This document shows, one piece after another, positions 1 to 64,000 of a DNA stretch of 64,000 nucleotides. Each line of letters starts with the position of its first letter. Position 1 is the stretch's first letter. This stretch comes from an uncultured Acidimicrobiales bacterium (lineage in GTDB: Bacteria > Actinomycetota > Acidimicrobiia > Acidimicrobiales > SHLQ01). Under the pieces are notes generated by a model. It was not told the DNA's origin, did no database searches, and saw only the letters and a program-made list of their open reading frames with translations. Location of the stretch: NCBI GenBank assembly GCA_938038785.1, contig CALHTB010000062.1:49471-113470 (forward strand), in the 5' to 3' direction. A program made the translations under genes and the position numbers.

Positions 1-1097
1 GTGAGCTCGTGCCTGGTACGTCGGCTGACGAATCGGAGCTGCTCGGAATCGCCGAGGGGATGGCGGCTGCGGGTCACGGAGTGTTCGAGTGTGCGCTCCA
101 CCACCCCGAGGTACCCGAGTCCTTTGGTTGGCTGCGCTCGCTGGTGTCGATCACGGGCAAGCCGGCGGTGTTCAACTTCAACATCCCCGACTCGCACCCG
201 GAGCTCTGGCGGGAGGTGCTGACACTTCTCGAGCAGGCCGCGGCAGACGATGTCCCGGTGTACGGCCAGGTCGCTGGACGGCCGGTGGGCATTTTGATGA
301 GTTGGGATGGGACCGTCCATCCGTTCGTTGGTCGGCCAAGTTTCGAGCAACTCAGCGATCTGACTCCGAAGGAACGTCGCGAACGTTTGGCCGACCCCGA
401 TGTACGCCAGCGAATTCTCAGCGAGGAATCCCTCGACGAGAGGAGCCTCGTACGATTCATCTCCACCACGTTCGAGCGCATGTGGCCGTTCACCGGCGAG
501 GCCGACTACGAACCGGTCGCGGGAGACTCCCTTGCTAGCCGGGCAGGTGGGAATAGCGATCGGGCTGCAGAGCTTGCCTATAACCATCTCAATACTGACA
601 ACGGCACTGGCATTATCTACTTCCCGTTCATGAACTACGCCTCGGGCTCGCTCGACCCGCTATGGGAGCTGCATCAACACCCGCGAACACGCATGGGGCT
701 AGCCGACGGGGGAGCGCACTGCGGGACCATCGTCGACGGCGGAATGCCCACGTTCATGCTGTCGTATTGGGCGCGCGACCGTGAGCGCGGCGAGACACTG
801 CCGCTCGAGCTCATCGTGCATCGCCAGACGCAGCAAACAGCAGAGTTCTACTCGCTGCACGATCGTGGCGTGCTAGCGCCGGGCATGCGGGCCGATATCA
901 ACGTCATCGACTTCGATGCACTCGGGTTCGACAAGCCCCGCATGGCGTGGGATCTGCCAACAGGCGCTCCCCGATACGTTCAAGAGTCGCAGGGCTACCG
1001 ATACACGCTCTGCGCAGGTGAAGTCACGGTGAAAGACGGCGAATTCACCGGGGCGCTACCTGGAAAGCTGATCCGCGGGCCGCAGCCTATGAGCTAG
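1..1097 (+). CDS. N-acyl-D-amino-acid deacylase-type amidohydrolase (3' part)
   Basis: The frame is open to the left edge of the window, so the start and the N-terminal metal-binding part are missing. The visible C-terminal part, about 365 residues, resembles the amidohydrolase_3/D-aminoacylase family: it contains a LADGGAHCG segment, a WARDRERG stretch and the late APGMRADINVIDF motif typical of the C-terminal beta-sandwich. Members hydrolyse N-acyl groups from D-amino acids or related amides in the cytoplasm. The substrate cannot be told from this fragment. It converges with the next gene, overlapping its stop by 11 bases. Confidence 0.75.
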   Translation, partial: ELVPGTSADESELLGIAEGMAAAGHGVFECALHHPEVPESFGWLRSLVSITGKPAVFNFNIPDSHPELWREVLTLLEQAAADDVPVYGQVAGRPVGILMSWDGTVHPFVGRPSFEQLSDLTPKERRERLADPDVRQRILSEESLDERSLVRFISTTFERMWPFTGEADYEPVAGDSLASRAGGNSDRAAELAYNHLNTDNGTGIIYFPFMNYASGSLDPLWELHQHPRTRMGLADGGAHCGTIVDGGMPTFMLSYWARDRERGETLPLELIVHRQTQQTAEFYSLHDRGVLAPGMRADINVIDFDALGFDKPRMAWDLPTGAPRYVQESQGYRYTLCAGEVTVKDGEFTGALPGKLIRGPQPMS

Positions 1098-1593
1098 CTG
1101 GCGGTAACTTCGGCGGTTCTTTGATGAGCATGATGCGGCGCCGTTCCACAAGGGTATCTGTCAGTCGGTCGCCGTATTCGGTGATTCGAAGTGGCATCAT
1201 GCCTTCGGTATCGACCTCGGTGCTGCCGCTGGCATGGTCGATGTAGAGCTTTCGAACTCGTGAACCCTCGGGGTGTGTGTCGACAACCCGAACGGTTGCT
1301 TCGGCGAGCGGAATCACCGTGATGTCATCTCCTACGGTCACGGTGAGCTCGTGGCCGCCAATATCGACGCCATTCGTAGGCTCGGCGGGCCCTACGAACA
1401 CGGACCTTGCGATGCTCAAAATGATGACGCCGATCATGCCAGCGCCAACACCGGTCCAAAAGGTGCTCGTGCTTTCTGCCAGGCCAGCAATTTGCAGCCA
1501 AAGGAGGAACGCTCCGTAGGCCAGGAACAACAACGGACGGGCCGAGCTGAACTTTCCAAGCGGGCTTGGTCGCTGGACCCGGTTCGTGTCCAT
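1087..1593 (-). CDS. small membrane protein with PH-like C-terminal part
   Basis: A 168-residue protein with two predicted membrane segments near residues 20-38 and 45-64, followed by a soluble beta-rich part. No family is recognised with certainty. It starts directly after the stop codon of the upstream gene, so the two are co-transcribed and probably act together. The overall shape (two helices, then a PH-like or bPH-like domain) recalls actinobacterial membrane proteins of unknown function; that comparison is inference. Confidence 0.6.
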   Translation of the reverse strand: MDTNRVQRPSPLGKFSSARPLLFLAYGAFLLWLQIAGLAESTSTFWTGVGAGMIGVIILSIARSVFVGPAEPTNGVDIGGHELTVTVGDDITVIPLAEATVRVVDTHPEGSRVRKLYIDHASGSTEVDTEGMMPLRITEYGDRLTDTLVERRRIMLIKEPPKLPPASS

Positions 1594-2130
1594 CTAGAAG
1601 TCGTATCCCGGGGTCACCGGAGGTAACCCGGCGGCTGCTCGTGCTGCGTCGAGATTGGCGTTGATGTCATCGCGCAGGGCACGGAGCTTCGGGGGAGTCA
1701 TGCCACGAACCTGAAAGAGCTCGGTGATTGCCCCGCCATGGCGAACGACGAGGACCTTCTGGGACGGAACGCCGTCGTGGTCGGGTAGCCGGAGTGTGCG
1801 CGTCATTGGGGCGACCTGCGTGCCGCCGGAAACTTCCGTTACCTCAACGACAGCATCATCGATGGCGATGCGGGTGTCTTCGCCAGAACCGTCGCGCGAG
1901 ATGAGGTGACTGGTTGATAGGAATAGCCCGGTGGCACGGCGACGACGGCTCACCCAAGTGGCGGCGGCTGCGAACAGTGCGAACAGGACCGCGTTAACGC
2001 CAGCGATTCCCCAGTCCTGACCAAACGCGGACATAAGCGTCTGGACGAGAAAGAGGCTGGCCAAGAACCCATAGAACACGGCAAGGGGTGTCCGACCCGA
2101 TGGTTTGTAGAGGGCTGTCGCTGCATCCAT
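1594..2130 (-). CDS. membrane protein of unknown function
   Basis: A 178-residue protein with a short N-terminal tail, two hydrophobic segments at about residues 17-35 and 42-60, a basic SRRRRA stop-transfer patch and a soluble domain of about 110 residues. Its build matches that of the gene that follows with no gap, suggesting a pair of related membrane subunits. No catalytic motif was seen and no function is proposed. Confidence 0.6.
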   Translation of the reverse strand: MDAATALYKPSGRTPLAVFYGFLASLFLVQTLMSAFGQDWGIAGVNAVLFALFAAAATWVSRRRRATGLFLSTSHLISRDGSGEDTRIAIDDAVVEVTEVSGGTQVAPMTRTLRLPDHDGVPSQKVLVVRHGGAITELFQVRGMTPPKLRALRDDINANLDAARAAAGLPPVTPGYDF

Positions 2131-2164
2131 GGGCCAATGGTAGTGATTGCTTGCTCACGGGAAC

Positions 2165-2182
2165 GTCGGGAGCAGTCCCGAC
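2165..2182. repeat. degenerate copy of the CGGCAGT hairpin family
   Basis: GTCGGG and CCCGAC form a 6-bp stem around the 6-base loop AGCAGT. It resembles the GTCGGG-type copies at 16097 and 16170 with two bases lost from the loop. It lies between the divergent membrane-protein pair and trpB. Confidence 0.4.
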
Positions 2183-2266
2183 AGGGTTCGCGCTACGCCG
2201 CGTACTTGGCGGATTGATGGTTGGTAGACCAAACTCATGTGACCGTCGACACCCAGGAGTTCAGCC

Positions 2267-3622
2267 GTGGCCCAACACAAGTACTTGTTGTCCGAAGACC
2301 AGATGCCAACGCAGTGGTACAACATCGTGCCAGATCTTCCTGAGCCTCCACCGCCAGCGCTTCACCCCGGCACCCACGAACCCGCCGGGCCCGATGACTT
2401 TGCACCGCTGTTCCCAATGGACCTCATCATGCAAGAGGTCACCGGCGAAAGTTACATCGACATTCCCGAAGAGGTGCAGGACATCTACAAGATCTGGAGG
2501 CCTTCGCCGTTGTTCAGGGCCACCCGGCTCGAGCAGCTGCTCGATACACCGGCAAAAATCTTCTACAAGTACGAAGGTGTAAGCCCCGCAGGCTCGCACA
2601 AGCCCAACACGTCAGTGCCGCAGGCGTACTACAACGCCAAGGCCGGGGTTCGAAAGCTCACCACCGAGACCGGTGCGGGACAGTGGGGGTCGTCGCTTGC
2701 GTTCGCGTGCGCACAGTTCGGGCTTGAGTGTGAGGTCTGGCAGGTGGCCGCAAGCTATGCGCTCAAGCCGTATCGCAAGGCAATGATGGAGGTCTGGGGC
2801 GCCACAGTGCATCCAAGCCCGTCAGACGTCACCGAATACGGACGCTCGTTGCTCGCCCAGGACCCAGACCATCCAGGTTCACTGGGCATAGCGATCTCCG
2901 AAGCCGTTGGTGAGGCTGCGCCCCACGAGGACGTGCGATATGCGCTCGGCTCGGTACTCAACCATGTGCTTATGCACCAGACGATCATCGGTGAGGAAGC
3001 GCTCCTGCAAATGGAGATGGCGGGGGAAACTCCAGACGTCCTCGTCGGTTGCACCGGTGGCGGCTCGAACTTTGGCGGTCTTTCGTTCCCGTTCCTTCGC
3101 GAAAAGTTAAAGGGCAACATGAACCCGACCATTCGTTGTGTCGAGCCTGCGGCCTGTCCAAGCCTGACCCAGGGCGAGTACCGCTACGACTTTGGCGACT
3201 CGGCCGGCATGACCCCGCTCATGAAGATGCACACGCTTGGTCACAACTTCGTGCCGGACCCGATCCACGCCGGCGGTCTTCGCTACCACGGTATGAGTCC
3301 ACTCGTGAGCCACATCTACGAACTCGGCCTCGTCGAGGCCGAGTCGATTGGTCAGACCGAGTGCTTCACCGGTGCACTGCAGTTCGCAAAGACCGAAGGG
3401 ATCATTCCTGCTCCAGAGCCCACCCATGCGATCGCTGCAGCTATTCGTGAGGCGAACAAGGCCAAGGAAACGGGCGAAGAAACCGTCATCCTCACGGCCC
3501 TGTGTGGACATGGTCACCTCGACCTCGCCAGCTACGAAGCCTTCCTGTCGGGCGAGATGGTCGATCACGACCTTTCCGACGAAGCGATCGCAGCCGCGAT
3601 GGCCGAGGTGCCAGTGTTGTAA
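2267..3622 (+). CDS. trpB: TrpB2-type tryptophan synthase beta chain
   Basis: A PLP-dependent enzyme of 451 residues that condenses indole with serine to tryptophan. It is longer than classical TrpB (about 400) and shows the TrpB2 pattern: an N-terminal extension, the PLP lysine in GSHKPN (Lys112) and a Gly-rich phosphate loop GCTGGGSNFGG near residue 263. The start is GTG, preceded eight bases upstream by AGGAG. No trpA is adjacent, which is usual for TrpB2 copies that act as indole-salvage enzymes. A large hairpin follows the stop. Confidence 0.88.
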   Translation: MAQHKYLLSEDQMPTQWYNIVPDLPEPPPPALHPGTHEPAGPDDFAPLFPMDLIMQEVTGESYIDIPEEVQDIYKIWRPSPLFRATRLEQLLDTPAKIFYKYEGVSPAGSHKPNTSVPQAYYNAKAGVRKLTTETGAGQWGSSLAFACAQFGLECEVWQVAASYALKPYRKAMMEVWGATVHPSPSDVTEYGRSLLAQDPDHPGSLGIAISEAVGEAAPHEDVRYALGSVLNHVLMHQTIIGEEALLQMEMAGETPDVLVGCTGGGSNFGGLSFPFLREKLKGNMNPTIRCVEPAACPSLTQGEYRYDFGDSAGMTPLMKMHTLGHNFVPDPIHAGGLRYHGMSPLVSHIYELGLVEAESIGQTECFTGALQFAKTEGIIPAPEPTHAIAAAIREANKAKETGEETVILTALCGHGHLDLASYEAFLSGEMVDHDLSDEAIAAAMAEVPVL

Positions 3623-3646
3623 CAGCTGTCGGCTAGCCATCTCGAA

Positions 3647-3691
3647 ATTTTCTGCGTTTGCCCACACACGTTGTGGGTGGATGCAGAAAAT
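3647..3691. terminator. long imperfect hairpin after trpB
   Basis: ATTTTCTGC and GCAGAAAAT form an outer 9-bp stem, and CCCACA and TGTGGG an inner 6-bp stem with loop CACGT. It could end trpB transcription or act as an operator for the DGPF/sigma pair. No T-run follows it, so the terminator label is tentative. Confidence 0.4.
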
Positions 3692-3788
3692 CTCAAGAAA
3701 TCTTGGCGAGTGTGTCCGAAACGGCGGGTGCCGTTCGTCGTTGGGGTGAAGACAAACGTTCCGGACATTCCGGAGAGAGGGAAACACT

Positions 3789-4142
3789 ATGAAATATGCA
3801 CTGCTTATCTACTCATCTGAGGCCGCAGGTCCGCAGACCGAAGAGGAAATGATGGCGGAGATGCCACAGTGGTTCGCATACACCGAGGAGCTCGACAGCG
3901 CTGGAAAGAACCTGGGCGGCGAAGCGCTCTTGCCGGCAGCGACTGCTACGACTGTGCAGGTTCGGGACGGCAAGCGAATCACCACCGACGGTCCGTTCGC
4001 TGAGACGAAGGAAGTTCTGGGCGGCTTCTACATCATCGAGGCAGCTGACCTCGATGAGGCGCTCACGTGGGCTGAGAAGATCCCGGCATCACCGTACGGT
4101 TCGATCGAGGTCCGCCCGGTGATGGAGATCCCAGGCGCCTAG
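3789..4142 (+). CDS. DGPF (YCII-related) domain protein
   Basis: A 117-residue protein starting MKYALLIYS and carrying the signature DGPFAETKEVLGGFY at about residues 64-78, which defines the DGPF/YCII-related family. These dimeric alpha-beta barrel proteins are commonly encoded next to ECF42 sigma factors, as here. Their biochemical role is not settled; they may sense a ligand or modify the sigma factor. The start is supported by the GGAGAGAGG tract about 10 bases upstream. Confidence 0.9.
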   Translation: MKYALLIYSSEAAGPQTEEEMMAEMPQWFAYTEELDSAGKNLGGEALLPAATATTVQVRDGKRITTDGPFAETKEVLGGFYIIEAADLDEALTWAEKIPASPYGSIEVRPVMEIPGA

Positions 4143-4154
4143 GTCTGTGGGGTC

Positions 4155-4173
4155 GTCGACCGGAAGTGTCGAC
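4155..4173. repeat. CGGAAGT hairpin, copy 1
   Basis: A 6-bp stem GTCGAC/GTCGAC encloses the loop CGGAAGT. It is the first hairpin of a composite element that ends with copy 2 at 4226 and has the core GAGCGGAGCTCGCGTAGCG between them. Confidence 0.75.
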
Positions 4174-4225
4174 CCGTGACGGGTGAGCGGAGCTCGCGTA
4201 GCGAACTTGGACGTTGTCTGGGGTC

Positions 4226-4244
4226 GTCGACCGGAAGTGTCGAC
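4226..4244. repeat. CGGAAGT hairpin, copy 2
   Basis: An identical GTCGAC stem and CGGAAGT loop. It lies three bases before the likely GTG start of the sigma factor at 4247, so in mRNA it would cover the ribosome-binding region of that gene. Confidence 0.75.
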
Positions 4245-4246
4245 AA

Positions 4247-5464
4247 GTGATAGACGAAGTCTTCCGCACAGAATGGCCACGATTGGTGGCCGTTCTGATG
4301 CGGGACTTTGGCGATCTTGAGCTGGCTGAGGACTGTGCGCAAGAGGCCTTCGTGCAGGCGAGCGAAACGTGGGGCGTGACTGTTGAAGTGCCCGACCGCC
4401 CTGGAGCGTGGCTGACCACGACGGCTCGGCGTAAGGCCCTCGATCGGGTGCGTCGTGCGTCCTCGTATAAGACGAAGCTGGAGGAGCTCGAGACTCGAGC
4501 GAAGCGAGGGCCCGAGCGTTCAAAGGCTGGCGAGCTCGTCGACGAACAGCTGGCGCTCTTGTTGGGGTGTTGTCATCCGGCGTTGAACCTCGAAGCACAG
4601 GTGGCCCTCACCCTTCGACTCGTCGCCGGCCTTACTACGCAGCAGATCGCCAGTGCGTTCCTGGTTGACGAACCAACCATGGGAAAACGAATAACCCGGG
4701 CCAAAGAGAAGATTCGGGCAGCCGCGATTTCGTTCGGGCCGGTTGACCGCGATGTGTTGGCCGACCGTGTGGGGGCGGTCCGACACGTGATCTACCTCAT
4801 CTTCACCGAAGGGCATGCGAGCAGAAGCGAAGATGAGTTCGTCCGAGGCGACCTTTGTGACGAAGCCGCGTGGCTAGCGTCGCTGCTGATCGAGCTGCTC
4901 GAGACCGATGTCGAGTCCTACGGTCTTCATGCATTGATCTTGTTGACCGATGCGCGGCGAGCGACTCGCATCGATGACGATGGCATTCCGATCCTGCTCG
5001 AGGACCAAGATCGGACGCAGTGGGATCGGGACAAGATTGCCGCTGGGCTTGCGTCGCTTGCTCGAGCTCGCGAGATCGGCCGCCTCGGTACGTTTGGCCT
5101 GCAGGCCCTACTCGCCTCGCTCCATGCGGTCGCGTCGAGTTTTGAGGAAACGGATTGGCCCCGAATTGTTCGGACGTATGACCTGCTCTTTGAGCTCGAT
5201 CCCAGTGCGGTCGTTGCGTTGAATCGTGCGGTCGCGTTGAGTTTCTCTGATGGTCCGGCCGTCGGGCTCGCAGCTATCGAACCGTTGCGCCCTCACCTCG
5301 ACGGGTACGTCTATTTGCATAGCGCTCGAGCTGAGCTTCTTCGCAGACTTGATCGGGCTGCGGAGGCGGTGGCCAGCTACGAGCAGGCATTGGCGTGCAA
5401 CCCACCTGAGGCGGAACGCCGATTCATCGAACGCCGCCGCGACGGATTGCTCGACGGGCCATAG
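4247..5464 (+). CDS. ECF42-group RNA polymerase sigma factor with C-terminal TPR-like extension
   Basis: An extracytoplasmic-function sigma factor of about 405 residues, roughly twice the usual ECF length. Region 2 is seen in FGDLELAEDCAQEAF and region 4 in the helix-turn-helix stretch after LNLEAQVALTLRLV; the rest is the alpha-helical extension (DUF6596/TPR-like) typical of ECF42. The partner DGPF gene lies 105 bases upstream. The frame is open to TTG 4214, but the first 11 codons from there are the repeat hairpin itself, so GTG 4247 is preferred. The repeat may have been inserted into the leader of this gene. Its regulon is not visible here. Confidence 0.87.
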   Translation: MIDEVFRTEWPRLVAVLMRDFGDLELAEDCAQEAFVQASETWGVTVEVPDRPGAWLTTTARRKALDRVRRASSYKTKLEELETRAKRGPERSKAGELVDEQLALLLGCCHPALNLEAQVALTLRLVAGLTTQQIASAFLVDEPTMGKRITRAKEKIRAAAISFGPVDRDVLADRVGAVRHVIYLIFTEGHASRSEDEFVRGDLCDEAAWLASLLIELLETDVESYGLHALILLTDARRATRIDDDGIPILLEDQDRTQWDRDKIAAGLASLARAREIGRLGTFGLQALLASLHAVASSFEETDWPRIVRTYDLLFELDPSAVVALNRAVALSFSDGPAVGLAAIEPLRPHLDGYVYLHSARAELLRRLDRAAEAVASYEQALACNPPEAERRFIERRRDGLLDGP

Positions 5465-5550
5465 GGGCTAGGGGTATCTCGGGGGTTTTCGGGGTGATTT
5501 GGGGGCATTCCCCTACAGACGAACAGGCATGTGATGGCGAAGATTAGGTC

Positions 5551-6438
5551 ATGCCAACCAACGAAATTCCTCAACTCTTTACATCGGTCTCGGCGGGCCT
5601 CGGCTCGTTGTTCGGCTGGTACGCATCCAATGCGAAGTTCATCTTCGCAACCGTGATCCTGACGGCCGTCATTGGCGAGAAGGTCTTCCAGTGGCTTCGC
5701 CGCAAGGACTTGCACGTCAAGAGCTCCTTCACGTCGATTGCTTCGGGTGCGGGTTTCCTCGTCGCCAAAACGGTGTTCGAGAAGCTGATCTTCCTTGCCC
5801 TCGCATTCGCAATGTACGAGGTTCGCCTCTTCGACCTGCCGCTGGGCAACCCGCTCGTATGGATTGGCGTGCTCTTTCTCCGTGACTTCATCTACTACTG
5901 GGTGCATCGTGCTGAGCACACAACCCGGTTTCTTTGGGCCTCGCATCTGATCCACCATTCGCCTCGCAACATCGACATGACTTCGGCGGTTCGGATCCCG
6001 TGGATGGAAGCGATGTACAAGCCATGGTTCAGCCTGTGGATGCCGTTGATCGGGTTCCACCCGTTGGCCAAGATCGGCCTCGACGTCGCGGTCTCGTTGT
6101 TCCAGCAGATGCATCACACCAAGGCATTCGCCGCTCGAGGTGACGGGACATACTCTCTATTCGCCCGGATCTTCGTCACGCCTTCGACGCATCGTGTGCA
6201 CCACGGCTACAACCCTGAATACATCGACAAGAACTTCGGTGCTGTGTTCATCTTCTGGGACAAGCTCTTTGGCACCTACGCTCCCGAGGTCGCCGAGGTG
6301 AAGTTCGGAGTTGGCGAGCTCGACGCCGTCGATACTCCGGTGGATGCCTTCTTCGGCGGATACAAGCGCCTGTGGTCGAATATGCGTAGCGCCGGCACAC
6401 CTCACGGGGCATTGGCGGTGGCTTTCGGAAAGCCGTGA
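5551..6438 (+). CDS. sterol desaturase / fatty acid hydroxylase superfamily membrane enzyme
   Basis: A 295-residue membrane di-iron enzyme. The histidine cluster is intact: HRAEH (119-123), HLIHH (132-136), QMHH (188-189) and HRVHH (214-218), the eight-histidine arrangement that binds two irons in this superfamily. Hydrophobic stretches flank the motifs. The family introduces hydroxyl groups or double bonds into lipids such as sterols, carotenoids or fatty alcohols; the substrate is not predictable. The start ATG follows a GGCGAAGATTAGGTC leader. Confidence 0.88.
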   Translation: MPTNEIPQLFTSVSAGLGSLFGWYASNAKFIFATVILTAVIGEKVFQWLRRKDLHVKSSFTSIASGAGFLVAKTVFEKLIFLALAFAMYEVRLFDLPLGNPLVWIGVLFLRDFIYYWVHRAEHTTRFLWASHLIHHSPRNIDMTSAVRIPWMEAMYKPWFSLWMPLIGFHPLAKIGLDVAVSLFQQMHHTKAFAARGDGTYSLFARIFVTPSTHRVHHGYNPEYIDKNFGAVFIFWDKLFGTYAPEVAEVKFGVGELDAVDTPVDAFFGGYKRLWSNMRSAGTPHGALAVAFGKP

Positions 6439-6490
6439 CCGAAGCTGGGCAGGGCGCTTAGCGCTGGCGGGCTCTTGCCGATGGAAGCTG

Positions 6491-7186
6491 ATGCCACAGC
6501 CTCCTCTTCCAGCCACAACGGCTGGGCTTCTGCTCGCCGTTGGTTGCGCAGTCGCCGCCGCAATCGCGATGTACCGGGCCTTGTCGAAGCGAGCTGCAGC
6601 CCAACGCACGATGCAGGCCATCGCTGTTGGCGGACTGACCTTTCAAGTGATTCACGTGCTCGAGCATGTGCTGCAGCTGGCCTTCTGGTTTACCAAGCCT
6701 GACGGCAAGCCATGGCTGTCGTCGTGGGCGGCGGGTACTGCCGATGGCTTGCAGTACTTCTGCTCGCTCGTTCCAATCGCCGGAGCGGAGCCGTCGATCG
6801 GAGTTGAGATGCTCCACCTCACCGGGAACGTCGTTTTCTTGGGAGCGCTCACTGCCTGGCAAGTCGCCATGCGCTCCACCAATCGAAACATTCGGACGCT
6901 CAACATTGCTGAGAAGGTGCAACTCTTCCACGTGATGGAGCATGTGCTGCTGGTTGGCACGTTGATCGCTTTCGGCAAGGCGATCGGACTTTCAACCGCC
7001 TTTGGCTCGATCGACGGCACCTCCCTGGTCGCTCTGCGGGTTTGGTTCCATTTCTCGATCAATGCTGTCGCAACGATCTACGCCCTGCGAGCAGCGAACA
7101 AGACCTGGCGGGGAAACCAAGATGTAGCGCCGATCACGGTCATCGATCTGCAGGCGGCTGAAGAACGGCAGCGCGTGCACCGCTAG
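6491..7186 (+). CDS. histidine-containing multi-pass membrane protein
   Basis: A 231-residue protein with about five predicted membrane helices. The ATG at 6491 is chosen because the longer frame would overlap the previous gene by 128 bases. A motif occurs twice inside helices, as IHVLEHVLQL (His55, His59) and FHVMEHVLLV (His147, His151), with further helix-embedded histidines in EMLHL and WFHFS. That duplicated pattern suggests an internally repeated metal- or haem-binding membrane protein. It lies 53 bases after the di-iron enzyme, so it may be its partner. No named family was recognised. Confidence 0.7.
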   Translation: MPQPPLPATTAGLLLAVGCAVAAAIAMYRALSKRAAAQRTMQAIAVGGLTFQVIHVLEHVLQLAFWFTKPDGKPWLSSWAAGTADGLQYFCSLVPIAGAEPSIGVEMLHLTGNVVFLGALTAWQVAMRSTNRNIRTLNIAEKVQLFHVMEHVLLVGTLIAFGKAIGLSTAFGSIDGTSLVALRVWFHFSINAVATIYALRAANKTWRGNQDVAPITVIDLQAAEERQRVHR

Positions 7187-7205
7187 CTCTGGCAGACTGT
7201 CCACG

Positions 7206-7553
7206 ATGGCTCTGCACTTCTTTGCTGAATCTGCATTCGACGACCTTCTGGTTGCCTGGCGCCAGCACTGGCGAGTGCAAAACAAAGCAGAGCGGACCAT
7301 CGCCGAGCTTGGCGAGTCGCGCACGCAGCTCGAGCAAGCGCGCACCCGCATGAACCGCATTCGTGCAGCGATGTATCCGAACGAAGATGAGCGTTCGAGC
7401 ACGCTCGTTGGCGCACTGTGCCCAGTGCTTGACGAGTTCGTCTACCTGTCCTGGACGCACCAGTTCGGTACGGGGTCCAGACAGCTCCAGTGTCCGTGCG
7501 GCGAGCTGGTGCCAATTCCCAAGCGCTCTAGCCCAGGAGTCACGAGCTCCTGA
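7206..7553 (+). CDS. hypothetical small protein
   Basis: 115 residues, starting 20 bases after the membrane protein. The middle (residues 30-58) is a charged helix, possibly coiled-coil. A Cys-x-Cys pair (CPCGEL) lies near residues 95-97. No known domain was recognised. It is probably the last gene of the operon that begins at 5551. Confidence 0.55.
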   Translation: MALHFFAESAFDDLLVAWRQHWRVQNKAERTIAELGESRTQLEQARTRMNRIRAAMYPNEDERSSTLVGALCPVLDEFVYLSWTHQFGTGSRQLQCPCGELVPIPKRSSPGVTSS

Positions 7554-7580
7554 GCTAGCTCGTTGTGACAAACTGGTGTC

Positions 7581-7982
7581 ATGGCACCTACGACATGGTC
7601 ACAGGTCATGCTGGCGGTTTCTGATGTTGAGGCATCGAGTCGCTTCTATTGCAAACTGCTCGATCTCAGCAGCGCGCATGGCGGAGCGGAGTACGACCAA
7701 CTCGTGCACGATGGTGAACTCGTGATGCAGCTGCACGATTCGGAACCCGACGAGCATCACGATTCGCTTGTTGATGCGACCGCTGTTCGGGGCAATGGTG
7801 TCCTCGTATGGTTCGAGGTTGCTGACTTCGACTCTGCGGTGGCGAGGGCGTCCGAGCTCGAAGCAGAGATCGTTCGCGAACCGACGACAAACCCGAATGC
7901 GAAGCAACAGGAAATGTGGCTTCGAGACCTCGACGGGTATCAGGTCGTCATCGCCGGACCGTCGGAGTATCGACCTCGATAG
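7581..7982 (+). CDS. VOC-family (glyoxalase/bleomycin resistance-like) protein
   Basis: A 133-residue single-domain protein with two beta-alpha-beta-beta-beta halves, as in the vicinal oxygen chelate fold. It begins MLAVSDVEASSRFYCKLLDL-like after a short leader and has the WFEVADFDSAVARA second-half start, and ends with RDLDGYQVVI, where the final metal or substrate ligand usually lies. Substrate unknown. Confidence 0.82.
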   Translation: MAPTTWSQVMLAVSDVEASSRFYCKLLDLSSAHGGAEYDQLVHDGELVMQLHDSEPDEHHDSLVDATAVRGNGVLVWFEVADFDSAVARASELEAEIVREPTTNPNAKQQEMWLRDLDGYQVVIAGPSEYRPR

Positions 7983-8000
7983 GCGTCCAAAACGAGGAAA

Positions 8001-8024
8001 CCCCGCCGGCCGAAGCCGACGGGG
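8001..8024. terminator. hairpin between convergent genes
   Basis: CCCCG and CGGGG with an inner CGGC/GCCG form a GC-rich hairpin around CGAA, placed between the convergent VOC gene and rtcB. It probably ends transcription from both sides, although neither side has a long T-run. Confidence 0.55.
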
Positions 8025-8049
8025 TATACCCAGATTCTCGGGTCACAAA

Positions 8050-9327
8050 CTACGTTCCCTTGTAGTTCAAGATGGTCTCTAGACGGTGCTCGATTTTCAC
8101 GAGATCCTTCTGGTTGTCCATCACTTCTCCGATGTCCTTGTAGGCATCTGGGTGCTCGTCGAGTAGCGCCTGAGTGTTTTCGTTCCAGGCGATACCTTCC
8201 ATCCGCTCAGCAAGCGACTCTTCAGTCAGTTGCTTACGCGCCGCAGTACGCGAGAGGCGACGACCAGCACCGTGCGATGCCGATCGGTACGACTCGGGGT
8301 TACCGAGGCCGGACACGATGAACGAACCTGTCGCCATCGAGCCAGGGATGATGCCCCACTTACCGACCGAAGCGTCGATCGCTCCCTTTCGGGTGACCCA
8401 CATTTCGATTCCGTGGTGGTGTTCGCAGCTCGCGTAGTTGTGGTGGCATTGGATCTTCGCACCGTCTGTAACGTTCTGACCGTTCCGGCCAGCGACCGAC
8501 ATCTTCTTCTCCTGGCCAGCAGGGGTCGAGGACATTTCGTCACCAATCACGCGAAGGACCGCATCCATCATTTCGGCACGGTTCTCAAGTGCATAGTCCT
8601 GCGCCCAGAGCATTCCCTGGATGTAGTCCTCGAACTCTTCGGTCCCTTGGACGAAGTGCGCCAGATCCGGATCCTCGAGTGGGTGCTCGAGGGCTCGCTT
8701 CAGCGAGTTCTTGGCCTTGCCAATGTGTTGCTGAGCAAAGATGTTTCCAGGTCCACGCGAGCCCGAGTGCAGAACAACCCACACCTGATCGTCGTCGTCG
8801 ACGGTCAGCTCGATGAAGTGGTTTCCTCCACCGAGCGTTCCGAACTGCGACGCGATCTTCTTTGGGTTGAACTTGTCGGACTTCACGTTTGGCGCGTCAC
8901 GTACGAGACGATCGAGCACCTTGCTGTTCGCGAACTTCGTTCGCGAACCCGAGTTGCGGTCGCCTCGCTTTGGCTGACCCGATGGGACCGCCTTGGCGAT
9001 TCCGTCGTGAATCTTCGAGAGGTGCTCGTCGATTTGGTCGCGAGTGAACACGGTCTTCTGCGCCACCATTCCGCAACCGATGTCGACCCCAACCGCAGCT
9101 GGGATGATCGAGCCCTCGGTTGCTACGACCGACCCAACGGTTGCACCCATTCCGAGGTGCGCGTCAGGCATGAGCGCGAGTGGCTTATGCACGAAGGACA
9201 GGTTCGCTGTCCGATGCGCTTGGGCCATTGTCTTCTCATCGAGGTCGGTCGCCCACGAGAGGACGTCGCCAGTTCGAGTTGCTTGTGTTTCTGGTGTCGC
9301 AGAACGTTGTTCTGGTGTTGTAGTCAT
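8050..9327 (-). CDS. rtcB: RNA-splicing ligase RtcB
   Basis: A 425-residue tRNA/RNA ligase that joins 2',3'-cyclic phosphate ends to 5'-OH ends using GTP and Mn2+. All expected active-site elements are present: GVDIGCGM with Asp82 and Cys85, GGGNH with His170, LHSGSRG with His187, CHHNY with His296, and the guanylylated histidine in SHGAGRR (His352). The start at 9327 is fixed by a perfect AAGGAGGTG six bases upstream; the longer frame would run into the GNAT gene. No rtcA or rtcR is nearby. It is the last gene of the minus-strand series TROVE, GNAT, RtcB downstream of the tRNA array, which points to tRNA repair or splicing. Confidence 0.96.
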   Translation of the reverse strand: MTTTPEQRSATPETQATRTGDVLSWATDLDEKTMAQAHRTANLSFVHKPLALMPDAHLGMGATVGSVVATEGSIIPAAVGVDIGCGMVAQKTVFTRDQIDEHLSKIHDGIAKAVPSGQPKRGDRNSGSRTKFANSKVLDRLVRDAPNVKSDKFNPKKIASQFGTLGGGNHFIELTVDDDDQVWVVLHSGSRGPGNIFAQQHIGKAKNSLKRALEHPLEDPDLAHFVQGTEEFEDYIQGMLWAQDYALENRAEMMDAVLRVIGDEMSSTPAGQEKKMSVAGRNGQNVTDGAKIQCHHNYASCEHHHGIEMWVTRKGAIDASVGKWGIIPGSMATGSFIVSGLGNPESYRSASHGAGRRLSRTAARKQLTEESLAERMEGIAWNENTQALLDEHPDAYKDIGEVMDNQKDLVKIEHRLETILNYKGT

Positions 9328-9368
9328 TGCTGCACCTCCTTGGTGCGTGCTTTCTTGTTTCATCGTTG

Positions 9369-10043
9369 TCATGTGGTTGTTTGTGAGTCGAGACCCAGAG
9401 TTGAGAGGCATGGAGCCAAGCCTTCAATACTGATGTCGTCTTGTTGGATAGTTACCCACTGGTCTTGTTCCATCCGGTAGCGGATCGAGCGCTCAGCGAC
9501 ATCGTCGCCTCGAAGTTCGATCGAGGATCCGTTGGATTGATAGCCGAGCTTCTCGGTCACCCGCCGCGAGGCGAGATTGCTCTCGAACGCTTCGGTGTGA
9601 GCGACCTTGGTGCCAAGACCTTCGAAGAGGAGATGGAGCATGGCCCGTCTCATTTCGGTTCCGATGCCACGGCCTTGGTGCGATTGGGCCAACCACGAAC
9701 CAGTAGTCACGGCTTTCGTTTTGTGAAAGTCCTTCGCAAAGGCATCTTGGCTGCCCACGATCGTCCCATCGGCCACTACAGCAAAGGTGAGGTGCCAGGC
9801 GTCGGGAGTGATGGTTGACCTTGAACGCCAGTAGAACTGGGCCATCGAGGTTGATCGCTGGTTTGGCGGTTCAAGGCTCCACGAGGTCGAGAACGGACTC
9901 GACCCGGCTGGGTGAATACCGTCATCGGCCAGCGCAACGAGCGCCGGAATCATCTCGTCGGTTATGTAGGCGAGCGTGACTCGCGGCGTTCTGACCTTCA
10001 GCGCGAAGAACGGCCAGAGGTCACTCAAGCTTCTTGTGATCAT
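9369..10043 (-). CDS. GNAT acetyltransferase, RimJ/RimL-like
   Basis: A 224-residue acetyltransferase. The acetyl-CoA pyrophosphate loop is seen in SHQGRGIGTEMR (about residues 130-141) and the C-terminal NLASRRVTEKLGY motif is typical of RimJ/RimL-like enzymes that acetylate N-termini or small molecules. ATG 10043 is preferred because AAAGG lies eight bases upstream, whereas the ATG at 10058 has none. It sits between the Ro60-like gene and rtcB, 41 bases from rtcB. GNATs can also act on aminoacyl-tRNA (TacT family), but nothing in this sequence proves that role. Confidence 0.85.
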   Translation of the reverse strand: MITRSLSDLWPFFALKVRTPRVTLAYITDEMIPALVALADDGIHPAGSSPFSTSWSLEPPNQRSTSMAQFYWRSRSTITPDAWHLTFAVVADGTIVGSQDAFAKDFHKTKAVTTGSWLAQSHQGRGIGTEMRRAMLHLLFEGLGTKVAHTEAFESNLASRRVTEKLGYQSNGSSIELRGDDVAERSIRYRMEQDQWVTIQQDDISIEGLAPCLSTLGLDSQTTT

Positions 10044-10136
10044 TTGGTTGCCTTTCATGCGATCGGGATTGTGCTTGCGCGCCCAGCACCAGACGAACGC
10101 TTCGCGCTCATGGATGTCTGATGCTGGGCACTGGTA

Positions 10137-11714
10137 CTAGAACGGCCAGTCAGCGTTGCGGCTCGCCTCAAGGGTTTCCATGAGACGGAACGTTGCATCG
10201 CTGAAGCCAGCGAGTGTGTAGCGGCCACGTTGTCCGGCCGGAGTCGACCGAGGTCGGTATCCGGCAAGATCCACGGTGTAGATCACGGGTACGTGGCTGA
10301 TGTCAACTGCGTTGGCGTCGGCCATTTGGTCGTCGGTGAACATGACCACTCGATCGTGCTTGCGCGGATCGAAGTGGTCTCGGATAGCGGTGTGTCCGTA
10401 GGTTGCGTGTCCAACCTCACCGAGCATTCCGGCCACTTGGGTTACACGGCTCAGGGTCGACGCTTCCTTTCGGAAGCGAACGGCCTTGTTGGTGTGACCA
10501 AAGATCACGGTGTCACTGGAGCGTCCGCGACCCGCCGTGTCCGCCTGGGCGGACCGAGAAGTAGTCACGGCCGCCATCACAGCAGCAACTTCAACCCGAC
10601 GCATCGTCGAACGTGCAGCCACTGGGGCTTGCATCGACCCCGACGTGTCGATGACCACGAGGGTGCGATCGAGCGCCGGGATGTTCTGAGTTGTCAGGTC
10701 GAGTGTTGTGCCGAGAGCGTGCTTCCACGCATCCGATGGGGCGTTGGAGTACGCCGCCCACACTTGGTACGGGAACAGACGTGCCTTCGCCACTTCGTCT
10801 GGGTCGGTGATCTTTGCCAGAACCGTGTTGACCGAACGTCGACTAATGCCTTGCTCGTCGAAGTTACGGAGGTTACGGATGAGTGCCATGACACCCATGG
10901 TTGGGATTACCGATTCCCAGGCTTCAGCGTCCATGCCTCCCGGCAGCCAACCAGCCAGTCGTTCCCACGACGTTCCGGCCTTCGCCAGAGTGTCGGTGCC
11001 GTCGGCTCGGAGCATTGCTCGTCGCTCGTCGGCTGGGATGTTGGCTTGGGCTGCCGATGCAGCAAGTACCGGAAGCACCTTCGGATCGGCGACAGCATCG
11101 TTGTGGTGACGCTTATCGAGTAGCCACTTGAAGAGTTCGCTTTGCGTTGCATCGCGAGGCTTCGGGTGGGTCAGCTCGATGACGTCAGCCATTCGGATAC
11201 CGCGGCCGAGGCCGTCGTATCGAAGCGCCGATCGCTCGTTGTAGAGACGGATTGCGCCGTCAGCTACACCGCGCTTGACGGCCATCTTCATGGACCGTCC
11301 GTAGCGGCTGTGCCAGTAACCGATCATCTCGGCTGGCTCGTCGCCACGCTGGAGCACGCTGTTGACCACAGCTCGGCCGCTCTCGCCACCGGCAGCAACG
11401 TATTCGGCTGCCAGCATGATCGAGGCCGATCGGATCTTCAGTTCCTTGCGGAGGTATGGCGCGAGGCGGGCAACGAACTCGGGGTTCGATTCGGTCACGC
11501 GGTGTACGAGGTCGACGAAGCGGTCTTCACGCGCTTCGGCAGTTTCGTAGAACGTCGGCTCAGTGGCCATGTAGGTAGCGGCCATGAGGAAGAGCTCGGA
11601 TTCGAGCTCGGGTACATAGCCAACTGCGCCCTCATGGGTGCGGACACGGCCGCGACCGGTCTTCACCGGAGCGGTTGGTCGGATTCGAATTGTCTTGTTG
11701 GAAAACTTGGACAT
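10137..11714 (-). CDS. rsr: TROVE / vWA domain protein (bacterial Ro60, Rsr-like)
   Basis: A 525-residue RNA-binding protein. The TROVE domain (about residues 25-345) forms a HEAT-repeat ring that binds misfolded RNAs and Y RNAs in Ro60 and Rsr proteins. A C-terminal von Willebrand A domain follows, with an intact MIDAS: DTSGSM (356-361), a threonine in ATYGHT and FTDD (459-462). The start is set by AAAGGAGGG six bases before ATG 11714. It lies just downstream of a candidate Y RNA and upstream of rtcB on the same strand, the classical neighbourhood of bacterial RNA quality-control and repair operons. Confidence 0.95.
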   Translation of the reverse strand: MSKFSNKTIRIRPTAPVKTGRGRVRTHEGAVGYVPELESELFLMAATYMATEPTFYETAEAREDRFVDLVHRVTESNPEFVARLAPYLRKELKIRSASIMLAAEYVAAGGESGRAVVNSVLQRGDEPAEMIGYWHSRYGRSMKMAVKRGVADGAIRLYNERSALRYDGLGRGIRMADVIELTHPKPRDATQSELFKWLLDKRHHNDAVADPKVLPVLAASAAQANIPADERRAMLRADGTDTLAKAGTSWERLAGWLPGGMDAEAWESVIPTMGVMALIRNLRNFDEQGISRRSVNTVLAKITDPDEVAKARLFPYQVWAAYSNAPSDAWKHALGTTLDLTTQNIPALDRTLVVIDTSGSMQAPVAARSTMRRVEVAAVMAAVTTSRSAQADTAGRGRSSDTVIFGHTNKAVRFRKEASTLSRVTQVAGMLGEVGHATYGHTAIRDHFDPRKHDRVVMFTDDQMADANAVDISHVPVIYTVDLAGYRPRSTPAGQRGRYTLAGFSDATFRLMETLEASRNADWPF

Positions 11715-11762
11715 GTTGTGCCCTCCTTTCAGGGCGAATGTTGTTGTGTTCTTGTTTTTGTC

Positions 11763-11903
11763 GTATCGACTCAGCCCTGAAGGGCTTCCTCGAACTCGAA
11801 GGTGTTGATGGGGCCCAACATCGCTGTGTGAAAGCGCCTTGGGGGAGGGAGCGGAGCGGACGACCATGTAGGTGTCCGCGGATCTCGGCCGGAAGTGCCG
11901 AGA
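11763..11903. repeat. R1 repeat, copy 1
   Basis: A roughly 140-base segment shared with 16909-17051. The matching parts are TCGACTCAGCCCT...GGGCTTCCTCGAACTCGA, GGGAGGGAGCGGAGCGGACG and a terminal CGGAAGT hairpin. On the minus strand it forms the leader of the Ro60-like gene; the other copy precedes tRNA-Arg(ACG). It could carry a shared promoter or processing signal. Confidence 0.65.
11883..11903. repeat. CGGAAGT hairpin, copy 3
   Basis: The 7-bp stem TCTCGGC/GCCGAGA encloses loop CGGAAGT. Relative to the copy at 17031 (TCTCGAC/GTCGAGA) one base pair has changed on both sides, a compensating change. Confidence 0.75.
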
Positions 11904-11933
11904 AGTGCGCTGTCTTCCGCTGGAGGAGCTAGA

Positions 11934-12052
11934 GCGAATCAGGGGACCAGGCGAGTGAGGATTACGCGTCGACCGCAGCCGACAACGTTCGGATTTGAAC
12001 CGAAGGCCTAAGCCTTTGCCAGAAGTAGCCTCACTACTCGCATCTGATTCGC
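11934..12052 (-). ncRNA. candidate Y RNA (YrlA-like) with tRNA-like head
   Basis: The minus-strand sequence closes with a perfect 9-bp stem (GCGAATCAG with CTGATTCGC). After an internal loop comes a second 10-bp helix, GCGA plus GTGAGG pairing with CCTCACTCGC, interrupted by a three-base GTA bulge on the 5' strand. Above it is a tRNA-like part: a hairpin AAGGC-TTAG-GCCTT, a perfect T-arm (TTCGG, loop TTCAAAT, CCGAA) and a third weak hairpin. No acceptor partner or anticodon arm can be drawn, so it is not a normal tRNA. A bulged terminal stem plus tRNA mimic is the known plan of bacterial Y RNAs, and the Ro60-like gene starts 219 bases downstream. Identity is inferred from structure and context. 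Confidence 0.62.
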
Positions 12053-12078
12053 ACTGGCGCCGCCAGCGGGGACGAGCG

Positions 12079-12240
12079 AAACAACGGCGTCAGGCCTGAG
12101 AACCAATCGATCGGGCTGTATAACTGCTCTACCTCTGAGCTACAACCCCAAGAGCGGGGCTGGCAGGAATCGAACCTGCGACCTGTTCCTTATGAGGGAA
12201 GAAATCCCAATCATCACAGCAGGCCTGATGCCGTTGTTTG
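12079..12240 (-). tRNA. circularly permuted tRNA gene, anticodon CAT (Met or Ile2)
   Basis: On the minus strand the 3' half comes first: from 12198, CC, loop CTCATAA, GGAAC, AGGTC, T-arm GCAGG-TTCGATT-CCTGC and acceptor CAGCCCC ending at 12156, with G at 12155. After a five-base linker the 5' half follows: acceptor GGGGTTG (12149-12143), TA, D-arm GCTC-AGAGGTA-GAGC, A and GTT ending at 12122. Joining GTT to CC gives a complete cloverleaf: 7-bp acceptor with one G-U, 4-bp D stem, 5-bp anticodon stem GTTCC/GGAAC and 5-bp T stem. Neither half has an alternative partner. Flanks 12220-12239 and 12079-12098 are inverted repeats (19 of 20), and CCCGATC/GATTGGG adds an inner 7-bp helix, leaving six-base internal loops at both joining points. 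Confidence 0.75.
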
Positions 12241-12247
12241 CGTGCTT

Positions 12248-12266
12248 GGGCTGCTCAGCGCAGCCC
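12248..12266. terminator. small GC-rich hairpin after the HNH gene
   Basis: GGGCTGC and GCAGCCC pair around TCAGC. A second, nested hairpin (CGTAAC...CCCAG-CGAA-CTGGG...GTTACG) covers about 12294-12339 and overlaps the end of the HNH gene. They separate the HNH mRNA from the permuted tRNA precursor and may be processing or termination sites. Confidence 0.4.
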
Positions 12267-12332
12267 GTGTTCATTCCAAGAGGTCGACTGCCCTCGTAAC
12301 CCTCCGCCCGACCCAGCGAACTGGGCCGAGAG

Positions 12333-12833
12333 TTACGACGGCTGAAGCCACGCTTCCCATCCGGGTCGCGCGGTCACGAGGACGATCGCACCCTTTGGCG
12401 CGACTGGGGCCTTCTTGAGGGTCCAGCCGAGCTGGTCGAGGGTGCGGTCGCCCTTGGCCCCGTTGTGCTCTTGGCACATCAGGACACAGTTTTCCCACGA
12501 TGAGCTACCGCCACGCGAGCGTGGGATGACGTGGTCGACGGTGGAGCCGCGTTCGTCGCATTGCGCGACCTGGCATTCGCGGTTGTCTCGTGCGTTGAGG
12601 CCCTTCTTCGAGAAGCGTGGGGTCTCGGTCGTCCGCATTCCCGCGAAGGACACCATTTGCATCAGACGTACAACGTTCGGATAGGGAAACTCCGTTCCGC
12701 CAGCCGAGCGGACCGTCCGGTCGCCGTCCTGTTCAACAAGCTCAGCGCGGCCGGTAAGCATCAACGTCATTGCTCGCTTCCACGAGACGATTGTCAGCGG
12801 TTCATAGGAGGCGTTCAGTAGTAGTACGGACAT
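12333..12833 (-). CDS. HNH endonuclease family protein
   Basis: A 166-residue protein with the N-terminal LLNASYEPL segment common to a widespread actinobacterial HNH family and a C-terminal HNH nuclease core with zinc ligands: CQVAQC, the catalytic DHVIPRSRGG, the ENCVLMC knuckle and QEHN. The start has a perfect AAAGGAGG seven bases upstream. It lies inside the tRNA array, on the same strand, between tRNA-Ser(GCT) and the permuted tRNA. HNH proteins cut DNA or, in some cases, RNA; the target is unknown. Confidence 0.9.
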   Translation of the reverse strand: MSVLLLNASYEPLTIVSWKRAMTLMLTGRAELVEQDGDRTVRSAGGTEFPYPNVVRLMQMVSFAGMRTTETPRFSKKGLNARDNRECQVAQCDERGSTVDHVIPRSRGGSSSWENCVLMCQEHNGAKGDRTLDQLGWTLKKAPVAPKGAIVLVTARPGWEAWLQPS

Positions 12834-12868
12834 AGGTGCCTCCTTTGGTTGTTGGTCATGTCGGTTAG

Positions 12869-13375
12869 GTGTGCGAACATGTTTCGGTGCTCGAAGATGC
12901 GATAGAGGTACCGCTGCGACTGGTGAACCAAGCCCCGAGCTTTGTCACTGGGGATCGCGCGTTTGTGCTCGACCAGCATCAGGTGGGTTGGGTCGAGATT
13001 GGTTCGCCGCTGCCGGACGACAATGTCTGGCAGCACTTCGAGGGCGATCTGATGCAGACTCATGTCCGAGAAAAAGGTGGTGGCGGCTCGGGAGGTGGCG
13101 GCGGGACGTGGGATGACGAGCACCTTGGGTACTTGGCGTCGATTCCTGGTTCAGGCGACGACACCGCTGCTTCGGGCTACATCGTGGTAGAGCGGATTCC
13201 GGTGAAGTGGGAGCGCGTGCTCATCGAATACGGAACGCAGCGGCTCTGGCAAGTCCCGATTCGCCGGACGGCTGTCATACCACTTGAGGTCGGGAACGAC
13301 CCGGCCCTTCGGGTCTTCGGAGTCCACGGAAGTGGAGCACTCGAGCTGCTCGACGCTATCGATCTCGCTCCCTAG
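12869..13375 (+). CDS. hypothetical protein with Gly-rich linker, divergent from HNH gene
   Basis: A 168-residue reading frame with coding-like third-position GC bias in its second half. An N-terminal part of about 70 residues is joined by a linker (EKGGGGSGGGGGTWDDE) to a C-terminal part of about 85 residues. It ends 16 bases before the 3' end of tRNA-Ser(GCT). The GTG start has no clear ribosome-binding site. No family was recognised; function unknown. Confidence 0.5.
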   Translation: MCEHVSVLEDAIEVPLRLVNQAPSFVTGDRAFVLDQHQVGWVEIGSPLPDDNVWQHFEGDLMQTHVREKGGGGSGGGGGTWDDEHLGYLASIPGSGDDTAASGYIVVERIPVKWERVLIEYGTQRLWQVPIRRTAVIPLEVGNDPALRVFGVHGSGALELLDAIDLAP

Positions 13376-13391
13376 CCGGCTGGGCTCATTG

Positions 13392-13473
13392 CGGAAGGAG
13401 TGGGAGTCGAACCCACAAGGCTGTTGCCGGCCGGTTAGCAACCAGCTGCCGTCACCAATCGGCTTGCCCTTCC
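13392..13473 (-). tRNA. tRNA-Ser(GCT)
   Basis: Acceptor GGAAGGG pairs with TCCTTCC, the D stem is GCC/GGC, the anticodon stem GCTGG/CCGGC with loop TTGCTAA, the variable arm is long as expected for Ser, and the T-arm is GTGGG-TTCGACT-CCCAC. Discriminator G; CCA is not encoded. Confidence 0.93.
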
Positions 13474-13563
13474 AGAAGCTGTCGCCTTCGGGTCTCGCTG
13501 GCACTGCCGTTCTCTTGCATTGGCGGAGCGAAGCTCGCAGAGCGATCATGTTGACTCAGTCGG

Positions 13564-13586
13564 TTGTCGAGCGGAAGTCTCGACAA
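13564..13586. repeat. CGGAAGT hairpin, copy 4
   Basis: The 8-bp stem TTGTCGAG/CTCGACAA encloses CGGAAGT. About 40 bases before it is a variant of the composite core (GCGGAGCGAAGCTCGC). Confidence 0.75.
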
Positions 13587-13593
13587 GTGACAG

Positions 13594-13667
13594 TGCCCAG
13601 TGCTGGATTCGAACCGGCGACCTTCTGTATGTAACACAGCTGCTCTAAGCCACTGAGCTAACCGGGC
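13594..13667 (-). tRNA. tRNA-Val(TAC)
   Basis: Acceptor GCCCGGT/ACTGGGC, D-arm GCTC...GAGC, anticodon loop GTTACAT, T loop TTCGAAT in a stem CCGG/CCAG-like. Pair 27-43 is G-A. Discriminator A. Confidence 0.9.
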
Positions 13668-13672
13668 AAGGC

Positions 13673-13720
13673 GAATATCTGGCCAAACCGATCAAGGTTG
13701 AACGGTTTGGGCAGATATTC
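13673..13720. repeat. 18-bp inverted repeat between tRNA-Val and tRNA-Ile
   Basis: GAATATCTGGCCAAACCG pairs with CGGTTTGGGCAGATATTC, with one mismatch, around a 12-base loop. There is no T-run, so a simple terminator is unlikely. Its length is similar to that of the 20-base repeat around the permuted tRNA. Confidence 0.7.
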
Positions 13721-13731
13721 GAGACAAGTTG

Positions 13732-13806
13732 TGAGGACGGATGGATTCGAACCATCGATCTCCGCTGTATCAGAGCGGCGCTCTACCCAGACTGAGCCAC
13801 GACCTC
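13732..13806 (-). tRNA. tRNA-Ile(GAT)
   Basis: Acceptor GAGGTCG/CGTCCTC with one T-T mismatch, D-arm GCTC...GAGC, anticodon stem CCGCT/AGCGG with loop CTGATAC, T-arm GATGG-TTCGAAT-CCATC. Discriminator A. Confidence 0.92.
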
Positions 13807-13811
13807 AAGAG

Positions 13812-13883
13812 AGTGGATAGAGGGGATCGAACCCTCGCCTTCTGGGTGGAAGCCAGGTGCTCTGCCAATTGAGCTACATCCAC
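13812..13883 (-). tRNA. tRNA-Gly(TCC)
   Basis: Acceptor GTGGATG/TATCCAC, D-arm GCTC...GAGC, anticodon loop CTTCCAC in CCTGG/CCAGA (27-43 C-A mismatch), T-arm GAGGG-TTCGATC-CCCTC. Discriminator T, as expected for Gly. Confidence 0.92.
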
Positions 13884-13937
13884 GTCGTTCCTCAGGCCTG
13901 GCGGCCTTCGGCACTTACCGCCTCTTCTCGCCTTGCT

Positions 13938-13967
13938 CGAGACGCTCTGGCGGTGGAGAGCGTCTCG
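13938..13967. repeat. 11-bp perfect hairpin between tRNA-Gly and tRNA-Met
   Basis: CGAGACGCTCT pairs with AGAGCGTCTCG around the loop GGCGGTGG. No T-run on either strand. It may protect or separate RNA segments during tRNA processing. Confidence 0.65.
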
Positions 13968-13972
13968 TTGGT

Positions 13973-14047
13973 AGCGGGAGCGAGAGTTGAACTCGCACTC
14001 ATGTACTGGTTATGAGCCAGTTGCAGCACCACTACTGCGTGTCCCGC
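13973..14047 (-). tRNA. tRNA-Met(CAT), slightly irregular
   Basis: Anticodon stem ACTGG/CCAGT with loop CTCATAA is perfect, as is the T-arm GCGAG-TTCAACT-CTCGC. The acceptor stem pairs only six bases (GCGGGA/TCCCGC) and the variable region is eight bases long. The GGG/CCC anticodon stem of initiators is absent, so elongator Met or Ile2 is likelier. Confidence 0.82.
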
Positions 14048-14107
14048 GTTGGGGGTTGTGTCGACAGGAGAGCGGAGCTCGCGGAACGAACATGTCGGTC
14101 TCGTCGG

Positions 14108-14130
14108 TTGTCGATCGGAAGTGTCGACAA
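14108..14130. repeat. CGGAAGT hairpin, copy 5, with composite core
   Basis: Stem TTGTCGAT/GTCGACAA (one T-G pair) around CGGAAGT. It is preceded by GAGCGGAGCTCGCGGAACG at about 14071 and by a bare TGTCGACA at 14058-14065 that looks like a collapsed first hairpin. Confidence 0.75.
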
Positions 14131-14137
14131 GCTATTG

Positions 14138-14211
14138 CGCCATCGATGGGACTCGAACCCACATCCTTCTCCTCGACAGGGAGCTGCTCCAACCAATTGA
14201 GCTACGACGGC
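14138..14211 (-). tRNA. tRNA-Asp(GTC)
   Basis: Acceptor GCCGTCG/CGATGGC, D-arm GCTC...GAGC, anticodon loop CTGTCGA in GCTCC/GGAGA (27-43 G-A mismatch), T loop TTCGAGT. Discriminator G, correct for Asp. Confidence 0.92.
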
Positions 14212-14240
14212 AAGAGGTAGTTCTGCTTGCAGAACTTCGG

Positions 14241-14312
14241 TGGGAACGCTCGGATTCGAACCGAGGACGCCGGGGTAAGAGCCCGGAACGTTTCCTGCTA
14301 CGCCACATTCCC
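14241..14312 (-). tRNA. tRNA-Lys(CTT)
   Basis: Acceptor GGGAATG/CGTTCCC, anticodon stem CCGGG/CCCGG with loop CTCTTAC, T-arm CTCGG-TTCGAAT-CCGAG, discriminator A. Confidence 0.92.
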
Positions 14313-14329
14313 GTGGAGTTGATTAGATG

Positions 14330-14411
14330 AGCAACAGGACGGATTCGAACCGTCGTGGGCAGAGCCGTGCGCTTTGCAAACGCATCCCTTCGTCCTCTCG
14401 GGCACTGTTGC
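14330..14411 (-). tRNA. tRNA with anticodon GCA (Cys) and long variable arm
   Basis: Acceptor GCAACAG/CTGTTGC is perfect, the D stem is CCC/GGG as in Leu/Ser/Cys tRNAs, and the anticodon stem is TGCGT/GCGCA with loop TTGCAAA. The variable region has 13 bases and can form a GGC/GCC stem, so it is class II, unlike normal tRNA-Cys. Discriminator T (U73) is the Cys identity base. Confidence 0.88.
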
Positions 14412-14417
14412 TTGAGG

Positions 14418-14492
14418 TGCCCCCGGTGGGATTCGAACCCACGATCATCGGATTAAAAGTCCGCTGCCGTAACCAGGCTTGGCCACAGGGGC
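14418..14492 (-). tRNA. tRNA-Lys(TTT)
   Basis: Acceptor GCCCCTG/CGGGGGC, D stem GCC/GGC, anticodon loop CTTTTAA in GCGGA/TCCGA (27-43 mismatch), T-arm GTGGG-TTCGAAT-CCCAC, discriminator A. Confidence 0.92.
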
Positions 14493-14505
14493 AGAGTTTG
14501 AAAAG

Positions 14506-14573
14506 CACCGCGACAGAGAATCGAGCTCCACAAGCCGAGGTTTGGAATCTCAACACCGCCCAGCGGTCACGGC
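14506..14573 (-). tRNA. tRNA-Trp(CCA)-like, reduced D-arm
   Basis: Acceptor GCCGTGA/TCGCGGT pairs fully with two wobbles and the anticodon loop TTCCAAA fits Trp. The D region is only CCGC-TGG-GCGG, the anticodon stem has an A-C pair next to the loop, and the T loop is CTCGATT. Total about 68 bases. It may be a degenerate or highly modified tRNA. Discriminator G. Confidence 0.62.
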
Positions 14574-14577
14574 AAAG

Positions 14578-14649
14578 TATCGGAAGGTGGATTCGAACCA
14601 CCATCTGCGGGGCCAAAACCCGCTGTCCTGGCCTTTGGACGATTCCGAC
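14578..14649 (-). tRNA. tRNA-Gln(TTG)
   Basis: Acceptor GTCGGAA/TTCCGAT, D stem GTCC/GGAC, anticodon stem GCGGG/CCCGC with loop TTTTGGC, T-arm GGTGG-TTCGAAT-CCACC, discriminator A. Confidence 0.9.
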
Positions 14650-14677
14650 GAGATGTTGCTTCCGCTACTGTCTGGCG

Positions 14678-16090
14678 ATGAACTCTGATGTGATTCAGAA
14701 CTCGGCCGTCGAGCTCGCTGGGGCCATTGCCTCGGGTGAACTGTCTTCAGTCGAAGTGGTATCGGCTCACCTGGACCGAATCGATGACGTGAACAGCGAG
14801 GTCAATGCCATCGTGTCGATGCGCTCTCGTGACGAGATACTCGCCGATGCCAAAGCTGCCGATGCTGGCGGTGGCGGTGGCCCGTTGCACGGACTTCCGA
14901 TTGCGGTGAAAGACCTTGAGGATGTTGCTGGCCTTCCGACCCGGGCTGGTTCGCTCGTGTCGAGCGATCAGCCGGTCGCCGCCGATGGCCATGTGGCCTC
15001 GAAGCTTCGTCGCGCCGGTGCGATCATCATCGGCAAGACCAATACCCCCGAGTTCGGCACTGGCTGCCATACCTTCAACGAGGTCTTCGGGGTGACTCGC
15101 AATCCGTGGAATCTTGGCCGGATCTCGGGAGGGAGCAGCGGGGGAGCGGCAGCAGCGCTTTCGGCTCGGATGTTGCCGATCGCGGATGGCAGCGACCTCG
15201 GCGGTTCGCTCCGGAACCCGGCATCAATGTGCAGCGTGGTGGGTATGCGCCCGAGCGTTGGCCGGGTTGCCGACCCGCACGCGACGACGACGCACCTGCG
15301 GCTCGGGCTAAGTGGACCAATGGGTCGTACGGTGGCCGATACCGCCTTGCTGATGTCGGCAATTGCCGGGCCTGATGTTCGAGACCCGTGGTCGTTGCCA
15401 GAAGACGGCTCGACGTTTACCTCGTCGCTGCCAACGACGACGGACGCCAAGGTGGCCTGGGGCGGAAACCTTGGCCTCCTCGAATGCGATGCTGAGGTGT
15501 TGGCCATTGGTGAAGCGGCCGCACGCACGGTCGAAACCGTCGGCGGCTCATTCGCCATCGATAGTCCCAACATGGAACATGCCGAGTTCGTCTTTCGGGT
15601 GCTTCGTGGGCTTGGGTATGCACGGAACGTCGCAATAATTCCCGATGAGCTGTATCCGAAGTTGAAGGGGACAGTTCGAGAGAACGTCGAGTATGGCCGA
15701 ACGCTCAAGACTGAAGACTTGTTCTTGGCCGAGAGCCGCAAGGCCGATCTGCATCGGACGATGACTGCCTTCTTCGATGAATACGACGTGCTCGCCATTC
15801 CGGCAGCGCAGGTTCCAGCGTTTCCGGTCGAGACCGAATTCCTGACCGAGATCAACGGCGTTGAGATGCCTGACTACCTCGGCTGGATGATGGCGGCTTG
15901 CATCATTACGCCAACCGGGTGCCCGGCAATCTGCATCCCTGCTGGCTTCACCAGTGAAGGTCTGCCAGTAGGTCTGCAGCTCGTCGCCCGAGTAGGACAG
16001 GATCACAAGCTCCTCGAGATCGCCTCAGCGATGGAAGCCGCAAACCCGCAACATCATCTTGTTCCGCCGCTGTCGCAATCTGTCGGCTAG
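14678..16090 (+). CDS. amidase-signature family hydrolase
   Basis: A 470-residue cytoplasmic amidase that hydrolyses C-N amide bonds with a Ser-cisSer-Lys triad. Lys78 lies in GLPIAVKDLEDV, the cis-serine in GGSSGG (152-156) and the nucleophile Ser177 in GSDLGGSLR. ATG 14678 starts 29 bases after the 5' end of tRNA-Gln, which is divergent; the longer open frame would cross four tRNA genes and is rejected. It is a plus-strand insertion in a minus-strand tRNA array. It is not GatA by context (no gatB/gatC). Substrate unknown. Confidence 0.88.
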   Translation: MNSDVIQNSAVELAGAIASGELSSVEVVSAHLDRIDDVNSEVNAIVSMRSRDEILADAKAADAGGGGGPLHGLPIAVKDLEDVAGLPTRAGSLVSSDQPVAADGHVASKLRRAGAIIIGKTNTPEFGTGCHTFNEVFGVTRNPWNLGRISGGSSGGAAAALSARMLPIADGSDLGGSLRNPASMCSVVGMRPSVGRVADPHATTTHLRLGLSGPMGRTVADTALLMSAIAGPDVRDPWSLPEDGSTFTSSLPTTTDAKVAWGGNLGLLECDAEVLAIGEAAARTVETVGGSFAIDSPNMEHAEFVFRVLRGLGYARNVAIIPDELYPKLKGTVRENVEYGRTLKTEDLFLAESRKADLHRTMTAFFDEYDVLAIPAAQVPAFPVETEFLTEINGVEMPDYLGWMMAACIITPTGCPAICIPAGFTSEGLPVGLQLVARVGQDHKLLEIASAMEAANPQHHLVPPLSQSVG

Positions 16091-16096
16091 CGCCGG

Positions 16097-16119
16097 TTGT
16101 CGGGCGGCAGCCCCGACAA
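16097..16119. repeat. CGGCAGC hairpin, copy 6
   Basis: The 8-bp stem TTGTCGGG/CCCGACAA encloses CGGCAGC, immediately after the amidase stop. First hairpin of a complete composite element. Confidence 0.75.
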
Positions 16120-16169
16120 GTTGCTGTTCGGGAGCGGAGCTCGCGTAGCGAACATGTCGGTTTCCGCGG

Positions 16170-16192
16170 TTGTCGGGCGGCAGTCCCGACAA
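16170..16192. repeat. CGGCAGT hairpin, copy 7
   Basis: Stem TTGTCGGG/CCCGACAA, loop CGGCAGT. Second hairpin of the element; the core GAGCGGAGCTCGCGTAGCG lies between at about 16132. Confidence 0.75.
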
Positions 16193-16200
16193 ATAGTTGG

Positions 16201-16289
16201 GGTGGATGACCGGGATCGAACCGGCGAGTCCCGTGAGGGACACCAGGGTCACAGCCTGGCTCGACAAACCAACAGTCGACTCAAACACC
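16201..16289 (-). tRNA. tRNA-His(GTG) with long variable arm
   Basis: Anticodon stem CCAGG/CCTGG with loop CTGTGAC, T-arm GCCGG-TTCGATC-CCGGT, D-arm TCGAC/GTCGA. An extra G precedes the acceptor (G-1) and the discriminator is C, the His identity pair. The variable region is 17 bases with a GTCCC/GGGAC stem, which is class II and not normal for His. The acceptor stem has two mismatches. Confidence 0.85.
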
Positions 16290-16295
16290 ATGTCC

Positions 16296-16410
16296 TTCAG
16301 CGGTCGCAATCCGAGCCTGGCGGGCTCTCGATGCTGCCGCTCGTTCCTCGCTAAGACTGCCGGCCAGAGGCCGTGTCCGCTCGAACCGGCTTCGCAGCTT
16401 CGAGCTCACG
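16296..16410. repeat. R2 repeat, copy 1
   Basis: A 115-base segment beginning TTCAGCGGTCGCAAT and ending CGCAGCTTCGAGCTCACG, about 85% alike to 18318-18430. It contains the GAGCC-TGGC-GGGCTC hairpin, also found in variant form in R1. No reading frame is conserved. Confidence 0.65.
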
Positions 16411-16427
16411 GTTGTCCCACTTGGTTG

Positions 16428-16500
16428 AGCCTTGGGCGGGATTCGAACCCGCGACCTGCGGGGTAGAAACCCGCTGCTCTTCCAACTGAGCTACCAGGGC
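16428..16500 (-). tRNA. tRNA-Arg(TCT)
   Basis: Acceptor GCCCTGG/CCAAGGC with one mismatch, D-arm GCTC...GAGC, anticodon stem GCGGG/CCCGC with loop TTTCTAC, T-arm GCGGG-TTCGAAT-CCCGC, discriminator T. Confidence 0.92.
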
Positions 16501-16503
16501 CAG

Positions 16504-16585
16504 TGCTTCCCGTGGGAGTCGAACCCACATGTCTTGCGACCACAGGGTTTGAACCTGCTGCGTATGCCAGTTCCGCCAGAGAAGC
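16504..16585 (-). tRNA. tRNA-Leu(CAA)
   Basis: Acceptor GCTTCTC/GGGAAGC, anticodon loop TTCAAAC in GCAGG/CCTGT, long variable arm GGTCGCAAGACAT, T-arm GTGGG-TTCGACT-CCCAC, discriminator A as needed for Leu. Confidence 0.93.
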
Positions 16586-16590
16586 CAGAG

Positions 16591-16663
16591 TGGTCTAGGG
16601 AGGATTCGAACCTCCGACGCGCTGCGTTTCAGACAGCCGCTCTTCCAACTGAGCTACCAAACC
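16591..16663 (-). tRNA. tRNA-Phe(GAA)
   Basis: Acceptor GGTTTGG/CTAGACC, D-arm GCTC...GAGC, anticodon stem GCTGT/GCAGC with loop CTGAAAC, T-arm GGAGG-TTCGAAT-CCTCC, discriminator A. Confidence 0.93.
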
Positions 16664-16672
16664 AAATAGGAG

Positions 16673-16746
16673 AGCCCCGCGTCGGATTCGAACCGACAAC
16701 CTCTCGCTTACAAGGCGAGTGCAACAGCCGTTGTTGCTTCCGGGGC
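16673..16746 (-). tRNA. tRNA-Thr(TGT)
   Basis: Acceptor GCCCCGG/GCGGGGC with one G-G, D-arm GCAAC/GTTGC, anticodon stem CTCGC/GCGAG with loop CTTGTAA, T-arm GTCGG-TTCGAAT-CCGAC, discriminator T. Confidence 0.92.
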
Positions 16747-16751
16747 AGATG

Positions 16752-16823
16752 TGGAGAAGGAGGGATTCGAACCCTCAACCGTCCGCGTGCAAGGCGGGTG
16801 CTCTTCCATTGAGCTACAACCCC
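16752..16823 (-). tRNA. tRNA-Ala(TGC)
   Basis: Anticodon loop CTTGCAC, T-arm GAGGG-TTCGAAT-CCCTC, D-arm GCTC...GAGC. The acceptor GGGGTTG/CTTCTCC has two T-T mismatches but keeps the G3-U70 pair that marks tRNA-Ala. Discriminator A. Confidence 0.92.
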
Positions 16824-16834
16824 AGAATTGTGCG

Positions 16835-16908
16835 TATCCCCGGTAGGACTCGAACCTACAATCGCCGCCTTCGTAGGGCGGTGCCCTATCCAATTGGGCC
16901 ACGGAGAC
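16835..16908 (-). tRNA. tRNA-Arg(ACG)
   Basis: Acceptor GTCTCCG/CGGGGAT, D-arm GCCC/GGGC, anticodon stem CCGCC/GGCGG with loop CTACGAA (A34, so it would need TadA), T-arm GTAGG-TTCGAGT-CCTAC, discriminator A. Confidence 0.93.
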
Positions 16909-17051
16909 GTATCGACTCAGCCCTGGCGGGCTTCCTCGAACTCGAGTTTGTCGCTGGCGCTCCAAACGGCGGTTGGTCCGAGTGCTTGAGGGGAGGGAGC
17001 GGAGCGGACGACCATGTCGGGGGTCGCGGATCTCGACCGGAAGTGTCGAGA
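16909..17051. repeat. R1 repeat, copy 2
   Basis: The second copy of the segment at 11763-11903. On the minus strand it lies directly upstream of tRNA-Arg(ACG). The AGCCC-TGGC-GGGCT hairpin in it corresponds to AGCCCT-GA-AGGGCT in copy 1. Confidence 0.65.
17031..17051. repeat. CGGAAGT hairpin, copy 8
   Basis: Stem TCTCGAC/GTCGAGA with loop CGGAAGT, the end of R1 copy 2. Confidence 0.75.
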
Positions 17052-17292
17052 ATAGATAGTGGGAGGTAGGACTATGGATTACCTACAAGAGTGGTGTCGC
17101 TCCATTCGAAGGACCACTCAACCTTGCGTTCGTCTGTCGACGAATATTGCAACTCCACGTCGCCGCGAGTCACAACAGCACAACCTGCACAAGTCGGATT
17201 ACGGCCACGTACAAGCCGTTGTTCTCCGAACTCCCAGCGTCGGGCCGTCGCCCTTCGCCGTTCTGTTTGATGTTCGAGGCATCAAGTGTTTG
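17052..17292. other. 240-base stretch in the array with no assigned gene
   Basis: No tRNA could be folded here. Two local hairpins are visible: GTAGG/CCTAC near 17066-17086 and GAGTGGT/ACCACTC near 17090-17120, the latter enclosing a T-loop-like ATTCGAAGG. It may hold a decayed tRNA or a structured RNA. Confidence 0.4.
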
Positions 17293-17374
17293 TACTTCCC
17301 GTGGGAGTCGAACCCACAAGTCTTGCGACCACAGGGTCTAAGCCTGCTGCGTTTTCCAGTTTCGCCAGGGAAGC
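17293..17374 (-). tRNA. tRNA-Leu(TAG)
   Basis: Acceptor GCTTCCC/GGGAAGT, anticodon loop CTTAGAC in GCAGG/CCTGT, long variable arm, T-arm GTGGG-TTCGACT-CCCAC, discriminator A. It is closely related to tRNA-Leu(CAA), so probably a duplication with an anticodon change. Confidence 0.93.
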
Positions 17375-17390
17375 GTGTAATGCTCTATCC

Positions 17391-18131
17391 ATGGACAGAG
17401 CAAGAGAATTTCAACGCCGGATGGTCGAGTCCATGGGATGCGAACCATCGATCATTGATGCGGTAGGGGTGACCGTTAAAGGTCACCCGGACCGAGCCGA
17501 GAGTCGCGTGACCGCCGGATATCTGCTCGGGAAGCACTTCGTCATCACGTGCGATCCAGCTGTCGAATCGATGCTCCAGGCTGCAGCATCAGGGATGGAA
17601 CCGACTCTTGAAGGTTGGACCGAGGTGGCATTCGCGACGGGCGGTGAATTTCTTGGCACCGGACGGATGCAGTTGCTGTCGGATCCCGGCGGGCTCAAGG
17701 CGCCAGTCGTGGCGTCCGGCTACGAGCTTCGGACAATTCGATCTGAAGAGCCCGATACTCGGTCGATGGTTGAACGGCTTGTCGAGGTCTCCGATGATGA
17801 CGACCTCGACGAGGCCGAGATCGACCTGGATGACCTTGACGAAGTAATCCACGTCGCCGTCGGTACGGACGGCGAGATCGCCGCATACGCATCGGCACGA
17901 CAATTCGATCTGGTGAGCGGCTACGGAGACATTGGCGTGCTCACCCATGCGGATCATCGCGGTAAGGGTCTCGGTGTTGCCGCTGTCAGCGCGCTGTGCG
18001 AGCGCCTCATCGGTGAGGGGCTAGAACCGCTCTACCGTTGTGACGAAGAGAACGCTGCGTCCATGCGCCTGTCGGAGTCGATGGGCTTCGTGCCGGCCAC
18101 CCGATTGGTTGGCTACCGCTTCGAGGCGTAA
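17391..18131 (+). CDS. GNAT acetyltransferase inside the tRNA array
   Basis: A 246-residue protein with a divergent N-terminal half and a C-terminal GNAT fold: GDIGVLTHADHRGKGLGVAAVSAL provides the acetyl-CoA loop and the EENAASMRLSESMGF stretch the C-terminal helix. An acidic stretch (DDDDLDEAEIDLDDLDE) lies near residues 140-156. ATG 17391 is preferred because the longer frame would begin inside tRNA-Leu(TAG). It is on the plus strand, opposite to the tRNAs, eight bases from tRNA-Glu at its 3' end. Substrate unknown; modification of aminoacyl-tRNA is possible but unproven. Confidence 0.82.
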   Translation: MDRAREFQRRMVESMGCEPSIIDAVGVTVKGHPDRAESRVTAGYLLGKHFVITCDPAVESMLQAAASGMEPTLEGWTEVAFATGGEFLGTGRMQLLSDPGGLKAPVVASGYELRTIRSEEPDTRSMVERLVEVSDDDDLDEAEIDLDDLDEVIHVAVGTDGEIAAYASARQFDLVSGYGDIGVLTHADHRGKGLGVAAVSALCERLIGEGLEPLYRCDEENAASMRLSESMGFVPATRLVGYRFEA

Positions 18132-18139
18132 GCCAGTTG

Positions 18140-18211
18140 CATCCCGACAGAGAATCGAACTCTGTTTTCCGGATTGAAAGCCCAGGGTCTTAACCAGTAG
18201 ACGATCGGGAC
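18140..18211 (-). tRNA. tRNA-Glu(TTC)
   Basis: Acceptor GTCCCGA/TCGGGAT, D stem GTCT/AGAC, anticodon loop CTTTCAA in CTGGG/TCCGG (two wobbles), T-arm CAGAG-TTCGATT-CTCTG, discriminator G. Confidence 0.92.
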
Positions 18212-18238
18212 GAGGTGTGGCTCGAGGAACCACGCTTG

Positions 18239-18312
18239 CTGTGAGGGGAGGATTCGAACCCCCGACGCGATGGGTAACAACCACCCGCTCTTACCATCTG
18301 AGCTACCCCACA
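18239..18312 (-). tRNA. tRNA-Asn(GTT)
   Basis: Acceptor TGTGGGG/CCTCACA, D-arm GCTC...GAGC, anticodon stem GGTGG/CCATC with loop TTGTTAC, T-arm GGGGG-TTCGAAT-CCTCC, discriminator G. Confidence 0.92.
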
Positions 18313-18317
18313 AAATA

Positions 18318-18430
18318 TTCAGCGGTCGCAATTCGTCGCTGCGCTCCTCGATGCTGCCGCTCGTTCCTCGCTAAGACTGCTGGCCGGAGGCCGTGTCCGT
18401 CCGAACCGGCTTCGCAGCTTCGAGCTCACG
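18318..18430. repeat. R2 repeat, copy 2
   Basis: The second copy of 16296-16410. A third start of the unit (TTCAGCGGTCGC) appears at about 18433 and breaks off. Confidence 0.65.
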
Positions 18431-18469
18431 TGTTCAGCGGTCGCTTTTCCGAGCCCTGGTGGGATTGCT

Positions 18470-18512
18470 GCTCTCACTGACAGCCCCGACATTCGACGCT
18501 GTCAGTGAGAGC
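18470..18512. repeat. 14-bp perfect inverted repeat
   Basis: GCTCTCACTGACAG pairs with CTGTCAGTGAGAGC around a 15-base loop. It lies between tRNA-Asn and the PadR gene; no T-run follows on the plus strand. Confidence 0.65.
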
Positions 18513-18598
18513 CCTTTCCGCCAAGGTTTCGGTCGATGTGCGTAACAGTCGTGTCGGCAGCAACCCTATATCGATTAGCATTTTCACAATTGGATTTA

Positions 18599-18610
18599 GG
18601 GTCTAAACCC
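18599..18610. promoter_or_regulatory. palindrome upstream of padR, candidate operator
   Basis: GGGT-CTAA-ACCC, extendable to a TTAGGGT...ACCCTTA-like repeat, lies 30 bases before the PadR start in an AT-rich promoter-like stretch. PadR regulators usually bind such palindromes at their own promoter; this is inference. Confidence 0.45.
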
Positions 18611-18640
18611 TTAGGTGCTGTTGCGAACTACACTCGCCGG

Positions 18641-18940
18641 ATGGTTCAGAGACTTACGAAGCCAATGACTCGAGTGCTCATTCTGTTGCTCGAAGCTGGC
18701 GATGACGGTTGCTACGGCTTGGAACTCATCGAGAAGGCCGGGCTTGCGGCAGGCACGGTGTACCCGATGCTCACCCGGCTAGAGGAGATCCACTGGGTCG
18801 AGAGTCGTTGGGAAGATGTCGATCCCTCGTCGGTAGGTCGTCCGGCTCGGCGGTACTACGAACTCACTGCGACCGGTCGGGTGCAAGCCATTGCCAAGCT
18901 CGACGGCAACACCGGTGGCGCCGAGGCGTTTAGCATCTGA
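18641..18940 (+). CDS. PadR-family transcriptional regulator
   Basis: A 99-residue winged-helix repressor with only the N-terminal DNA-binding domain of PadR (subfamily-2 size). GCYGLELIEKAGLAAGTVYPMLTRLEE is the recognition part and GRPARRYYELTATGR the wing. ATG 18641 fits the family start; the open frame extends further upstream without support. It converges with a membrane-protein gene, two bases between their stop codons, a common PadR pairing. Confidence 0.88.
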   Translation: MVQRLTKPMTRVLILLLEAGDDGCYGLELIEKAGLAAGTVYPMLTRLEEIHWVESRWEDVDPSSVGRPARRYYELTATGRVQAIAKLDGNTGGAEAFSI

Positions 18941-18941
18941 G

Positions 18942-19706
18942 CTATACGCCGGCTTCGAGCTCCAGGTCTTCGGCGAAAACCAGCGGTCGATCCACGATTG
19001 AGTAGCAGGCCCAGGCCAGCACAAGAGCTGGGCCACCATAGACAAGAACCGTAAGCCTGGATGCTCCGTCGAGGTCGGTCGCGTTCAGTGCAGCGATGCA
19101 CACAAGCACGATTGATGCTGGCGCCAGCACGTACAGCGACGCGAGTTGCATTCTGCGGTGATGACTGCCGGCGTAAGCAGAGCCGACCAGCATCGAAAGC
19201 CCGATAAGAACCGCCACGTTTGGCAGTGTCACATCGATTCGATGACTGGTAAGCGGGCTGAAGTCCTCAAAGCGGATCGCAGCTGTTCCGATGGCGCTGC
19301 CGAACAACACCATTGCCAAGCCGATCCGAGAGCCAGTTGAATCGAACAAGCGCCCATCGTGGGACCAGAGGCCAGCTGCCACAAAGAGAATTCCGACGCC
19401 GATCGCGAATTGGGCGCCAAGGGTGATCCATCTGCCGTCGACAATGGCCCAGGTTGCAAGAACAGCCGTGGGGACGAGGGCGCTGAGAGACGCTGCGCTT
19501 AGCTCGACGTAGGCGCTTGAGCTGTTGGTCCGAAACGTACGGGTCATTTGGGGCGCAGCTCGAGTAAGGGAGAGTCCGAACATAAATGCTGACCAGGTGC
19601 CGCGTGTTTGCTGGAGGGCCGTCATTTCGGCTGTCCACTCGGCGTGAAAACGTGTCCGGCTATCTGGCGGAAGCAATGCGGCAGCAAGTCTTATCAACAT
19701 GGACAC
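18942..19706 (-). CDS. multi-pass membrane protein paired with PadR
   Basis: A 254-residue protein. The soluble N-terminal helix (LLPPDSRTRFHAEWTAEM) resembles the short cytoplasmic prefix found in PadR-associated permease-like proteins. About six hydrophobic segments follow between residues 65 and 235. It starts at GTG 19706 or ATG 19700; neither has a clear ribosome-binding site. Function unknown; PadR partner by position. Confidence 0.68.
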   Translation of the reverse strand: MSMLIRLAAALLPPDSRTRFHAEWTAEMTALQQTRGTWSAFMFGLSLTRAAPQMTRTFRTNSSSAYVELSAASLSALVPTAVLATWAIVDGRWITLGAQFAIGVGILFVAAGLWSHDGRLFDSTGSRIGLAMVLFGSAIGTAAIRFEDFSPLTSHRIDVTLPNVAVLIGLSMLVGSAYAGSHHRRMQLASLYVLAPASIVLVCIAALNATDLDGASRLTVLVYGGPALVLAWACYSIVDRPLVFAEDLELEAGV

Positions 19707-19723
19707 GTCGCAGAGACTAGCAC

Positions 19724-19751
19724 CTCAATACCCCACTATTGGGGTATTGAG
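19724..19751. repeat. 12-bp perfect hairpin beside tRNA-Arg(TCG)
   Basis: CTCAATACCCCA pairs with TGGGGTATTGAG around CTAT. On the minus strand it lies just after tRNA-Arg and before the membrane-protein start. It could stop or process tRNA transcripts, or be an operator. Confidence 0.6.
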
Positions 19752-19757
19752 TGGTAG

Positions 19758-19829
19758 AGCCCTCGGTAGGAGTCGGACCTACGGCCTCCTGGTTCGAAGC
19801 CAGGCGCTCTTCCACTGAGCTACGAAGGC
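19758..19829 (-). tRNA. tRNA-Arg(TCG)
   Basis: Acceptor GCCTTCG/CGAGGGC, D-arm GCTC...GAGC, anticodon stem CCTGG/CCAGG with loop CTTCGAA. The T loop is TCCGACT, so the usual T55 is C. Discriminator T. Confidence 0.9.
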
Positions 19830-19853
19830 GGGAAGTCTCCATTGGACGAATTG

Positions 19854-19928
19854 TCTGAACGGTAGGGTTCGAACCTACGAGATATCCGGTTTCCAAAACC
19901 GGTGACGAGCCAGCACGTCCTCGTTCAG
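19854..19928 (-). tRNA. tRNA-Pro(TGG)
   Basis: Acceptor CTGAACG/CGTTCAG, D stem GACG/CGTC, anticodon stem CCGGT/ACCGG with loop TTTGGAA, T-arm GTAGG-TTCGAAC-CCTAC, discriminator A. This is the first gene of the array in the direction of transcription. Confidence 0.92.
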
Positions 19929-19966
19929 AAGCTGTATTTGCAGCCAACTGGTGGCTACAAGCACTC

Positions 19967-20006
19967 GAATTGTGCCGGGGAGGGCGATCCTCCCCGGCAA
20001 CAATTC
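19967..20006. repeat. 17-bp inverted repeat upstream of the array
   Basis: GAATTGT-GCCGGGGAGG pairs with CCTCCCCGGC-A-ACAATTC, one bulged A, loop GCGAT. It lies between the terminator at 20131 and tRNA-Pro, where the promoter of the array is expected, so an operator or leader hairpin is possible. Confidence 0.55.
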
Positions 20007-20130
20007 ATATATTGCCTCTTGGAATGAACGCTGTGAGACTGACCTCTTCGCCGGAACCTTCGCGGGGTCTGTTCCTGAACCGGCATGCATCTCGCAGCTA
20101 TGTGTTTGTTGAACCCGGCTGAAAAACCAG

Positions 20131-20166
20131 AAAAGCCGCACTCTCGTTCAGGGAGAGGGCGGCTTT
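20131..20166 (-). terminator. intrinsic terminator, minus strand
   Basis: AAAGCCGC-C-CTCTC and GAGAG-T-GCGGCTTT form a stem read on the minus strand, followed by CTTTTCTGGTTTTTC. It ends transcripts that come from the small gene at 20203, so the tRNA array must start downstream of it. Confidence 0.75.
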
Positions 20167-20202
20167 ACGAAACGGGTTCGAGCTATGGCGAAGTGTTACT
20201 CG

Positions 20203-20340
20203 CTACAGGTCGACCTCCCGCAAAGCCGGGGTCTCGGACATGCCGAAATCGCACCCAATCGGGGCGACGACGGCATGCCACTCCGCCACCTGGCGGAGTT
20301 TCGTGCTATTCAGTTTTTGAGCTGAAGTTAAGTACGTCAT
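20203..20340 (-). CDS. small ORF of 45 residues before a terminator
   Basis: Starts MTYLTSAQKL and ends ETPALREVDL, with GC-rich third positions in its second half. It is followed 37 bases later by a good intrinsic terminator, which supports a real transcript. The same region can fold (CTCCGCC-AGGT-GGCGGAG), so a structured RNA is an alternative. A palindrome GGGTGT-CA-ACACCC lies about 80 bases upstream. No family recognised. Confidence 0.4.
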   Translation of the reverse strand: MTYLTSAQKLNSTKLRQVAEWHAVVAPIGCDFGMSETPALREVDL

Positions 20341-20612
20341 CGTTCTCGTTGGGTGGCCGCCACGAATCTCGTGGCGGCGCCGGGGAATATGTATACGGAG
20401 AGTTCGCAAGGGTGTCAACACCCTCATTAGGGTGCAAGCGTTTCGCTCGCGTCAAAGCTACCGGTCGGTCATCGTCAATCTATGTTGATAAATCAACTAG
20501 CCTCTGTCGCATCTATGGGTCGCAAATAGCGCCCAAAAAATCCCTGATATATCTCCAGAGGATGGCGAATGCCGGCACCTCGCGCCGAGCGCTGCCCGAG
20601 TCCGCGTGGTCT
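20341..20612. other. intergenic stretch without a recognised gene
   Basis: Apart from the palindrome GGGTGT-CA-ACACCC at about 20412-20425 and an AT-rich part near 20480-20570 that could hold promoters, nothing is supported here. Confidence 0.5.
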
Positions 20613-21389
20613 TCAGGCCGAAGGGAAGAACTTCCGCTGGAGCTTTCGCATCGCTCCCAGCCAACTTTCGATGTCAGCCCCTTTGTGGGCGACGTAATCA
20701 GCGACCTGCGGGTGGGGGAGGATATGAAACGACTCGGTCTCAAGTCCAGCAATTACCGAGTCGGCGACATCGCTTGGCTCTACCAAGCCGTGGGCAACGA
20801 CATTGGCAACAGCGGGGTCATCACCCTCGGTCATTGCGGTACGCACACCCTGGGGGCACAGTGTCGACACCCGGATGTTCTCGTGGGCGTGGGTGATCGA
20901 CAGCCATTCTGCAATAGCTACAGCACTGTGCTTGGTGACCGTGTACGGCGCCGTGCCGAGGTTCGACAGCAGACCGGCCGCGGACGCGGTGGTGAGCAGG
21001 TAACCGCCGCCTCGCTCTTGCCACCGCGGAATCATGTGGCGTGCCGCCCAGATGTGGTGCATCACGTTGATCTCCCAGATGCGTTGCCACTCTTCATCGG
21101 GAACCTCGACGCCGCCGGGGAAGCCGCCGATTCCGGCGTTGGCCACAAACAGGTCGATGTGGCCGAATTGCTCCTCGGTTTGTTCGATAAGGGACCGAAT
21201 GCTGACCTCTTTCGAAACGTCTGCGTTCATTGGATGAGCGCCTACCGCAGCCGCCTCGTCAGCAAGCCCGGGTGCAATATCTGCGGCCACGACCGCCTTG
21301 GCTCCCTCGGCCACGAACCGCTCGGCGAGTGCCAGTCCGATTCCTGCCGCAGCACCGGTAACAACACACACTTTGCCCTCAACACGCAT
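20613..21389 (-). CDS. short-chain dehydrogenase/reductase (SDR)
   Basis: A 258-residue NAD(P)-dependent oxidoreductase. The cofactor motif TGAAAGIG is at residues 11-18, NAG in VANAG near 85, and the catalytic Ser and Tyr-x3-Lys in TASAAGL and YTVTK around residues 140-160. The aspartate after the second strand (VVAADIA) favours NAD(H). It is monocistronic; substrate unknown. Confidence 0.92.
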   Translation of the reverse strand: MRVEGKVCVVTGAAAGIGLALAERFVAEGAKAVVAADIAPGLADEAAAVGAHPMNADVSKEVSIRSLIEQTEEQFGHIDLFVANAGIGGFPGGVEVPDEEWQRIWEINVMHHIWAARHMIPRWQERGGGYLLTTASAAGLLSNLGTAPYTVTKHSAVAIAEWLSITHAHENIRVSTLCPQGVRTAMTEGDDPAVANVVAHGLVEPSDVADSVIAGLETESFHILPHPQVADYVAHKGADIESWLGAMRKLQRKFFPSA

Positions 21390-21563
21390 TGCCCAGACTC
21401 CTCAAATGTGATGGGCCAACAGTCTTAGACGATCGGTCCAGATAAACCACCTTCGCGCGTCCCCCGGGGCGCCGGGCGCGACTACCGTGAGAAGTACGGA
21501 ATGCCGACGGGCCTCAGCTGGTTTGCATCTGTAGACACTCAAACGTCCGAAGGATGTACTGAC

Positions 21564-21758
21564 ATGACCGAAACCGTAGAAGTCAACATCTCCGAAGCTC
21601 TCGCCCTCATCGACCAGGGGCTCGGCCTCACCATGTCGCGTGAGCTCATGAGCACCACCGAGGTCGCAGACCTCCTTCTCGACGTGCGTTCGATCCTCGC
21701 AGCGACGCCGACCGATGCCGCTGCTGTCGAAGACGCAGTACCCGCACCAATCGCCTAG
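21564..21758 (+). CDS. hypothetical small protein
   Basis: 64 residues, mostly helical and acidic (SEALALIDQGLGLTMSRELM). ATG 21564 has AAGGA 10 bases upstream. It converges with the DUF2786 gene 14 bases away. No domain recognised. Confidence 0.55.
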   Translation: MTETVEVNISEALALIDQGLGLTMSRELMSTTEVADLLLDVRSILAATPTDAAAVEDAVPAPIA

Positions 21759-21772
21759 CTACTTGCGGGGGG

Positions 21773-22552
21773 CTAGCGCAGCGCTTTGGGCGCTTTTTGA
21801 AGCCGGGTAGTGCCAATATCGGCACGAGACCCTGCCGTTCTACCAGCTCGAATGCCGTCATAGTTCGAGACCGACGTTTGTAGATTCCCGAGTTTGGGAA
21901 AAAGCTCGCCGACCTCTTCGTCGACGGCTTCCTGCCTGCTAGCGAGCACAGGAAGGACAGATCCGCCGAGCTCATCGTCGGCCGCTTCGCGCACCGCCGC
22001 AGTTGCTTCCTCGAGGCGACCACCCACGGTGTGGGCGAAGCCGAAGAGGAATGACCGGCGAAACGACTTCGTCCGGTTCTTACCCGACCAATCGGTGACC
22101 GAGCCTTGAGCCACCATCACCCGCACGGCCTGCAGCAGTAGCGATGTGAACAAGAGCTCGACCGCTTCGACATCGGACGTATACCCAACCAGCCACGCGA
22201 ACTCGCCAGACGCGTCGAGCTCGTCGAGGCGCCCCTCGGCGGTGAGCGTCTGGAACCCCTGCTCACCAATACCCAGAATGGACCGGCAACTGTTGGCTTG
22301 CGCTGCGGCGGACAGAAGAAGGAACTTCTCCTTTGGGTACGGCGCGTCGATGAACAACATCTTCGATTCGACCTCGCCACGGCCGGTCTGCTCTTCGACG
22401 AGCGCGAGGTCGATGGCGTGGGCGGCGATGAGCTCGTTCGCCTTTGCCGTGAGCGCTGCGGCCTCTTCTGGATAGGACGTTGATTCGGCCTTGGCCAACA
22501 GCGCTCGCACTTTGGCCAGTACTCGTTGATCTGATGTTGAGTTCTGCTTCAT
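21773..22552 (-). CDS. DUF2786 domain protein
   Basis: A 259-residue protein. The N-terminal 45 residues (VRALLAKAESTSYPEEAAALTAKANELI) match DUF2786, a short helical module found in actinobacterial and phage proteins. The rest is a helical domain with an aromatic core (GKNRTKSFRRSFLFGFAH). Function unknown. Confidence 0.8.
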   Translation of the reverse strand: MKQNSTSDQRVLAKVRALLAKAESTSYPEEAAALTAKANELIAAHAIDLALVEEQTGRGEVESKMLFIDAPYPKEKFLLLSAAAQANSCRSILGIGEQGFQTLTAEGRLDELDASGEFAWLVGYTSDVEAVELLFTSLLLQAVRVMVAQGSVTDWSGKNRTKSFRRSFLFGFAHTVGGRLEEATAAVREAADDELGGSVLPVLASRQEAVDEEVGELFPKLGNLQTSVSNYDGIRAGRTAGSRADIGTTRLQKAPKALR

Positions 22553-22589
22553 AGAGCCACCTTGTCAGCGAGGTGTGACACGACGTTGG

Positions 22590-23300
22590 CTAGCCAACGA
22601 CCGAGGGGTCCCCGACGTGTCGTTGGACGAGGAAGCCGAACGCCATCTCCAGCGACCGATAGTTGACCAAGTCATCCCGAGCAATGACAGCTGCCTCATC
22701 GGAGATCGGAGATGCATCAGGAGCTTTCATAAGCGCTTCGGTAACCCGCTCGAGGGTCACGAATGCAGCGATGGTCTCGCCCACAGACCTGCCGGTGCTG
22801 ATCAGGCCATGGCTACGCAGCATGCCTACCTGGGCATCGCCAAGCGCCCTGGCAATTCGCTCGCCGCCATTGCGATTGAGGATCTGCACTTCCTCATCGT
22901 CGAACAGCGCCCACCGCTCATGAAACGTGCACGCCTCCTGGGTAATAGCTTTGAGCGGACGGCCTGTTGCACAAAACGGGGTGCCCCACGGCGTGTGCGT
23001 ATGGGCCACCCCCACGACGCCGGGGCGGGCTTCGTGGATTGGATGGTGAATGTTGTAGGCGGTCATATTGATCTCGCGTCCGTCGGCAGTTGTGCCGTCG
23101 GGTCGCACGAGGACGAGGTCATCGACCGTGGCGCGCTCAAACCCCACCGGATATTCGAGCAGCCACATGTGGTCTGGATGCTCGGGATCTCGGGCGGTGA
23201 TGTGCCCGTCCCCCAAGTCGCCCCAACGGAGACTCGCGAAGATTCGGTACCCGAGGGCTACCTCTCGCTTGCGCTTTAGACGTTCAGCCTCAATGTCCAT
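22590..23300 (-). CDS. class II aldolase/adducin family protein
   Basis: A 236-residue cytoplasmic metal-dependent lyase. Zinc ligands are visible in AHTHTPWG (His at about 119 and 121) and LRSHGL (about 162). The family includes L-fuculose-phosphate aldolase, ribulose-5-phosphate epimerase and decarboxylases of aromatic acids. The absence of sugar genes nearby leaves the substrate open. Confidence 0.88.
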   Translation of the reverse strand: MDIEAERLKRKREVALGYRIFASLRWGDLGDGHITARDPEHPDHMWLLEYPVGFERATVDDLVLVRPDGTTADGREINMTAYNIHHPIHEARPGVVGVAHTHTPWGTPFCATGRPLKAITQEACTFHERWALFDDEEVQILNRNGGERIARALGDAQVGMLRSHGLISTGRSVGETIAAFVTLERVTEALMKAPDASPISDEAAVIARDDLVNYRSLEMAFGFLVQRHVGDPSVVG

Positions 23301-23344
23301 GCGCTAAGTCTGGTTCACCCGACCCGGCCGCGCAGAAACGGCGC

Positions 23345-23746
23345 CTATTCGTTGGGCGCTGGCTTAAACCGAAGGCTCGCCGAGTTCATGCAATAACGGG
23401 CATTTGTCGGCGTGGTGCCGTCGCTGAAGACGTGGCCCAAATGTGCGTCGCAGTTCGCGCACACGTTCTCGATTCGAGTGATGAACCACTTGCGGTCCTT
23501 ACGATTACCGATGCGGTCCGAATCGATCGGGGCGTAGAAGCTGGGCCAGCCGGTTCCGCTGTTGTACTTCGTGTCGCTCGAAAATAAGGCCTCGTCGCAA
23601 ACTACACAGTGATAAACGCCAGCGTCGGACTTGTCGTGGTACTCGTTGGTGTACGGGCGCTCGGTGCCAGCTTTCTGGGTGACCCGATACTGCTCGGCGG
23701 TAAGGCGCTCTCGAAGTTCAGCCTCGGTAAACACGGTCTTGGTCAT
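23345..23746 (-). CDS. msrB: peptide methionine-(R)-S-oxide reductase MsrB
   Basis: A 133-residue repair enzyme that reduces methionine-R-sulfoxide in proteins. Four zinc cysteines are present (Cys47, Cys50, Cys96, Cys99), together with GTGWPSF, HLGHVF and the catalytic cysteine in RYCMNSASL (Cys119). Complete, single-domain form. Confidence 0.96.
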   Translation of the reverse strand: MTKTVFTEAELRERLTAEQYRVTQKAGTERPYTNEYHDKSDAGVYHCVVCDEALFSSDTKYNSGTGWPSFYAPIDSDRIGNRKDRKWFITRIENVCANCDAHLGHVFSDGTTPTNARYCMNSASLRFKPAPNE

Positions 23747-23791
23747 GTTGTATCTAACCGCATGGCGGCAACGCTTTGTTCCGGTGTGACG

Positions 23792-24343
23792 TCAGTTGAT
23801 CACGCGGCGCAGGGCTGGCTTGATGGCCTTAGCAAGCGCCCAGCCGGTGATGGCGCCAGCGGCGACATCGGTTGCGTGATGTATCTGCACGTGGATTCGG
23901 CTGGTCGAGACAATCGCTGCGAGCGAGCGGACGGCAAGCTTGCCGATTGGGCCCATGCCCGGGGTGATGAAGGCAGTTGCGACCGTCGCTGCGCTGGCAT
24001 GGCCGGAAGGAAAGCTCGACGTCTTTGGTTGGCGGAGCTTCATTGGCCGCTCATCCATGGTGACGTCGGGCCGTTCGCGTTCGAAGAGCGACTTGATTGG
24101 GCCATTGACCAATGAGGCTTCGATGCCGAGTGCGGCGCTTGTCATGAGCGCCCGCTTCGGATCTCGTTGAACGATGGCCTGAGCAATGCCTAAGGCGTGC
24201 CAGATTTTGGAGAAGTTCGCGGCTTCTGAGGCCCCATAAAACAACGCATCAGCGCCGGGGATGGCCCGGATGTGTTCCCAGGCCTCATCGACAAGGTCGT
24301 CGACGGGTTGGAACGTATTGGGAACGGGGATGCGCTTCACCAC
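23792..24343 (-). CDS. PAP2 superfamily phosphatase
   Basis: A 183-residue membrane-associated acid phosphatase. The three PAP2 motifs are intact: KSLFERERP, PSGHASA and SRIHVQIHHATDVAAG, with the catalytic His in the last two. Likely acts on lipid phosphates at the membrane. It is shorter than six-helix members and its N-terminus is mostly soluble. Confidence 0.88.
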   Translation of the reverse strand: MVKRIPVPNTFQPVDDLVDEAWEHIRAIPGADALFYGASEAANFSKIWHALGIAQAIVQRDPKRALMTSAALGIEASLVNGPIKSLFERERPDVTMDERPMKLRQPKTSSFPSGHASAATVATAFITPGMGPIGKLAVRSLAAIVSTSRIHVQIHHATDVAAGAITGWALAKAIKPALRRVIN

Positions 24344-24375
24344 AGCCGTTCCAATCTACTGGGCGTCGGTCAGAC

Positions 24376-25359
24376 CTAGCTGTCGCCCGAAACTGGCTCT
24401 GGGGCATCAACGACCGCGTCGAGGGTGTTGTCACGGTAGTGCAACCCGATATTTCCAGCAGAACTGATCAGCAGTTGGGCGTCGTCGAGCTCAAAGGAGA
24501 AACCATCGCCGAGGACTTCGATAATGTGTCCATCTTGCTTGGCCAGCGATGCAGGACACTCGCCGGTGGCCGCCATCTCGGTGGTGATGAACTCATTGCC
24601 AAACGCCACGAGCGCCCCCTCTAGGGTTCGACAGCCCGTCGTGGCAGTGAACGTATCGTCGGGATGAATGGCAAGGATGACCTCCTCGCCTTGGGCATCT
24701 GTCTCGATGCCGTCGAGCAACGTCGCCTCAAGCGTGAACGAACGGCCCCACAACGGTTCGAGCGAAACGAGCTCTACGGGCCGAAAGATGAGTTCGCTCG
24801 CTGGTCCGCTTAACGCAAGCTCTTCGCCGACCAAATTGATGTCCGAGACGTCCAGTAGCGCCGCAAGGAACGCTCCCTCTGCAGCCTGAACATCAGCCTG
24901 GCAGCCCATCTCGTTCCAGCTGACTTCTTGGAAATAGATCTCTGAAGCATCGAGTTCGTACACGCCGCCATAGCCGTTGCACGCAGCAGTGCCGCCGAAG
25001 CTGCCGTCGCCATCAAAGGTAATCGTGAGCGGGTAGCCCTCGACCCCTACGACCTCGCCATCAGGCCCGCCGCCGAACAAAAGCGTCCACGTGTTACCCG
25101 TGAGAGCGTCCATATCGATTGCCAGGAACTCACCGCTGTCGTAGGTCGTCTCATCGGCCGTCTCATCGGCCGGTTCGGACCCCGTCGCCAGGTCGTCGAT
25201 GCCCGGATCATCAACCGCTACTCCGTCGTCGGCTGGTTCTGCTTCGTTACTAGTGGTACCGACCACTTCGCTTGATGAACCGCACGCGGTTAGGAGCACA
25301 AAGAGCGCCAGCGCAAGTGCAGTTACGGCTCGCGTTTGCTGGTTTTTCATCCTCATCAC
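24376..25359 (-). CDS. lipoprotein with two META/HslJ-like domains
   Basis: A 327-residue secreted lipoprotein: lipobox LLTAC at about residues 22-26, then an acidic low-complexity linker (about 30-75), and two META-like halves. The first includes TWTLLFGG and GGTAACNGYGG, the second GRSFTLEAT and FTATTGCRTLEG; these are the motif pair of HslJ-like domains. It follows the DUF4349 gene by three bases, so the two exported lipoproteins form an operon. The exact start is uncertain among 25359, 25356 and 25350. Confidence 0.83.
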   Translation of the reverse strand: MMRMKNQQTRAVTALALALFVLLTACGSSSEVVGTTSNEAEPADDGVAVDDPGIDDLATGSEPADETADETTYDSGEFLAIDMDALTGNTWTLLFGGGPDGEVVGVEGYPLTITFDGDGSFGGTAACNGYGGVYELDASEIYFQEVSWNEMGCQADVQAAEGAFLAALLDVSDINLVGEELALSGPASELIFRPVELVSLEPLWGRSFTLEATLLDGIETDAQGEEVILAIHPDDTFTATTGCRTLEGALVAFGNEFITTEMAATGECPASLAKQDGHIIEVLGDGFSFELDDAQLLISSAGNIGLHYRDNTLDAVVDAPEPVSGDS

Positions 25360-25362
25360 GTC

Positions 25363-26889
25363 CTACTCGCTTTCGTCAGAACTCGTTTCCTCTGGTGCCA
25401 TTGCTGCTGCTCCAGCCATCGCTGCAGCAGCGTTGCTTCCAGTAGAGGACTGTGGTGGGGGAGGCTGGTTCGCCTGCCACATAGCGGCCTTGCGCTCTCG
25501 GCGTGCTTGAGTCATCCGGCGCAGGATGTAGATGGCCAAGGCGAAGAATGGCAACAAGATCAGCAGCGGCAAGATGAAGCCCACAATGACCTTCGTCGAA
25601 ACCCAAATCGAGGAGAGCAGTGAGGCGCCGGCGCCAAAGCCGTCGCTAAAGCCGGGATCGGCCGCCGACTCGTCAACCCGAACGCGTGGCGTCAGCTGGG
25701 CTCTAACGGTCGGACCAGCCGCCTCGGCGGTCGTGCCGTCGGTCGGGGTAGCAGTGACGGCCATGCGAAGTTGCTGGTCACGTTGGGCATCGAGCTCGTA
25801 AGCGAGCACGACCGACTGGCCAGGCTGGATCTCGGCGGGGTCTCCAAAGATTGTGGTGAGCTCGCCAATGCCGTCGATGCCGAGGACGGTGTCGGTGATG
25901 TTGAGGTTCGTGAGCGTCTGGTCGCCTGCGTTGATGGCCTCGAAGCACAAGGTGACTTCGTCGCCCGGCTCAAACCGGTCGCCGTCGTTGCCGGGGCAGC
26001 CCACGCCGGCATCGTGGCCCTCATAAGAGGTCACCGCGACGGCGATCTGGTTGTCGACCCGGTCTTGCTCGAGGATGAGCGTGATGGTGGCTAGGTCGAT
26101 TTGGTCACGCAACGTGCGCAACGTGCCTCGCATGACTTCAAGGTCGGACTCTCGGGACAGAAGCAGCTCCTCGAGGCGGGCAAAGTCCTCGAGATTGGTG
26201 GCGTTCTCCATTGCTTCGCGGAGGCGGTCGACGCCGAGTTGGGTTACTTCGATCCGACTGTTCAGGTCGACGACTCGTTCGGTGACATCGTCGGTGCTGA
26301 CGATCTGATTACGGAGCTCGCCAATGCCACTAAGGCGCTGGAGCACAACAGAGAAGTTCTCCGGATCAACCTTGAAGGTGATCTGGGAACGTGGTTCGGC
26401 ACCGCCGGTCGTGTTCTGGTCGGCGACGAAGCCTCCGATTTCTTCGATAATGGCGGCGGCTTCAGCACCTGCAGCTTCGACGTCGTCAACGCCGATTGAG
26501 ACGGTGGCGGTGTAGATAATCTCACGGCCGCGCTGGGCTGCGGTTCGGGTAGGTGGGGTTTGGCCCGAGTTCGTCGCAGCTTCGCCGTCGCTGTCGGGGG
26601 ATGCGTCGTCCGCCCGTTCGTCGGCAACTGATAGGTCGGCTTGCGAGTTCGAGGATGGAATAGTCGCCTGGGTTTCGAAAGCCCCCTCGTCGGAGTCTTC
26701 CATCGCCTCCTCGCCAGACTCCTGGGTTGCCGAGTCCGACGCAGCGTCCGCAGCGTCGCCAGCTGCGTCGGTGACAGAAGAGAACGAGTCAGCACCGCCA
26801 CAGGCCGTCACGAACAACGCCAGCACGGCAAAAAGGGCGATCGCCAGTCGTAACCGTGAACGAGAAGTGCTGAGAAAGTTGACCGCCAT
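25363..26889 (-). CDS. DUF4349 lipoprotein with C-terminal membrane segment
   Basis: A 508-residue protein. Lipobox FVTAC at about residues 26-30, Ala/Asp-rich linker to about 110, the DUF4349 core (REIIYTATVSIGVDDVEAA through the coiled-coil SRIEVTQLGVDRLREAM and LRTLRDQIDLATITL), a central beta-sandwich-like repeat (DEVTLCFEAINAGDQTLTN), and a membrane helix near residues 430-455. Cell-envelope role unknown. Upstream lies a 10-bp hairpin between it and divergent typA. Confidence 0.86.
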   Translation of the reverse strand: MAVNFLSTSRSRLRLAIALFAVLALFVTACGGADSFSSVTDAAGDAADAASDSATQESGEEAMEDSDEGAFETQATIPSSNSQADLSVADERADDASPDSDGEAATNSGQTPPTRTAAQRGREIIYTATVSIGVDDVEAAGAEAAAIIEEIGGFVADQNTTGGAEPRSQITFKVDPENFSVVLQRLSGIGELRNQIVSTDDVTERVVDLNSRIEVTQLGVDRLREAMENATNLEDFARLEELLLSRESDLEVMRGTLRTLRDQIDLATITLILEQDRVDNQIAVAVTSYEGHDAGVGCPGNDGDRFEPGDEVTLCFEAINAGDQTLTNLNITDTVLGIDGIGELTTIFGDPAEIQPGQSVVLAYELDAQRDQQLRMAVTATPTDGTTAEAAGPTVRAQLTPRVRVDESAADPGFSDGFGAGASLLSSIWVSTKVIVGFILPLLILLPFFALAIYILRRMTQARRERKAAMWQANQPPPPQSSTGSNAAAAMAGAAAMAPEETSSDESE

Positions 26890-26966
26890 GAGCTGCTCCA
26901 GTTTTTGGTCTCCGCAGGGTTATACGGTCGGCCAAAGCGCTCGGTTCCCAAGATTTTGGATTTCTG

Positions 26967-27003
26967 GAGGCTGAGATCCTCCTCTGACGTGGGTCTCAGC
27001 CTC
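26967..27003. repeat. 10-bp perfect inverted repeat between divergent genes
   Basis: GAGGCTGAGA pairs with TCTCAGCCTC around a 17-base loop, in the divergent promoter region of the DUF4349 gene and typA. It cannot be a simple terminator for either gene; an operator or leader element is more likely. Confidence 0.5.
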
Positions 27004-27080
27004 TAGATCTCGCAATGTTGGGCGTGTGAAGTGTGGCGCGGTGGCGCAAGGTGCGACCTAAACACCGTTACCGTCGGTAT

Positions 27081-28943
27081 GTGCAAAAACGTACTGATCT
27101 CCGCAATATCGCCATGATTGCTCACGTCGACCATGGCAAAACCACCCTGGTTGACGCCATGTTGCGTCAGGGCGGTGTTTTTAGCGACCACGGCGAAGCC
27201 GTCGAGCGCGTTATGGACAACACCGACCTCGAGAAGGAGAAGGGGATCACGATCCTTGCCAACAATGCGGCAATGCACTGGAAGGACGGCGACGGTAACG
27301 ACATCAAGATCAATATCGTCGACACCCCAGGCCACGCCGACTTCGGTGGCGAGGTCGAGCGAGCACTCACCATGATCGATGGCGTGATCTTGCTGGTCGA
27401 CTCGAGTGAGGGACCGCTTCCGCAGACCCGGTTCGTGCTTGGCAAAGCTATGGCTCGCGGCCTGCCGGTCGTTCTCGTCATCAACAAGATCGATCGCGCC
27501 GACGCCCGGGTGGCGGAGGTTGTCGACGAGGTCTACGAGCTGTTTATGGACATCGGAGCGGACGACGATCAGATCAACTTCCCGATCGTCTACACGTGTG
27601 CGCGCGACGGCTACGCCCAGATGGACCCCGATGCCGAGCAGGGCACCGACATGTCGCCGCTTTTCGAAACGCTCATCGACACCGTTCCGCCCTACGAATA
27701 CGACGAGGGCAAGCCAACCCAGGTGTGGGTCACCAACCTCGATGCCTCGCCTTACGTTGGCCGCCTCGCCATCTGCCGTGTCATGCAAGGCACGATCAAG
27801 AAGGGCCAGCAGGTCGCCTGGATGCGTGAAGACGGCAGCGTCACCAACCAGAAGGTCGTCACCCTCACCGCAACCGAAGGCATCGACAACGTCGAGATCG
27901 ACGAAGCTGGCCCGGGCGAACTCGTTCAGATCTCCGGCATCGACGAGGTCATGATCGGCGACACCCTAGGCGACCCTGCCGACCCGCAGCCGCTGCCCCT
28001 GATCACCGTGGACGAACCAACACTGTCGATGACCATCGGCACGAATACCTCGCCGCTCGCCGGCAAAGACGGTGACAAGCTCACCGCCCGCCAAATCAAG
28101 GACCGTCTCGACAAAGAGCTGGTGGGCAACGTGTCCATTCGAGTTATTCCGACCGATCGCCCCGACAACTTCGAAGTGCAGGGCCGAGGCGAGCTGCAGC
28201 TTGCGGTACTCGTCGAGACGATGCGCCGTGAGGGGTTCGAGCTCACCGTTGGAAAGCCAGCCGTGTTGACCAAGGAGATCGACGGCACGCTCCACGAGCC
28301 AACCGAGCGCCTGACTATCGATATTCCTGAAGAGCACGTTGGCGGCATTACTCAGCTGCTCGGGGAGCGCAAAGCAAAGATGGAGAACATGTCCAACCAT
28401 GGCGATGGTTGGGTACGTCTCGAGTACATCGTTCCCGCTCGCGCATTGATCGGCTTCCGAACCAGCTTCCTCACCGAGACCCGTGGCACCGGCCTGGCCA
28501 ACCACGTGTTCGAGGGATGGATTCCGTGGCAGGGCGAGATTCGCATGCGCACCAAGGGTTCGATCGTTGCTGATCGCACCGGCGCGAGCACGACCAACGC
28601 AATTCAGAACCTTCAGGAACGCGCTGTCTTCTATATCCCGGTAGGCGTCGAGGTGTACGAAGGCATGATCATCGGCGAGAACCCTCGCAACGAAGACATG
28701 GACGTCAACATCTGCAAAGAGAAGAAGCTCGACAACATCCGTACCCAGTCCTCAGACGACACCATTCGTTTGACGCCTCCGAAGGTGCTGTCGCTCGAAG
28801 GTGCGTTAGAGACAATCGGTGACGACGAGTGCGTTGAAGTCACCCCTGTAAATGTGCGCCTTCGCAAGGTCAATCTCGACGCCACTACTCGCGCCCGTGA
28901 GATTAAGCGGCTAAAGAACGCCCGCGAAAACGAGAACGCGTAG
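27081..28943 (+). CDS. typA: translational GTPase TypA/BipA
   Basis: A ribosome-associated GTPase of about 620 residues related to EF-G. G1 AHVDHGKT, G2 EKGITI, G3 DTPGHADFGGE and G4 NKIDRAD are intact; the C-terminal domain shows RALIGFRTSFLTETRGTG. GTG 27081 is preferred because RTDLRNIAMIAHVD then lines up with the family N-terminus; a frame from 27033 is open but lacks support. Helps ribosome assembly under stress. Confidence 0.95.
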   Translation: MQKRTDLRNIAMIAHVDHGKTTLVDAMLRQGGVFSDHGEAVERVMDNTDLEKEKGITILANNAAMHWKDGDGNDIKINIVDTPGHADFGGEVERALTMIDGVILLVDSSEGPLPQTRFVLGKAMARGLPVVLVINKIDRADARVAEVVDEVYELFMDIGADDDQINFPIVYTCARDGYAQMDPDAEQGTDMSPLFETLIDTVPPYEYDEGKPTQVWVTNLDASPYVGRLAICRVMQGTIKKGQQVAWMREDGSVTNQKVVTLTATEGIDNVEIDEAGPGELVQISGIDEVMIGDTLGDPADPQPLPLITVDEPTLSMTIGTNTSPLAGKDGDKLTARQIKDRLDKELVGNVSIRVIPTDRPDNFEVQGRGELQLAVLVETMRREGFELTVGKPAVLTKEIDGTLHEPTERLTIDIPEEHVGGITQLLGERKAKMENMSNHGDGWVRLEYIVPARALIGFRTSFLTETRGTGLANHVFEGWIPWQGEIRMRTKGSIVADRTGASTTNAIQNLQERAVFYIPVGVEVYEGMIIGENPRNEDMDVNICKEKKLDNIRTQSSDDTIRLTPPKVLSLEGALETIGDDECVEVTPVNVRLRKVNLDATTRAREIKRLKNARENENA

Positions 28944-28950
28944 TTCTCCG

Positions 28951-29364
28951 CTAAACGCCAGCGGCGACGTTGGCGAGGTTTTGTAGGGCGCCGCGAACCA
29001 CTGCTAGCTGGGGAGTGTCGCTTGGAATTCCGTGGCGTTCCGCAAGATAGGCCGGGTCGTTGTGAAGCACGCGCACGCCGCTGTCGGTCTCGATGATGAG
29101 CATCTTTTGGGGCAAGTCGATCGCCACCGTCGGTGCAATGTGCATGAGCGGTGTGCCGAGTGCGGGGTTACCGAAGAAGGTCTCGACCGTTGGCGCGAGC
29201 TCAAGGTCGACGCTGTTTGCACCCGCGGTGTGATCAACCTGAGCGATCAGCCGAAGTTTCTCGTTGGCTTCGATGGCGCTGGCGAGCCGTTCGGCCGCTT
29301 CGGCAGTAGTTGTGTCGGTGCCAAGGGTTTCGACGAGGCCTGCGGGAAGATCTGATGAAGTCAT
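28951..29364 (-). CDS. DUF302 domain protein
   Basis: A 137-residue single-domain protein. The features of DUF302 are visible: an early Thr-rich helix (TTTAEAAERLASAIE), then RLIAQVDHTAGA, FGNPALGTPLM and the DLPQKMLI strand. The family is structurally known but functionally open; some members are thought to bind small molecules. It converges with typA, seven bases apart. Confidence 0.88.
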   Translation of the reverse strand: MTSSDLPAGLVETLGTDTTTAEAAERLASAIEANEKLRLIAQVDHTAGANSVDLELAPTVETFFGNPALGTPLMHIAPTVAIDLPQKMLIIETDSGVRVLHNDPAYLAERHGIPSDTPQLAVVRGALQNLANVAAGV

Positions 29365-29415
29365 AACACGAGGAACCCTAGTGTCAGCGGCTGGATTCCC
29401 GCTGCCCCCTGATGT

Positions 29416-30624
29416 CTAGGTGAGTTCGGCGCCGGGACCGGTGAAGACACCTTTGTGCCAACGTCGTGGGGTGGCGATTATCGCCCGGGGGTAGTCCTCG
29501 AACATCCAGCGGCCAAAGTTGCGGCGGGTCCAATCGTTGGTGCCAACGGCGCGCAGGGCGAATTCGGCAACCTTGGGATTGGACATGAGCCGGGCCAACA
29601 GGTGTGCCATCTTGTGGTCAGCAACGAGCTCGGAACGAACGGCGTCCTCGTAGGCCGCGGCTGCCGACGTGAAGTGATGTGGGCTTTCGAGAATCGCAGC
29701 TGCAGCTTCGCGTCCGGTGAGTAATGCTTGGCCGATCCCCTCGCCTGTAAGGGTGTCACACGCCATGGCGGCGTCGCCGACGAACAGCGTGCGAGGTCCG
29801 CTCAGCGGTGCTTGGTCAATTCGAGCTGGGATAGGCCATGCCCGGTGCGGTGACTCGGGGGAGGCATCGGGGCCGAGCACCTCGCGAATGTACGGTCGTT
29901 GCAGAAGGTCGGGCCAGAGAGTCTTCATCTCTTGGGTCGAGACGTCGCCACCTCGAATGATGCCGAAGCCAACGTTTGCTCGCCCGTCGCCCACGGGGAA
30001 TGACCAGACGTACCCGGGGAGCACATCGGGTTCAAACCAGATCCACAGTTCGTTGGCAGCAGCGGGCCCAACGTTCTCGAAGTACTGACGAAACGCATGC
30101 CACTCGCCCCGGTACTTTGCAATGTCTAGGCCGAGGAGCTTTCGCACCGGAGACCACATGCCGTCGGCAGCGATGATCTGGCCAGCGTGAATCTCGTCGC
30201 CCGAGTCGGTTGAGAGCATGACGCCGTCCGACGCCGGGCTGATGTTGGTGACCTTGGTACCAAAGCGTGTCTTGGCTCCAGCGGCTATCGCATGATCGAC
30301 AAGCGCAGCATCAAACTCTTCGCGCCGAGCAACCGCGGCATAGAGACCTGGACCCTCGGGCAAGGGAATGTCATGACGGGTACCGCTGGGGGCTCGTAGC
30401 ACCGCGCCGCGAACCTCGGTGAACGATGGCACCGTCGACGGGGAGAAGTGCATCGTCTCGAGCTCTCGGAGGCACAACGTGGTGAGGCCGTCGCCGCAAA
30501 ACTTGTCGCGGGGAAAGGTGGCTTTGTCGACAAGCAACACGTCGTGGCCGGCTCGGGCGAGCCAATAGGCCGCGCTTGCGCCAGCTGGGCCTGCGCCAAC
30601 GATGGCTGTTGCGACGGAACTCAT
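29416..30624 (-). CDS. geranylgeranyl reductase family FAD-dependent oxidoreductase
   Basis: A 402-residue flavoprotein of the PHBH fold. FAD site IVGAGPAGASAAYWLARAG (8-26), DKATFPRDKFCGDGL near 33-47, and the second FAD motif FVGDAAMACDTLTGEGI near 285. Close relatives reduce isoprenoid side chains of menaquinone or lipids, or act as oxygenases in polyketide tailoring. No isoprenoid gene is adjacent, so the substrate is open. Confidence 0.88.
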   Translation of the reverse strand: MSSVATAIVGAGPAGASAAYWLARAGHDVLLVDKATFPRDKFCGDGLTTLCLRELETMHFSPSTVPSFTEVRGAVLRAPSGTRHDIPLPEGPGLYAAVARREEFDAALVDHAIAAGAKTRFGTKVTNISPASDGVMLSTDSGDEIHAGQIIAADGMWSPVRKLLGLDIAKYRGEWHAFRQYFENVGPAAANELWIWFEPDVLPGYVWSFPVGDGRANVGFGIIRGGDVSTQEMKTLWPDLLQRPYIREVLGPDASPESPHRAWPIPARIDQAPLSGPRTLFVGDAAMACDTLTGEGIGQALLTGREAAAAILESPHHFTSAAAAYEDAVRSELVADHKMAHLLARLMSNPKVAEFALRAVGTNDWTRRNFGRWMFEDYPRAIIATPRRWHKGVFTGPGAELT

Positions 30625-30694
30625 TGGCTAAAGCGTACCGAGGACGACTTTGGCCACACGGCCTTAACCCGCCGTGACGTTTGGCTCCGACGCA

Positions 30695-32440
30695 CTACGT
30701 GTCGGCGTCGTCGGCGGTGTCGGGTGCCGAAGTGGTCGACGTGGTGGTGTCGGTGGGAGCAAGCGTTGTGGTTGTTGTCTCGGGAGCAACCGTTGTTGTG
30801 GTCGACGTTGTCGTGTCGGGAGCGACGGTTGTCGTTGTCGCCGCGGGGTCGACGGTTGTAGTGGTCACCGTGGTCGTCGGGGCATTCGGGTCGACCGACG
30901 TGGTGGGTGCGTTGGGATCGACGCTGGTGGTCGGAGCGTTCGGATCGATACTGGTTGTGGTCGTTGTGGTGTCTTCGGGGTTGACGGTCTCGGTGCCGTC
31001 ACAGGCAATTCCCTCTTCGCGGTAGGTGGCGATGACCGAGTCGACATCGACCTTGCCGTCGAGGAAGGTGCGGGTTCGTTCGGTGGTGACCCTGGTGCAG
31101 GCAACACCGATGGTCCGTTGTGACTGCCCGGTCTGCTCGGCATCGACCCATTTGGTCGAGTACAAGTCGACCGTGATCCCATTGTCGGTTGCGGTTGGCC
31201 AGATCAACACGCCGTACGGAGTTGGGTTGTGGATCTTTAGTGCAGGCGCGGGCCACGAAATGGTCGCTTCCCGGCCGTAGGGGTAGCGGCTGAAGTAGAT
31301 CGAGTGCGACTGGTAGGCCTCGAACTCGAGCCCGGCAAAGAAGGCGGCGTTGAAGATGGTTGTCGCGTACTGGCTGATGCCACCACCCACACTGTCGATG
31401 AGATGGCCGTTGATGATCGTGCCCGCCGGAACGAATCCCTTGGCCCGCGTGCGTGGGCCGACGAACTCGTTGAGGCTGAATGTCTCGCCCGGTTCGATCA
31501 CCACGCCGGTGGTGAGCTCGGCAATTCGTTGGATGTTGATGTTTCGGCTCTGCCCCGGCGTGTAGCGGGTTCGGAAGGTGCCGACGAGCTCGTCGATACC
31601 GAGGCTCTCGGCCCAAGCAACGCCGCGGTCGGCATCAACGTTGGCAAGCCTCACCCTGGCTACTTCGAGGTCGGTGGTGAGTACCCATTCGATTCGTTCC
31701 ACCGAAGATTCATCACAGCAGATGGTCTTCGATTGACCAGCAACGATGACAACGGTGGCAGGGTCGTCTTCGGTTTCGCCAGGCTCGACGGTGAAGGATG
31801 CTTCGCCGCCCTCGGCACCGACGTTTGGAAAGAGGTTGGCTAGGTCGTCCTCGATTTGGGAGAAGTCGACGGCGAGATCCCAGGCATCATCGCTCCAGGT
31901 AACCGACGTCGCCGGGCCAACTGTCGACGCGGGGAGCTGCTTTGTTTGGTCACCGAAAGCGACCTGGACACCGTCGCCAAGGCGGCCGTTGAGTTCGTCG
32001 ACATATTCTTGGGCAAACGCGTCGGACAGCTCGGCACGAACCGGCTTGAACGGCACCTCGATGGTCTCCGTGCCGGGGGCAAGGTTGGCGATCGCCTCGA
32101 GTAGGGCGTCGACATCGGGCTCGGCCCCGTCAACCGAAGGGACGACCACGAAGTTCGCCTGGTCGAACGAAATGGCAGCGTCGACCGCAGGAACCTCGTC
32201 GATGCCGAGGTTGTCGACGCTTTCTGCGAGCTCGTCGAGCGATGTTGCATCGACTGTGCCCGGGTCGATATCGAACCACCGATCGCCCGCTTCAACGCGC
32301 ACCGAGGTAGGGGCCTCTACAACGATTGGATCGTCGGAGGAAGCGGTGGCATCGCTATCGCCGAAGAGGCCGCATCCCGTAAGCAGGAGCGCGAGAGACA
32401 GTACAGCTCCACACACTCGGGCCTGGGAGTGTGATGTCAC
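30695..32440 (-). CDS. VanW-family lipoprotein with Thr-rich tail
   Basis: A 581-residue exported protein: lipobox LLTGC at about 19-23, two putative peptidoglycan-binding domain-4-like regions (about 45-260), then the VanW domain (about 285-430: [36 protein letters not shown]). The last 100 residues are a low-complexity tail with three SVDPNAPT repeats and long Thr runs, probably cell-wall-spanning or glycosylated. VanW domains are found with peptidoglycan-modifying proteins; the reaction is unknown. Confidence 0.88.
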
Positions 32441-33096
32441 AGGAGCTTGAGCTGCGGCGATTCAATTCCGCGCAGTTCGTTGTAGTCGACCTCAACACAA
32501 TCGATCGAACGCTCGCTGGCGAGAACCTTGGCCTGCGGCTTGATCTCTTGCGCGACGAACACGCCGCGAACAGGGGAGAGGCGAGGGTCTTGGTTTAGGA
32601 ACTCGAGGTAACGGCTGAGCTGCTCGACCCCGTCGATCTCGCCTCGGCGCTTGACCTCGATTGCGATGACCGCATCGTCTTCATCTCGGCACAGCAGGTC
32701 GACGGGGCCAATGTCGGTTGGGTACTCACGGCGCACCAGTTTGTATCCGGCGCCGATCGTTGTTGGGTCGTTGGCAAGAAGTTCTTGGATGTGGGCCTCG
32801 ACCCCATCCTTGATGAGGCCCGGGTCAACCCCGAGGTCCCAGTTCGTGTCGCTCATGATCTCGTGGATCGTGATGATCAGGGTTTCGCCCTTCGGGCTTA
32901 TCACCCTCCACTCGGCGCCGTCCTCGACCAAGCGGTTTGGTGCATTCATCCAATTCAGCGGTTTGTAGGCACCTCCGTCGGCGTGGATGGCCACGCAGCC
33001 GTCAGCCTTCACCATGATCAGGCGAGTGGCTTCGGGAAGATGGGCGGTGAGACGTCCGTCGTAGTCGACGGTGCAACGGGCTACAACAAGGCGCAC
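32437..33096 (-). CDS. nucS: mismatch-specific endonuclease NucS/EndoMS
   Basis: A 219-residue nuclease that cuts both strands at mismatches and replaces MutS/MutL in actinobacteria and some archaea. The N-terminal DNA-binding half ends near residue 100; the C-terminal RecB-like nuclease has [11 protein letters not shown] and AIEVKRRG, holding the catalytic Asp, Glu and Lys, then [13 protein letters not shown] start. It overlaps the VanW gene start by four bases, so the two are transcribed together. Confidence 0.95.
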
Positions 33097-33176
33097 TTGG
33101 GCAAGGGTAGAACACGATTTCCCGATCTCCCATTCGCACGGTCGGGGCGCGGCCCCCAGGGATTTCGGCCTACGAA

Positions 33177-34286
33177 ATGTTCATTAAGGCACTCGATCAA
33201 ACTTCCGATCTTCCCTGCATGGCTCTACGACTAGCGCGCCGGAACTCAGGTGCGCAGACCAAACGACCGGCGACGCAGCAGGCGTCGAGCTACGTGCGCG
33301 TCTGGCCGCCGATGTTCAGTCGGATCGCGTGCTTCGTCATGGTGGTCCTTGGCCCGGTCGGCCTTATCGCCGCCCTCGCTGGCGGCCATTGGATTGCCGC
33401 TATTGTGTGTGCGTTGCTGCCACTGCTCGGTGCCCGGCTTATTGGTTGGGTTGAAGTCAGGGGACCGATGCTTCGGCATCGTCGCTTGATCGGCGAGTCA
33501 ACGTCGGTCCCGTTCGCGTCGGTGCGCGAAGTCGGTCTAGGTATGCATCAGGTTGGGCGCAGCAAGTGGTGGTACCCCGAGATCGAGACGATCGATGGAA
33601 CCTCGGTCAAGTTCTTGATGCTCAAGAGCCTCTCGGGAAAGCAGACGATCGATCGAATCGAGACAATCTTCAACGCCGGTATGGCGAGCATGCCAAAGAA
33701 ACTTGAGGACGAGTTCACGTCAGTGACCGTCGAGGGTGATCTCGAGTTCTTCTTGTCGCCAGGTTACGACGCGTATCGACGAGACAAGGCTGAGGCCGAG
33801 GCGATCGAGCGGCTCACTGCGCCCCAAGAGCCTGAACCGGAGGTGGCGCCGCAGGACGAAGAGATTGTGTTTGGACTTCCCGGAATCCACCCCGAGCCGG
33901 CTGCCGAAGCGGTTCCGTCCGGCTCACATCTCGCACTGGTAGAGCCGTTGGACGAGCACGACGAGAGCGACGAGGTGGACGAGCTAGATGTGTTTGCTCC
34001 AGCGCCACTCGTTCGCCGCACAGAACCTGTGCCTGCACAGGAGAACAAGCCCGCACAAAACACGCTCTCCAGGGATAAGGACGAACGGCACCTTACGTTC
34101 GTCAGGAACGAAACGGCGGGCCACGAACCACCAGCCGAAACCGTTGCTCCCGAGGGTCTCGTGCCGCCTCCTGTCCCGCAAAGAATTCCAACGGTGATCG
34201 AAGTTCCCGCCGAGCGTCCACGACGACCAATCGTCATCGATCAACCCGATCGGCAGTTCACGAGCCTGTTCAGCCGGGCCGCATAA
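33177..34286 (+). CDS. membrane protein with PH-like domain and acidic tail, paralog A
   Basis: Up to 369 residues: two hydrophobic segments (about 52-92), a PH-like domain including [18 protein letters not shown] and [16 protein letters not shown], the motif [16 protein letters not shown] near residue 200, and a disordered acidic/Pro-rich C-terminus. The start is uncertain (33177, 33219 or 33312; none has a ribosome-binding site). The next gene is a paralog, so the pair arose by duplication. Function unknown. Confidence 0.7.
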
Positions 34287-34357
34287 CTCGCAGTACCGGC
34301 CGAGCGAGGTCGCCGATGTAGAGGGCGATGAAGAGGATTACTAAAGGAGGGTCGCAG

Positions 34358-35536
34358 ATGTTCCGTTTCTCAGGCATGAGTTCTGAATTGCCCGACCTCG
34401 GCTTGAGTGACTTCGACATGGACGGCCCTGACCTAGACGATGGCGTTGAGGCGGACACGGATTCCTCATCATTGAAGCCACGCACCCGATTTTGGCCGGC
34501 TGCATCGGGCATGGCTCTGAGCATCGTGTTTCTCGTGGTTGGGCCCATAGGGGTTATTGGCTCGGCAATGAGCGAGGAATGGATCGCCGTCGGCATCTTC
34601 GCAGTGCTGTTCATCTATGGCGTCTGCACCCTCGGCTGGGTCGATGTCACCGAAGAGGCGATTGTCAGCAAGCGTCTCTTTGGGGGAGGCCCGGTCCCGT
34701 TCACTGACATTCGGGAGATTCGTCTTGGAAACCAACGCTCAAAGTCGACCAAGTGGTGGTACCCCGAGGTCGAAACCAATAGCGGAGACTTCATCAAGCT
34801 GACCACCCTCAAGACCATGTCAGGTACACGCGCCGAACAGCGGGTGAAGACGCTCATCGCAGCTGCGGGCAAGAACGCTCGCGTGCTTCGAGAAGCAAAC
34901 CCAGAGGCGTTCGGCATGACCGAAGAGTCGCTGCCAAAGCCCGAGAAGGAGTACTCGATGACTCCGGGCTATGACGAGTACCTTCGAGAAAAGGCCGCAG
35001 AAGAGGCCGCGGCCCTTGCCCGTGGCGAAGTGCTACAACCCGCATTCGTGCCAGCTCCAATGCCATTGCCCGAACCCGAACCCGAACCCGAACCTATTGC
35101 TGAGGTTGAGGAGCCGCTTGCCCCCGAAGAACCTGCGCCGTTCGTCTTTACGCCTCGCCCAGCTTCGGAACACCCCTCTGAGCCTGAGGTGTTCACGCCC
35201 CAGCCTGTTGTTGTCCAACCACCACCGGTCCCCGTACCTGCCCAAGCCCCAGTGCATCCTGGTCCTACCCCTTTTGTGCATGTCGCTGAGCATCAGATTT
35301 CGGCTGATCCGCAGCCCGCCCCTGCGCCGGTTGCACAGCAGCAACCTCAACCGATGATGACCCCGCCGCCTATTCCTCAAACCCAGCAGCAGTTGTTGGC
35401 GCAGCAGCAGGCGGCGCAGGTTCAGGCTCAGCAGCAGCAGTTGTTGGCGCAGCAGCAGGCGGCGCAGGCTCAGGCTCAGCAGCAGCAGTTGTTGTTGGCT
35501 CAGCAGCAGGCCGCGCAGTTCAATCAAGCTGCGTAG
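34358..35536 (+). CDS. membrane protein with PH-like domain and Gln-rich tail, paralog B
   Basis: 392 residues. ATG 34358 has a perfect AAAGGAGGG upstream. Same plan as paralog A: two membrane helices (about 48-88), PH-like part with STKWWYPEVETNSGDFIK and LKTMSGTRAEQRVKTLI, and TPGYDEYLREKAAEEA. The tail is Pro/Glu-rich, then a tandem repeat of QQQLLAQQQAAQAQA-type units (about 345-390). Such tails often mediate self-assembly or binding at the cell pole; here that is only a suggestion. Confidence 0.8.
   Translation: MFRFSGMSSELPDLGLSDFDMDGPDLDDGVEADTDSSSLKPRTRFWPAASGMALSIVFLVVGPIGVIGSAMSEEWIAVGIFAVLFIYGVCTLGWVDVTEEAIVSKRLFGGGPVPFTDIREIRLGNQRSKSTKWWYPEVETNSGDFIKLTTLKTMSGTRAEQRVKTLIAAAGKNARVLREANPEAFGMTEESLPKPEKEYSMTPGYDEYLREKAAEEAAALARGEVLQPAFVPAPMPLPEPEPEPEPIAEVEEPLAPEEPAPFVFTPRPASEHPSEPEVFTPQPVVVQPPPVPVPAQAPVHPGPTPFVHVAEHQISADPQPAPAPVAQQQPQPMMTPPPIPQTQQQLLAQQQAAQVQAQQQQLLAQQQAAQAQAQQQQLLLAQQQAAQFNQAA
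35385..35525. repeat. tandem repeat encoding Gln-rich tail
   Basis: Three units of about 48 bases (CAGCAGCAG-TTGTTGGCGCAGCAGCAGGCGGCGCAG pattern) lie in frame at the end of paralog B. Units are nearly identical, so copy number may vary between strains. Confidence 0.8.
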
Positions 35537-35541
35537 CGCCG

Positions 35542-37224
35542 CTAACGGCGGAACCGGGAGAAGAAACCCGTGTTGCTTCTTTCGTCGTGATGGTCGCTCA
35601 TCCGCTTTTGAATAAGCTCGCGTCGAGCCCGGAGCTCGTTGTAGGTGACCGACTCCGTTGAACGGTCGACGCCGAGACTGTCTTTGAACGATGTGAGGTC
35701 TACTTCGATTTTCTGACCCGCCTGTCCCATCTCTGAGGCGAGTTGCTGACCGTGGTTCTGGGCGAAGTAGGTGGCGATGTGAGTGACCTCGCCGAACAGA
35801 TCGAGGTCGGGTGCGAGCGTGCCGATCGCTGCGTCTACGAACATCAGGTTCTTGACGAAGAGCATGAGTTCCTTGGGCAAGTTCGCTCCATACCCAAGAA
35901 GCTGTTTGACGAACTTCTGAAGCTCGACGATGAGCTCGTCGGGGGTGAGGGCAGTTGGATCGAGTGGCGCTTGATCGAGCCCAAGGTCGGAGAAGACCAC
36001 ATCGAGGTCGGTATCAGGGGGTAGGGCGCCAAGGTCTCGGATGGCGGCCAGTTGGCCCTTCACGTCGCTGATCATTCCGGACATGAGCAACCGAAGAAAT
36101 GCCTGACGCTTCTTCTCGCTTAGACGGCCGGTGATACCAAAGTCGAATAGCGCCGTGCGTCCGTCGGGTTGCACAAACAAGTTGCCGCCGTGCAGGTCGC
36201 CGTGGAACACGCCGTGGATCATGGCCCCTTCGAGGAAGCCAATCATCGACGTTCGAACGATCTCATGGGTGTTGACGCCGGCGGCCTCGATGCCGCTGAC
36301 ATCGTCGAACGAGAAGCCGCTGAGGCGTTCCATCACCAACACCCGACGTGTGACGAGGGTGGGATGTGGGCGCGGAATGACGTAGGCGGTTTGGCCAAGC
36401 TGACGTAGCGACATGGCGACGTCGAGCATGTTGTCGGCTTCCAAGCGAAAGTCGAGCTCTTCGGCGATGGTCTCGGCGAACACCTCAACCAGAGCCGGAG
36501 GGTTGGCCAGAGCAGTCACCGGAATCCGGCCGATGAGAAAGGGGGCAAGCCATGCCATGACCTTCAGGTCTTGGTGGACGAGCTCGCTGACCGTTGGCCG
36601 TTGGACCTTCACTACGATCTCTTTGCCTCCGCCGGGAGAGATGTGGTCGGCGAGCACCGCACGATGTACCTGTGCGATCGATGCTGCTGCCAGGGGAGTG
36701 CGATCGAACTCTTTGAACACGGCGTTGAGGGGCTGGCCAAGGTCAGATTCGACCACAGCTTTGACGGTCTCGAACGATTCGGCTGGAACCTGGTCTCGGC
36801 ACTTGATGAACTCGTCGACGAGCTCGGTGGGGAAGATCCCTTGGCCACTGGAAATGATCTGCCCGAGCTTGATGTATGTCGGGCCCAGCACCTCAGCAGC
36901 TTCACGCAAGCGCAGAGAAAGGTCGGCGGTTGATTTGTTCACGTCGCCCACACGCCCCTTGCGGCGTCCAACGACATACCAAAGTCCGATTGCCTTGCCG
37001 AGTCGGCCAGCCACTTCGAACAAACGGCCACCCGCCGGAACCTTGGTGGGCTTGATCAGCCCGGGGATCTGGCGTTCGACGGTTGAGCGAATGGTGTCGA
37101 CCCGGTCGCGCCAACGCGCGTCGTCGAGGGTGACCTGCCACGGTCCCTCGTCGCTGAATGCTGCGAGCGCAAGGTCGCCCTTGTACTCGGGCGTGTCGGC
37201 AGAAGAATTGGCGACATCGGTCAT
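35542..37224 (-). CDS. ABC1/AarF (UbiB-like) family atypical kinase
   Basis: A 560-residue protein. The family motif KxGQ is present as YIKLGQIISSG (about 117-127), followed by the ALAxxSIAQVH-type loop (PLAAASIAQVHRAVL), the catalytic HGDLHGGNL and the DFG-equivalent FDFGITG. Two hydrophobic stretches near the C-terminus (QQLASEMGQ onwards is not one) are not obvious, so membrane attachment is unclear. Relatives support isoprenoid quinone synthesis or lipid homeostasis. Confidence 0.92.
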   Translation of the reverse strand: MTDVANSSADTPEYKGDLALAAFSDEGPWQVTLDDARWRDRVDTIRSTVERQIPGLIKPTKVPAGGRLFEVAGRLGKAIGLWYVVGRRKGRVGDVNKSTADLSLRLREAAEVLGPTYIKLGQIISSGQGIFPTELVDEFIKCRDQVPAESFETVKAVVESDLGQPLNAVFKEFDRTPLAAASIAQVHRAVLADHISPGGGKEIVVKVQRPTVSELVHQDLKVMAWLAPFLIGRIPVTALANPPALVEVFAETIAEELDFRLEADNMLDVAMSLRQLGQTAYVIPRPHPTLVTRRVLVMERLSGFSFDDVSGIEAAGVNTHEIVRTSMIGFLEGAMIHGVFHGDLHGGNLFVQPDGRTALFDFGITGRLSEKKRQAFLRLLMSGMISDVKGQLAAIRDLGALPPDTDLDVVFSDLGLDQAPLDPTALTPDELIVELQKFVKQLLGYGANLPKELMLFVKNLMFVDAAIGTLAPDLDLFGEVTHIATYFAQNHGQQLASEMGQAGQKIEVDLTSFKDSLGVDRSTESVTYNELRARRELIQKRMSDHHDERSNTGFFSRFRR

Positions 37225-37278
37225 GATTCAATTCTGGTGCGCAGCCGACGCGATTGTGTGCCGCAGCAGATGTGACGT

Positions 37279-38004
37279 TCAGGACATCTGTGCTGAAGCC
37301 TGCTCGACAATCCACCCAAAAACGGGGTCGTCGTCCCTGGTATCCATCATCTCGGGATGCCATTGCACGGCGAGGATTGGCAACGTTGCGTGCTCGAGGC
37401 CTTCAACGGTTCCGTCATGGGACGCTGTGATGTCAAAGCCGTTGCCGACGGTCGCCACGGTTTGGTGGTGGAGTGAATTGACCTGGTGGGTCGCCCCGTA
37501 CAACTGGGCCAGGGTCGAGCCAGCTTCGATTGTCACCTCGTGGATCGGCCCGCTGGGTGAGATGTCGTAACGGGCGTGATCGGGGACGTGTTGATGCAAC
37601 GTTCCGCCAGCGTGGACGTTGATGAGCTGGAGCCCGCGGCAGATTCCAAGCACCGGAAGTGCAGCTGCGGTGGCCGCGTCGAGTAGCGAAAATTCGAAGT
37701 CATCTCGTTCGTCTTCGGTGGACTCGGTGTTGGGGTCACGTTCGGCGTTGTAGCGGGTGGGCGACACGTCGGCGCCGCCAGAGAACAGCAACCCGTCGAG
37801 GCGGTCGATGTAGTCAGCCGGTGTCGCATCGAGTGGTAGGTGAACCGGGAGGCCTCCGGCGGCAAGGACGCCACGGGCATAGTCGGCGTAGTACCAATCG
37901 CCTTCGAGATGCTTTAGCGCGTCGGGTTGGCCTACGAGTTGAGCGCCGGTCTTTCGTCTACCGGTAAGTCCAATGAGTGGTCGCATGATTCGAGCTTTGT
38001 CCAT
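37279..38004 (-). CDS. class I glutamine amidotransferase-like gamma-glutamyl hydrolase (PuuD-like)
   Basis: A 241-residue peptidase C26 protein with catalytic Cys122 in GICRG and His216/Glu218 in WHPE. Such enzymes split gamma-glutamyl amides, for example gamma-glutamyl-GABA in putrescine breakdown. It is monocistronic, but the window encodes two glutamine-synthetase-like ligases in a catabolic cluster 10 kb away, with which it could functionally pair. Confidence 0.9.
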   Translation of the reverse strand: MDKARIMRPLIGLTGRRKTGAQLVGQPDALKHLEGDWYYADYARGVLAAGGLPVHLPLDATPADYIDRLDGLLFSGGADVSPTRYNAERDPNTESTEDERDDFEFSLLDAATAAALPVLGICRGLQLINVHAGGTLHQHVPDHARYDISPSGPIHEVTIEAGSTLAQLYGATHQVNSLHHQTVATVGNGFDITASHDGTVEGLEHATLPILAVQWHPEMMDTRDDDPVFGWIVEQASAQMS

Positions 38005-38138
38005 CGTGGTCCCATCGGACCAGTCGCGTGGGCCTCCGGACGTACCGGGGCTCGGCTTTTGTCAAGGTTGTGTGAAGTTCCGTCAGATTCTCGCGAACTT
38101 GTCGAACGTTGCTGGCACTAGCAGCCGAACCGTTCTCT

Positions 38139-38762
38139 ATGAAACTGTCGACCATCCCCGAACGCCCACGTGTGCTTGTCATCGACGACGAACCCGTGAC
38201 CTCGGCCCTCCTTGAACGGGTGCTCGACTTGGAAGGGTACGACGTCACGATCGCCCTCGACGGAGCAAGCGGCATCGACGCAGTCCGTGCCGATCAGCCC
38301 GAGCTCATCGTGTTAGATCTGAACCTCCCCGACCTCCACGGGTATGACGTGTGTCGCGCTATTCGCAAGGAGACTGATACTCCGGTCTTTGTGCTGTCGG
38401 GAGACTCCGACGCGGTCGAGGCGCTCGACGTGATCGATATCGGGGCCGATGATGCGGCCGTAAAGCCATGTGCCCCACATGATCTAGCGGCCAGGATCGG
38501 CGTGCTTCATCGCCGTCAGGTCGAAGCTGCTCTGCGTGAGAAAGCACGAGCGTCTCAGCGTCGCATGGCCAAGACGGTCGGCGCTGGCTTTGCTTTGACA
38601 ATGGTGGCGTTGATCGGTCTGGGCATCACGTTTGCCAGCCAACCCGAACCGGTGGACGTTCCAGCGATCGACGATGCTCCGGTGACGGTGGTTATCGATA
38701 CCGGGACAATCGTTTCTCCCGAGGGTGATACCGAGATTTCGGCCAAGACCATCTCTCGATAG
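38139..38762 (+). CDS. response-regulator receiver protein with C-terminal membrane anchor
   Basis: 207 residues. Receiver domain 9-125 with acidic pocket Asp16/Asp17, phospho-acceptor Asp60 (IVLDLNLPD), Ser87 and Lys109. There is no DNA-binding domain; instead a charged helix (126-145) leads to one membrane segment (about 147-166) and a 40-residue exported or periplasm-facing tail. A membrane-tethered receiver is unusual. The next gene is an OmpR-type regulator 70 bases downstream. Confidence 0.85.
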   Translation: MKLSTIPERPRVLVIDDEPVTSALLERVLDLEGYDVTIALDGASGIDAVRADQPELIVLDLNLPDLHGYDVCRAIRKETDTPVFVLSGDSDAVEALDVIDIGADDAAVKPCAPHDLAARIGVLHRRQVEAALREKARASQRRMAKTVGAGFALTMVALIGLGITFASQPEPVDVPAIDDAPVTVVIDTGTIVSPEGDTEISAKTISR

Positions 38763-38832
38763 GCCAGGCAGCGTTAGTCGGTAGCAGCAACATCGAGAAC
38801 GCCCAGTGCGCGGCCTGCTACTTTGAGCGTTC

Positions 38833-39498
38833 GTGGACCACATCCTGTTCGTTGAAGATGAACCGGTATACGGCGCAACGATGTCGCGCTACCTCGGCGA
38901 CGCTGGATACGAGGTGCAGATAGCGGCCAACGGCGAAGATGCACTGACAATCTTTCTCGACGACGAGCCCGACGTCATCCTGCTCGACCTCGGCCTGCCC
39001 GATATCGATGGCATGGAGATCTGCCGGCAGATCCGGTCGAACTCCGACACCCCGATCATCATTCTGTCCGCTCGAGACGACTCGGTTGATCGGGTGCTCG
39101 GTCTTGAGTTGGGGGCCGACGACTTCGTCGACAAGCGCATGGCGCCACGAGAGCTGCTCGCCCGTATACGGGCGGTGACTCGCCGCTCGGGTTCGCGCCA
39201 CAGCGGCAACATGAGCGAGGAGGTTGACGGCTACGTAATCGACCGAGTTGCTCGACAAGTTCGGAGTCACGGCGGCGACATAGTCGAGCTCACCCAGATC
39301 GAGTTTGAATTGCTCTGGCTATTCGTAAGCCACCGAGGCGAGGCGTTGTCTCGGGAACAGATCTTCGAAGCGGTCTGGGGTAGTGACCTGGTTGGAACGA
39401 GTCGCACGATCGATACGCACGTGCGCACGGTCCGAAAGAAGCTCGATTCCCTGCGCCTGACGACAGTTCGCAGTGTCGGATATCGGCTTGAGCTCTGA
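38833..39498 (+). CDS. OmpR/PhoB-type response regulator
   Basis: 221 residues: receiver (1-118) with Asp9, phospho-acceptor Asp52 (LLDLGLPD) and Lys101, and a winged-helix DNA-binding domain (about 128-221) with ELTQIEFELLWLF and RTIDTHVRTVRKKLD. GTG start. No histidine kinase gene is linked; an HPt protein gene converges just downstream. Confidence 0.92.
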   Translation: MDHILFVEDEPVYGATMSRYLGDAGYEVQIAANGEDALTIFLDDEPDVILLDLGLPDIDGMEICRQIRSNSDTPIIILSARDDSVDRVLGLELGADDFVDKRMAPRELLARIRAVTRRSGSRHSGNMSEEVDGYVIDRVARQVRSHGGDIVELTQIEFELLWLFVSHRGEALSREQIFEAVWGSDLVGTSRTIDTHVRTVRKKLDSLRLTTVRSVGYRLEL

Positions 39499-39514
39499 CC
39501 CCACCCGACCCCAG

Positions 39515-39859
39515 CTAGTGGACGGCAACCCAGTTCTCGAGGGAGTCGACTACCACCGGTAGTTCGGTAAGAACTTCATCGAGGTGAGCCTTTGCATCGC
39601 CGTCCGATCGAGCGATGCGCTCAACCGTTTGAATTTTCTCGAGGAGCGACTCGGGTCCTACCTGGGCGGTGGCTCCTGCGAGCCGGTGCGCGAGGTCGGC
39701 GAATTGGGTTCCCGTGAGGCTGTCGAACTGTGTGTTCATAAACGCATCGGACTGAGCTCGATAGAGCGCGATGAGATGCGCGATGAACTCGGTGTCGCCG
39801 CCGATGTCGTGGTGGAGTCGAGCGATCTTCTCCAGTTCGGTGTTGCCTGACCTGGTCAC
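39515..39859 (-). CDS. HPt (histidine phosphotransfer) domain protein
   Basis: About 114 residues from GTG 39859. The HPt signature is LAHRLAGATAQVG, with the phosphorylatable His58, in a four-helix protein of normal HPt length. The longer open frame would overlap the next gene. Together with the two response regulators just upstream it forms a phosphorelay set lacking a local kinase. Confidence 0.82.
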   Translation of the reverse strand: MTRSGNTELEKIARLHHDIGGDTEFIAHLIALYRAQSDAFMNTQFDSLTGTQFADLAHRLAGATAQVGPESLLEKIQTVERIARSDGDAKAHLDEVLTELPVVVDSLENWVAVH

Positions 39860-39915
39860 CCGTTTCAATCGACCTGATCGGGAGCCGAATAAGCGCGGCG
39901 ACGCGATTTCGTTCG

Positions 39916-40635
39916 CTAGCCCCCTGGTCGTGCGATGGTGTCGATGAACCAGTCCACGAAGGCGTGACACTGCTTGGTGTTGCGCGGCTCGTGCTCACCC
40001 ATCTCGGCGAGGATGGCATGGCGATCCTGCCCGTAGGTGGCGAGATACTCGTCGTCTGCGGTCTCAAGCCAATCGGTAATGTGCTGTACATCGACTTCTG
40101 GGTGGAACTGGGTACCAACCATCTTGCCGACGGTGAAGAGCTGGACGGCCGTGTCGGTTTCGGCGAGAACCTCGGCGTCGGCAGGTGGGACGATTCGATC
40201 GTGGTGCCACTCCATCCAGGGGCCGGGGCCTGCAGGGTTGGTTTTGCCGTCGGTTTCGCGAATCTCTCGCCACCCGATTTCGGTCTCGGGGGAGAGCTCG
40301 ACCGAGCCGCCGAGCGCTTCGGCGATGAGCTGGCCCCCAAAGCAGATCCCCAGAATGGGCTGGCCCGCAGCGTGAGCATCGCGGATGGCATCGAGTTCGG
40401 AGTGAACCCAATTATCGATCTCGGGCTTGTTTGTCAGCGAACGGATCGAACCCATAATCGCAACGACGTCAAAGTCGGCGAAGTCGGGAAACGGCACCGA
40501 GTCGTTCGGTGATTTGAGGTCGTGGGTGACCACGTGGGTGTGAATGTCGTACCCGCGTTCGCGTAGTCGAATAGCTACCTGGCCACCGGGGCCGTCGGCC
40601 TCGTGTGCAATGACCAGCGCTCGCCCTGCGTGCAT
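39916..40635 (-). CDS. type 1 glutamine amidotransferase-like protein
   Basis: A 239-residue protein with nucleophile Cys98 in GICFGGQ and His178/Glu180 in QFHPE. ATG 40635 has AAGGGG eight bases upstream. The family includes GMP-synthase-like glutaminases and gamma-glutamyl hydrolases. It is divergent from the ABC importer operon and may share its regulatory region. Confidence 0.87.
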   Translation of the reverse strand: MHAGRALVIAHEADGPGGQVAIRLRERGYDIHTHVVTHDLKSPNDSVPFPDFADFDVVAIMGSIRSLTNKPEIDNWVHSELDAIRDAHAAGQPILGICFGGQLIAEALGGSVELSPETEIGWREIRETDGKTNPAGPGPWMEWHHDRIVPPADAEVLAETDTAVQLFTVGKMVGTQFHPEVDVQHITDWLETADDEYLATYGQDRHAILAEMGEHEPRNTKQCHAFVDWFIDTIARPGG

Positions 40636-40666
40636 TCCGTTCCCCTTCGTCACCATGACTCACCAC

Positions 40667-40694
40667 CATAATCGTTCGCTACCAAACGATTATG
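40667..40694. promoter_or_regulatory. 10-bp perfect inverted repeat in the divergent promoter region
   Basis: CATAATCGTT pairs with AACGATTATG around eight bases, between the amidotransferase and the ABC operon. An operator for a dimeric regulator is plausible. Confidence 0.5.
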
Positions 40695-40763
40695 GACTGC
40701 GTTACCGAAGCCCGGCTGCAGATTGCGTTGCGCTCCGAATTGCAATTCACGCTGGCTTGCATA

Positions 40764-40773
40764 TTGTATACAA
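40764..40773. promoter_or_regulatory. candidate GntR (FCD) operator TTGTATACAA
   Basis: A perfect palindrome with the TTGTATACAA shape typical of FadR/VanR-type GntR sites, 63 bases before the start of the binding-protein gene. The operon encodes a GntR of this type, so autoregulation is likely. Confidence 0.6.
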
Positions 40774-40835
40774 AATGACTGTGCCGGTGTTCACATCGAA
40801 TGCTGGCACATCTTCACCGAGGGGGAAGAAATACC

Positions 40836-42110
40836 GTGAAACTACGACAGTTATTCGCACTGTTGCTGGCGCTGGCTCTAGTGGCCGCTGCATGCGGCAG
40901 CGATGGCGGAACCGACACCGCAGAGGCTGAGACCGATTCGGGCGACTCAACCGACGAGGCCATGGAAGACGATGAAGCCATGGAGGACAGCGGCTCTTCG
41001 GCAGGCCTTGACATCGACGCCATCATGGCTGCTGATCTCAGCAACTGCGCTGACGCGCCCACCGGCGATCCAATCAGGGTCGGCATGGTCATGGACTTCA
41101 GCGAAGCCGCAGGCTTCGTCGACGTTCCCGGCAGCGAGTTCACGCCATACGTGGCAAGCCTGATCAACTGCAACGGCGGCATCAACGGCCAGCCCGTCGA
41201 GGTTGACGTTCGCGAATCCGGCGACGACCCGGCGCTCGCAACCCAAGAGCTCATCGACTGGGGTGCACACTTCTTCATCGGCCCACCGTTTGCCGACGCA
41301 ACACTGCCGATGCAACAAACCGGTGGTGGCGAATACGCCATCTTCGCCGCAGCATCAACCGAACCGACGCTCGCTGACGCAGCGAACAACACGTTCCTCG
41401 TGACCTTCGATGACGTGGGCCAATCGACCGCGTCAGCTGAGTTTGCACTTGAGCAGGGCCTGACTCGGGCGATCATCTTCACCGAAGGTGAAGGCGTTCC
41501 GTACTCGGGCGTCAACCCCGACGCGTTTAAGGCAGCGTTTGAAGCTGGCGGTGGCGAAATCGTCAGCGAACAGACCTACGCGTGGTTCGTCGACACCGAC
41601 TTCTCAAGCCAAGTCAACGAGATCGCAGGCGTCGCCGACGGCACCGAGGTCTTCTTTTCCGCCGCTGCGCACTTCCAAATCACCGCACTTCGAGCTCAGA
41701 TGGAAGGCCAAGGCCTCAACGACATCACGTATATGGGCACCGATGCATTCGACGCCACCGGAGCTTCGGCTGACCCTACGGCCGAGGGGTTCGTTCATAC
41801 GCCGCACTACCTCATCGAGCCAGGCGGCACCTTCGAGTCCGTTCTCGCAGATTCTGGTGTTGCAAGCGACGCCCCGGCGTTCATGCCGCTCTACATCGAT
41901 TCGATGTTCCTTGGAATCCAGGGCATTCTCGACTGTGGTTGCGACGACCCAGCGGGAATTGCCGAGGCAGTCAAGAACATCTCGGGCTTCGAAGGCGTAA
42001 GCGGAACCATCACGTACGCCGGCACCAACGGCATTCCACCGAAGGCCGTTCCGGTCGCTCAGGTCCAAGCCGGCGGTGGCGGAAGCGTCCTACTCGACAC
42101 GATCGGCTAG
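40836..42110 (+). CDS. branched-chain amino acid-type ABC transporter substrate-binding lipoprotein
   Basis: 424 residues; GTG 40836 follows GAGGGGGAAG. Signal peptide with lipobox LVAAAC at about residues 15-20, an acidic Asp/Glu-rich linker (25-55) and a periplasmic-binding fold type 1 (IRVGMVMDFSEAAG). It captures a small substrate outside the membrane for the Liv-type permease encoded downstream. The real ligand need not be an amino acid. Confidence 0.92.
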   Translation: MKLRQLFALLLALALVAAACGSDGGTDTAEAETDSGDSTDEAMEDDEAMEDSGSSAGLDIDAIMAADLSNCADAPTGDPIRVGMVMDFSEAAGFVDVPGSEFTPYVASLINCNGGINGQPVEVDVRESGDDPALATQELIDWGAHFFIGPPFADATLPMQQTGGGEYAIFAAASTEPTLADAANNTFLVTFDDVGQSTASAEFALEQGLTRAIIFTEGEGVPYSGVNPDAFKAAFEAGGGEIVSEQTYAWFVDTDFSSQVNEIAGVADGTEVFFSAAAHFQITALRAQMEGQGLNDITYMGTDAFDATGASADPTAEGFVHTPHYLIEPGGTFESVLADSGVASDAPAFMPLYIDSMFLGIQGILDCGCDDPAGIAEAVKNISGFEGVSGTITYAGTNGIPPKAVPVAQVQAGGGGSVLLDTIG

Positions 42111-42121
42111 TTCCCTCCAAC

Positions 42122-42823
42122 ATGCTCGAAGTGTCGGGACTTACAACTACATACGGTGCAATTGCTGCACTTCGAGATGCAAGCCTGACCGTTGGGGCAG
42201 GTGAGGTCGTTGGCCTCATCGGCCCCAACGGGGCAGGAAAGACAACGTTGCTCGGTTCGATCGCCGGGCTCCTGCCAATAAGCGCCGGCACGATCACCTT
42301 CGATGGTGGCGACATCACGTCGACAGCGCCGGAGAAGATTCTGCGATCGGGATTGGCGCTGGTGCCGGAGCATCGGCGGATCTTTGCCGACATGACGGTC
42401 GAAGAGAACCTGAAGATCGGCGGTATCACCACCAAAAGCTCCGAACGAGCCCAGCTGCTCGACGAGATGGCCGACCTGTTCCCGGTGCTACGTCAGAAAT
42501 GGGACACGCCCGCGGGCTATATGTCGGGCGGCGAAGCCCAGCAACTCGCCATCGCCCGGGCGCTCATGTCGAAGCCCAAGCTCATCATGATGGACGAACC
42601 GTCGCTCGGCCTGGCCCCGATCCTGGTCGACCTCGTGTTCGAACTTCTCGAGACCCTCCGAAGTCAGGGCCGCACCATTGTCGTCGTTGAACAGAACGCG
42701 ACCCGAATGCTCGAAGTCGCCGACCGCGCCTATGTGCTTCGCAGCGGTGAGATCGTCGCTGACGGCACGGGACAAGAGCTCCTTGACCGCTCCGACCTTT
42801 TTGACACGTTCGTAGGGGGTTAA
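42122..42823 (+). CDS. livF: ABC transporter ATP-binding protein, LivF type
   Basis: 233 residues. Walker A GPNGAGKT, the signature YMSGGEAQQLAIARAL (with SGGEA), Walker B LIMMDEPSLGLAP and H-loop region VVVEQNA all fit LivF. ATG 42122 starts 11 bases after the binding-protein stop. Confidence 0.95.
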   Translation: MLEVSGLTTTYGAIAALRDASLTVGAGEVVGLIGPNGAGKTTLLGSIAGLLPISAGTITFDGGDITSTAPEKILRSGLALVPEHRRIFADMTVEENLKIGGITTKSSERAQLLDEMADLFPVLRQKWDTPAGYMSGGEAQQLAIARALMSKPKLIMMDEPSLGLAPILVDLVFELLETLRSQGRTIVVVEQNATRMLEVADRAYVLRSGEIVADGTGQELLDRSDLFDTFVGG

Positions 42824-42827
42824 GGCA

Positions 42828-43715
42828 TTGTCGGAACTTCTCCAGAACCTGATCGATGGCTTAGGCCGAGGCAGTATCTATGCCCTGCTCGCACTCGGGG
42901 TCGCCGTTGTGTTCGGCATCATGCACTTGCTCAATTTCGCCCATGGCGAGCTCATTACCATTCCCGGTTACCTCGCGTACTGGGCCTTCACCAACGACTG
43001 GACCTGGTGGGCGCTCGCCCCGGCCATCATCGTGAGTGCAGTTCTCGCCTCGCTCGTCATCGAACGGATTGCGTTCAGTCGAGTTCGCGGCGCCACCGAC
43101 TTCACGATGCTGCTCACGTCATTCGGGGTGCATTTCATCGTTGCGGCCGGGTTCTTGTTGTACGTGGGGGCTGGGGTGAAACAAATCGAACGACCCGGTT
43201 GGTTCGCAAACACCGTGAGCCTCGGTTCGCTCAACATTGAAGTGTTTGACCTCATCGTGATCGGGGCTACGTTCGCTGTTCTTGGGGCCACTACGTGGTT
43301 GCTTCAGCGCACCATGTTCGGTCTGGCCTTGCGCGCCGCCGCGTCGGACTTTGACACCGCACGCCTCATGGGGGTCAAGTCCGACTCGGTCATTCGCGGA
43401 GCTTTTGCGTTGTCCGGGTTTCTCGCCGGAATCGCAGGCGTTTTTTGGATCATGCGCGAGGGGCAGGTCACGCCAAGTGCCGGCATCAACCCCATGCTTC
43501 AGGGTGTGCTCGCAGCCCTCATCGGCGGCCTGGGGAGCTTGCGAGGCGCCGTGCTCGGTGGGTTCGTTCTCGGCCTGGCAGAAGTCCTGTTGCGCTCGTG
43601 GCTGCCAGTCGACATCCAGAACCTGACGACCGGCTTTGTCTTCGTCATGATTGCGTTGCTGTTTATCTTCCGTCCCGGCGGACTGCTGTCGGTGCCGCAG
43701 GTGGAGCGCGTCTGA
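42828..43715 (+). CDS. livH: branched-chain ABC transporter permease, LivH type
   Basis: 295 residues with about eight membrane helices and the LivH start GLGRGSIYALLALGVAVVFG and HLLNFAHGE motif. TTG start four bases after livF. Its stop TGA overlaps the next ATG. Confidence 0.93.
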   Translation: MSELLQNLIDGLGRGSIYALLALGVAVVFGIMHLLNFAHGELITIPGYLAYWAFTNDWTWWALAPAIIVSAVLASLVIERIAFSRVRGATDFTMLLTSFGVHFIVAAGFLLYVGAGVKQIERPGWFANTVSLGSLNIEVFDLIVIGATFAVLGATTWLLQRTMFGLALRAAASDFDTARLMGVKSDSVIRGAFALSGFLAGIAGVFWIMREGQVTPSAGINPMLQGVLAALIGGLGSLRGAVLGGFVLGLAEVLLRSWLPVDIQNLTTGFVFVMIALLFIFRPGGLLSVPQVERV

Positions 43716-45586
43716 TGCTCTCGCGTTCCTTTCCCCAGACACGGCGAGATGTCGCGTTTCCAGTTATCGGGTCGATCGTCCTGTTCATCGTCCTTTTGGG
43801 CGGCGGGATGCTGTACCAAACCATCCTCGGCAACGGCTCGGCTGAGCGACTCGTCACCACAATGCTCATCGACGCAATCATCGTCGTCGGCATTCAGATC
43901 TACATCGGCAACACCGGCATTTTGTCGTTCGGTCACATTGGGTTCGGCGCAATCGCCGGCTATATCTTTGCGGTTTATGCAATCTCCCCGGAGGAAAAGC
44001 TCAAGCGCATTCCGATGGCCCCCTTCGGGCTGACCGACACCCAGGTGAGCCCGACGGTCGCAATCGTGATCGCCGTTGCAGTCACCCTCGTGTTCGCACT
44101 CATCGTCGGAATCGGCCTCGCCCGGTCGGGGGCCCAGTCGGGTTCTGTGGCTGCGACCGTCATCACGCTCGCGTTGCTGTTCGTAACCCACGAAGTCGCC
44201 AAGAGCTGGCCCGAGCTCACCGGCGGCAACCGTGGCGGAATCTCTTTCGGAATCGGCGAATCGCTCAAGACCCGGTTGCCGATTTTGGCGATGTTGTTCG
44301 CTGCGTTGCTGGTGGCCAGGCTCTATGGGCAATCGCGAAGCGGCAAGCTCGCGGTCGCGGCCCGAGAAGACAACCTTGCGGCTAGGGCCATGGGGGTCAA
44401 CCCCCTCGTCCAGCAGATGGTGGCGCTGCTGATCTCGGTGATCGTGGTGTCGGTTGGGTCATCGCTGCGGGTCTGGCAGATCGGCTCGATCCTTCCCGAC
44501 CGTTTCTTCTTCGACTACGCGATGCTCACGCTCGTCATGCTCATCGTCGGTGGCCGCAACTCGGTCACCGGTGCTGTGCTCGGGGTTGCGGTCATGACCG
44601 CTGCCCGCGAGCTTGCCCGCCGACTTGGCCAGGACGGCTTCGAGGTCTTCGGTATCGGGCTCGACGATGCCCCCCTCGACTGGGTGTTCCGCGAGAACCT
44701 GAACAGCGTCGTACTTGGCCTTGCCATGGTCGGGTTTATGATCTGGCGGCCAACGGGCATTCTTGAGGATTGGGAGTTCGATCAGTGGCTGTACTCCAAG
44801 TTCGGACGCGGCGACGAGAGCGAACCAGAGCGTCTTGCCGAACTCGACAACATTCCGGACGTTCGATTCGATGCTTCGGGGATCAATGTGGCCTTCGGTG
44901 GCTTTAAGGCGCTGACGAATGCAGGCATCGAAGCTGCGGCAGGGGAGATCGTCGGAATTATCGGCCCAAATGGCGCCGGTAAGACAACGTTTGTCAACGT
45001 GATCACTGGAATGGTCGAGCCTCAAAGCGGTGAGTTTTCGATCGACGGCGAAGACCTCGCTGGTAAGGCCTCGTACGAACTTTCTCGAAGTGGTCTCGTC
45101 CGGACGTTCCAGAACCTCCGACTGTTCGGGGCTCTCACCGTGCGCGAGAACGTCGAGATCGCCGCATTGGTTGCTCAAGAACATCGGAGCGAACGAACCC
45201 TTCGAGACGTCGATTCGCTTATGGCCGAGGCTGGGCTCTGGGAGCACCGCGATCGCCGGGCCCGCGAGCTCGACTACGGCAATTCGCGCAGACTTGAGCT
45301 TGCTCGAGCCGCCGCGATGGCGCCTTCATTCATGTTGCTCGATGAACCAACGAGTGGCATGAGCGACACCGAGTCGATCACAATGATCGAACAGGTGCGC
45401 CATATGGCGGCAACCGTTGGGGCCGGTGTAATAGTCATCGACCATGACCTCGCCTTTATCACCGGCATCTCCGATCGAATCTACGTGTTCGACCAAGGTG
45501 AGGTAATCGCGCAAGGAACTCCAGCTGAGGTGCAGGCGAATCCTCAGGTGCAAGCCGCGTATCTCGGATCGGCGGCCATGACGTGA
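43715..45586 (+). CDS. LivM-LivG fusion: permease plus ATP-binding protein
   Basis: 623 residues. The first 335 form a LivM permease (eight or more helices; GNTGILSFGHIGFGAIAGY motif), the rest a LivG ATPase from about residue 385: Walker A GPNGAGKT, Q-loop VRTFQN, a modified signature DYGNSRRLELARA and Walker B FMLLDEPTSG. The two subunits are normally separate genes. The fusion fixes one permease-ATPase pair; LivF supplies the other ATPase. Confidence 0.93.
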   Translation: MLSRSFPQTRRDVAFPVIGSIVLFIVLLGGGMLYQTILGNGSAERLVTTMLIDAIIVVGIQIYIGNTGILSFGHIGFGAIAGYIFAVYAISPEEKLKRIPMAPFGLTDTQVSPTVAIVIAVAVTLVFALIVGIGLARSGAQSGSVAATVITLALLFVTHEVAKSWPELTGGNRGGISFGIGESLKTRLPILAMLFAALLVARLYGQSRSGKLAVAAREDNLAARAMGVNPLVQQMVALLISVIVVSVGSSLRVWQIGSILPDRFFFDYAMLTLVMLIVGGRNSVTGAVLGVAVMTAARELARRLGQDGFEVFGIGLDDAPLDWVFRENLNSVVLGLAMVGFMIWRPTGILEDWEFDQWLYSKFGRGDESEPERLAELDNIPDVRFDASGINVAFGGFKALTNAGIEAAAGEIVGIIGPNGAGKTTFVNVITGMVEPQSGEFSIDGEDLAGKASYELSRSGLVRTFQNLRLFGALTVRENVEIAALVAQEHRSERTLRDVDSLMAEAGLWEHRDRRARELDYGNSRRLELARAAAMAPSFMLLDEPTSGMSDTESITMIEQVRHMAATVGAGVIVIDHDLAFITGISDRIYVFDQGEVIAQGTPAEVQANPQVQAAYLGSAAMT

Positions 45587-46236
45587 CTCGTATCACCCGA
45601 GGCGGCTTGGCCGAGGAAGTCGTAGCCCATGTACGCGACCAGATCTTGCGTGGCGAGCTGCGACCGGGCCAGAAAATTGATCAGGAACAGATAGCTGAAG
45701 ACCTCGACGTCAGCAGATCGCCGATCCGCGAAGGTCTTGTTGTGCTCGGCAAAGAGGGGTTGCTCGAGATCACTCCGCGTCGAGGAGCGTTCGTCGCCGA
45801 AATCTCTCGCGCCGACGTGGTCGACCACTACGAGCTCTTTGGGCTTATCGCTGGGCGGGTGGCAGCTATGGCGGCCACGACGTTTACCGACGAGCAACGA
45901 GCCGAACTTCAGCACATTCATGTGCTCTTCACTGAAGCGAGTGACGACGAAGCGGCGAGACTCAATCATGAGTTTCACCAGCTGATCAACGGCGCAGCGC
46001 CGCGCCGTACCCGGTGGCTTATTAGGCACTTGGAGCGTTCGATTCCAGCGGGCTTCTTTGAACGAACCCCCGGCTGGAAGTCTGAAGCAGTCGCCGATCA
46101 CCAAACCATCGTCGACGCAATCGTGGACCAAGATGCCGACGCTGCCCGACAGGCAATGGAATTGCATCTTCACGAAGCGGGAGTAGCTGCTTCGAACGCG
46201 CTCGAGGCATCCGGTTTCTGGGAGGAGAGCGAATGA
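45583..46236 (+). CDS. GntR-family regulator with FCD domain
   Basis: 217 residues: winged-helix DNA-binding part (about 1-70, with SRSPIREGLVVLGKEGLLE) and an all-helical FCD ligand-binding part whose metal-binding Asp and His residues (NHEFHQLI, DHQTIVDAI) are retained. GTG start overlapping the fusion-gene stop by four bases. It probably controls the importer and catabolic genes through the TTGTATACAA site at 40764, released by a carboxylate-type ligand. Confidence 0.92.
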   Translation: MTRITRGGLAEEVVAHVRDQILRGELRPGQKIDQEQIAEDLDVSRSPIREGLVVLGKEGLLEITPRRGAFVAEISRADVVDHYELFGLIAGRVAAMAATTFTDEQRAELQHIHVLFTEASDDEAARLNHEFHQLINGAAPRRTRWLIRHLERSIPAGFFERTPGWKSEAVADHQTIVDAIVDQDADAARQAMELHLHEAGVAASNALEASGFWEESE

Positions 46237-47402
46237 TCGATAGGACAGACGAACAACACGACGTCATCCGGTCTGAAGTTCGACGGTTGTGCGACAAGTA
46301 CGGCAACCAGTACTGGCGCGGCCTCGAACCGTCGACCTACCCCGAAGAGTTCGTTGCCGAGCTCACATCCCAGGGCTGGCTCGGGGCGCTCATCCCCGAG
46401 GAATACGGTGGTGGTGGCCTCAGCCTTGGCGGGGCGTCGGTCATTCTGGAAGAAATCTCTGCCAGCGGAGGCAACCCGAGCGCGTGCCACGCACAGATGT
46501 ACGTCATGGGCACGGTGCTTCGGCACGGCTCCGAAGAGCAAAAGCAGAAATACCTTCCCCAGGTCGCCGACGGCCGCAAGCGCCTTCAGGCGTTTGGTAT
46601 CACCGAACCCGGCGCCGGGTCGAACACCACTGCCATAACCACCCGAGCCGTCAAAGACGGCGACGTCTATCGGGTGAACGGCCAGAAGATTTGGACGAGT
46701 CGAGCCGAACACTCCGACCTTATGGTGTTGCTCGCTCGCACGTCACCGGCCGATGAGGTCGAGAACCGACTCGATGGCCTGTCGGTGTTCCTTATCGAGA
46801 TGCGCAACGACGATGGCACTCTTGTCGATGGGCTGACGATCAACCCGATCGAGACGATGATGAACCACAGCACGACCGAGGTCTTCTTCGACGGCGTGGA
46901 GATCCCCGCCGACTCGCTGATCGGCACGGAGGGGCAGGGGTTTCGCCACATCCTTGGCGGTATGAATGCCGAGCGCATCCTTATTGCATCGGAGTGCATA
47001 GGTGACGGGCGGTTCTTCATCGAACGTGGCAGCGCATATGCGCGTGAGCGTGAGGTCTTCGGACGGCCGATCGGCCAGAACCAGGGCGTCCAGTTCCCCC
47101 TTGCCAAAGCGCACATTCAGATCGAGGCTGCGGACCTGATGCGGTGGAAGGCCGCCGACCTCTACGACCAGGGCGAGCCCCATGGAGTAGAGGCCAACAT
47201 GGCCAAACTGCTTGCGAGCGAAGCATCGTGGGCGGCAGGCAACGCCTGCCTCGATACCCACGGGGGTTTCGGGTTTGCTGCCGAGTACGACATCGAACGC
47301 AAGCTTCGAGAAACACGGCTGTACCAAGTCGCCCCGATCAACAACAACCTGATCCTGGCGTTCGTTGGGCAGAAGTGCCTCGACCTACCAAAGAGCTACT
47401 AG
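46233..47402 (+). CDS. acyl-CoA dehydrogenase family protein
   Basis: 389 residues with the ACAD pattern: ITEPGAGSNTT for FAD and substrate binding (about 127-137), KIWTSRAEHSD near 150, RILIASECIGDGRFF near 250, and a C-terminal AGNACLDTHGGFGFAAEYDIER with the usual late region. It overlaps the GntR gene by four bases. It oxidises an acyl-CoA-like or related substrate. Confidence 0.93.
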   Translation: MIDRTDEQHDVIRSEVRRLCDKYGNQYWRGLEPSTYPEEFVAELTSQGWLGALIPEEYGGGGLSLGGASVILEEISASGGNPSACHAQMYVMGTVLRHGSEEQKQKYLPQVADGRKRLQAFGITEPGAGSNTTAITTRAVKDGDVYRVNGQKIWTSRAEHSDLMVLLARTSPADEVENRLDGLSVFLIEMRNDDGTLVDGLTINPIETMMNHSTTEVFFDGVEIPADSLIGTEGQGFRHILGGMNAERILIASECIGDGRFFIERGSAYAREREVFGRPIGQNQGVQFPLAKAHIQIEAADLMRWKAADLYDQGEPHGVEANMAKLLASEASWAAGNACLDTHGGFGFAAEYDIERKLRETRLYQVAPINNNLILAFVGQKCLDLPKSY

Positions 47403-47412
47403 AGGAGAACCC

Positions 47413-48390
47413 ATGCGTGCCGTTGTACTCGATGCTCCCAACACCGCACTCCGAGTGGTTGATGACCACGCGGCCCCCGAAGCTCGGGACGGCCTTGTCC
47501 TCGATGTCACCGCGTGTGGCGTGTGCCATTCGGATCTTCACGTCGCCAATGGTGACTTTGGCACGGGCAAGCCAATCATCCTCGGACATGAGGTAACGGG
47601 CGTTCACCCCGAGTTGGGTCCCGTGATGCTCTACGCCCCGTGGGGGTGCTTGGACTGCCAAGAATGCGCCGAGCATAACGAGATGATCTGCTCGAACTCG
47701 ACCGAGGCGGGCCTGTTCACCAATGGCGGCTACGCCGAGCAAATGTACGTGCCCGACGTCCGCTACCTCGCCCCGCTTGACGGTCTGGACTCGTTTGCCT
47801 CGGCACCGCTTGCGTGTGGAGGTCTCACCGCATATCGCGCGGTGCTTCAGGGCCTCGACAGGCTCCGCGAACGCGGCTCGGAGGCTAAAGCGCTCGTCAT
47901 CGGGGCCGGCGGCCTCGGGCAATTTGCGATTCGCTACCTTCGGCTCTTGAGCGACGCGCATGTCACTGCGCTCGACCTTTCCGAAGCAAAGCAAGCCACT
48001 GCGGTCGAGATCGGAGCGCACGCCTCGACCGGCCAGCTCGACGGTGATGCCCGGTTCGATCTCGTCATTGACTTCATCGGTGCCGAATCAACCCTTCGAA
48101 GCGCCGCTGAGTCGATCGCCAAACTCGGCACCGTGTGTGTTGTTGGGCTGGCAGGTGGTTCTGTGCCGTTCGGATTTGGCGCTGTGCCGCTCGAAGCGCG
48201 CTTCGTTGCAAGCGTGTGGGGGAGTCGAACCCAGTTGGACGACTTGCTCGACCTCGCTCGCCGCGAGCCAAGCATTGTGCAGCCCGTTGAAGTCATGGAC
48301 CTCGCCGATGCCCAGGCTGCCCACGATCGTCTTAGATCCGGCGACGTTCGGGGACGTATTGTTCTCGACATCGGAGGCGGTCGTGATTGA
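47413..48390 (+). CDS. zinc-dependent alcohol dehydrogenase
   Basis: 325 residues. ATG 47413 follows AGAGGAG. Catalytic zinc residues in CGVCHSDLH and GHEVTG, structural zinc cysteines in CLDCQECAEHNEMIC, and the NAD motif GAGGLGQFA near 167. It would oxidise an alcohol formed in the pathway or reduce an aldehyde. Confidence 0.93.
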   Translation: MRAVVLDAPNTALRVVDDHAAPEARDGLVLDVTACGVCHSDLHVANGDFGTGKPIILGHEVTGVHPELGPVMLYAPWGCLDCQECAEHNEMICSNSTEAGLFTNGGYAEQMYVPDVRYLAPLDGLDSFASAPLACGGLTAYRAVLQGLDRLRERGSEAKALVIGAGGLGQFAIRYLRLLSDAHVTALDLSEAKQATAVEIGAHASTGQLDGDARFDLVIDFIGAESTLRSAAESIAKLGTVCVVGLAGGSVPFGFGAVPLEARFVASVWGSRTQLDDLLDLARREPSIVQPVEVMDLADAQAAHDRLRSGDVRGRIVLDIGGGRD

Positions 48391-48420
48391 CGTAAGTGCG
48401 AGACGGATGTCGGGTAAGAG

Positions 48421-48570
48421 TCTTGGCGTCAAGAGGTGCAAACACGGATGTCGAGCGGAAGTCTCGACAGAAGAGATGTTGGCGTCAAGAGGTGCAAACA
48501 CGGATGTCGAGCGGAAGTCTCGACAAAAGAGATGTAAGACGGATGTCGAGCGGAAGTCTCGACAAAAATA
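48421..48570. repeat. tandem 56-base repeat with three CGGAAGT hairpins
   Basis: Hairpins at 48449-48469, 48505-48525 and 48544-48564 all have stem TGTCGAG/CTCGACA and loop CGGAAGT. The first two lie in 56-base units starting TTGGCGTCAAGAGGTGCAAA; the third lacks most of the unit. The last hairpin ends seven bases before the CAGGAG ribosome-binding site of the next gene. Confidence 0.85.
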
Positions 48571-48582
48571 CAGGAGCAAATA

Positions 48583-49932
48583 ATGACAGGAATTTCGGAG
48601 TCGATCGACAGCTTCAGTGCCGCGGTCGCCGCCAATGACGTTCACACGGTTGAGTTGGCGGTGCCCGACACCCAGGGTCATTTGCGCGGCAAGCGAATTC
48701 CGGCTCAGCGGTTTGTCGACAGTGTGTCGTCGGGCGGGGCCAACATTGCTGACGCGATGTTCGTGTTCGATATGCAAAACGATCTTCCTGACAACGAGTT
48801 TGTCAACATGGATACCGGCTATCTCGATGCCCACATCGTTCCCGACAACACCACCGGCCGTATCTTTAGCCACCGCCCCGGTTACGGCCTTGTGTTCGGC
48901 GACGCGATGAACGAACACGGTGATCCGCACCCGCTGGCGCCCCGCTCGGTGCTCGCAGCTCAGATCCAGCGCTGTCGAGATGCTGGCCTCGAGCCTGTCG
49001 TGGCTACCGAGATGGAGTTCTACCTGTGCAACGACGACTGGACGCCAGTCCAGGAGCACATCCAGTACAGCTCGCTGACCGATGGAATGGACTTCGAACC
49101 GGTGCTTGCCGACATGCGTGCTGCCCTTCTCGGCGCGGGCATTGAGGTTGAGGGGTCGAACGCCGAGTACGGGCCAGGTCAGTTCGAGATCAATGCCGGG
49201 TCTGCTGATGCAATGACCGCTGCTGACAACACGGTGCTGTTTAAGTCGATCGTGAAGCAGGTGGCGATGCAGCATGGGTTCAAAGCAACGTTTATGCCTA
49301 AGCCTTGGGCTGAACAATCGGGTTCTGGAATGCACGTGCACACCAGCCTTACCGCCGACGGAACCAACGCGTTCTCGAACTGCAACGACGGCCAGCCAAA
49401 CGAGCTGATGCGGCACTGGATGGGGGGCTTGCTCGAACATGCTGAGGCGATGACTTTGTTGGGTGCTCCGACATCGAATGGCCCCAAGCGCATCCGTCCG
49501 TATACGTTTGCGCCGACCCACGTGTGTTGGGGTCTCGATAACCGTACGGTGCTTGCTCGATGCATTGCCGAGAGCGGTTCGGGGGCGAACCGGGTCGAGT
49601 TTCGATCGGCTGGGGCTGACGCTAACCCGTATCTCATGATCGCTGGCATTCTGGCGGCCGGCACCGACGGCATCGAGCGAAGCCTCGACCCGGGTGCGAT
49701 GTCGGAGGGTGACCTCTACGGCAACCCTGGCGATCACGCCGCGCTGCCTACCGATCTGGCCGGTGCTATTGCCGCCTTCGACGGCAGCGACCTGGCGTCG
49801 CGGCTGGGCGATACCTTCAGCCGAAGCTACGTGTCGATTGCACAAGCTGAGGTCGCAATGGCTGCGGACAACAACCCAGAAGCTGATGACGTGAACGATT
49901 GGGAGCGCGAGCGCTTCATCGAGCACTGCTAA
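48583..49932 (+). CDS. glutamine synthetase-like ligase 1
   Basis: 449 residues of the GS fold: ATEMEFY, NAEYGPGQFEINAG, GSGMHVHTSL and the NRVEFRSAGADANPYL stretch hold the metal, ATP and glutamate ligands. Length and sequence fit the GlnA3/PuuA/gamma-glutamylamine synthetase branch rather than housekeeping GlnA. Such ligases add glutamate to amines as the first step of their breakdown. It is preceded by the tandem hairpins and followed by a P450 with overlapping stop/start. Confidence 0.9.
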   Translation: MTGISESIDSFSAAVAANDVHTVELAVPDTQGHLRGKRIPAQRFVDSVSSGGANIADAMFVFDMQNDLPDNEFVNMDTGYLDAHIVPDNTTGRIFSHRPGYGLVFGDAMNEHGDPHPLAPRSVLAAQIQRCRDAGLEPVVATEMEFYLCNDDWTPVQEHIQYSSLTDGMDFEPVLADMRAALLGAGIEVEGSNAEYGPGQFEINAGSADAMTAADNTVLFKSIVKQVAMQHGFKATFMPKPWAEQSGSGMHVHTSLTADGTNAFSNCNDGQPNELMRHWMGGLLEHAEAMTLLGAPTSNGPKRIRPYTFAPTHVCWGLDNRTVLARCIAESGSGANRVEFRSAGADANPYLMIAGILAAGTDGIERSLDPGAMSEGDLYGNPGDHAALPTDLAGAIAAFDGSDLASRLGDTFSRSYVSIAQAEVAMAADNNPEADDVNDWERERFIEHC

Positions 49933-51182
49933 TGAGCGCTCCGCCACTGTCACCAAACGTCACCGACGACTCGCTGTATGCCAATGGCATTCCGCACGAG
50001 CGGTTTGCCGAGATCCGAGACGCGGACGGACTGCTTTGGCACGACTATCACGACGGCGGGTTTTGGGTCGTAGGTCGCCATGCCGACGTCAAGACCGTGT
50101 CGAAAGACGGCAAGGTGTTCTCTTCGGCGGTTGGACACACCAACCTGTGGGACCTCGAAGCTGACGCGCTCGAAGCTCGGCGTTCACTTATCGACACCGA
50201 CGCGCCCGACCACACGCGCCTGCGTCGATTAGTAGCCCGGGCATTTACTCCAAAGAACATCCGACGCTGGGAAGACACCGTTCGAGACATCACGGTCAAC
50301 CTCCTCGAGGCCTACGTCGAGCAGGGCGAGGGTGACTTTGTGGAAGCGGTCGCGGCGCCACTTCCCATTCAGGTGATCCTCACGATGCTGGGCGTGCCCG
50401 TTGAAGATTCGGGTTACCTGGTCGAGCTCTCAAACTTCCTGGTGGAGGGCACGAGCGAGACGCAATCGATCCCCGCCGATGCGTTTGGGAATACCACCGA
50501 GCTTCGGTTGCTGCCGTTCAACAGCCCGGCGAGTCATGCCCTGTTCGAGTACGGCGAACGCATTGGCGAACTGCGCCGCAAGGATCCCCAAGACGACCTT
50601 GTCACCTCGCTTGTACAGGCCGAAGCCGAGGGCGGCGACCGGCTCAGCGGCAGCGAATATCGAAACCTGTTTCATCTGCTGGTGTTCGCCGGCAACGAGA
50701 CCACCCGCACGTCCCTCAGCCATGGGGCTATGGCGTTGGCGGACAACCCGGATCAATGGCAACGGGTTCTCGACGACCCGTCGATGATCGATTCAGCGAC
50801 CGAAGAGGTGTTGCGGTGGTCGACCCCCGTGCTGCACATGCGCCGCACCACCACAGAACCGGTCGAGGTGGGCGGGACCCATCTCGAGGCCGGCCAAAAA
50901 GTGGTCATGTGGTACGCCTCGGCCAACCGCGACGAGACGGTGTTCGATGATCCGTTTCGCTTCGACGTGGGCCGTGAAGACAACCCGCATTTCTCCTTCG
51001 GGGGAGGAGGCCCACACTTGTGCTTGGGCGCATACCTCGCTCGGCTTGAGATTCAGGTCTTGCTCGAAGAGATGGCGAAGAGGAATCTGCAACTGACGAG
51101 GCTGGGCGAACCTGTCCGAGCCCCATCAAACTTCGTCCACGGAGTGTTGTCCGTGGACATGGCCGTAGAGGCTAAGCCCTGA
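49932..51182 (+). CDS. cytochrome P450 1
   Basis: 416 residues; ATG overlaps the ligase stop by one base. I-helix AGNETTRTS, ExxR in EEVLRW, haem-binding FSFGGGGPHLCLG with Cys364. The N-terminal pattern (FWVVGRHADVKTVSKD) recalls the CYP125/CYP142 group. Needs a ferredoxin, and one is encoded two genes downstream. Confidence 0.95.
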   Translation: MSAPPLSPNVTDDSLYANGIPHERFAEIRDADGLLWHDYHDGGFWVVGRHADVKTVSKDGKVFSSAVGHTNLWDLEADALEARRSLIDTDAPDHTRLRRLVARAFTPKNIRRWEDTVRDITVNLLEAYVEQGEGDFVEAVAAPLPIQVILTMLGVPVEDSGYLVELSNFLVEGTSETQSIPADAFGNTTELRLLPFNSPASHALFEYGERIGELRRKDPQDDLVTSLVQAEAEGGDRLSGSEYRNLFHLLVFAGNETTRTSLSHGAMALADNPDQWQRVLDDPSMIDSATEEVLRWSTPVLHMRRTTTEPVEVGGTHLEAGQKVVMWYASANRDETVFDDPFRFDVGREDNPHFSFGGGGPHLCLGAYLARLEIQVLLEEMAKRNLQLTRLGEPVRAPSNFVHGVLSVDMAVEAKP

Positions 51183-51247
51183 CATTGGACCCAAACACTG
51201 ACATTGGACCCAAACACTGACATTGAACCCAAGCACAGACATTGAAC
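51181..51247. repeat. 19-base tandem repeat between P450 and aminotransferase
   Basis: TGACATTGGACCCAAACAC occurs twice, then once with two changes, then as a half copy. The first unit begins inside the P450 stop codon. Confidence 0.9.
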
Positions 51248-51270
51248 GTGACATGCAAGGACGAACAGAT

Positions 51271-52566
51271 ATGACAGCAATGAGTGACTACCCAACACCC
51301 AACACCGACCGGCTCGCAGCCGAGCGCGACACATGGGTTGCCCAGGGCGTCGTGGGCAAGCCGTTCTTCGTCGAACGAGCCGAGGGCGCCCGAATTTGGG
51401 ACGTCGATGGGCGAGAGTTCCTCGACTTCGTCGGTGGCATCGGCACCGCCAACCACGGCCACTCGAACCCCGAGGTGGTCGCTGCGGTGAAGGAGCAACT
51501 CGATAGCTACCTGCATCAATGCTTCTCCTTGCACAGCTACGAGCCATACATCGAGGTATGCCGGCTGATGTGTGAGTGTCACCCGGGCGACTTCGCAAAG
51601 AAGGGGTTCCTTGCGAACTCGGGAGCTGAGGCGGTTGAGAACGCGGTCAAGATCGCCCGCTACTACACCAAGCGCACCGGCGTTATTTGCCTCGACAACG
51701 CCTTCCATGGTCGCACGCTGATGACGATGACCATGACGGCAAAGAAATCGTACAAGAACGGTTTGGGGCCATTTGCTCCCGAGTTCTATCGGTCCACCGG
51801 GCCGTACCCGTTTCGAGGCATCTCGAGCGACGATGCAATCGATGGGCTGCACCGTTTGTTCGCGAACCAGATCTCCCCGGAGAATGTTGCAGCGATCATT
51901 TATGAGCCGGTGCAAGGCGAGGGTGGGTTCATCCCAATGCCCGACGACTTCCCACTGCGGCTTCAAGAGATCGCGGCCGAGCACGGAATTTTGACGATCG
52001 CCGACGAGGTCCAGGCGGGCATGGGTCGGACGGGAATGCCGTCGGCGAGCGAACATTACGACACGAGCCCAGACCTGATGACGTGGGCCAAGTCGATGGG
52101 CGGGGGACTACCGATTTCGGGTGTGAGCGGGCGCGCCGAGGTGATGGACAGCGTGTACAAGGGCGGCATTGGCGGCACCTACGGCGGTAACCCGCTGTCG
52201 TGCGCGGCCGCGACCGTTGCGATCAAGCAGGTCCTCGACCCTAGCTTTCAAGACTCCGCCAAAGCACTGGGGGCTCGCATGCGCAGCCGCCTCGACGGTA
52301 TGGCCGAGTCGGTTGACGCCATCGGCGAAGTACGTGGCCTCGGACCGATGCTCGGCATCGAAATTGTCGACGCTGATGGTCGCCCCGACCCGACAACCAC
52401 CGCAGCGGTCATTGCCAATGCGTGGGACAAAGGGTTGATCGTTATGGGAGCGGGCGTCGACTCGAACGTGATCAGGGTCTTGGTCCCGTTGGTCGCAACC
52501 GAGGCTGATATCGAAGAGGGCATGATGATCCTCGAAACCAGCTTCCAGGAGGCAACAAGTGGCTGA
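51271..52566 (+). CDS. class III PLP-dependent aminotransferase
   Basis: 431 residues of the 4-aminobutyrate aminotransferase group. Motifs: GGIGTANHGH, NSGAEAVENAVK, the strand-turn ADEVQAGMGRTG, and the PLP lysine in TWAKSMGGG. ATG 51271 has CAAGGA upstream. It would transaminate an omega-amino acid or similar amine to the aldehyde. Confidence 0.93.
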   Translation: MTAMSDYPTPNTDRLAAERDTWVAQGVVGKPFFVERAEGARIWDVDGREFLDFVGGIGTANHGHSNPEVVAAVKEQLDSYLHQCFSLHSYEPYIEVCRLMCECHPGDFAKKGFLANSGAEAVENAVKIARYYTKRTGVICLDNAFHGRTLMTMTMTAKKSYKNGLGPFAPEFYRSTGPYPFRGISSDDAIDGLHRLFANQISPENVAAIIYEPVQGEGGFIPMPDDFPLRLQEIAAEHGILTIADEVQAGMGRTGMPSASEHYDTSPDLMTWAKSMGGGLPISGVSGRAEVMDSVYKGGIGGTYGGNPLSCAAATVAIKQVLDPSFQDSAKALGARMRSRLDGMAESVDAIGEVRGLGPMLGIEIVDADGRPDPTTTAAVIANAWDKGLIVMGAGVDSNVIRVLVPLVATEADIEEGMMILETSFQEATSG

Positions 52567-52801
52567 TGAAACAAGTGATGGTGTCGAGCTCGTCGGCGTG
52601 CAGGTCAACGAAGACACATGTATCGGCGCAGGACAATGTGAGATGCTCGAGGAAGACACCTTCTATGTTGACGACGACACGGTGATCGCTGGCGTTATCG
52701 GCACGGGAATGCTGCCTCGGGACCGAGCGCAGAAGGTGGTTGACACGTGCCCGTCCCGAGCGATCACTATCGTCGAACCAGCCGCAGAGGAAGAGCAGTG
52801 A
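52559..52801 (+). CDS. [3Fe-4S]-type ferredoxin
   Basis: 80 residues. Cysteines in CIGAGQC and later TCPS: the second cysteine of the usual CxxCxxC is Ala, which marks a [3Fe-4S] cluster, the common P450 partner type in actinobacteria. GTG start overlapping the aminotransferase. It probably feeds electrons to both P450s. Confidence 0.93.
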   Translation: MADETSDGVELVGVQVNEDTCIGAGQCEMLEEDTFYVDDDTVIAGVIGTGMLPRDRAQKVVDTCPSRAITIVEPAAEEEQ

Positions 52802-52836
52802 GCCCGCTCGAAACCCATACGTGATTGGCTGAGTGA

Positions 52837-53787
52837 ATGTTGTCTCGACAGCCAGGCTTATTGATGATCCTCACCGAGCTTGAGACGCTGGTTCCTCGTG
52901 AGGATCTGAGAGCGATAGTCGAGCTGGCGGTGCAGGCCGAAGAGGCGGGCTTCGATGCGGTAATGCTCAGTGAACACGTTGCGCTCGGCCCTTCGGCGAA
53001 CGAGTTTGGAGTGCCCGAGAACCCTCGTGAGTACGCCGCTCCTGGAAATCAGGACCCGAACATGTTGTGGCCGAGTTCAATCGTCATGGCATCGGCCATC
53101 GCTGCGGCAACGACCAGAGTCCGGATTGTGCTCGGTGCGATCATCGCCCCGCTACGACATCCGGTATTGCTAGCGAAGGAACTTGCAACCCTCGACCAAC
53201 TGTCGCGGGGTCGATTGGTTTTTCAGCCAACCGTTTCGTGGCACCGAGACGAGTACGACGCTCTGGGTGTGCCGTTCACCAAGCGGGGCAAGATCCTCGA
53301 TGAAGTTCTTGAGGCCATGATGTTGCTTTGGGCTTCGTCTCCAGCGAGTTATCACGGCGAGTATTTTGACTTCACCGACGTGTACTCCGAACCCAAACCG
53401 TTCCGCAACGGGAAACCGACGATGTGGCTTGGTGGGCAATCGATGCACGACCCGCTCCTTCGTCGAATCGTCACGTACGCCGATGGGTTTCATCCGTTTG
53501 GATCTCCGAGCCAGGCCGATCTCGACAAGCTCCGAGCGGGTATGGCTGCGGCCGGCCGGGACCTGAACGAGCTCGAAATGATTGGTGGAACCCGGGCCAC
53601 CTTTACCGGTCCCGATGATCTTGCCGACGTCGAGGCCTCCATGACCACGTTCGATGATCAGCTACGAGCCGGGTACACCACCTTTTGCATGAAGCCAAGC
53701 CAACACACCAACGACATTGGTGAGGTGCGCTCCATCTGCGATTACATGGTTCGACAACTGCAGACACTCTCCGGACTGGCCTCGTGA
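52837..53787 (+). CDS. luciferase-like (LLM class) flavin- or F420-dependent oxidoreductase
   Basis: 316 residues of a TIM-barrel bacterial-luciferase family protein: FDAVMLSEHVALG, TRVRIVLGAIIAPLRHPVLLAKELATLDQLS and FQPTVSWHRDEYDALGV. Family members use F420 or FMNH2; the choice is not visible. It sits between ferredoxin and P450 2 in the operon. Confidence 0.9.
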   Translation: MLSRQPGLLMILTELETLVPREDLRAIVELAVQAEEAGFDAVMLSEHVALGPSANEFGVPENPREYAAPGNQDPNMLWPSSIVMASAIAAATTRVRIVLGAIIAPLRHPVLLAKELATLDQLSRGRLVFQPTVSWHRDEYDALGVPFTKRGKILDEVLEAMMLLWASSPASYHGEYFDFTDVYSEPKPFRNGKPTMWLGGQSMHDPLLRRIVTYADGFHPFGSPSQADLDKLRAGMAAAGRDLNELEMIGGTRATFTGPDDLADVEASMTTFDDQLRAGYTTFCMKPSQHTNDIGEVRSICDYMVRQLQTLSGLAS

Positions 53788-55022
53788 GTTCGACCGCAGC
53801 GGTGAATCTTCACAACCCGGCGGTGTTTCAGGCTGGTATTCCGCACGAGGTGTTTGCCGAGATGCGCGCCACGCCGGGCCTCACCTGGTCTCCCGAACAT
53901 GACGGCACCCGTGGCTTCTGGTCGGTCACCCGCTACGACGACTTGGTTACCGTGTCACGCGACATGAGTACCTACTCATCGGGCGTCGGCCACATACAGA
54001 TCTATGACATCGATGAGGACGCCCTCGAGGCCCGGGCGTCGATGATCGATATGGACCCGCCCGTTCATACCAGGCTTCGCCGCATCATCTCTTCTGCGTT
54101 TACGCCGCGCCACGTCAAGAAGTACAAGGGCGCCATTCAGGCTCGGGTTGGAGCATGTCTTGACGAGTTGGAAGCAGCTGGTGGTGGCAACTGGGTGGAC
54201 GTTGTGGCTAAGCCGATACCGATCGGCGTTATCTGTGACCTCATGGGAGTGCCCGAACAGGACCACAACTACCTCATTGGGCTAACCGACCATCTGGTGG
54301 CTGGCACGGGTGCAGAACCACTTGAACCAACGGCCTATGGCAACACCACCGAACTTCGGCTGCTGCCGTTTAACAGCCCGGCGGCGTGGGCCATGAGCCA
54401 GTACGCGACCGAGCTTGCCGATGTTCGTCGTGCGGCGCCCGAGGACGACCTGATCACCAAGCTCATCGAAGCCGAGATCGATGGTGAACGACTGGCCACC
54501 GAAGAGTTCGCAAACTTCTTCCGGCTGATGATCTTCGCTGGCAACGAGACGACCCGATCGTCGATGGCCCACCTTGCGTTGTATCTCGAGCAGTTCCCGG
54601 ATGCGTTCGCAGCCGCACAACTCGACCGTTCGCTCATACCAGCGTTGACCGATGAGGTCATTCGCTACTCGTCGGCCATCTTGTATTTCCGCCGAACGGT
54701 GACCGCGCCGACCGAGTTGTCGGGCACGGCGTTGGACGTCGGCGACAAGGTGGTCATGTGGTACTGCTCGGCCAACTTCGACGAAGCGTACTTCCCCGAC
54801 CCCTACGCGTTTCGCGCAGATCGGCCAACAGCGCCGCCACATGCAGCCTTCGGTGGGGGCGGGGCGCACTTCTGTCTCGGCGCATCGTTAGCGCGGTTGG
54901 AGATTGCAGAGCTGATCTCCGACGTACTCAACCGTGACCTCTCGTTCGCAAGCATTGGACAACCCGAGTTTGTTGAATCCAACTTTGTGAACGGCATCGA
55001 GCATCTCGAAGTCACCCTGTGA
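53784..55022 (+). CDS. cytochrome P450 2
   Basis: 412 residues; GTG overlaps the previous stop by four bases. I-helix AGNETTRSS, haem site FGGGGAHFCLG with Cys364. It is clearly paralogous to P450 1 (shared TEXRLLPFNSPA-like TTELRLLPFNSPA segment), so the two probably act on related or successive substrates. Confidence 0.95.
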   Translation: MSSTAAVNLHNPAVFQAGIPHEVFAEMRATPGLTWSPEHDGTRGFWSVTRYDDLVTVSRDMSTYSSGVGHIQIYDIDEDALEARASMIDMDPPVHTRLRRIISSAFTPRHVKKYKGAIQARVGACLDELEAAGGGNWVDVVAKPIPIGVICDLMGVPEQDHNYLIGLTDHLVAGTGAEPLEPTAYGNTTELRLLPFNSPAAWAMSQYATELADVRRAAPEDDLITKLIEAEIDGERLATEEFANFFRLMIFAGNETTRSSMAHLALYLEQFPDAFAAAQLDRSLIPALTDEVIRYSSAILYFRRTVTAPTELSGTALDVGDKVVMWYCSANFDEAYFPDPYAFRADRPTAPPHAAFGGGGAHFCLGASLARLEIAELISDVLNRDLSFASIGQPEFVESNFVNGIEHLEVTL

Positions 55023-55050
55023 CCCATCCCAAGGCAAGGACGGACATGAC

Positions 55051-56256
55051 ATGACCTGGACACTTACCGAGGCACAGCTGGCACTTCAGGCGAAGGCAAA
55101 ATCGCTAGCGACAGAGGTGATCGGGCCAAAGGCAGCTGACGTCGACGCAGCCGAGGAATACCCGTGGGACAACGTGCATGCTCTTCGAGACGCCGGTTTC
55201 ACCGGAATGACCGTCCCCAAAGAGCTCGGGGGTCCTGGCCACTCGTTTCTCGACGCGGTTCTCGTTGTCGAGCAGATGGCGAAGGTCTGCGGCGTCACCG
55301 GGCGGATCGCGGTTGAGGCCAACATGGGTGCGATCAGCGCAGTCATGGCCTACGGCACCGAATCGCAGAAGAAGCTGGCCGCCGAGTTGGTATTGGCAGG
55401 AGACAAGCCCGCAATTTGTATCACCGAACCAGGCGCTGGCAGCGCGGCCTCGAAGATGACGACCCGAGCCGACCGGCAAGGCGACAAGTATGTGCTGAAT
55501 GGCATGAAGCACTGGATTACCGGTGGCACCGTGTCCAAACTCCACCTGATCTTTGCTCGAGTGTTCGACGAAGAAGGTGTGGATCTTGGCATCGGCGGCT
55601 TTCTTGCCATTCGCGACGAGACACCTGGTCTGAAGTTCGGACGACGCGAGCCAACCATGGGCCTGCGGGCTATTCCGGAGATGGAAGTGATCTTCGAGGA
55701 CATGGTGGTCGAGGCCGACATGGTGGTGGTCCCGCCATCGGGGTTCCGCAGAGGCTTTGGCGACTTGATGAACGCATACAACAGCCAGCGGGTTGGCGCC
55801 GGAACCGTTGGGCTAGGTATCGCCACGGGTGCGTACGAACTCGCGCTCGACTTCGCCAAAGAGCGGGAACAGTTCGATCGGCCGATTGCGGAGTTCCAAG
55901 GCCTGCAGTGGATGCTCGCTGATATGTCGGTTCAACTCGAGGCGGCGCGCAGCCTCACCTATAGGGCGGCTGAGTCGCGTGGGCCGAATGGTTCGCCGTT
56001 CCCCGATGCCAATATGGCGGCGCAGGCAAAGATCTTCACTGCGGAAGCGTCGATTCGGGTCGTGAGCGACGCGTTGCAGGTGTTTGGTGCCGCCGGGTAC
56101 AGCCGACGGAATCCGCTTGAGCGCATGTACCGAGACGTTCGAATGTTCACCATTGGCGGAGGCACCGCACAGATCCTTCGCACCGTTGTGGCCTCGAGAA
56201 TTCTCGACATGAAGCTGCCGCAGGGCCGAGGCGGGTTCCTCCCGAAGGAGAACTAG
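55051..56256 (+). CDS. acyl-CoA dehydrogenase 2
   Basis: 401 residues. ITEPGAGSAASKM (about 126-138), HWITGGTVSKL, and the C-terminal QVFGAAGYSRRNPLERMYRDVR with IGGGTAQILR, which is the normal ACAD ending. ATG 55051 has AAGGACGG upstream. Last enzyme of the P450 operon. Confidence 0.95.
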   Translation: MTWTLTEAQLALQAKAKSLATEVIGPKAADVDAAEEYPWDNVHALRDAGFTGMTVPKELGGPGHSFLDAVLVVEQMAKVCGVTGRIAVEANMGAISAVMAYGTESQKKLAAELVLAGDKPAICITEPGAGSAASKMTTRADRQGDKYVLNGMKHWITGGTVSKLHLIFARVFDEEGVDLGIGGFLAIRDETPGLKFGRREPTMGLRAIPEMEVIFEDMVVEADMVVVPPSGFRRGFGDLMNAYNSQRVGAGTVGLGIATGAYELALDFAKEREQFDRPIAEFQGLQWMLADMSVQLEAARSLTYRAAESRGPNGSPFPDANMAAQAKIFTAEASIRVVSDALQVFGAAGYSRRNPLERMYRDVRMFTIGGGTAQILRTVVASRILDMKLPQGRGGFLPKEN

Positions 56257-56281
56257 GTCCGCGTTGGCGTAGCAGCCAATT

Positions 56282-56304
56282 TTGATAGATGGTTGATTTA
56301 TCAA
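56282..56304. promoter_or_regulatory. TTGATA...TATCAA inverted repeat, candidate operator
   Basis: A 6-bp inverted repeat with an 11-base spacer in the AT-rich gap before the NMT1-like binding protein. It may be part of the promoter of that gene. Confidence 0.35.
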
Positions 56305-56344
56305 GACCGACTCATTTTTGGGGTCCTTGGGTCGAATGGATCTT

Positions 56345-57382
56345 ATGACTAATCGCCGCAACCGCTTGTCCGTGCTCGCGCTCTGCTTCGCTCTTTTTGC
56401 TGCGTCATGCGGCACTGCGACTAATGGTTCGACCGATGCTTCGGATCAGACGACCACAGACGCTCCTAGCGCCATCGCGTCGACCGAGAACAGTTCGGCG
56501 ACGCCGATGCAGGTGATTCGAGTGTCAGCGCTTGGCACCCTCGACTCGTCGCCGTTGTGGATTGCCGACTCACAGGGCTTCTTCGAGGAAGCTGGGATCG
56601 ACGTACAGTTTGTGCCGCGATCAGGAGCGAATGCGGTTGGCGCATCCTTGCTCGATGACACGGTGGATGCGATTGCGATCTCGGCAACGCAGGTGGTGAA
56701 GCTTGTTGCGGCAGGGGAGCCAATCCGCATAACAAATTATCTGAACTCAACGAGTCCCGAGGCCGCTCGGCACTCAATGACCCTCGTGGCCGATGAGTCG
56801 AGCGAGCTCGAGACCGGCTGCGACCTTGAGGGTAAGAGAGTCGGCATTAACGAAACCGAGTCCTTGGTTGCCCACGCAGTGACACAGATGGTCATCAACG
56901 ACGGCTGTGACGGCAACTCGATCCAGTTTGTCGAGGGGCCGCTCACCGACCAACCAGACCTTTTGGTCAACGATCAAGCTGATGCGATTGCGGTCTTTGA
57001 GCCGTACACCGCTCGGGCCACACGTCTCGGATTCGTGGAGGTTGCAAACCTCGACCGAGAGCTTTGCCCCGGCTCAAGTCGCTGCCCCATTGGCGTTGTG
57101 GCGATGCAAGACAGCTTCGTCGAAGAAAACCCGGTCGTGTCCGAGGAGTTTAACCGTGCGATCAGCAGGGCTCTTCTCTGGATGGAGTCGAACCCGGTAG
57201 AATCGCGCGCCGAGCTCGTGCTCTGTTGCGGCATCACTGTCGAGGACGCATCAGAGATTCGCGTCTTCGACTGGGTAGCTAACTTCGCTGCTCTCGAGCG
57301 TGACATGGCTCGTCTACTCGACGTCCTCGAAGCGCAGGGAAAGCTGCCAAGGCGGCCGGCCCTAGACGATCTTCTCGGGTAA
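56345..57382 (+). CDS. NMT1/THI5-like ABC substrate-binding lipoprotein
   Basis: About 345 residues; start 56345 or 56336. Lipobox LFAASC at about 15-20, a Ser/Thr-rich linker, then the SsuA/TauA/THI5 fold (SPLWIADSQGFFEEAGIDV, DAIAISATQVVKLVAAGEP). These proteins bind sulfonates, nitrate, pyrimidines or similar. No permease or ATPase for it is encoded here, so it is an orphan or a sensor. Confidence 0.85.
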   Translation: MTNRRNRLSVLALCFALFAASCGTATNGSTDASDQTTTDAPSAIASTENSSATPMQVIRVSALGTLDSSPLWIADSQGFFEEAGIDVQFVPRSGANAVGASLLDDTVDAIAISATQVVKLVAAGEPIRITNYLNSTSPEAARHSMTLVADESSELETGCDLEGKRVGINETESLVAHAVTQMVINDGCDGNSIQFVEGPLTDQPDLLVNDQADAIAVFEPYTARATRLGFVEVANLDRELCPGSSRCPIGVVAMQDSFVEENPVVSEEFNRAISRALLWMESNPVESRAELVLCCGITVEDASEIRVFDWVANFAALERDMARLLDVLEAQGKLPRRPALDDLLG

Positions 57383-57469
57383 GAACCAGCACGTCCCCCG
57401 GATTGACGATGGCTGAGTGGTTGGGTTATCACTAGCTATCCGTTGGCGACTTTGAGGGGAAACTGAGCG

Positions 57470-58921
57470 GTGCATATTTCATTACGGAGCGCTCAGGCAC
57501 AGGCTGCGGCAATCGCGGCCAAAGAAATCTCGGCTTCGGAACTACTCGATCAAACCATCGAACGTTACGAGCGCTTGAACCCATCGATCAACGCAGTCAT
57601 CTCCACCCAGCTCGAACACGCGCGAGGTCGAGCAAAAGCCGCCGATGGGGTGACCGCGGCCGGTGAATCGTGGGGGCCGCTGCACGGTGTTGCGATGACC
57701 ATTAAGGAAGCCTGGGACTGGATGGGTTCAGCGTCGACGAGCGGTCATAGCGAACTCGTCGATTGGCGACCCGAAGCGAATTCTGAGGCTGTTCAACGGT
57801 TGCTCGACGCTGGCGCGGTTATCTACGGCAAGACCAACCTTCCGGTAGGCATGGCCGATTGGCAGACGTTCAACCCGGTGTACGGCAGCACCTCGAACCC
57901 ATGGAATAACGAGATGACGCCCGGCGGCTCGTCCGGTGGAGCTGCTGCGGCCTTGGCCGCTGGGCTGACCCCGCTCGAACTTGGTAGCGACATCGGAGCG
58001 TCGATCAGAAACCCGGCCCACTACTGCGGCGTATTCGGGCACAAGCCCACCTACGGTCTCGTGCCTACTCACGGTCACGGCAACCCCGGGAGCCCGGTCG
58101 AGCTCGACATTGGTGTTGGTGGCCCGTTGGCCAGATATGCCTCAGACCTCACGCTCGGACTCAATATTGTTGCGGGCGCTGGCCATCTCGATGCACGCGG
58201 GTGGCGCCTCGAACTGCCGGCCGCTCGCCAGACCGACCCGCGCAAGCTCAAGGCAGCGGTCATGTTGGAGAGCGAGCAGTGTGCACAAGATGACGAGCTC
58301 ACCGCCCAACTCGCAGCCACCGTGGCCAAGCTTGGCGAGCTGGGGGTGCAGCTCGACTATGACGCCCGACCAGACATCGACTTCGAGCGGTCCCACCACG
58401 ACTACATGATGTTGTTGCGAAGTACGACCGGCACCGAGGCATCACCCGAGGTGTATGCCCGGCAGGTCGAGCACGGCGCTCGGTGGGATGATGGCGATCG
58501 CGACTATCGAGCTCTCATGGGTGCTGGAGTGAGCATGAGTCACTGGCAGCGTGCTCAGCACCACGAGAACCGAGAGCGGGACCGTGTGAAGTGGGATGCG
58601 TTCTTCGACGAGTACGACCTGCTGCTGTGCCCGATTGCGGCGTCGGCTGCCTACATCAAGGACGAAGAGGGCGCCCGCGCTGATCGCACGATCACGGTCA
58701 ACGGAGAACAACACCACACCACCGACCAGCTCTTTTGGGCTGGCCTGTCGTGTGGGGTCTACTTGCCCGGCACCGTCGCCCCAGCTGGGTTCACTGCATC
58801 GGGCCTGCCGTGTGGATTGCAGATCGTCGCTGGACACTTGCGCGATCGTGAAAGCTTGGCCTTTGCAGAATTCATGGAGCGAGAACTCGGCGGTTTCGTA
58901 ACCCCACCTGGCTACGAGTAG
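57470..58921 (+). CDS. amidase-signature family hydrolase 2
   Basis: 483 residues with the Ser-cisSer-Lys triad: Lys79 in VAMTIKEAWD, GGSSGG (152-157), Ser178 in GSDIGASIR. GTG start. It is more like bacterial fatty-acid-amide or 6-aminohexanoate cyclic-type amidases than GatA. It could free the amine or ammonia from an amide intermediate. Confidence 0.92.
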   Translation: MHISLRSAQAQAAAIAAKEISASELLDQTIERYERLNPSINAVISTQLEHARGRAKAADGVTAAGESWGPLHGVAMTIKEAWDWMGSASTSGHSELVDWRPEANSEAVQRLLDAGAVIYGKTNLPVGMADWQTFNPVYGSTSNPWNNEMTPGGSSGGAAAALAAGLTPLELGSDIGASIRNPAHYCGVFGHKPTYGLVPTHGHGNPGSPVELDIGVGGPLARYASDLTLGLNIVAGAGHLDARGWRLELPAARQTDPRKLKAAVMLESEQCAQDDELTAQLAATVAKLGELGVQLDYDARPDIDFERSHHDYMMLLRSTTGTEASPEVYARQVEHGARWDDGDRDYRALMGAGVSMSHWQRAQHHENRERDRVKWDAFFDEYDLLLCPIAASAAYIKDEEGARADRTITVNGEQHHTTDQLFWAGLSCGVYLPGTVAPAGFTASGLPCGLQIVAGHLRDRESLAFAEFMERELGGFVTPPGYE

Positions 58922-58923
58922 CA

Positions 58924-59465
58924 ATGAAGACAGCGACCACTATTGCGGCGGCCGACGTTGATCTCGAAACACGGCTCCAGTGCGCCGAGTTGTGGGAAAA
59001 GGTGTGGCCGAGCGCGCAGGATAGCCAGGACCTGGAGGCCCGGCTTGAACGTGTGGCCACGGCCTACGCCGCGCAAGAACAACAGCAGTGGCACCTGGGC
59101 ATCGATGACCACAGGGTTGTCGCTGTTGCCCGCACGTTCCACCACACGGTGAGGGTTGGCCCCACGTCAACCGCCGTGCTTGCGTTAGCGAGTGTTTGTA
59201 GCGACCCAGCGGTCCGTGGTGACGGGTGGGGCACCGCGGTAGCCGCCGCCTCGCTCAAACGCTCGATCGACGAGGGTTGCCCTGCTTGTTCCAAACAGGG
59301 GTGCCGGACTTCTATGGTCGGTTTGGCGCTGTGCTTCTCAACAACGAGATCATCACCAGCGTGCCCAATACAGAACCCTTCGACGATCCATTCGCCATGG
59401 TCTATCCCGCCACGACCTCGTGGCCCGCAAATTCGGTTGTCGACCTGCTGGGCAACGGGTGGTAG
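58924..59465 (+). pseudogene. GNAT acetyltransferase with a frameshift
   Basis: The first 118 codons from ATG 58924 read as a GNAT up to SLKRSIDEG; the expected continuation LFQTGVPDFYGRFGAVLLNN is in another frame and runs to a stop at 59465. One base appears to be missing near 59277-59285. Joined, the protein would be about 180 residues and complete. It follows the amidase by two bases. A sequencing error or programmed shift cannot be excluded. Confidence 0.75.
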
Positions 59466-59508
59466 CCAGAGAATCCAGGTCGCGCGGGTTCTTCAAACAG
59501 CAAGCGCG

Positions 59509-60840
59509 CTAGTGGTATGGCAGGTACATGTCGAGCTCGAACTGTGACAGCTCGTCGCTATCGATAGTTTGCCCGGTTGCTTCGAAGCGCTCGGCCTCGT
59601 GGCGCTTGTTCGCTACAAAGTTGTCGACCAATAGCTGCCCGACCGCCTCGGTGAAGGGCGCATCGGCTTCGAGGTCGTCGAGCGCTGCCGCCAGTGACGT
59701 GGCCGAACGGCCAACGCCGTCACCCCCGTCTTCAAACCCATCGCCTTCGTAGGCGGCTGTGGTTGGGTACTCGTTGACCACTGCGAGGCGAGCAGCTTGC
59801 AGAACAGCAGCAACACCGAGGTGAATGTTCATTGCGCCGTCGCCGAGTCGGCTCTCGATTCGCATGGCATGGCCGCCCTCGGCAGGTATGCGGTTGGTGA
59901 CATTGCGGTGGTCGACGCCCCAGTTCGCCCAGCAGCCAGCCAAGGTGCCCGGTTGAAGCCGACGGTACGAGTTGACGTTTGGAGCGCACAGCGCGGTGAG
60001 TGCGTTGTGATGAGTCACGAGTCCGGCAACGCACTGGCGGGCGAGTTCGCTCATGCCATGGTCGTCGGATTCATCGGCTAGCGCCGGGTTGCCGTCACTA
60101 TCAACAAGGCTGAAGTTCACGTGCACGCCCGATCCGGAAACTGCAGGGAAGGGTTTGCCGAGGAAAGTGAAGTCGAGGCCTCGCTTGATGGCGATCTCGC
60201 GCACCATCGTGCGGAAGACAAAGGTGTCGTCGGCGGCGGCCATTGCGTCGTCGTACCGAAGCGTGAACTCGAACTGTGACTCGTCGAACTCGACGTTTGC
60301 CGATTCGACCAAGAAGCCGCATTCGATTGCGGTGAAAAGGACCTCGTCGAAGAAGCCGGATGGATCGCCCAGCGGGCCGGTTCCGTACACCATCGACCGG
60401 GGGTTCGAGTACTTCTTCCAGCCACCCTCGTCGTCGGGTTCGAGGAGGTAGCCCTCGAGCTCGATACCGACCTTCGCGGTGTAGCCGAGCTCGGCCCAAG
60501 CGTCGATTGCTCGTTGCAGCGCGGATCGCGGTGACACACCATATGGCTCGCCCTCAAAGCTCAGGTCGGCGACGACGATGCAGGTATCGTCATCTTCCCA
60601 CGATGGGCGCAGTGTTGATTCGACCGGCGACCCGTGCACGTCTTTGAGGCCCTCGAAGAACGATCCACCTGGTGCAGGGATCAAGTCGCGATCGTGGGCC
60701 ATTGCGAACGTGGTGACGCAAAACGCCGAACCCTTGCCGGCGAGGCTTGGCGGCAGGTACTTGCCCCGCGCGAGGCCGAGGTGGTCAGGCCACAGCATGC
60801 GCACGCGCTTGTAGTCAGAGAAGGTGGTTTCGTTGCTCAT
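59509..60840 (-). CDS. glutamine synthetase-like ligase 2
   Basis: 443 residues, GS fold: VGIELEGYLLE, NVEFDESQFEFTLRY, GSGVHVNFSL, and AMRIESRLGDGAMNIHL in place of the usual ENR-containing segment. It differs clearly from ligase 1 and belongs to the same gamma-glutamyl-amine type by length. It starts the minus-strand end of the catabolic locus and overlaps the next upstream gene by four bases. Confidence 0.88.
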   Translation of the reverse strand: MSNETTFSDYKRVRMLWPDHLGLARGKYLPPSLAGKGSAFCVTTFAMAHDRDLIPAPGGSFFEGLKDVHGSPVESTLRPSWEDDDTCIVVADLSFEGEPYGVSPRSALQRAIDAWAELGYTAKVGIELEGYLLEPDDEGGWKKYSNPRSMVYGTGPLGDPSGFFDEVLFTAIECGFLVESANVEFDESQFEFTLRYDDAMAAADDTFVFRTMVREIAIKRGLDFTFLGKPFPAVSGSGVHVNFSLVDSDGNPALADESDDHGMSELARQCVAGLVTHHNALTALCAPNVNSYRRLQPGTLAGCWANWGVDHRNVTNRIPAEGGHAMRIESRLGDGAMNIHLGVAAVLQAARLAVVNEYPTTAAYEGDGFEDGGDGVGRSATSLAAALDDLEADAPFTEAVGQLLVDNFVANKRHEAERFEATGQTIDSDELSQFELDMYLPYH

Positions 60841-61880
60841 ACGAGATCCGATCGTAGTGTTCCGGAATCGACGACGACATCTCCGTCGAGCGCGACGGTG
60901 CAGTTGCGCATCGGCAGATCAAAATGCCCTCTGCAGAACCGGCCTGCGACTTCGTTGGCGCCTGTCGAGAACACAACGTTGCCCGCAAAGGCCCGTAATT
61001 CGGTGCCATTGAGGGCTGACTTGTCCCACATCGCCAGCGACTCCCAGCGTGCGGCCGGGTTCATGCCCCAGCCGATGTGGCTGATTGCGTAGGCCTCGGG
61101 TTCTTCGAATGCAGCGAGGTACGAGCGCATCAGTTCGGCGTCGTGATGATCGCCCAAAATGGCGGTGACGTAATCGTTGACGAGGGTGAGCGTGATTGGC
61201 TCTCGCAGGTACTCATTGAAGGTCAGGTTGATGTCGCCGGGCGCAAGTACGACCGTGCCGTTGACGGTGTTCGCTGCCGGGAACGCGAGCACGAGTCCGC
61301 CGGGCCAGTGGGCGATGGAGCCAGGTTCGGTGCACCAGCCGTATGAGCCGGCGCGAAACGCGCCCGTGAGGTCGACGGTGAGGTCTGTTCCTGCAGGTGA
61401 GGTGATCGTCATGGTCGACGCTGCTTCGATCAGTGCCACACCGTGATCGACCTTGTCCTTAAAGCTCGGGTCGTGGGCCCAGCGTTCGGTGTTCTCGGGG
61501 TGTTCGGCTGAGATCATCAGGACGCGAGCTCCGCCTCCGAGGATGTCGCCCAGCTCGGGCGCGTGGAGCAGCCCTTCCGCGGTGCAATCAACCACGAAGT
61601 CCGCTGTAGCACAGGCGGCGACCGCCGACCGGTGGCCCGCAAGTGCCTGCGACGCGCCAGTTGACCGAATCGGCAACGGCCCAGGGTTCATAGGCGTTGG
61701 CATTCGGACGTCAGCGACGGCGGCGCCCAACATCTCGAGTGCCATACGGGCAGTCTCGACAATCAGGGGACTGCTCGACGCTTCGTGCAAGAGCACCGCA
61801 ACCTCACCGGGCTGCAGATTGCACGCTCTGAACTGTTCGGCGTAACGGTTTACCCAACGCCATTGCGCGTGGTCGGTCAT
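60837..61880 (-). CDS. NicX / aminopeptidase T-like metalloenzyme
   Basis: 347 residues. The C-terminal part has HIGWGMNPAAR and the central part the GLVLAFPAANTVNG strand, which resemble the M29 aminopeptidase-fold group that includes 2,5-dihydroxypyridine 5,6-dioxygenase (NicX). ATG 61880 has GGAGGGGGAAGG upstream. If it is NicX-like it would open a pyridine ring with Fe(II) and oxygen; peptidase activity is the alternative. Confidence 0.62.
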   Translation of the reverse strand: MTDHAQWRWVNRYAEQFRACNLQPGEVAVLLHEASSSPLIVETARMALEMLGAAVADVRMPTPMNPGPLPIRSTGASQALAGHRSAVAACATADFVVDCTAEGLLHAPELGDILGGGARVLMISAEHPENTERWAHDPSFKDKVDHGVALIEAASTMTITSPAGTDLTVDLTGAFRAGSYGWCTEPGSIAHWPGGLVLAFPAANTVNGTVVLAPGDINLTFNEYLREPITLTLVNDYVTAILGDHHDAELMRSYLAAFEEPEAYAISHIGWGMNPAARWESLAMWDKSALNGTELRAFAGNVVFSTGANEVAGRFCRGHFDLPMRNCTVALDGDVVVDSGTLRSDLV

Positions 61881-63049
61881 CCTTCCCCCTCCAGGTCTTC
61901 GAACAATCGAACTTGGCCGAGACGCTGCAAGCAAACCTCGACGCTCCACGGCAGCATCGTGGCGCCGCATCGCGCGTCGCGATATGCCCGTTCGATGTAG
62001 CTCGGTCGAAGCATCGAACGTCCACCACAGATGCGAACTGCGGTGGACGCCATCTCGGGGGCGCCCTCCATGGTGGTGACAAGCGATGCCCACGCGCGAG
62101 TGATCTTTTCCTGCGAAGGGTCGACCTGGACATCGCTTAGGCAGCGGTAGCAGAGGGCATGGGCTTGCTCATACCGGATATTCATCTCGGCCCAGCCCTG
62201 CTGCTTTATCGGGTGCTCGCGACGCGAGCTGGTTTTGAGGTACTCCTCGGTGTAGTCGAGGATGCCGCGCATTAAGCCGAGATACGAGAACGACAGTGTC
62301 ATGTAGAAGTAGGGCCACCGGTCGGCGGCGGCGTTGAACACGCCTGGGGGGAGCCATTCGTGTTCGTCAGCTACGAACACTTTGTCCATGACCAAGTTGC
62401 GCGAATCGGTGCCTCGCATGCCGAGCGGGTCCCACTCGCCCTCGATGGTGACGCCCTCGCCTTCGTGGGGCACGCCCATAAGTCGTAGCCGGTCGTCACC
62501 TTCGACTTGGCACAACACGTTGTGCCAATCGCAACCACCCGACAGTGAGGCAAAGATCTTTCGGCCCGACACCAAATAGCCGCCGTCGACGGGCTCGGCG
62601 CGGGTGGCGTAGCCGCTGGTCGCTCCGGCCGAAATGCCCTCGGAGAAGGGCTGGCTGTGGACGTGGCCGTCTTCGATGACGCCCCGATAGAGGGTTTCGC
62701 GTCGAGCGTCGAGGATCGCCTGATCTTGCGCACTGATGCCGAGTGAGCCGGCGACTTCGCCCACCAGCAACGTTGTGGCCACGTGCATGTTGAAGGTCAA
62801 TGCGGTTGCGGCACAGTGGCGGGCCAACTCCTCAGAGGCAAGCGCATAGGCCACAAAGTCGCCGCCGAGCCCACCGTGGCTCTTCGGGATCACAATGCCA
62901 AGCATTCCCGCATCTTTGAGGTCGGCCCAATTGTCGTAGGGGAAAGCAGCGGCGATGTCGACGTCGACTGCACGAGCAGCGATGCGGGGGCCGATTTCGG
63001 CCATCTTGTCGACTATGGCCATGCGTTCTGGCGTCAAGATGTCGGTCAT
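61877..63049 (-). CDS. acyl-CoA dehydrogenase-like flavoprotein (hydroxylase subgroup possible)
   Basis: 390 residues of the ACAD superfamily (AFPYDNWADLKDAGMLGIVIPKSHGG; ARHCAATALTFNMH). The typical EPGAGS motif is replaced by a GISAGATSGYATRAE stretch and the catalytic Glu region is altered, as in flavin monooxygenase members such as HpaH/HsaA-type hydroxylases or dibenzothiophene desulfurising enzymes. It overlaps its neighbours by four bases on both sides. Confidence 0.82.
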   Translation of the reverse strand: MTDILTPERMAIVDKMAEIGPRIAARAVDVDIAAAFPYDNWADLKDAGMLGIVIPKSHGGLGGDFVAYALASEELARHCAATALTFNMHVATTLLVGEVAGSLGISAQDQAILDARRETLYRGVIEDGHVHSQPFSEGISAGATSGYATRAEPVDGGYLVSGRKIFASLSGGCDWHNVLCQVEGDDRLRLMGVPHEGEGVTIEGEWDPLGMRGTDSRNLVMDKVFVADEHEWLPPGVFNAAADRWPYFYMTLSFSYLGLMRGILDYTEEYLKTSSRREHPIKQQGWAEMNIRYEQAHALCYRCLSDVQVDPSQEKITRAWASLVTTMEGAPEMASTAVRICGGRSMLRPSYIERAYRDARCGATMLPWSVEVCLQRLGQVRLFEDLEGEG

Positions 63050-63858
63050 GGTTTCTCCTCGGGGGGTGCCAGAAACTCGGCGATCAGTTGGTTGAACGTT
63101 TTGGGCGCTTCGGCCGGGCTGAGGTGGCCGACGCCGGGGATGATGTGCAGCTCGTGCGCGTTTGGCATGTGGTCAGCGAGAACCTTGGCGTAACTAATGG
63201 GGGTCTCTTCGTCGTGCTCGCCCACGATTACCAGGGTCTCGTGGGCAATCGAGGCCAGCTGGTCGCGAACGTCGTTGTGCGGTAGGCATTCGACCGCGGC
63301 ACGGAACCCGCGGGCGCTGATTCGGCCAAACGCTTCGATGGTTTCGTCGCGTATCTGTCCGGCGAGGGTGACAAAGGAGATGGCGTCGACAACCACCTCG
63401 GCTGCGTCAGCCGGCGTATGGCCCTCGTCGAGAGGTGCGAGGCGGGCTGCCTGCCAGTCCTCTTTTGTCGTGCCGTCCATGCCGAAGGCGGGGCTGCTGT
63501 CTGCAAGCACCATCTTGTTGATGCGGTCGGGGTGGTGGATGGCGGTGTGCAGCGCATGCATCCCGCCAAACGAGAGGCCAACCACGTCGGCTCGCTCGAT
63601 TTCGAGCGTGTCGAGAAACGTAACGAGCGAGCTGGCAATGCCTTCGTAGGTAAGTGGTTCGAGCGGGGCGGAGTCGCCGTACCCAGGCATGTCCCAAGCA
63701 ATGCAGCGGAAGCGGTTGGAGAGCCCGCGAAGTTGGGCACCCCACGAGACTCTGGTTCCTCCAAGCCCATGCAAGAAGACGATCGGAGGGCCATCACCGG
63801 CTTCCCGCCATGCGATGGGGCCGCCGGTGACGTCACGATGTTCGACACCAGCGGTCAT
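63046..63858 (-). CDS. alpha/beta hydrolase
   Basis: 270 residues. Oxyanion motif HGLGGTRVSW, nucleophile elbow GLSFGGMHA, the Asp in VGEHDEETP and the catalytic His in PGVGHLSPAEAP. In pyridine pathways a hydrolase of this type (NicD) deformylates the NicX product; the neighbour makes that role possible but it is not shown. First gene of the minus-strand operon. Confidence 0.92.
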   Translation of the reverse strand: MTAGVEHRDVTGGPIAWREAGDGPPIVFLHGLGGTRVSWGAQLRGLSNRFRCIAWDMPGYGDSAPLEPLTYEGIASSLVTFLDTLEIERADVVGLSFGGMHALHTAIHHPDRINKMVLADSSPAFGMDGTTKEDWQAARLAPLDEGHTPADAAEVVVDAISFVTLAGQIRDETIEAFGRISARGFRAAVECLPHNDVRDQLASIAHETLVIVGEHDEETPISYAKVLADHMPNAHELHIIPGVGHLSPAEAPKTFNQLIAEFLAPPEEKP

Positions 63859-64000
63859 TCCGCGAGCCTAGGACGCAGCTGTTGCGTCAGAGACATCAAG
63901 CAGCCGCATGTTCGAACCGCTCTCAGGGGTAACGTCGGCTTCATTTCGTGGATGTGAGCATGTGGGTGGCGTACCAACTAGCGAATAGCGCCACCGACGG
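63859..64000. other. right edge of window, no gene recognised
   Basis: 142 bases upstream of the hydrolase gene; they should contain its promoter. No other feature is visible before the window ends. Confidence 0.5.

Follow-up and report, generated by a model that had tools for sequence, protein, structure and literature searches.

A YrlA-type Y RNA candidate, predicted to copy a whole tRNA including the anticodon arm, next to a Ro60 gene

Results

Judging from its position and its Rfam match, the element at 12240-12079(-) of the window (the whole 64,000-nucleotide stretch of DNA analysed here) most likely encodes a YrlA-type Y RNA, a noncoding RNA whose likely partner is the Ro60 protein of the adjacent gene. 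We propose that this Y RNA copies a whole tRNA including the anticodon arm and likely acts as a bait for anticodon nucleases, and we give this reading a probability of roughly 0.55; the identity of the element is well supported, and the bait role is what we infer from the variation of the loop among relatives. The first-pass annotation had described the place as a circularly permuted tRNA gene. Its permuted geometry and its split anticodon stem stand, and compensating changes preserve them in relatives, but the proposed cut-and-sealed mature tRNA found no support.

Predicted fold of the element

As a single RNA, 12240-12079(-) is predicted to form an outer stem, an inner helix and an enclosed permuted tRNA-like domain, with the following parts.

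12079..12240, minus strand: whole element, probable anticodon-armed YrlA-type Y RNA (Rfam match, fold, and conservation 5' of Ro60 in relatives)
12220..12239, minus strand: outer stem, 5' arm, presumed to bind Ro60 (MFE pairing with 12098-12079)
12079..12098, minus strand: outer stem, 3' arm (predicted fold)
12206..12212, minus strand: inner helix GATTGGG, pairing with 12115-12109 (sequence and predicted fold)
12109..12115, minus strand: inner helix CCCGATC, partner of 12212-12206 (sequence and predicted fold)
12187..12199, minus strand: anticodon-arm hairpin, TCC 12199-12197, loop CTCATAA 12196-12190, GGA 12189-12187
12185..12186, minus strand: positions 42-43, the 3' strand of the two outermost anticodon-stem pairs, which are long-range and involve 12124-12123 (covariation)
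12163..12179, minus strand: T-arm (sequence and YrlA alignment)
12143..12162, minus strand: acceptor stem CAGCCCC/GGGGTTG with a 6-nt closing loop at 12155-12150 (sequence, Rfam alignment and fold)
12126..12140, minus strand: D-arm (sequence and YrlA alignment)
12123..12124, minus strand: positions 27-28, the 5' strand of the two outermost anticodon-stem pairs, right after the D-arm (covariation)

The fold has an MFE of -72 kcal/mol (z -5.55) and was matched in stability by 0 of 200 shuffled sequences, and on these statistics a chance inverted repeat was rejected as an explanation. The 20-base inverted repeat with 19 matches that had been noted before was recovered at 12239-12220 / 12098-12079 as 19 predicted pairs plus one mismatch, and the inner helix, likewise noted, was recovered at 12212-12206 / 12115-12109 with one G-U pair; this helix shows one-sided changes in loci L032-L034. 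On the minus strand the 3' half (12198-12156) does lie upstream of the 5' half (12149-12122), and the joined halves give a cloverleaf that ARAGORN calls tRNA-Met(cat), with a 5-bp anticodon stem, a 7-bp acceptor stem and an anticodon-like CAT at 12194-12192. The accompanying statement that neither half alone has a partner did not hold: the predicted fold has a local helix between GGAA and the TTCC that directly precedes the loop, so that a local hairpin could account for most of the anticodon stem and long-range pairing is needed only for its outer two or three pairs. The tRNA in the element would thus be circularly permuted, running from the anticodon loop through the T-arm and the loop-closed acceptor stem to the D-arm. 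The Ro60 stem is predicted to interrupt the anticodon stem in its 5' strand, between positions 28 and 29. The strand leaving the D-arm would therefore make the outer pairs 27-43 and 28-42, and the strand arriving from the Ro60 stem would make the three inner ones.

Gene neighbourhood

The element belongs to a minus-strand series (HNH - Y RNA - second Y-like RNA - Ro60 - GNAT - RtcB) beside an array of 22 tRNAs. The next gene downstream, overlooked in the first-pass annotation, is the Ro60/TROVE gene, whose phage relatives are annotated as 'Ro-like RNA binding protein'; the presence of rtcB in the same series, which had been pointed out, was borne out by Pfam.

12333..12833, minus strand: HNH endonuclease, upstream of the Y RNA (Pfam)
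11938..12047, minus strand: second Y-RNA-like unit, core GATGCG..GGCTACTTC, with a T-arm-like hairpin only (fold of 12060-11930, z -3.47)
10137..11714, minus strand: Ro60 orthologue with TROVE domain, first ATG MSKFS (Pfam PF05731, E 2.3e-16)
9369..10058, minus strand: GNAT acetyltransferase between Ro60 and rtcB (Pfam)
8050..9411, minus strand: RtcB RNA ligase, the true start of which may lie inside the ORF (Pfam PF01139, E 3.4e-105)
13391..19928, minus strand: array of 22 ordinary tRNA genes (ARAGORN)

The second unit, 12047-11938(-), sits between the first unit and Ro60 and has no D-arm; by eye, a similar core was found upstream of Ro60 in L039 and L041. An HNH endonuclease also lies upstream of Ro60 in L036-L039 and L041. 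RtcB was found within a few kb around Ro60 in 6 of 15 named loci, and within the same distance it was absent from the phage or virus loci and the same-phylum genomes searched. A Ro60 match was obtained in 4 of 19 genomes of the family, the source genome included, and in none of the 10 genomes with a completeness of 90% or more; the Ro60 / Y RNA series is accessory within the family.

The tRNA array of the window also holds a manA RNA (RF01745, 77.3 bits) at 17056-17257(-). Streptomyces phage BRock has a weaker manA match (49.7 bits, below the gathering score) flanked by tRNAs at L052 5079-5242.

Probable identity as a YrlA-type Y RNA

According to the available portions of two papers (PMC8394870, PMC7790460), YrlA consists of a large stem formed by both ends and a domain resembling the D, T and acceptor arms, is bound by Rsr/Ro60, and in some bacteria is encoded with rtcBA. 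The element shares several of these traits: a Ro60/TROVE gene adjoins it, as in relatives; its 5' and 3' ends are predicted to form a long stem with the inner helix added; and T-arm, closed acceptor stem and D-arm follow one another in that order in the Rfam alignment. The T-arm and acceptor stem show two-sided changes across relatives, and the D-stem is invariant. The Rfam YrlA model (RF02553) matches 12187-12121 with 38.5 bits (E 5.6e-7), which does not reach the gathering score of 69 bits, a threshold set by curators and no biological trait. Eleven other loci gave YrlA matches of 31.5-43.9 bits, again below this threshold whether or not the anticodon arm is present, and the anticodon-armed units L121, L094 and L044 match the full model with 39-43 bits. 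Since an anticodon arm is present and covaries, compared with none in the described domain, we file the element as a YrlA variant.

Survey of relatives

Related units were collected with R1, a covariance model built from 5 units with the anticodon region left unpaired, whose letters favour TAA loops. R1 was searched against 113 sources after removal of identical sequences: the 15 named loci (mostly titled as uncultured Acidimicrobiales or other Actinomycetota), 8 phage records, the best 80 of 380 viral contigs, and genomes of the phylum. The best 150 of 219 R1 hits were aligned together with 62 from a second R1 search, giving 201 distinct hits; adjacent ordinary tRNAs in arrays also match R1, and 48 hits without the core motif TNCTTC or a T-arm were dropped, which left 153 units. 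Core-motif units occur in 96 of the 113 sources, and 68 of these 96 have units with an anticodon arm (class I). Units without it (class II) are closer to the textbook YrlA and lie upstream of Ro60 as well. Among the named loci, 11 of 15 carry one or two permuted units upstream of Ro60 (L036-L038, L040, L042-L047, L050). Permuted units by Ro60 genes were also found in viral contigs and in Streptomyces, Gordonia, Xanthomonas and Brevundimonas phages, and class I units were seen by eye upstream of the Ro60-like genes of Xanthomonas phage Olaya and Brevundimonas phage Gurke. In the searched stretch of Thermus phage phiLo, R1 found no unit. Within the phylum, 14 of 396 genomes gave any match, and the seven strong ones all belong to one other genus.

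Several single loci were peculiar. By eye, the second tandem units at L046 427, L047 2899 and L045 1620 have a GACC-GNAA-GGTC hairpin in place of the anticodon arm. The Ro60 frame of the metagenome contig L050 (5001-6558) holds one stop codon, and the record of L043, titled Rhodobacteraceae, encodes a Ro60 75% identical to that of the window and is perhaps a mis-binned contig. In Streptomyces phage Kela, an annotated RNA ligase (L058 2229-2981) directly precedes the Ro-like gene.

The anticodon stem is local inside and long-range outside

A local 3-bp stem with a 7-nt loop was found in 86 of the 153 units, compared with a mean of 27.2 (sd 4.4, maximum 37) in shuffled sequences. Among the same 153 units, loops of 4, 5, 6 and 8 nt showed no excess over shuffles; 9-nt loops did (69 vs 19.9), as expected from the same stem read one pair outward, and so did 10-nt loops (32 vs 14.0), for which we have no explanation.

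In the long-range pairs, the two bases that immediately precede the variable region are matched with the two bases separated from the end of the D-arm by a single nucleotide. Both were formed in 70 of 75 class I units; 6 of the 86 armed units (without U33 and without both outer pairs) had been dropped before this count, and with these six as failures it becomes 70 of 81. A search of relatives for compensating changes had been suggested earlier; among units less than 80% alike, 53 of 58 keep both pairs, compared with a mean of 21.4 (sd 2.9, maximum 32) after shuffling of partners and with 2, 23 and 9 of 58 when the partners were slid along. It had also been asked whether the two halves vary in relatives without keeping their pairing; the pairing is kept, but the identity of the anticodon is not.

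For covariation, we selected units in which U33 and the local stem are present, the D-arm is standard and the variable region is 5 nt long. These requirements left 41 units, and those with a 20-nt interval, 29 in all, went into a MAFFT alignment; helix 1 is at 100% in these rows by construction, and the long-range helix served only as a tie-breaker. Long-range pairs are formed in 29 of 29 rows, with two-sided changes at both (7 and 3 rows), and 11 of the remaining 12 qualifying units keep them, L052 being the exception. The covariation score of the five anticodon-stem pairs was 0.560 in the 29 rows and 0.139 after shuffling; two of the five covariation measures were not extreme against shuffles (two-sided-change pairs 48/500, pair types 34/500). 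RNAalifold alone draws the outer positions as local U-G pairs, which are possible in many units, but the units in which the two bases are CG, GC, TG or AC do not fit local U-G pairing and keep the long-range pairs. A purely local anticodon stem was dropped as a model when, with more relatives, the two outer pairs proved long-range. In loci L036 and L037, both CAT and the exact GTTCC/GGAAC pairing are lost. From this comparison of sequences, we take the split, permuted anticodon stem to be genuine.

The anticodon loop is tRNA-like, and its anticodon varies

U33 is present in 78 of the 86 armed units. G37 accompanies G36 in 14 of 15 units and occurs in 0 of the 65 others (Fisher 1e-14, which is overstated because the sequences are related), and this link is looser in 230 ordinary tRNAs of the same loci, where G37 is found in 24 of 57 with G36 and in 14 of 173 others. 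Moreover, 17 of 37 distinct loops are identical to the loop of one of these 230 tRNAs, compared with 8.1 (sd 2.1, maximum 15) after shuffling of columns. By these measures, we judge the anticodon loop to be truly tRNA-like.

At the same time, the anticodon is not constant. Of the 28 triplets parsed, a few seem to have been read one base off, and 25 different triplets are left in the 73 units that have U33 and a purine at position 37. Among near relatives, CAT is shared by the window and L038, CGA is found in L036 and L037, and CCG, CTT, GAT and CCT elsewhere. Since the anticodon differs from relative to relative, the element is likely a nuclease bait and not a working tRNA. The 12 units with GCT (Ser) have variable regions of 4-5 nt, whereas the five ordinary tRNA-Ser(GCT) of the same loci have a long one. 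Of the 73 class I units scored, 58 close the acceptor stem with a loop of 3-5 nt, which is of UNCG or GNRA type in 20; in the window, this loop has 6 nt. In a D-arm isotype test, the mean rank of the unit's own isotype was 8.25 of 19 (shuffled 8.88, sd 0.39), so that no clear link between D-arm and anticodon emerges from the sequences, with a slight lean toward one; two units with Glu anticodons have D-arms ending in AGGAC, an ending that we take to be Glu-type, which hints at a few units whose mimicry goes further than the anticodon arm. ARAGORN called no tRNA at the element in genome order, with the halves unjoined, and the predicted folds place a local hairpin, and no bulge-helix-bulge, at the joint. 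The genome has ordinary tRNA-Met(cat) genes, both within the array and on a different contig. Overall, the element is most likely not a working decoding tRNA.

tRNA annotations at Y RNA units

Thirty-nine ARAGORN calls overlap core-motif R1 hits, a number that includes some duplicate loci and one doubtful call (L081 5798-5886). The records of four phages (LuckySocke, GiJojo, VanLee and Gurke) have tRNA annotations on top of Y RNA units; the units of LuckySocke and GiJojo have a longer insert and were left out of class I. Such phage annotations on Y RNA units 5' of Ro60 are found at L053 2774-2847 (tRNA-Ser(gct)), L057 2688-2762 (tRNA-Arg(cct)), L055 2629-2700 (tRNA-Arg(tct)) and L157 2269-2343 (tRNA-Ser). 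Anticodon-armed Y RNAs would explain this class of likely false 'tRNA' annotations, which bears on studies that count phage tRNAs or interpret their anticodon loops.

Discussion

If the element is transcribed, the bait reading can be put into a simple scheme. The 5' and 3' ends would pair into the long stem, which would hold Ro60 and protect the RNA. Anticodon nucleases set free by phage attack or stress would then bind or cut the loop of the Y RNA, and real tRNAs would be spared; a full anticodon arm would make a better bait than a plain YrlA, and differing anticodons on different units would match differing nucleases. RtcB, which is encoded nearby in some cellular arrays, could reseal the cut RNA, although its presence in only some loci means that resealing would not be general. 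In the accessible sections of PMC7790460, the tRNA-like domain of Salmonella YrlA is suggested to be a competitive inhibitor of such a nuclease, although the RNA is reported not to be cut by the nuclease active there. The available parts of PMC10264068 and PMC11555353 describe anticodon nucleases as a host weapon against phages, which answer with tRNAs and ligases. With a mimicry that reaches the anticodon and varies beside different Ro60 genes, the purpose of tRNA mimicry by bacterial Y RNAs becomes testable, in particular the question of whether the loop decides which nuclease is blocked.

The evidence for a YrlA-type identity (YrlA match and TROVE neighbour) serves equally well a possible, though in our estimate doubtful, alternative in which the anticodon arm completes a docking surface that tethers tRNA-handling proteins (RtcB, modification enzymes, PNPase) to Ro60, the loop being kept tRNA-like so that such proteins bind. 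U36 followed by A37 is the setting for t6A modification, and this combination is found in 48 of 80 units, compared with 84 of 230 ordinary tRNAs; the skew may come partly from the letters of R1, which favour TAA, or may reflect a role in base modification instead of baiting. In addition, rtcB lies in some of these loci, and the accessible text of PMC8394870 states that DusA and TruB use YrlA as a substrate and that YrlA tethers PNPase to Rsr. However, pure docking predicts neither the many different anticodons nor a G37 that follows G36, and class II units manage without the arm.

Beyond the single element, the bait reading can be extended to a wider and more speculative proposal, which we hold only tentatively: phages and mobile tRNA arrays may carry widespread, overlooked Y RNAs that resemble a tRNA in full and whose anticodon arms can be exchanged, acting as Ro60-held, re-sealable baits whose repertoire tracks the anticodon nucleases of the host.

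We consider it improbable that the tRNA-derived domain now only gates or stabilises Ro60 and that its varied anticodons are drift that followed repeated recombination with array tRNAs. Many units do lie in or beside tRNA arrays, and the loops shared with ordinary tRNAs of these loci (17 of 37) would fit such an origin, but two-sided changes keep the pairing and G37 follows G36, both of which drift would erode. Finally, it is very improbable that this is a genuine circularly permuted tRNA gene whose transcript would be cleaved where the anticodon stem is joined, closed by RtcB, opened in the acceptor loop and aminoacylated as a tRNA(CAT): the ARAGORN call on the joined halves, the conserved anticodon-stem pairs and the nearby RtcB speak for it, but the YrlA match and Ro60 context, relatives reading CGA, CCG, CTT, GAT or CCT at the anticodon, GCT units without the Ser variable arm, the 3-5 nt acceptor loops (58 of 73), folds in which no bulge-helix-bulge is seen, the ordinary tRNA-Met(cat) genes, and related units upstream of Ro60 that lack the arm or have a GNRA-type hairpin instead all speak against it.

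Comparison with known systems

The Y RNA candidate can be compared with four known systems. Like the permuted two-piece tmRNA, it has a permuted tRNA-like domain, occurs in bacteria and gives weak matches to the corresponding Rfam models, but it has a Ro60 context and both D- and anticodon arms, and its scores are far below the thresholds (18.1 bits for tmRNA_permuted, gathering score 47; 22.6 bits for cyano_tmRNA, gathering score 70), so that a permuted tmRNA was rejected. Like the permuted tRNA genes of algae and archaea, it has the 3' half first and gives a complete cloverleaf if joined; unlike those genes, as far as they are set out in the available part of PMC3978253, no bulge-helix-bulge was seen at the joint here, the anticodon changes between units and most acceptor loops are very short. 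With the phage tRNAs that counter anticodon nucleases, as presented in the accessible portions of PMC10264068 and PMC11555353, it shares the setting of phages and tRNA arrays and the central place of the anticodon loop; those tRNAs are taken as working, whereas the units here are linked to Ro60 and several look unchargeable, such as GCT units without the variable arm.

The closest system is the YrlA of Salmonella and other bacteria, with which the units share the end stem, the permuted order of T-arm, acceptor stem and D-arm, the Ro60 neighbour and sometimes a nearby RtcB. The Rfam YrlA consensus has no hairpin at the place of the anticodon arm, and the available part of PMC8394870 lists only D, T and acceptor arms. 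Among the literature matches listed, no title or abstract opening names an anticodon arm in Y RNAs, a weak indication, as the main Y RNA papers lie outside the search. To the YrlA plan, the units described here add an anticodon arm, a 7-nt loop and a variable anticodon.
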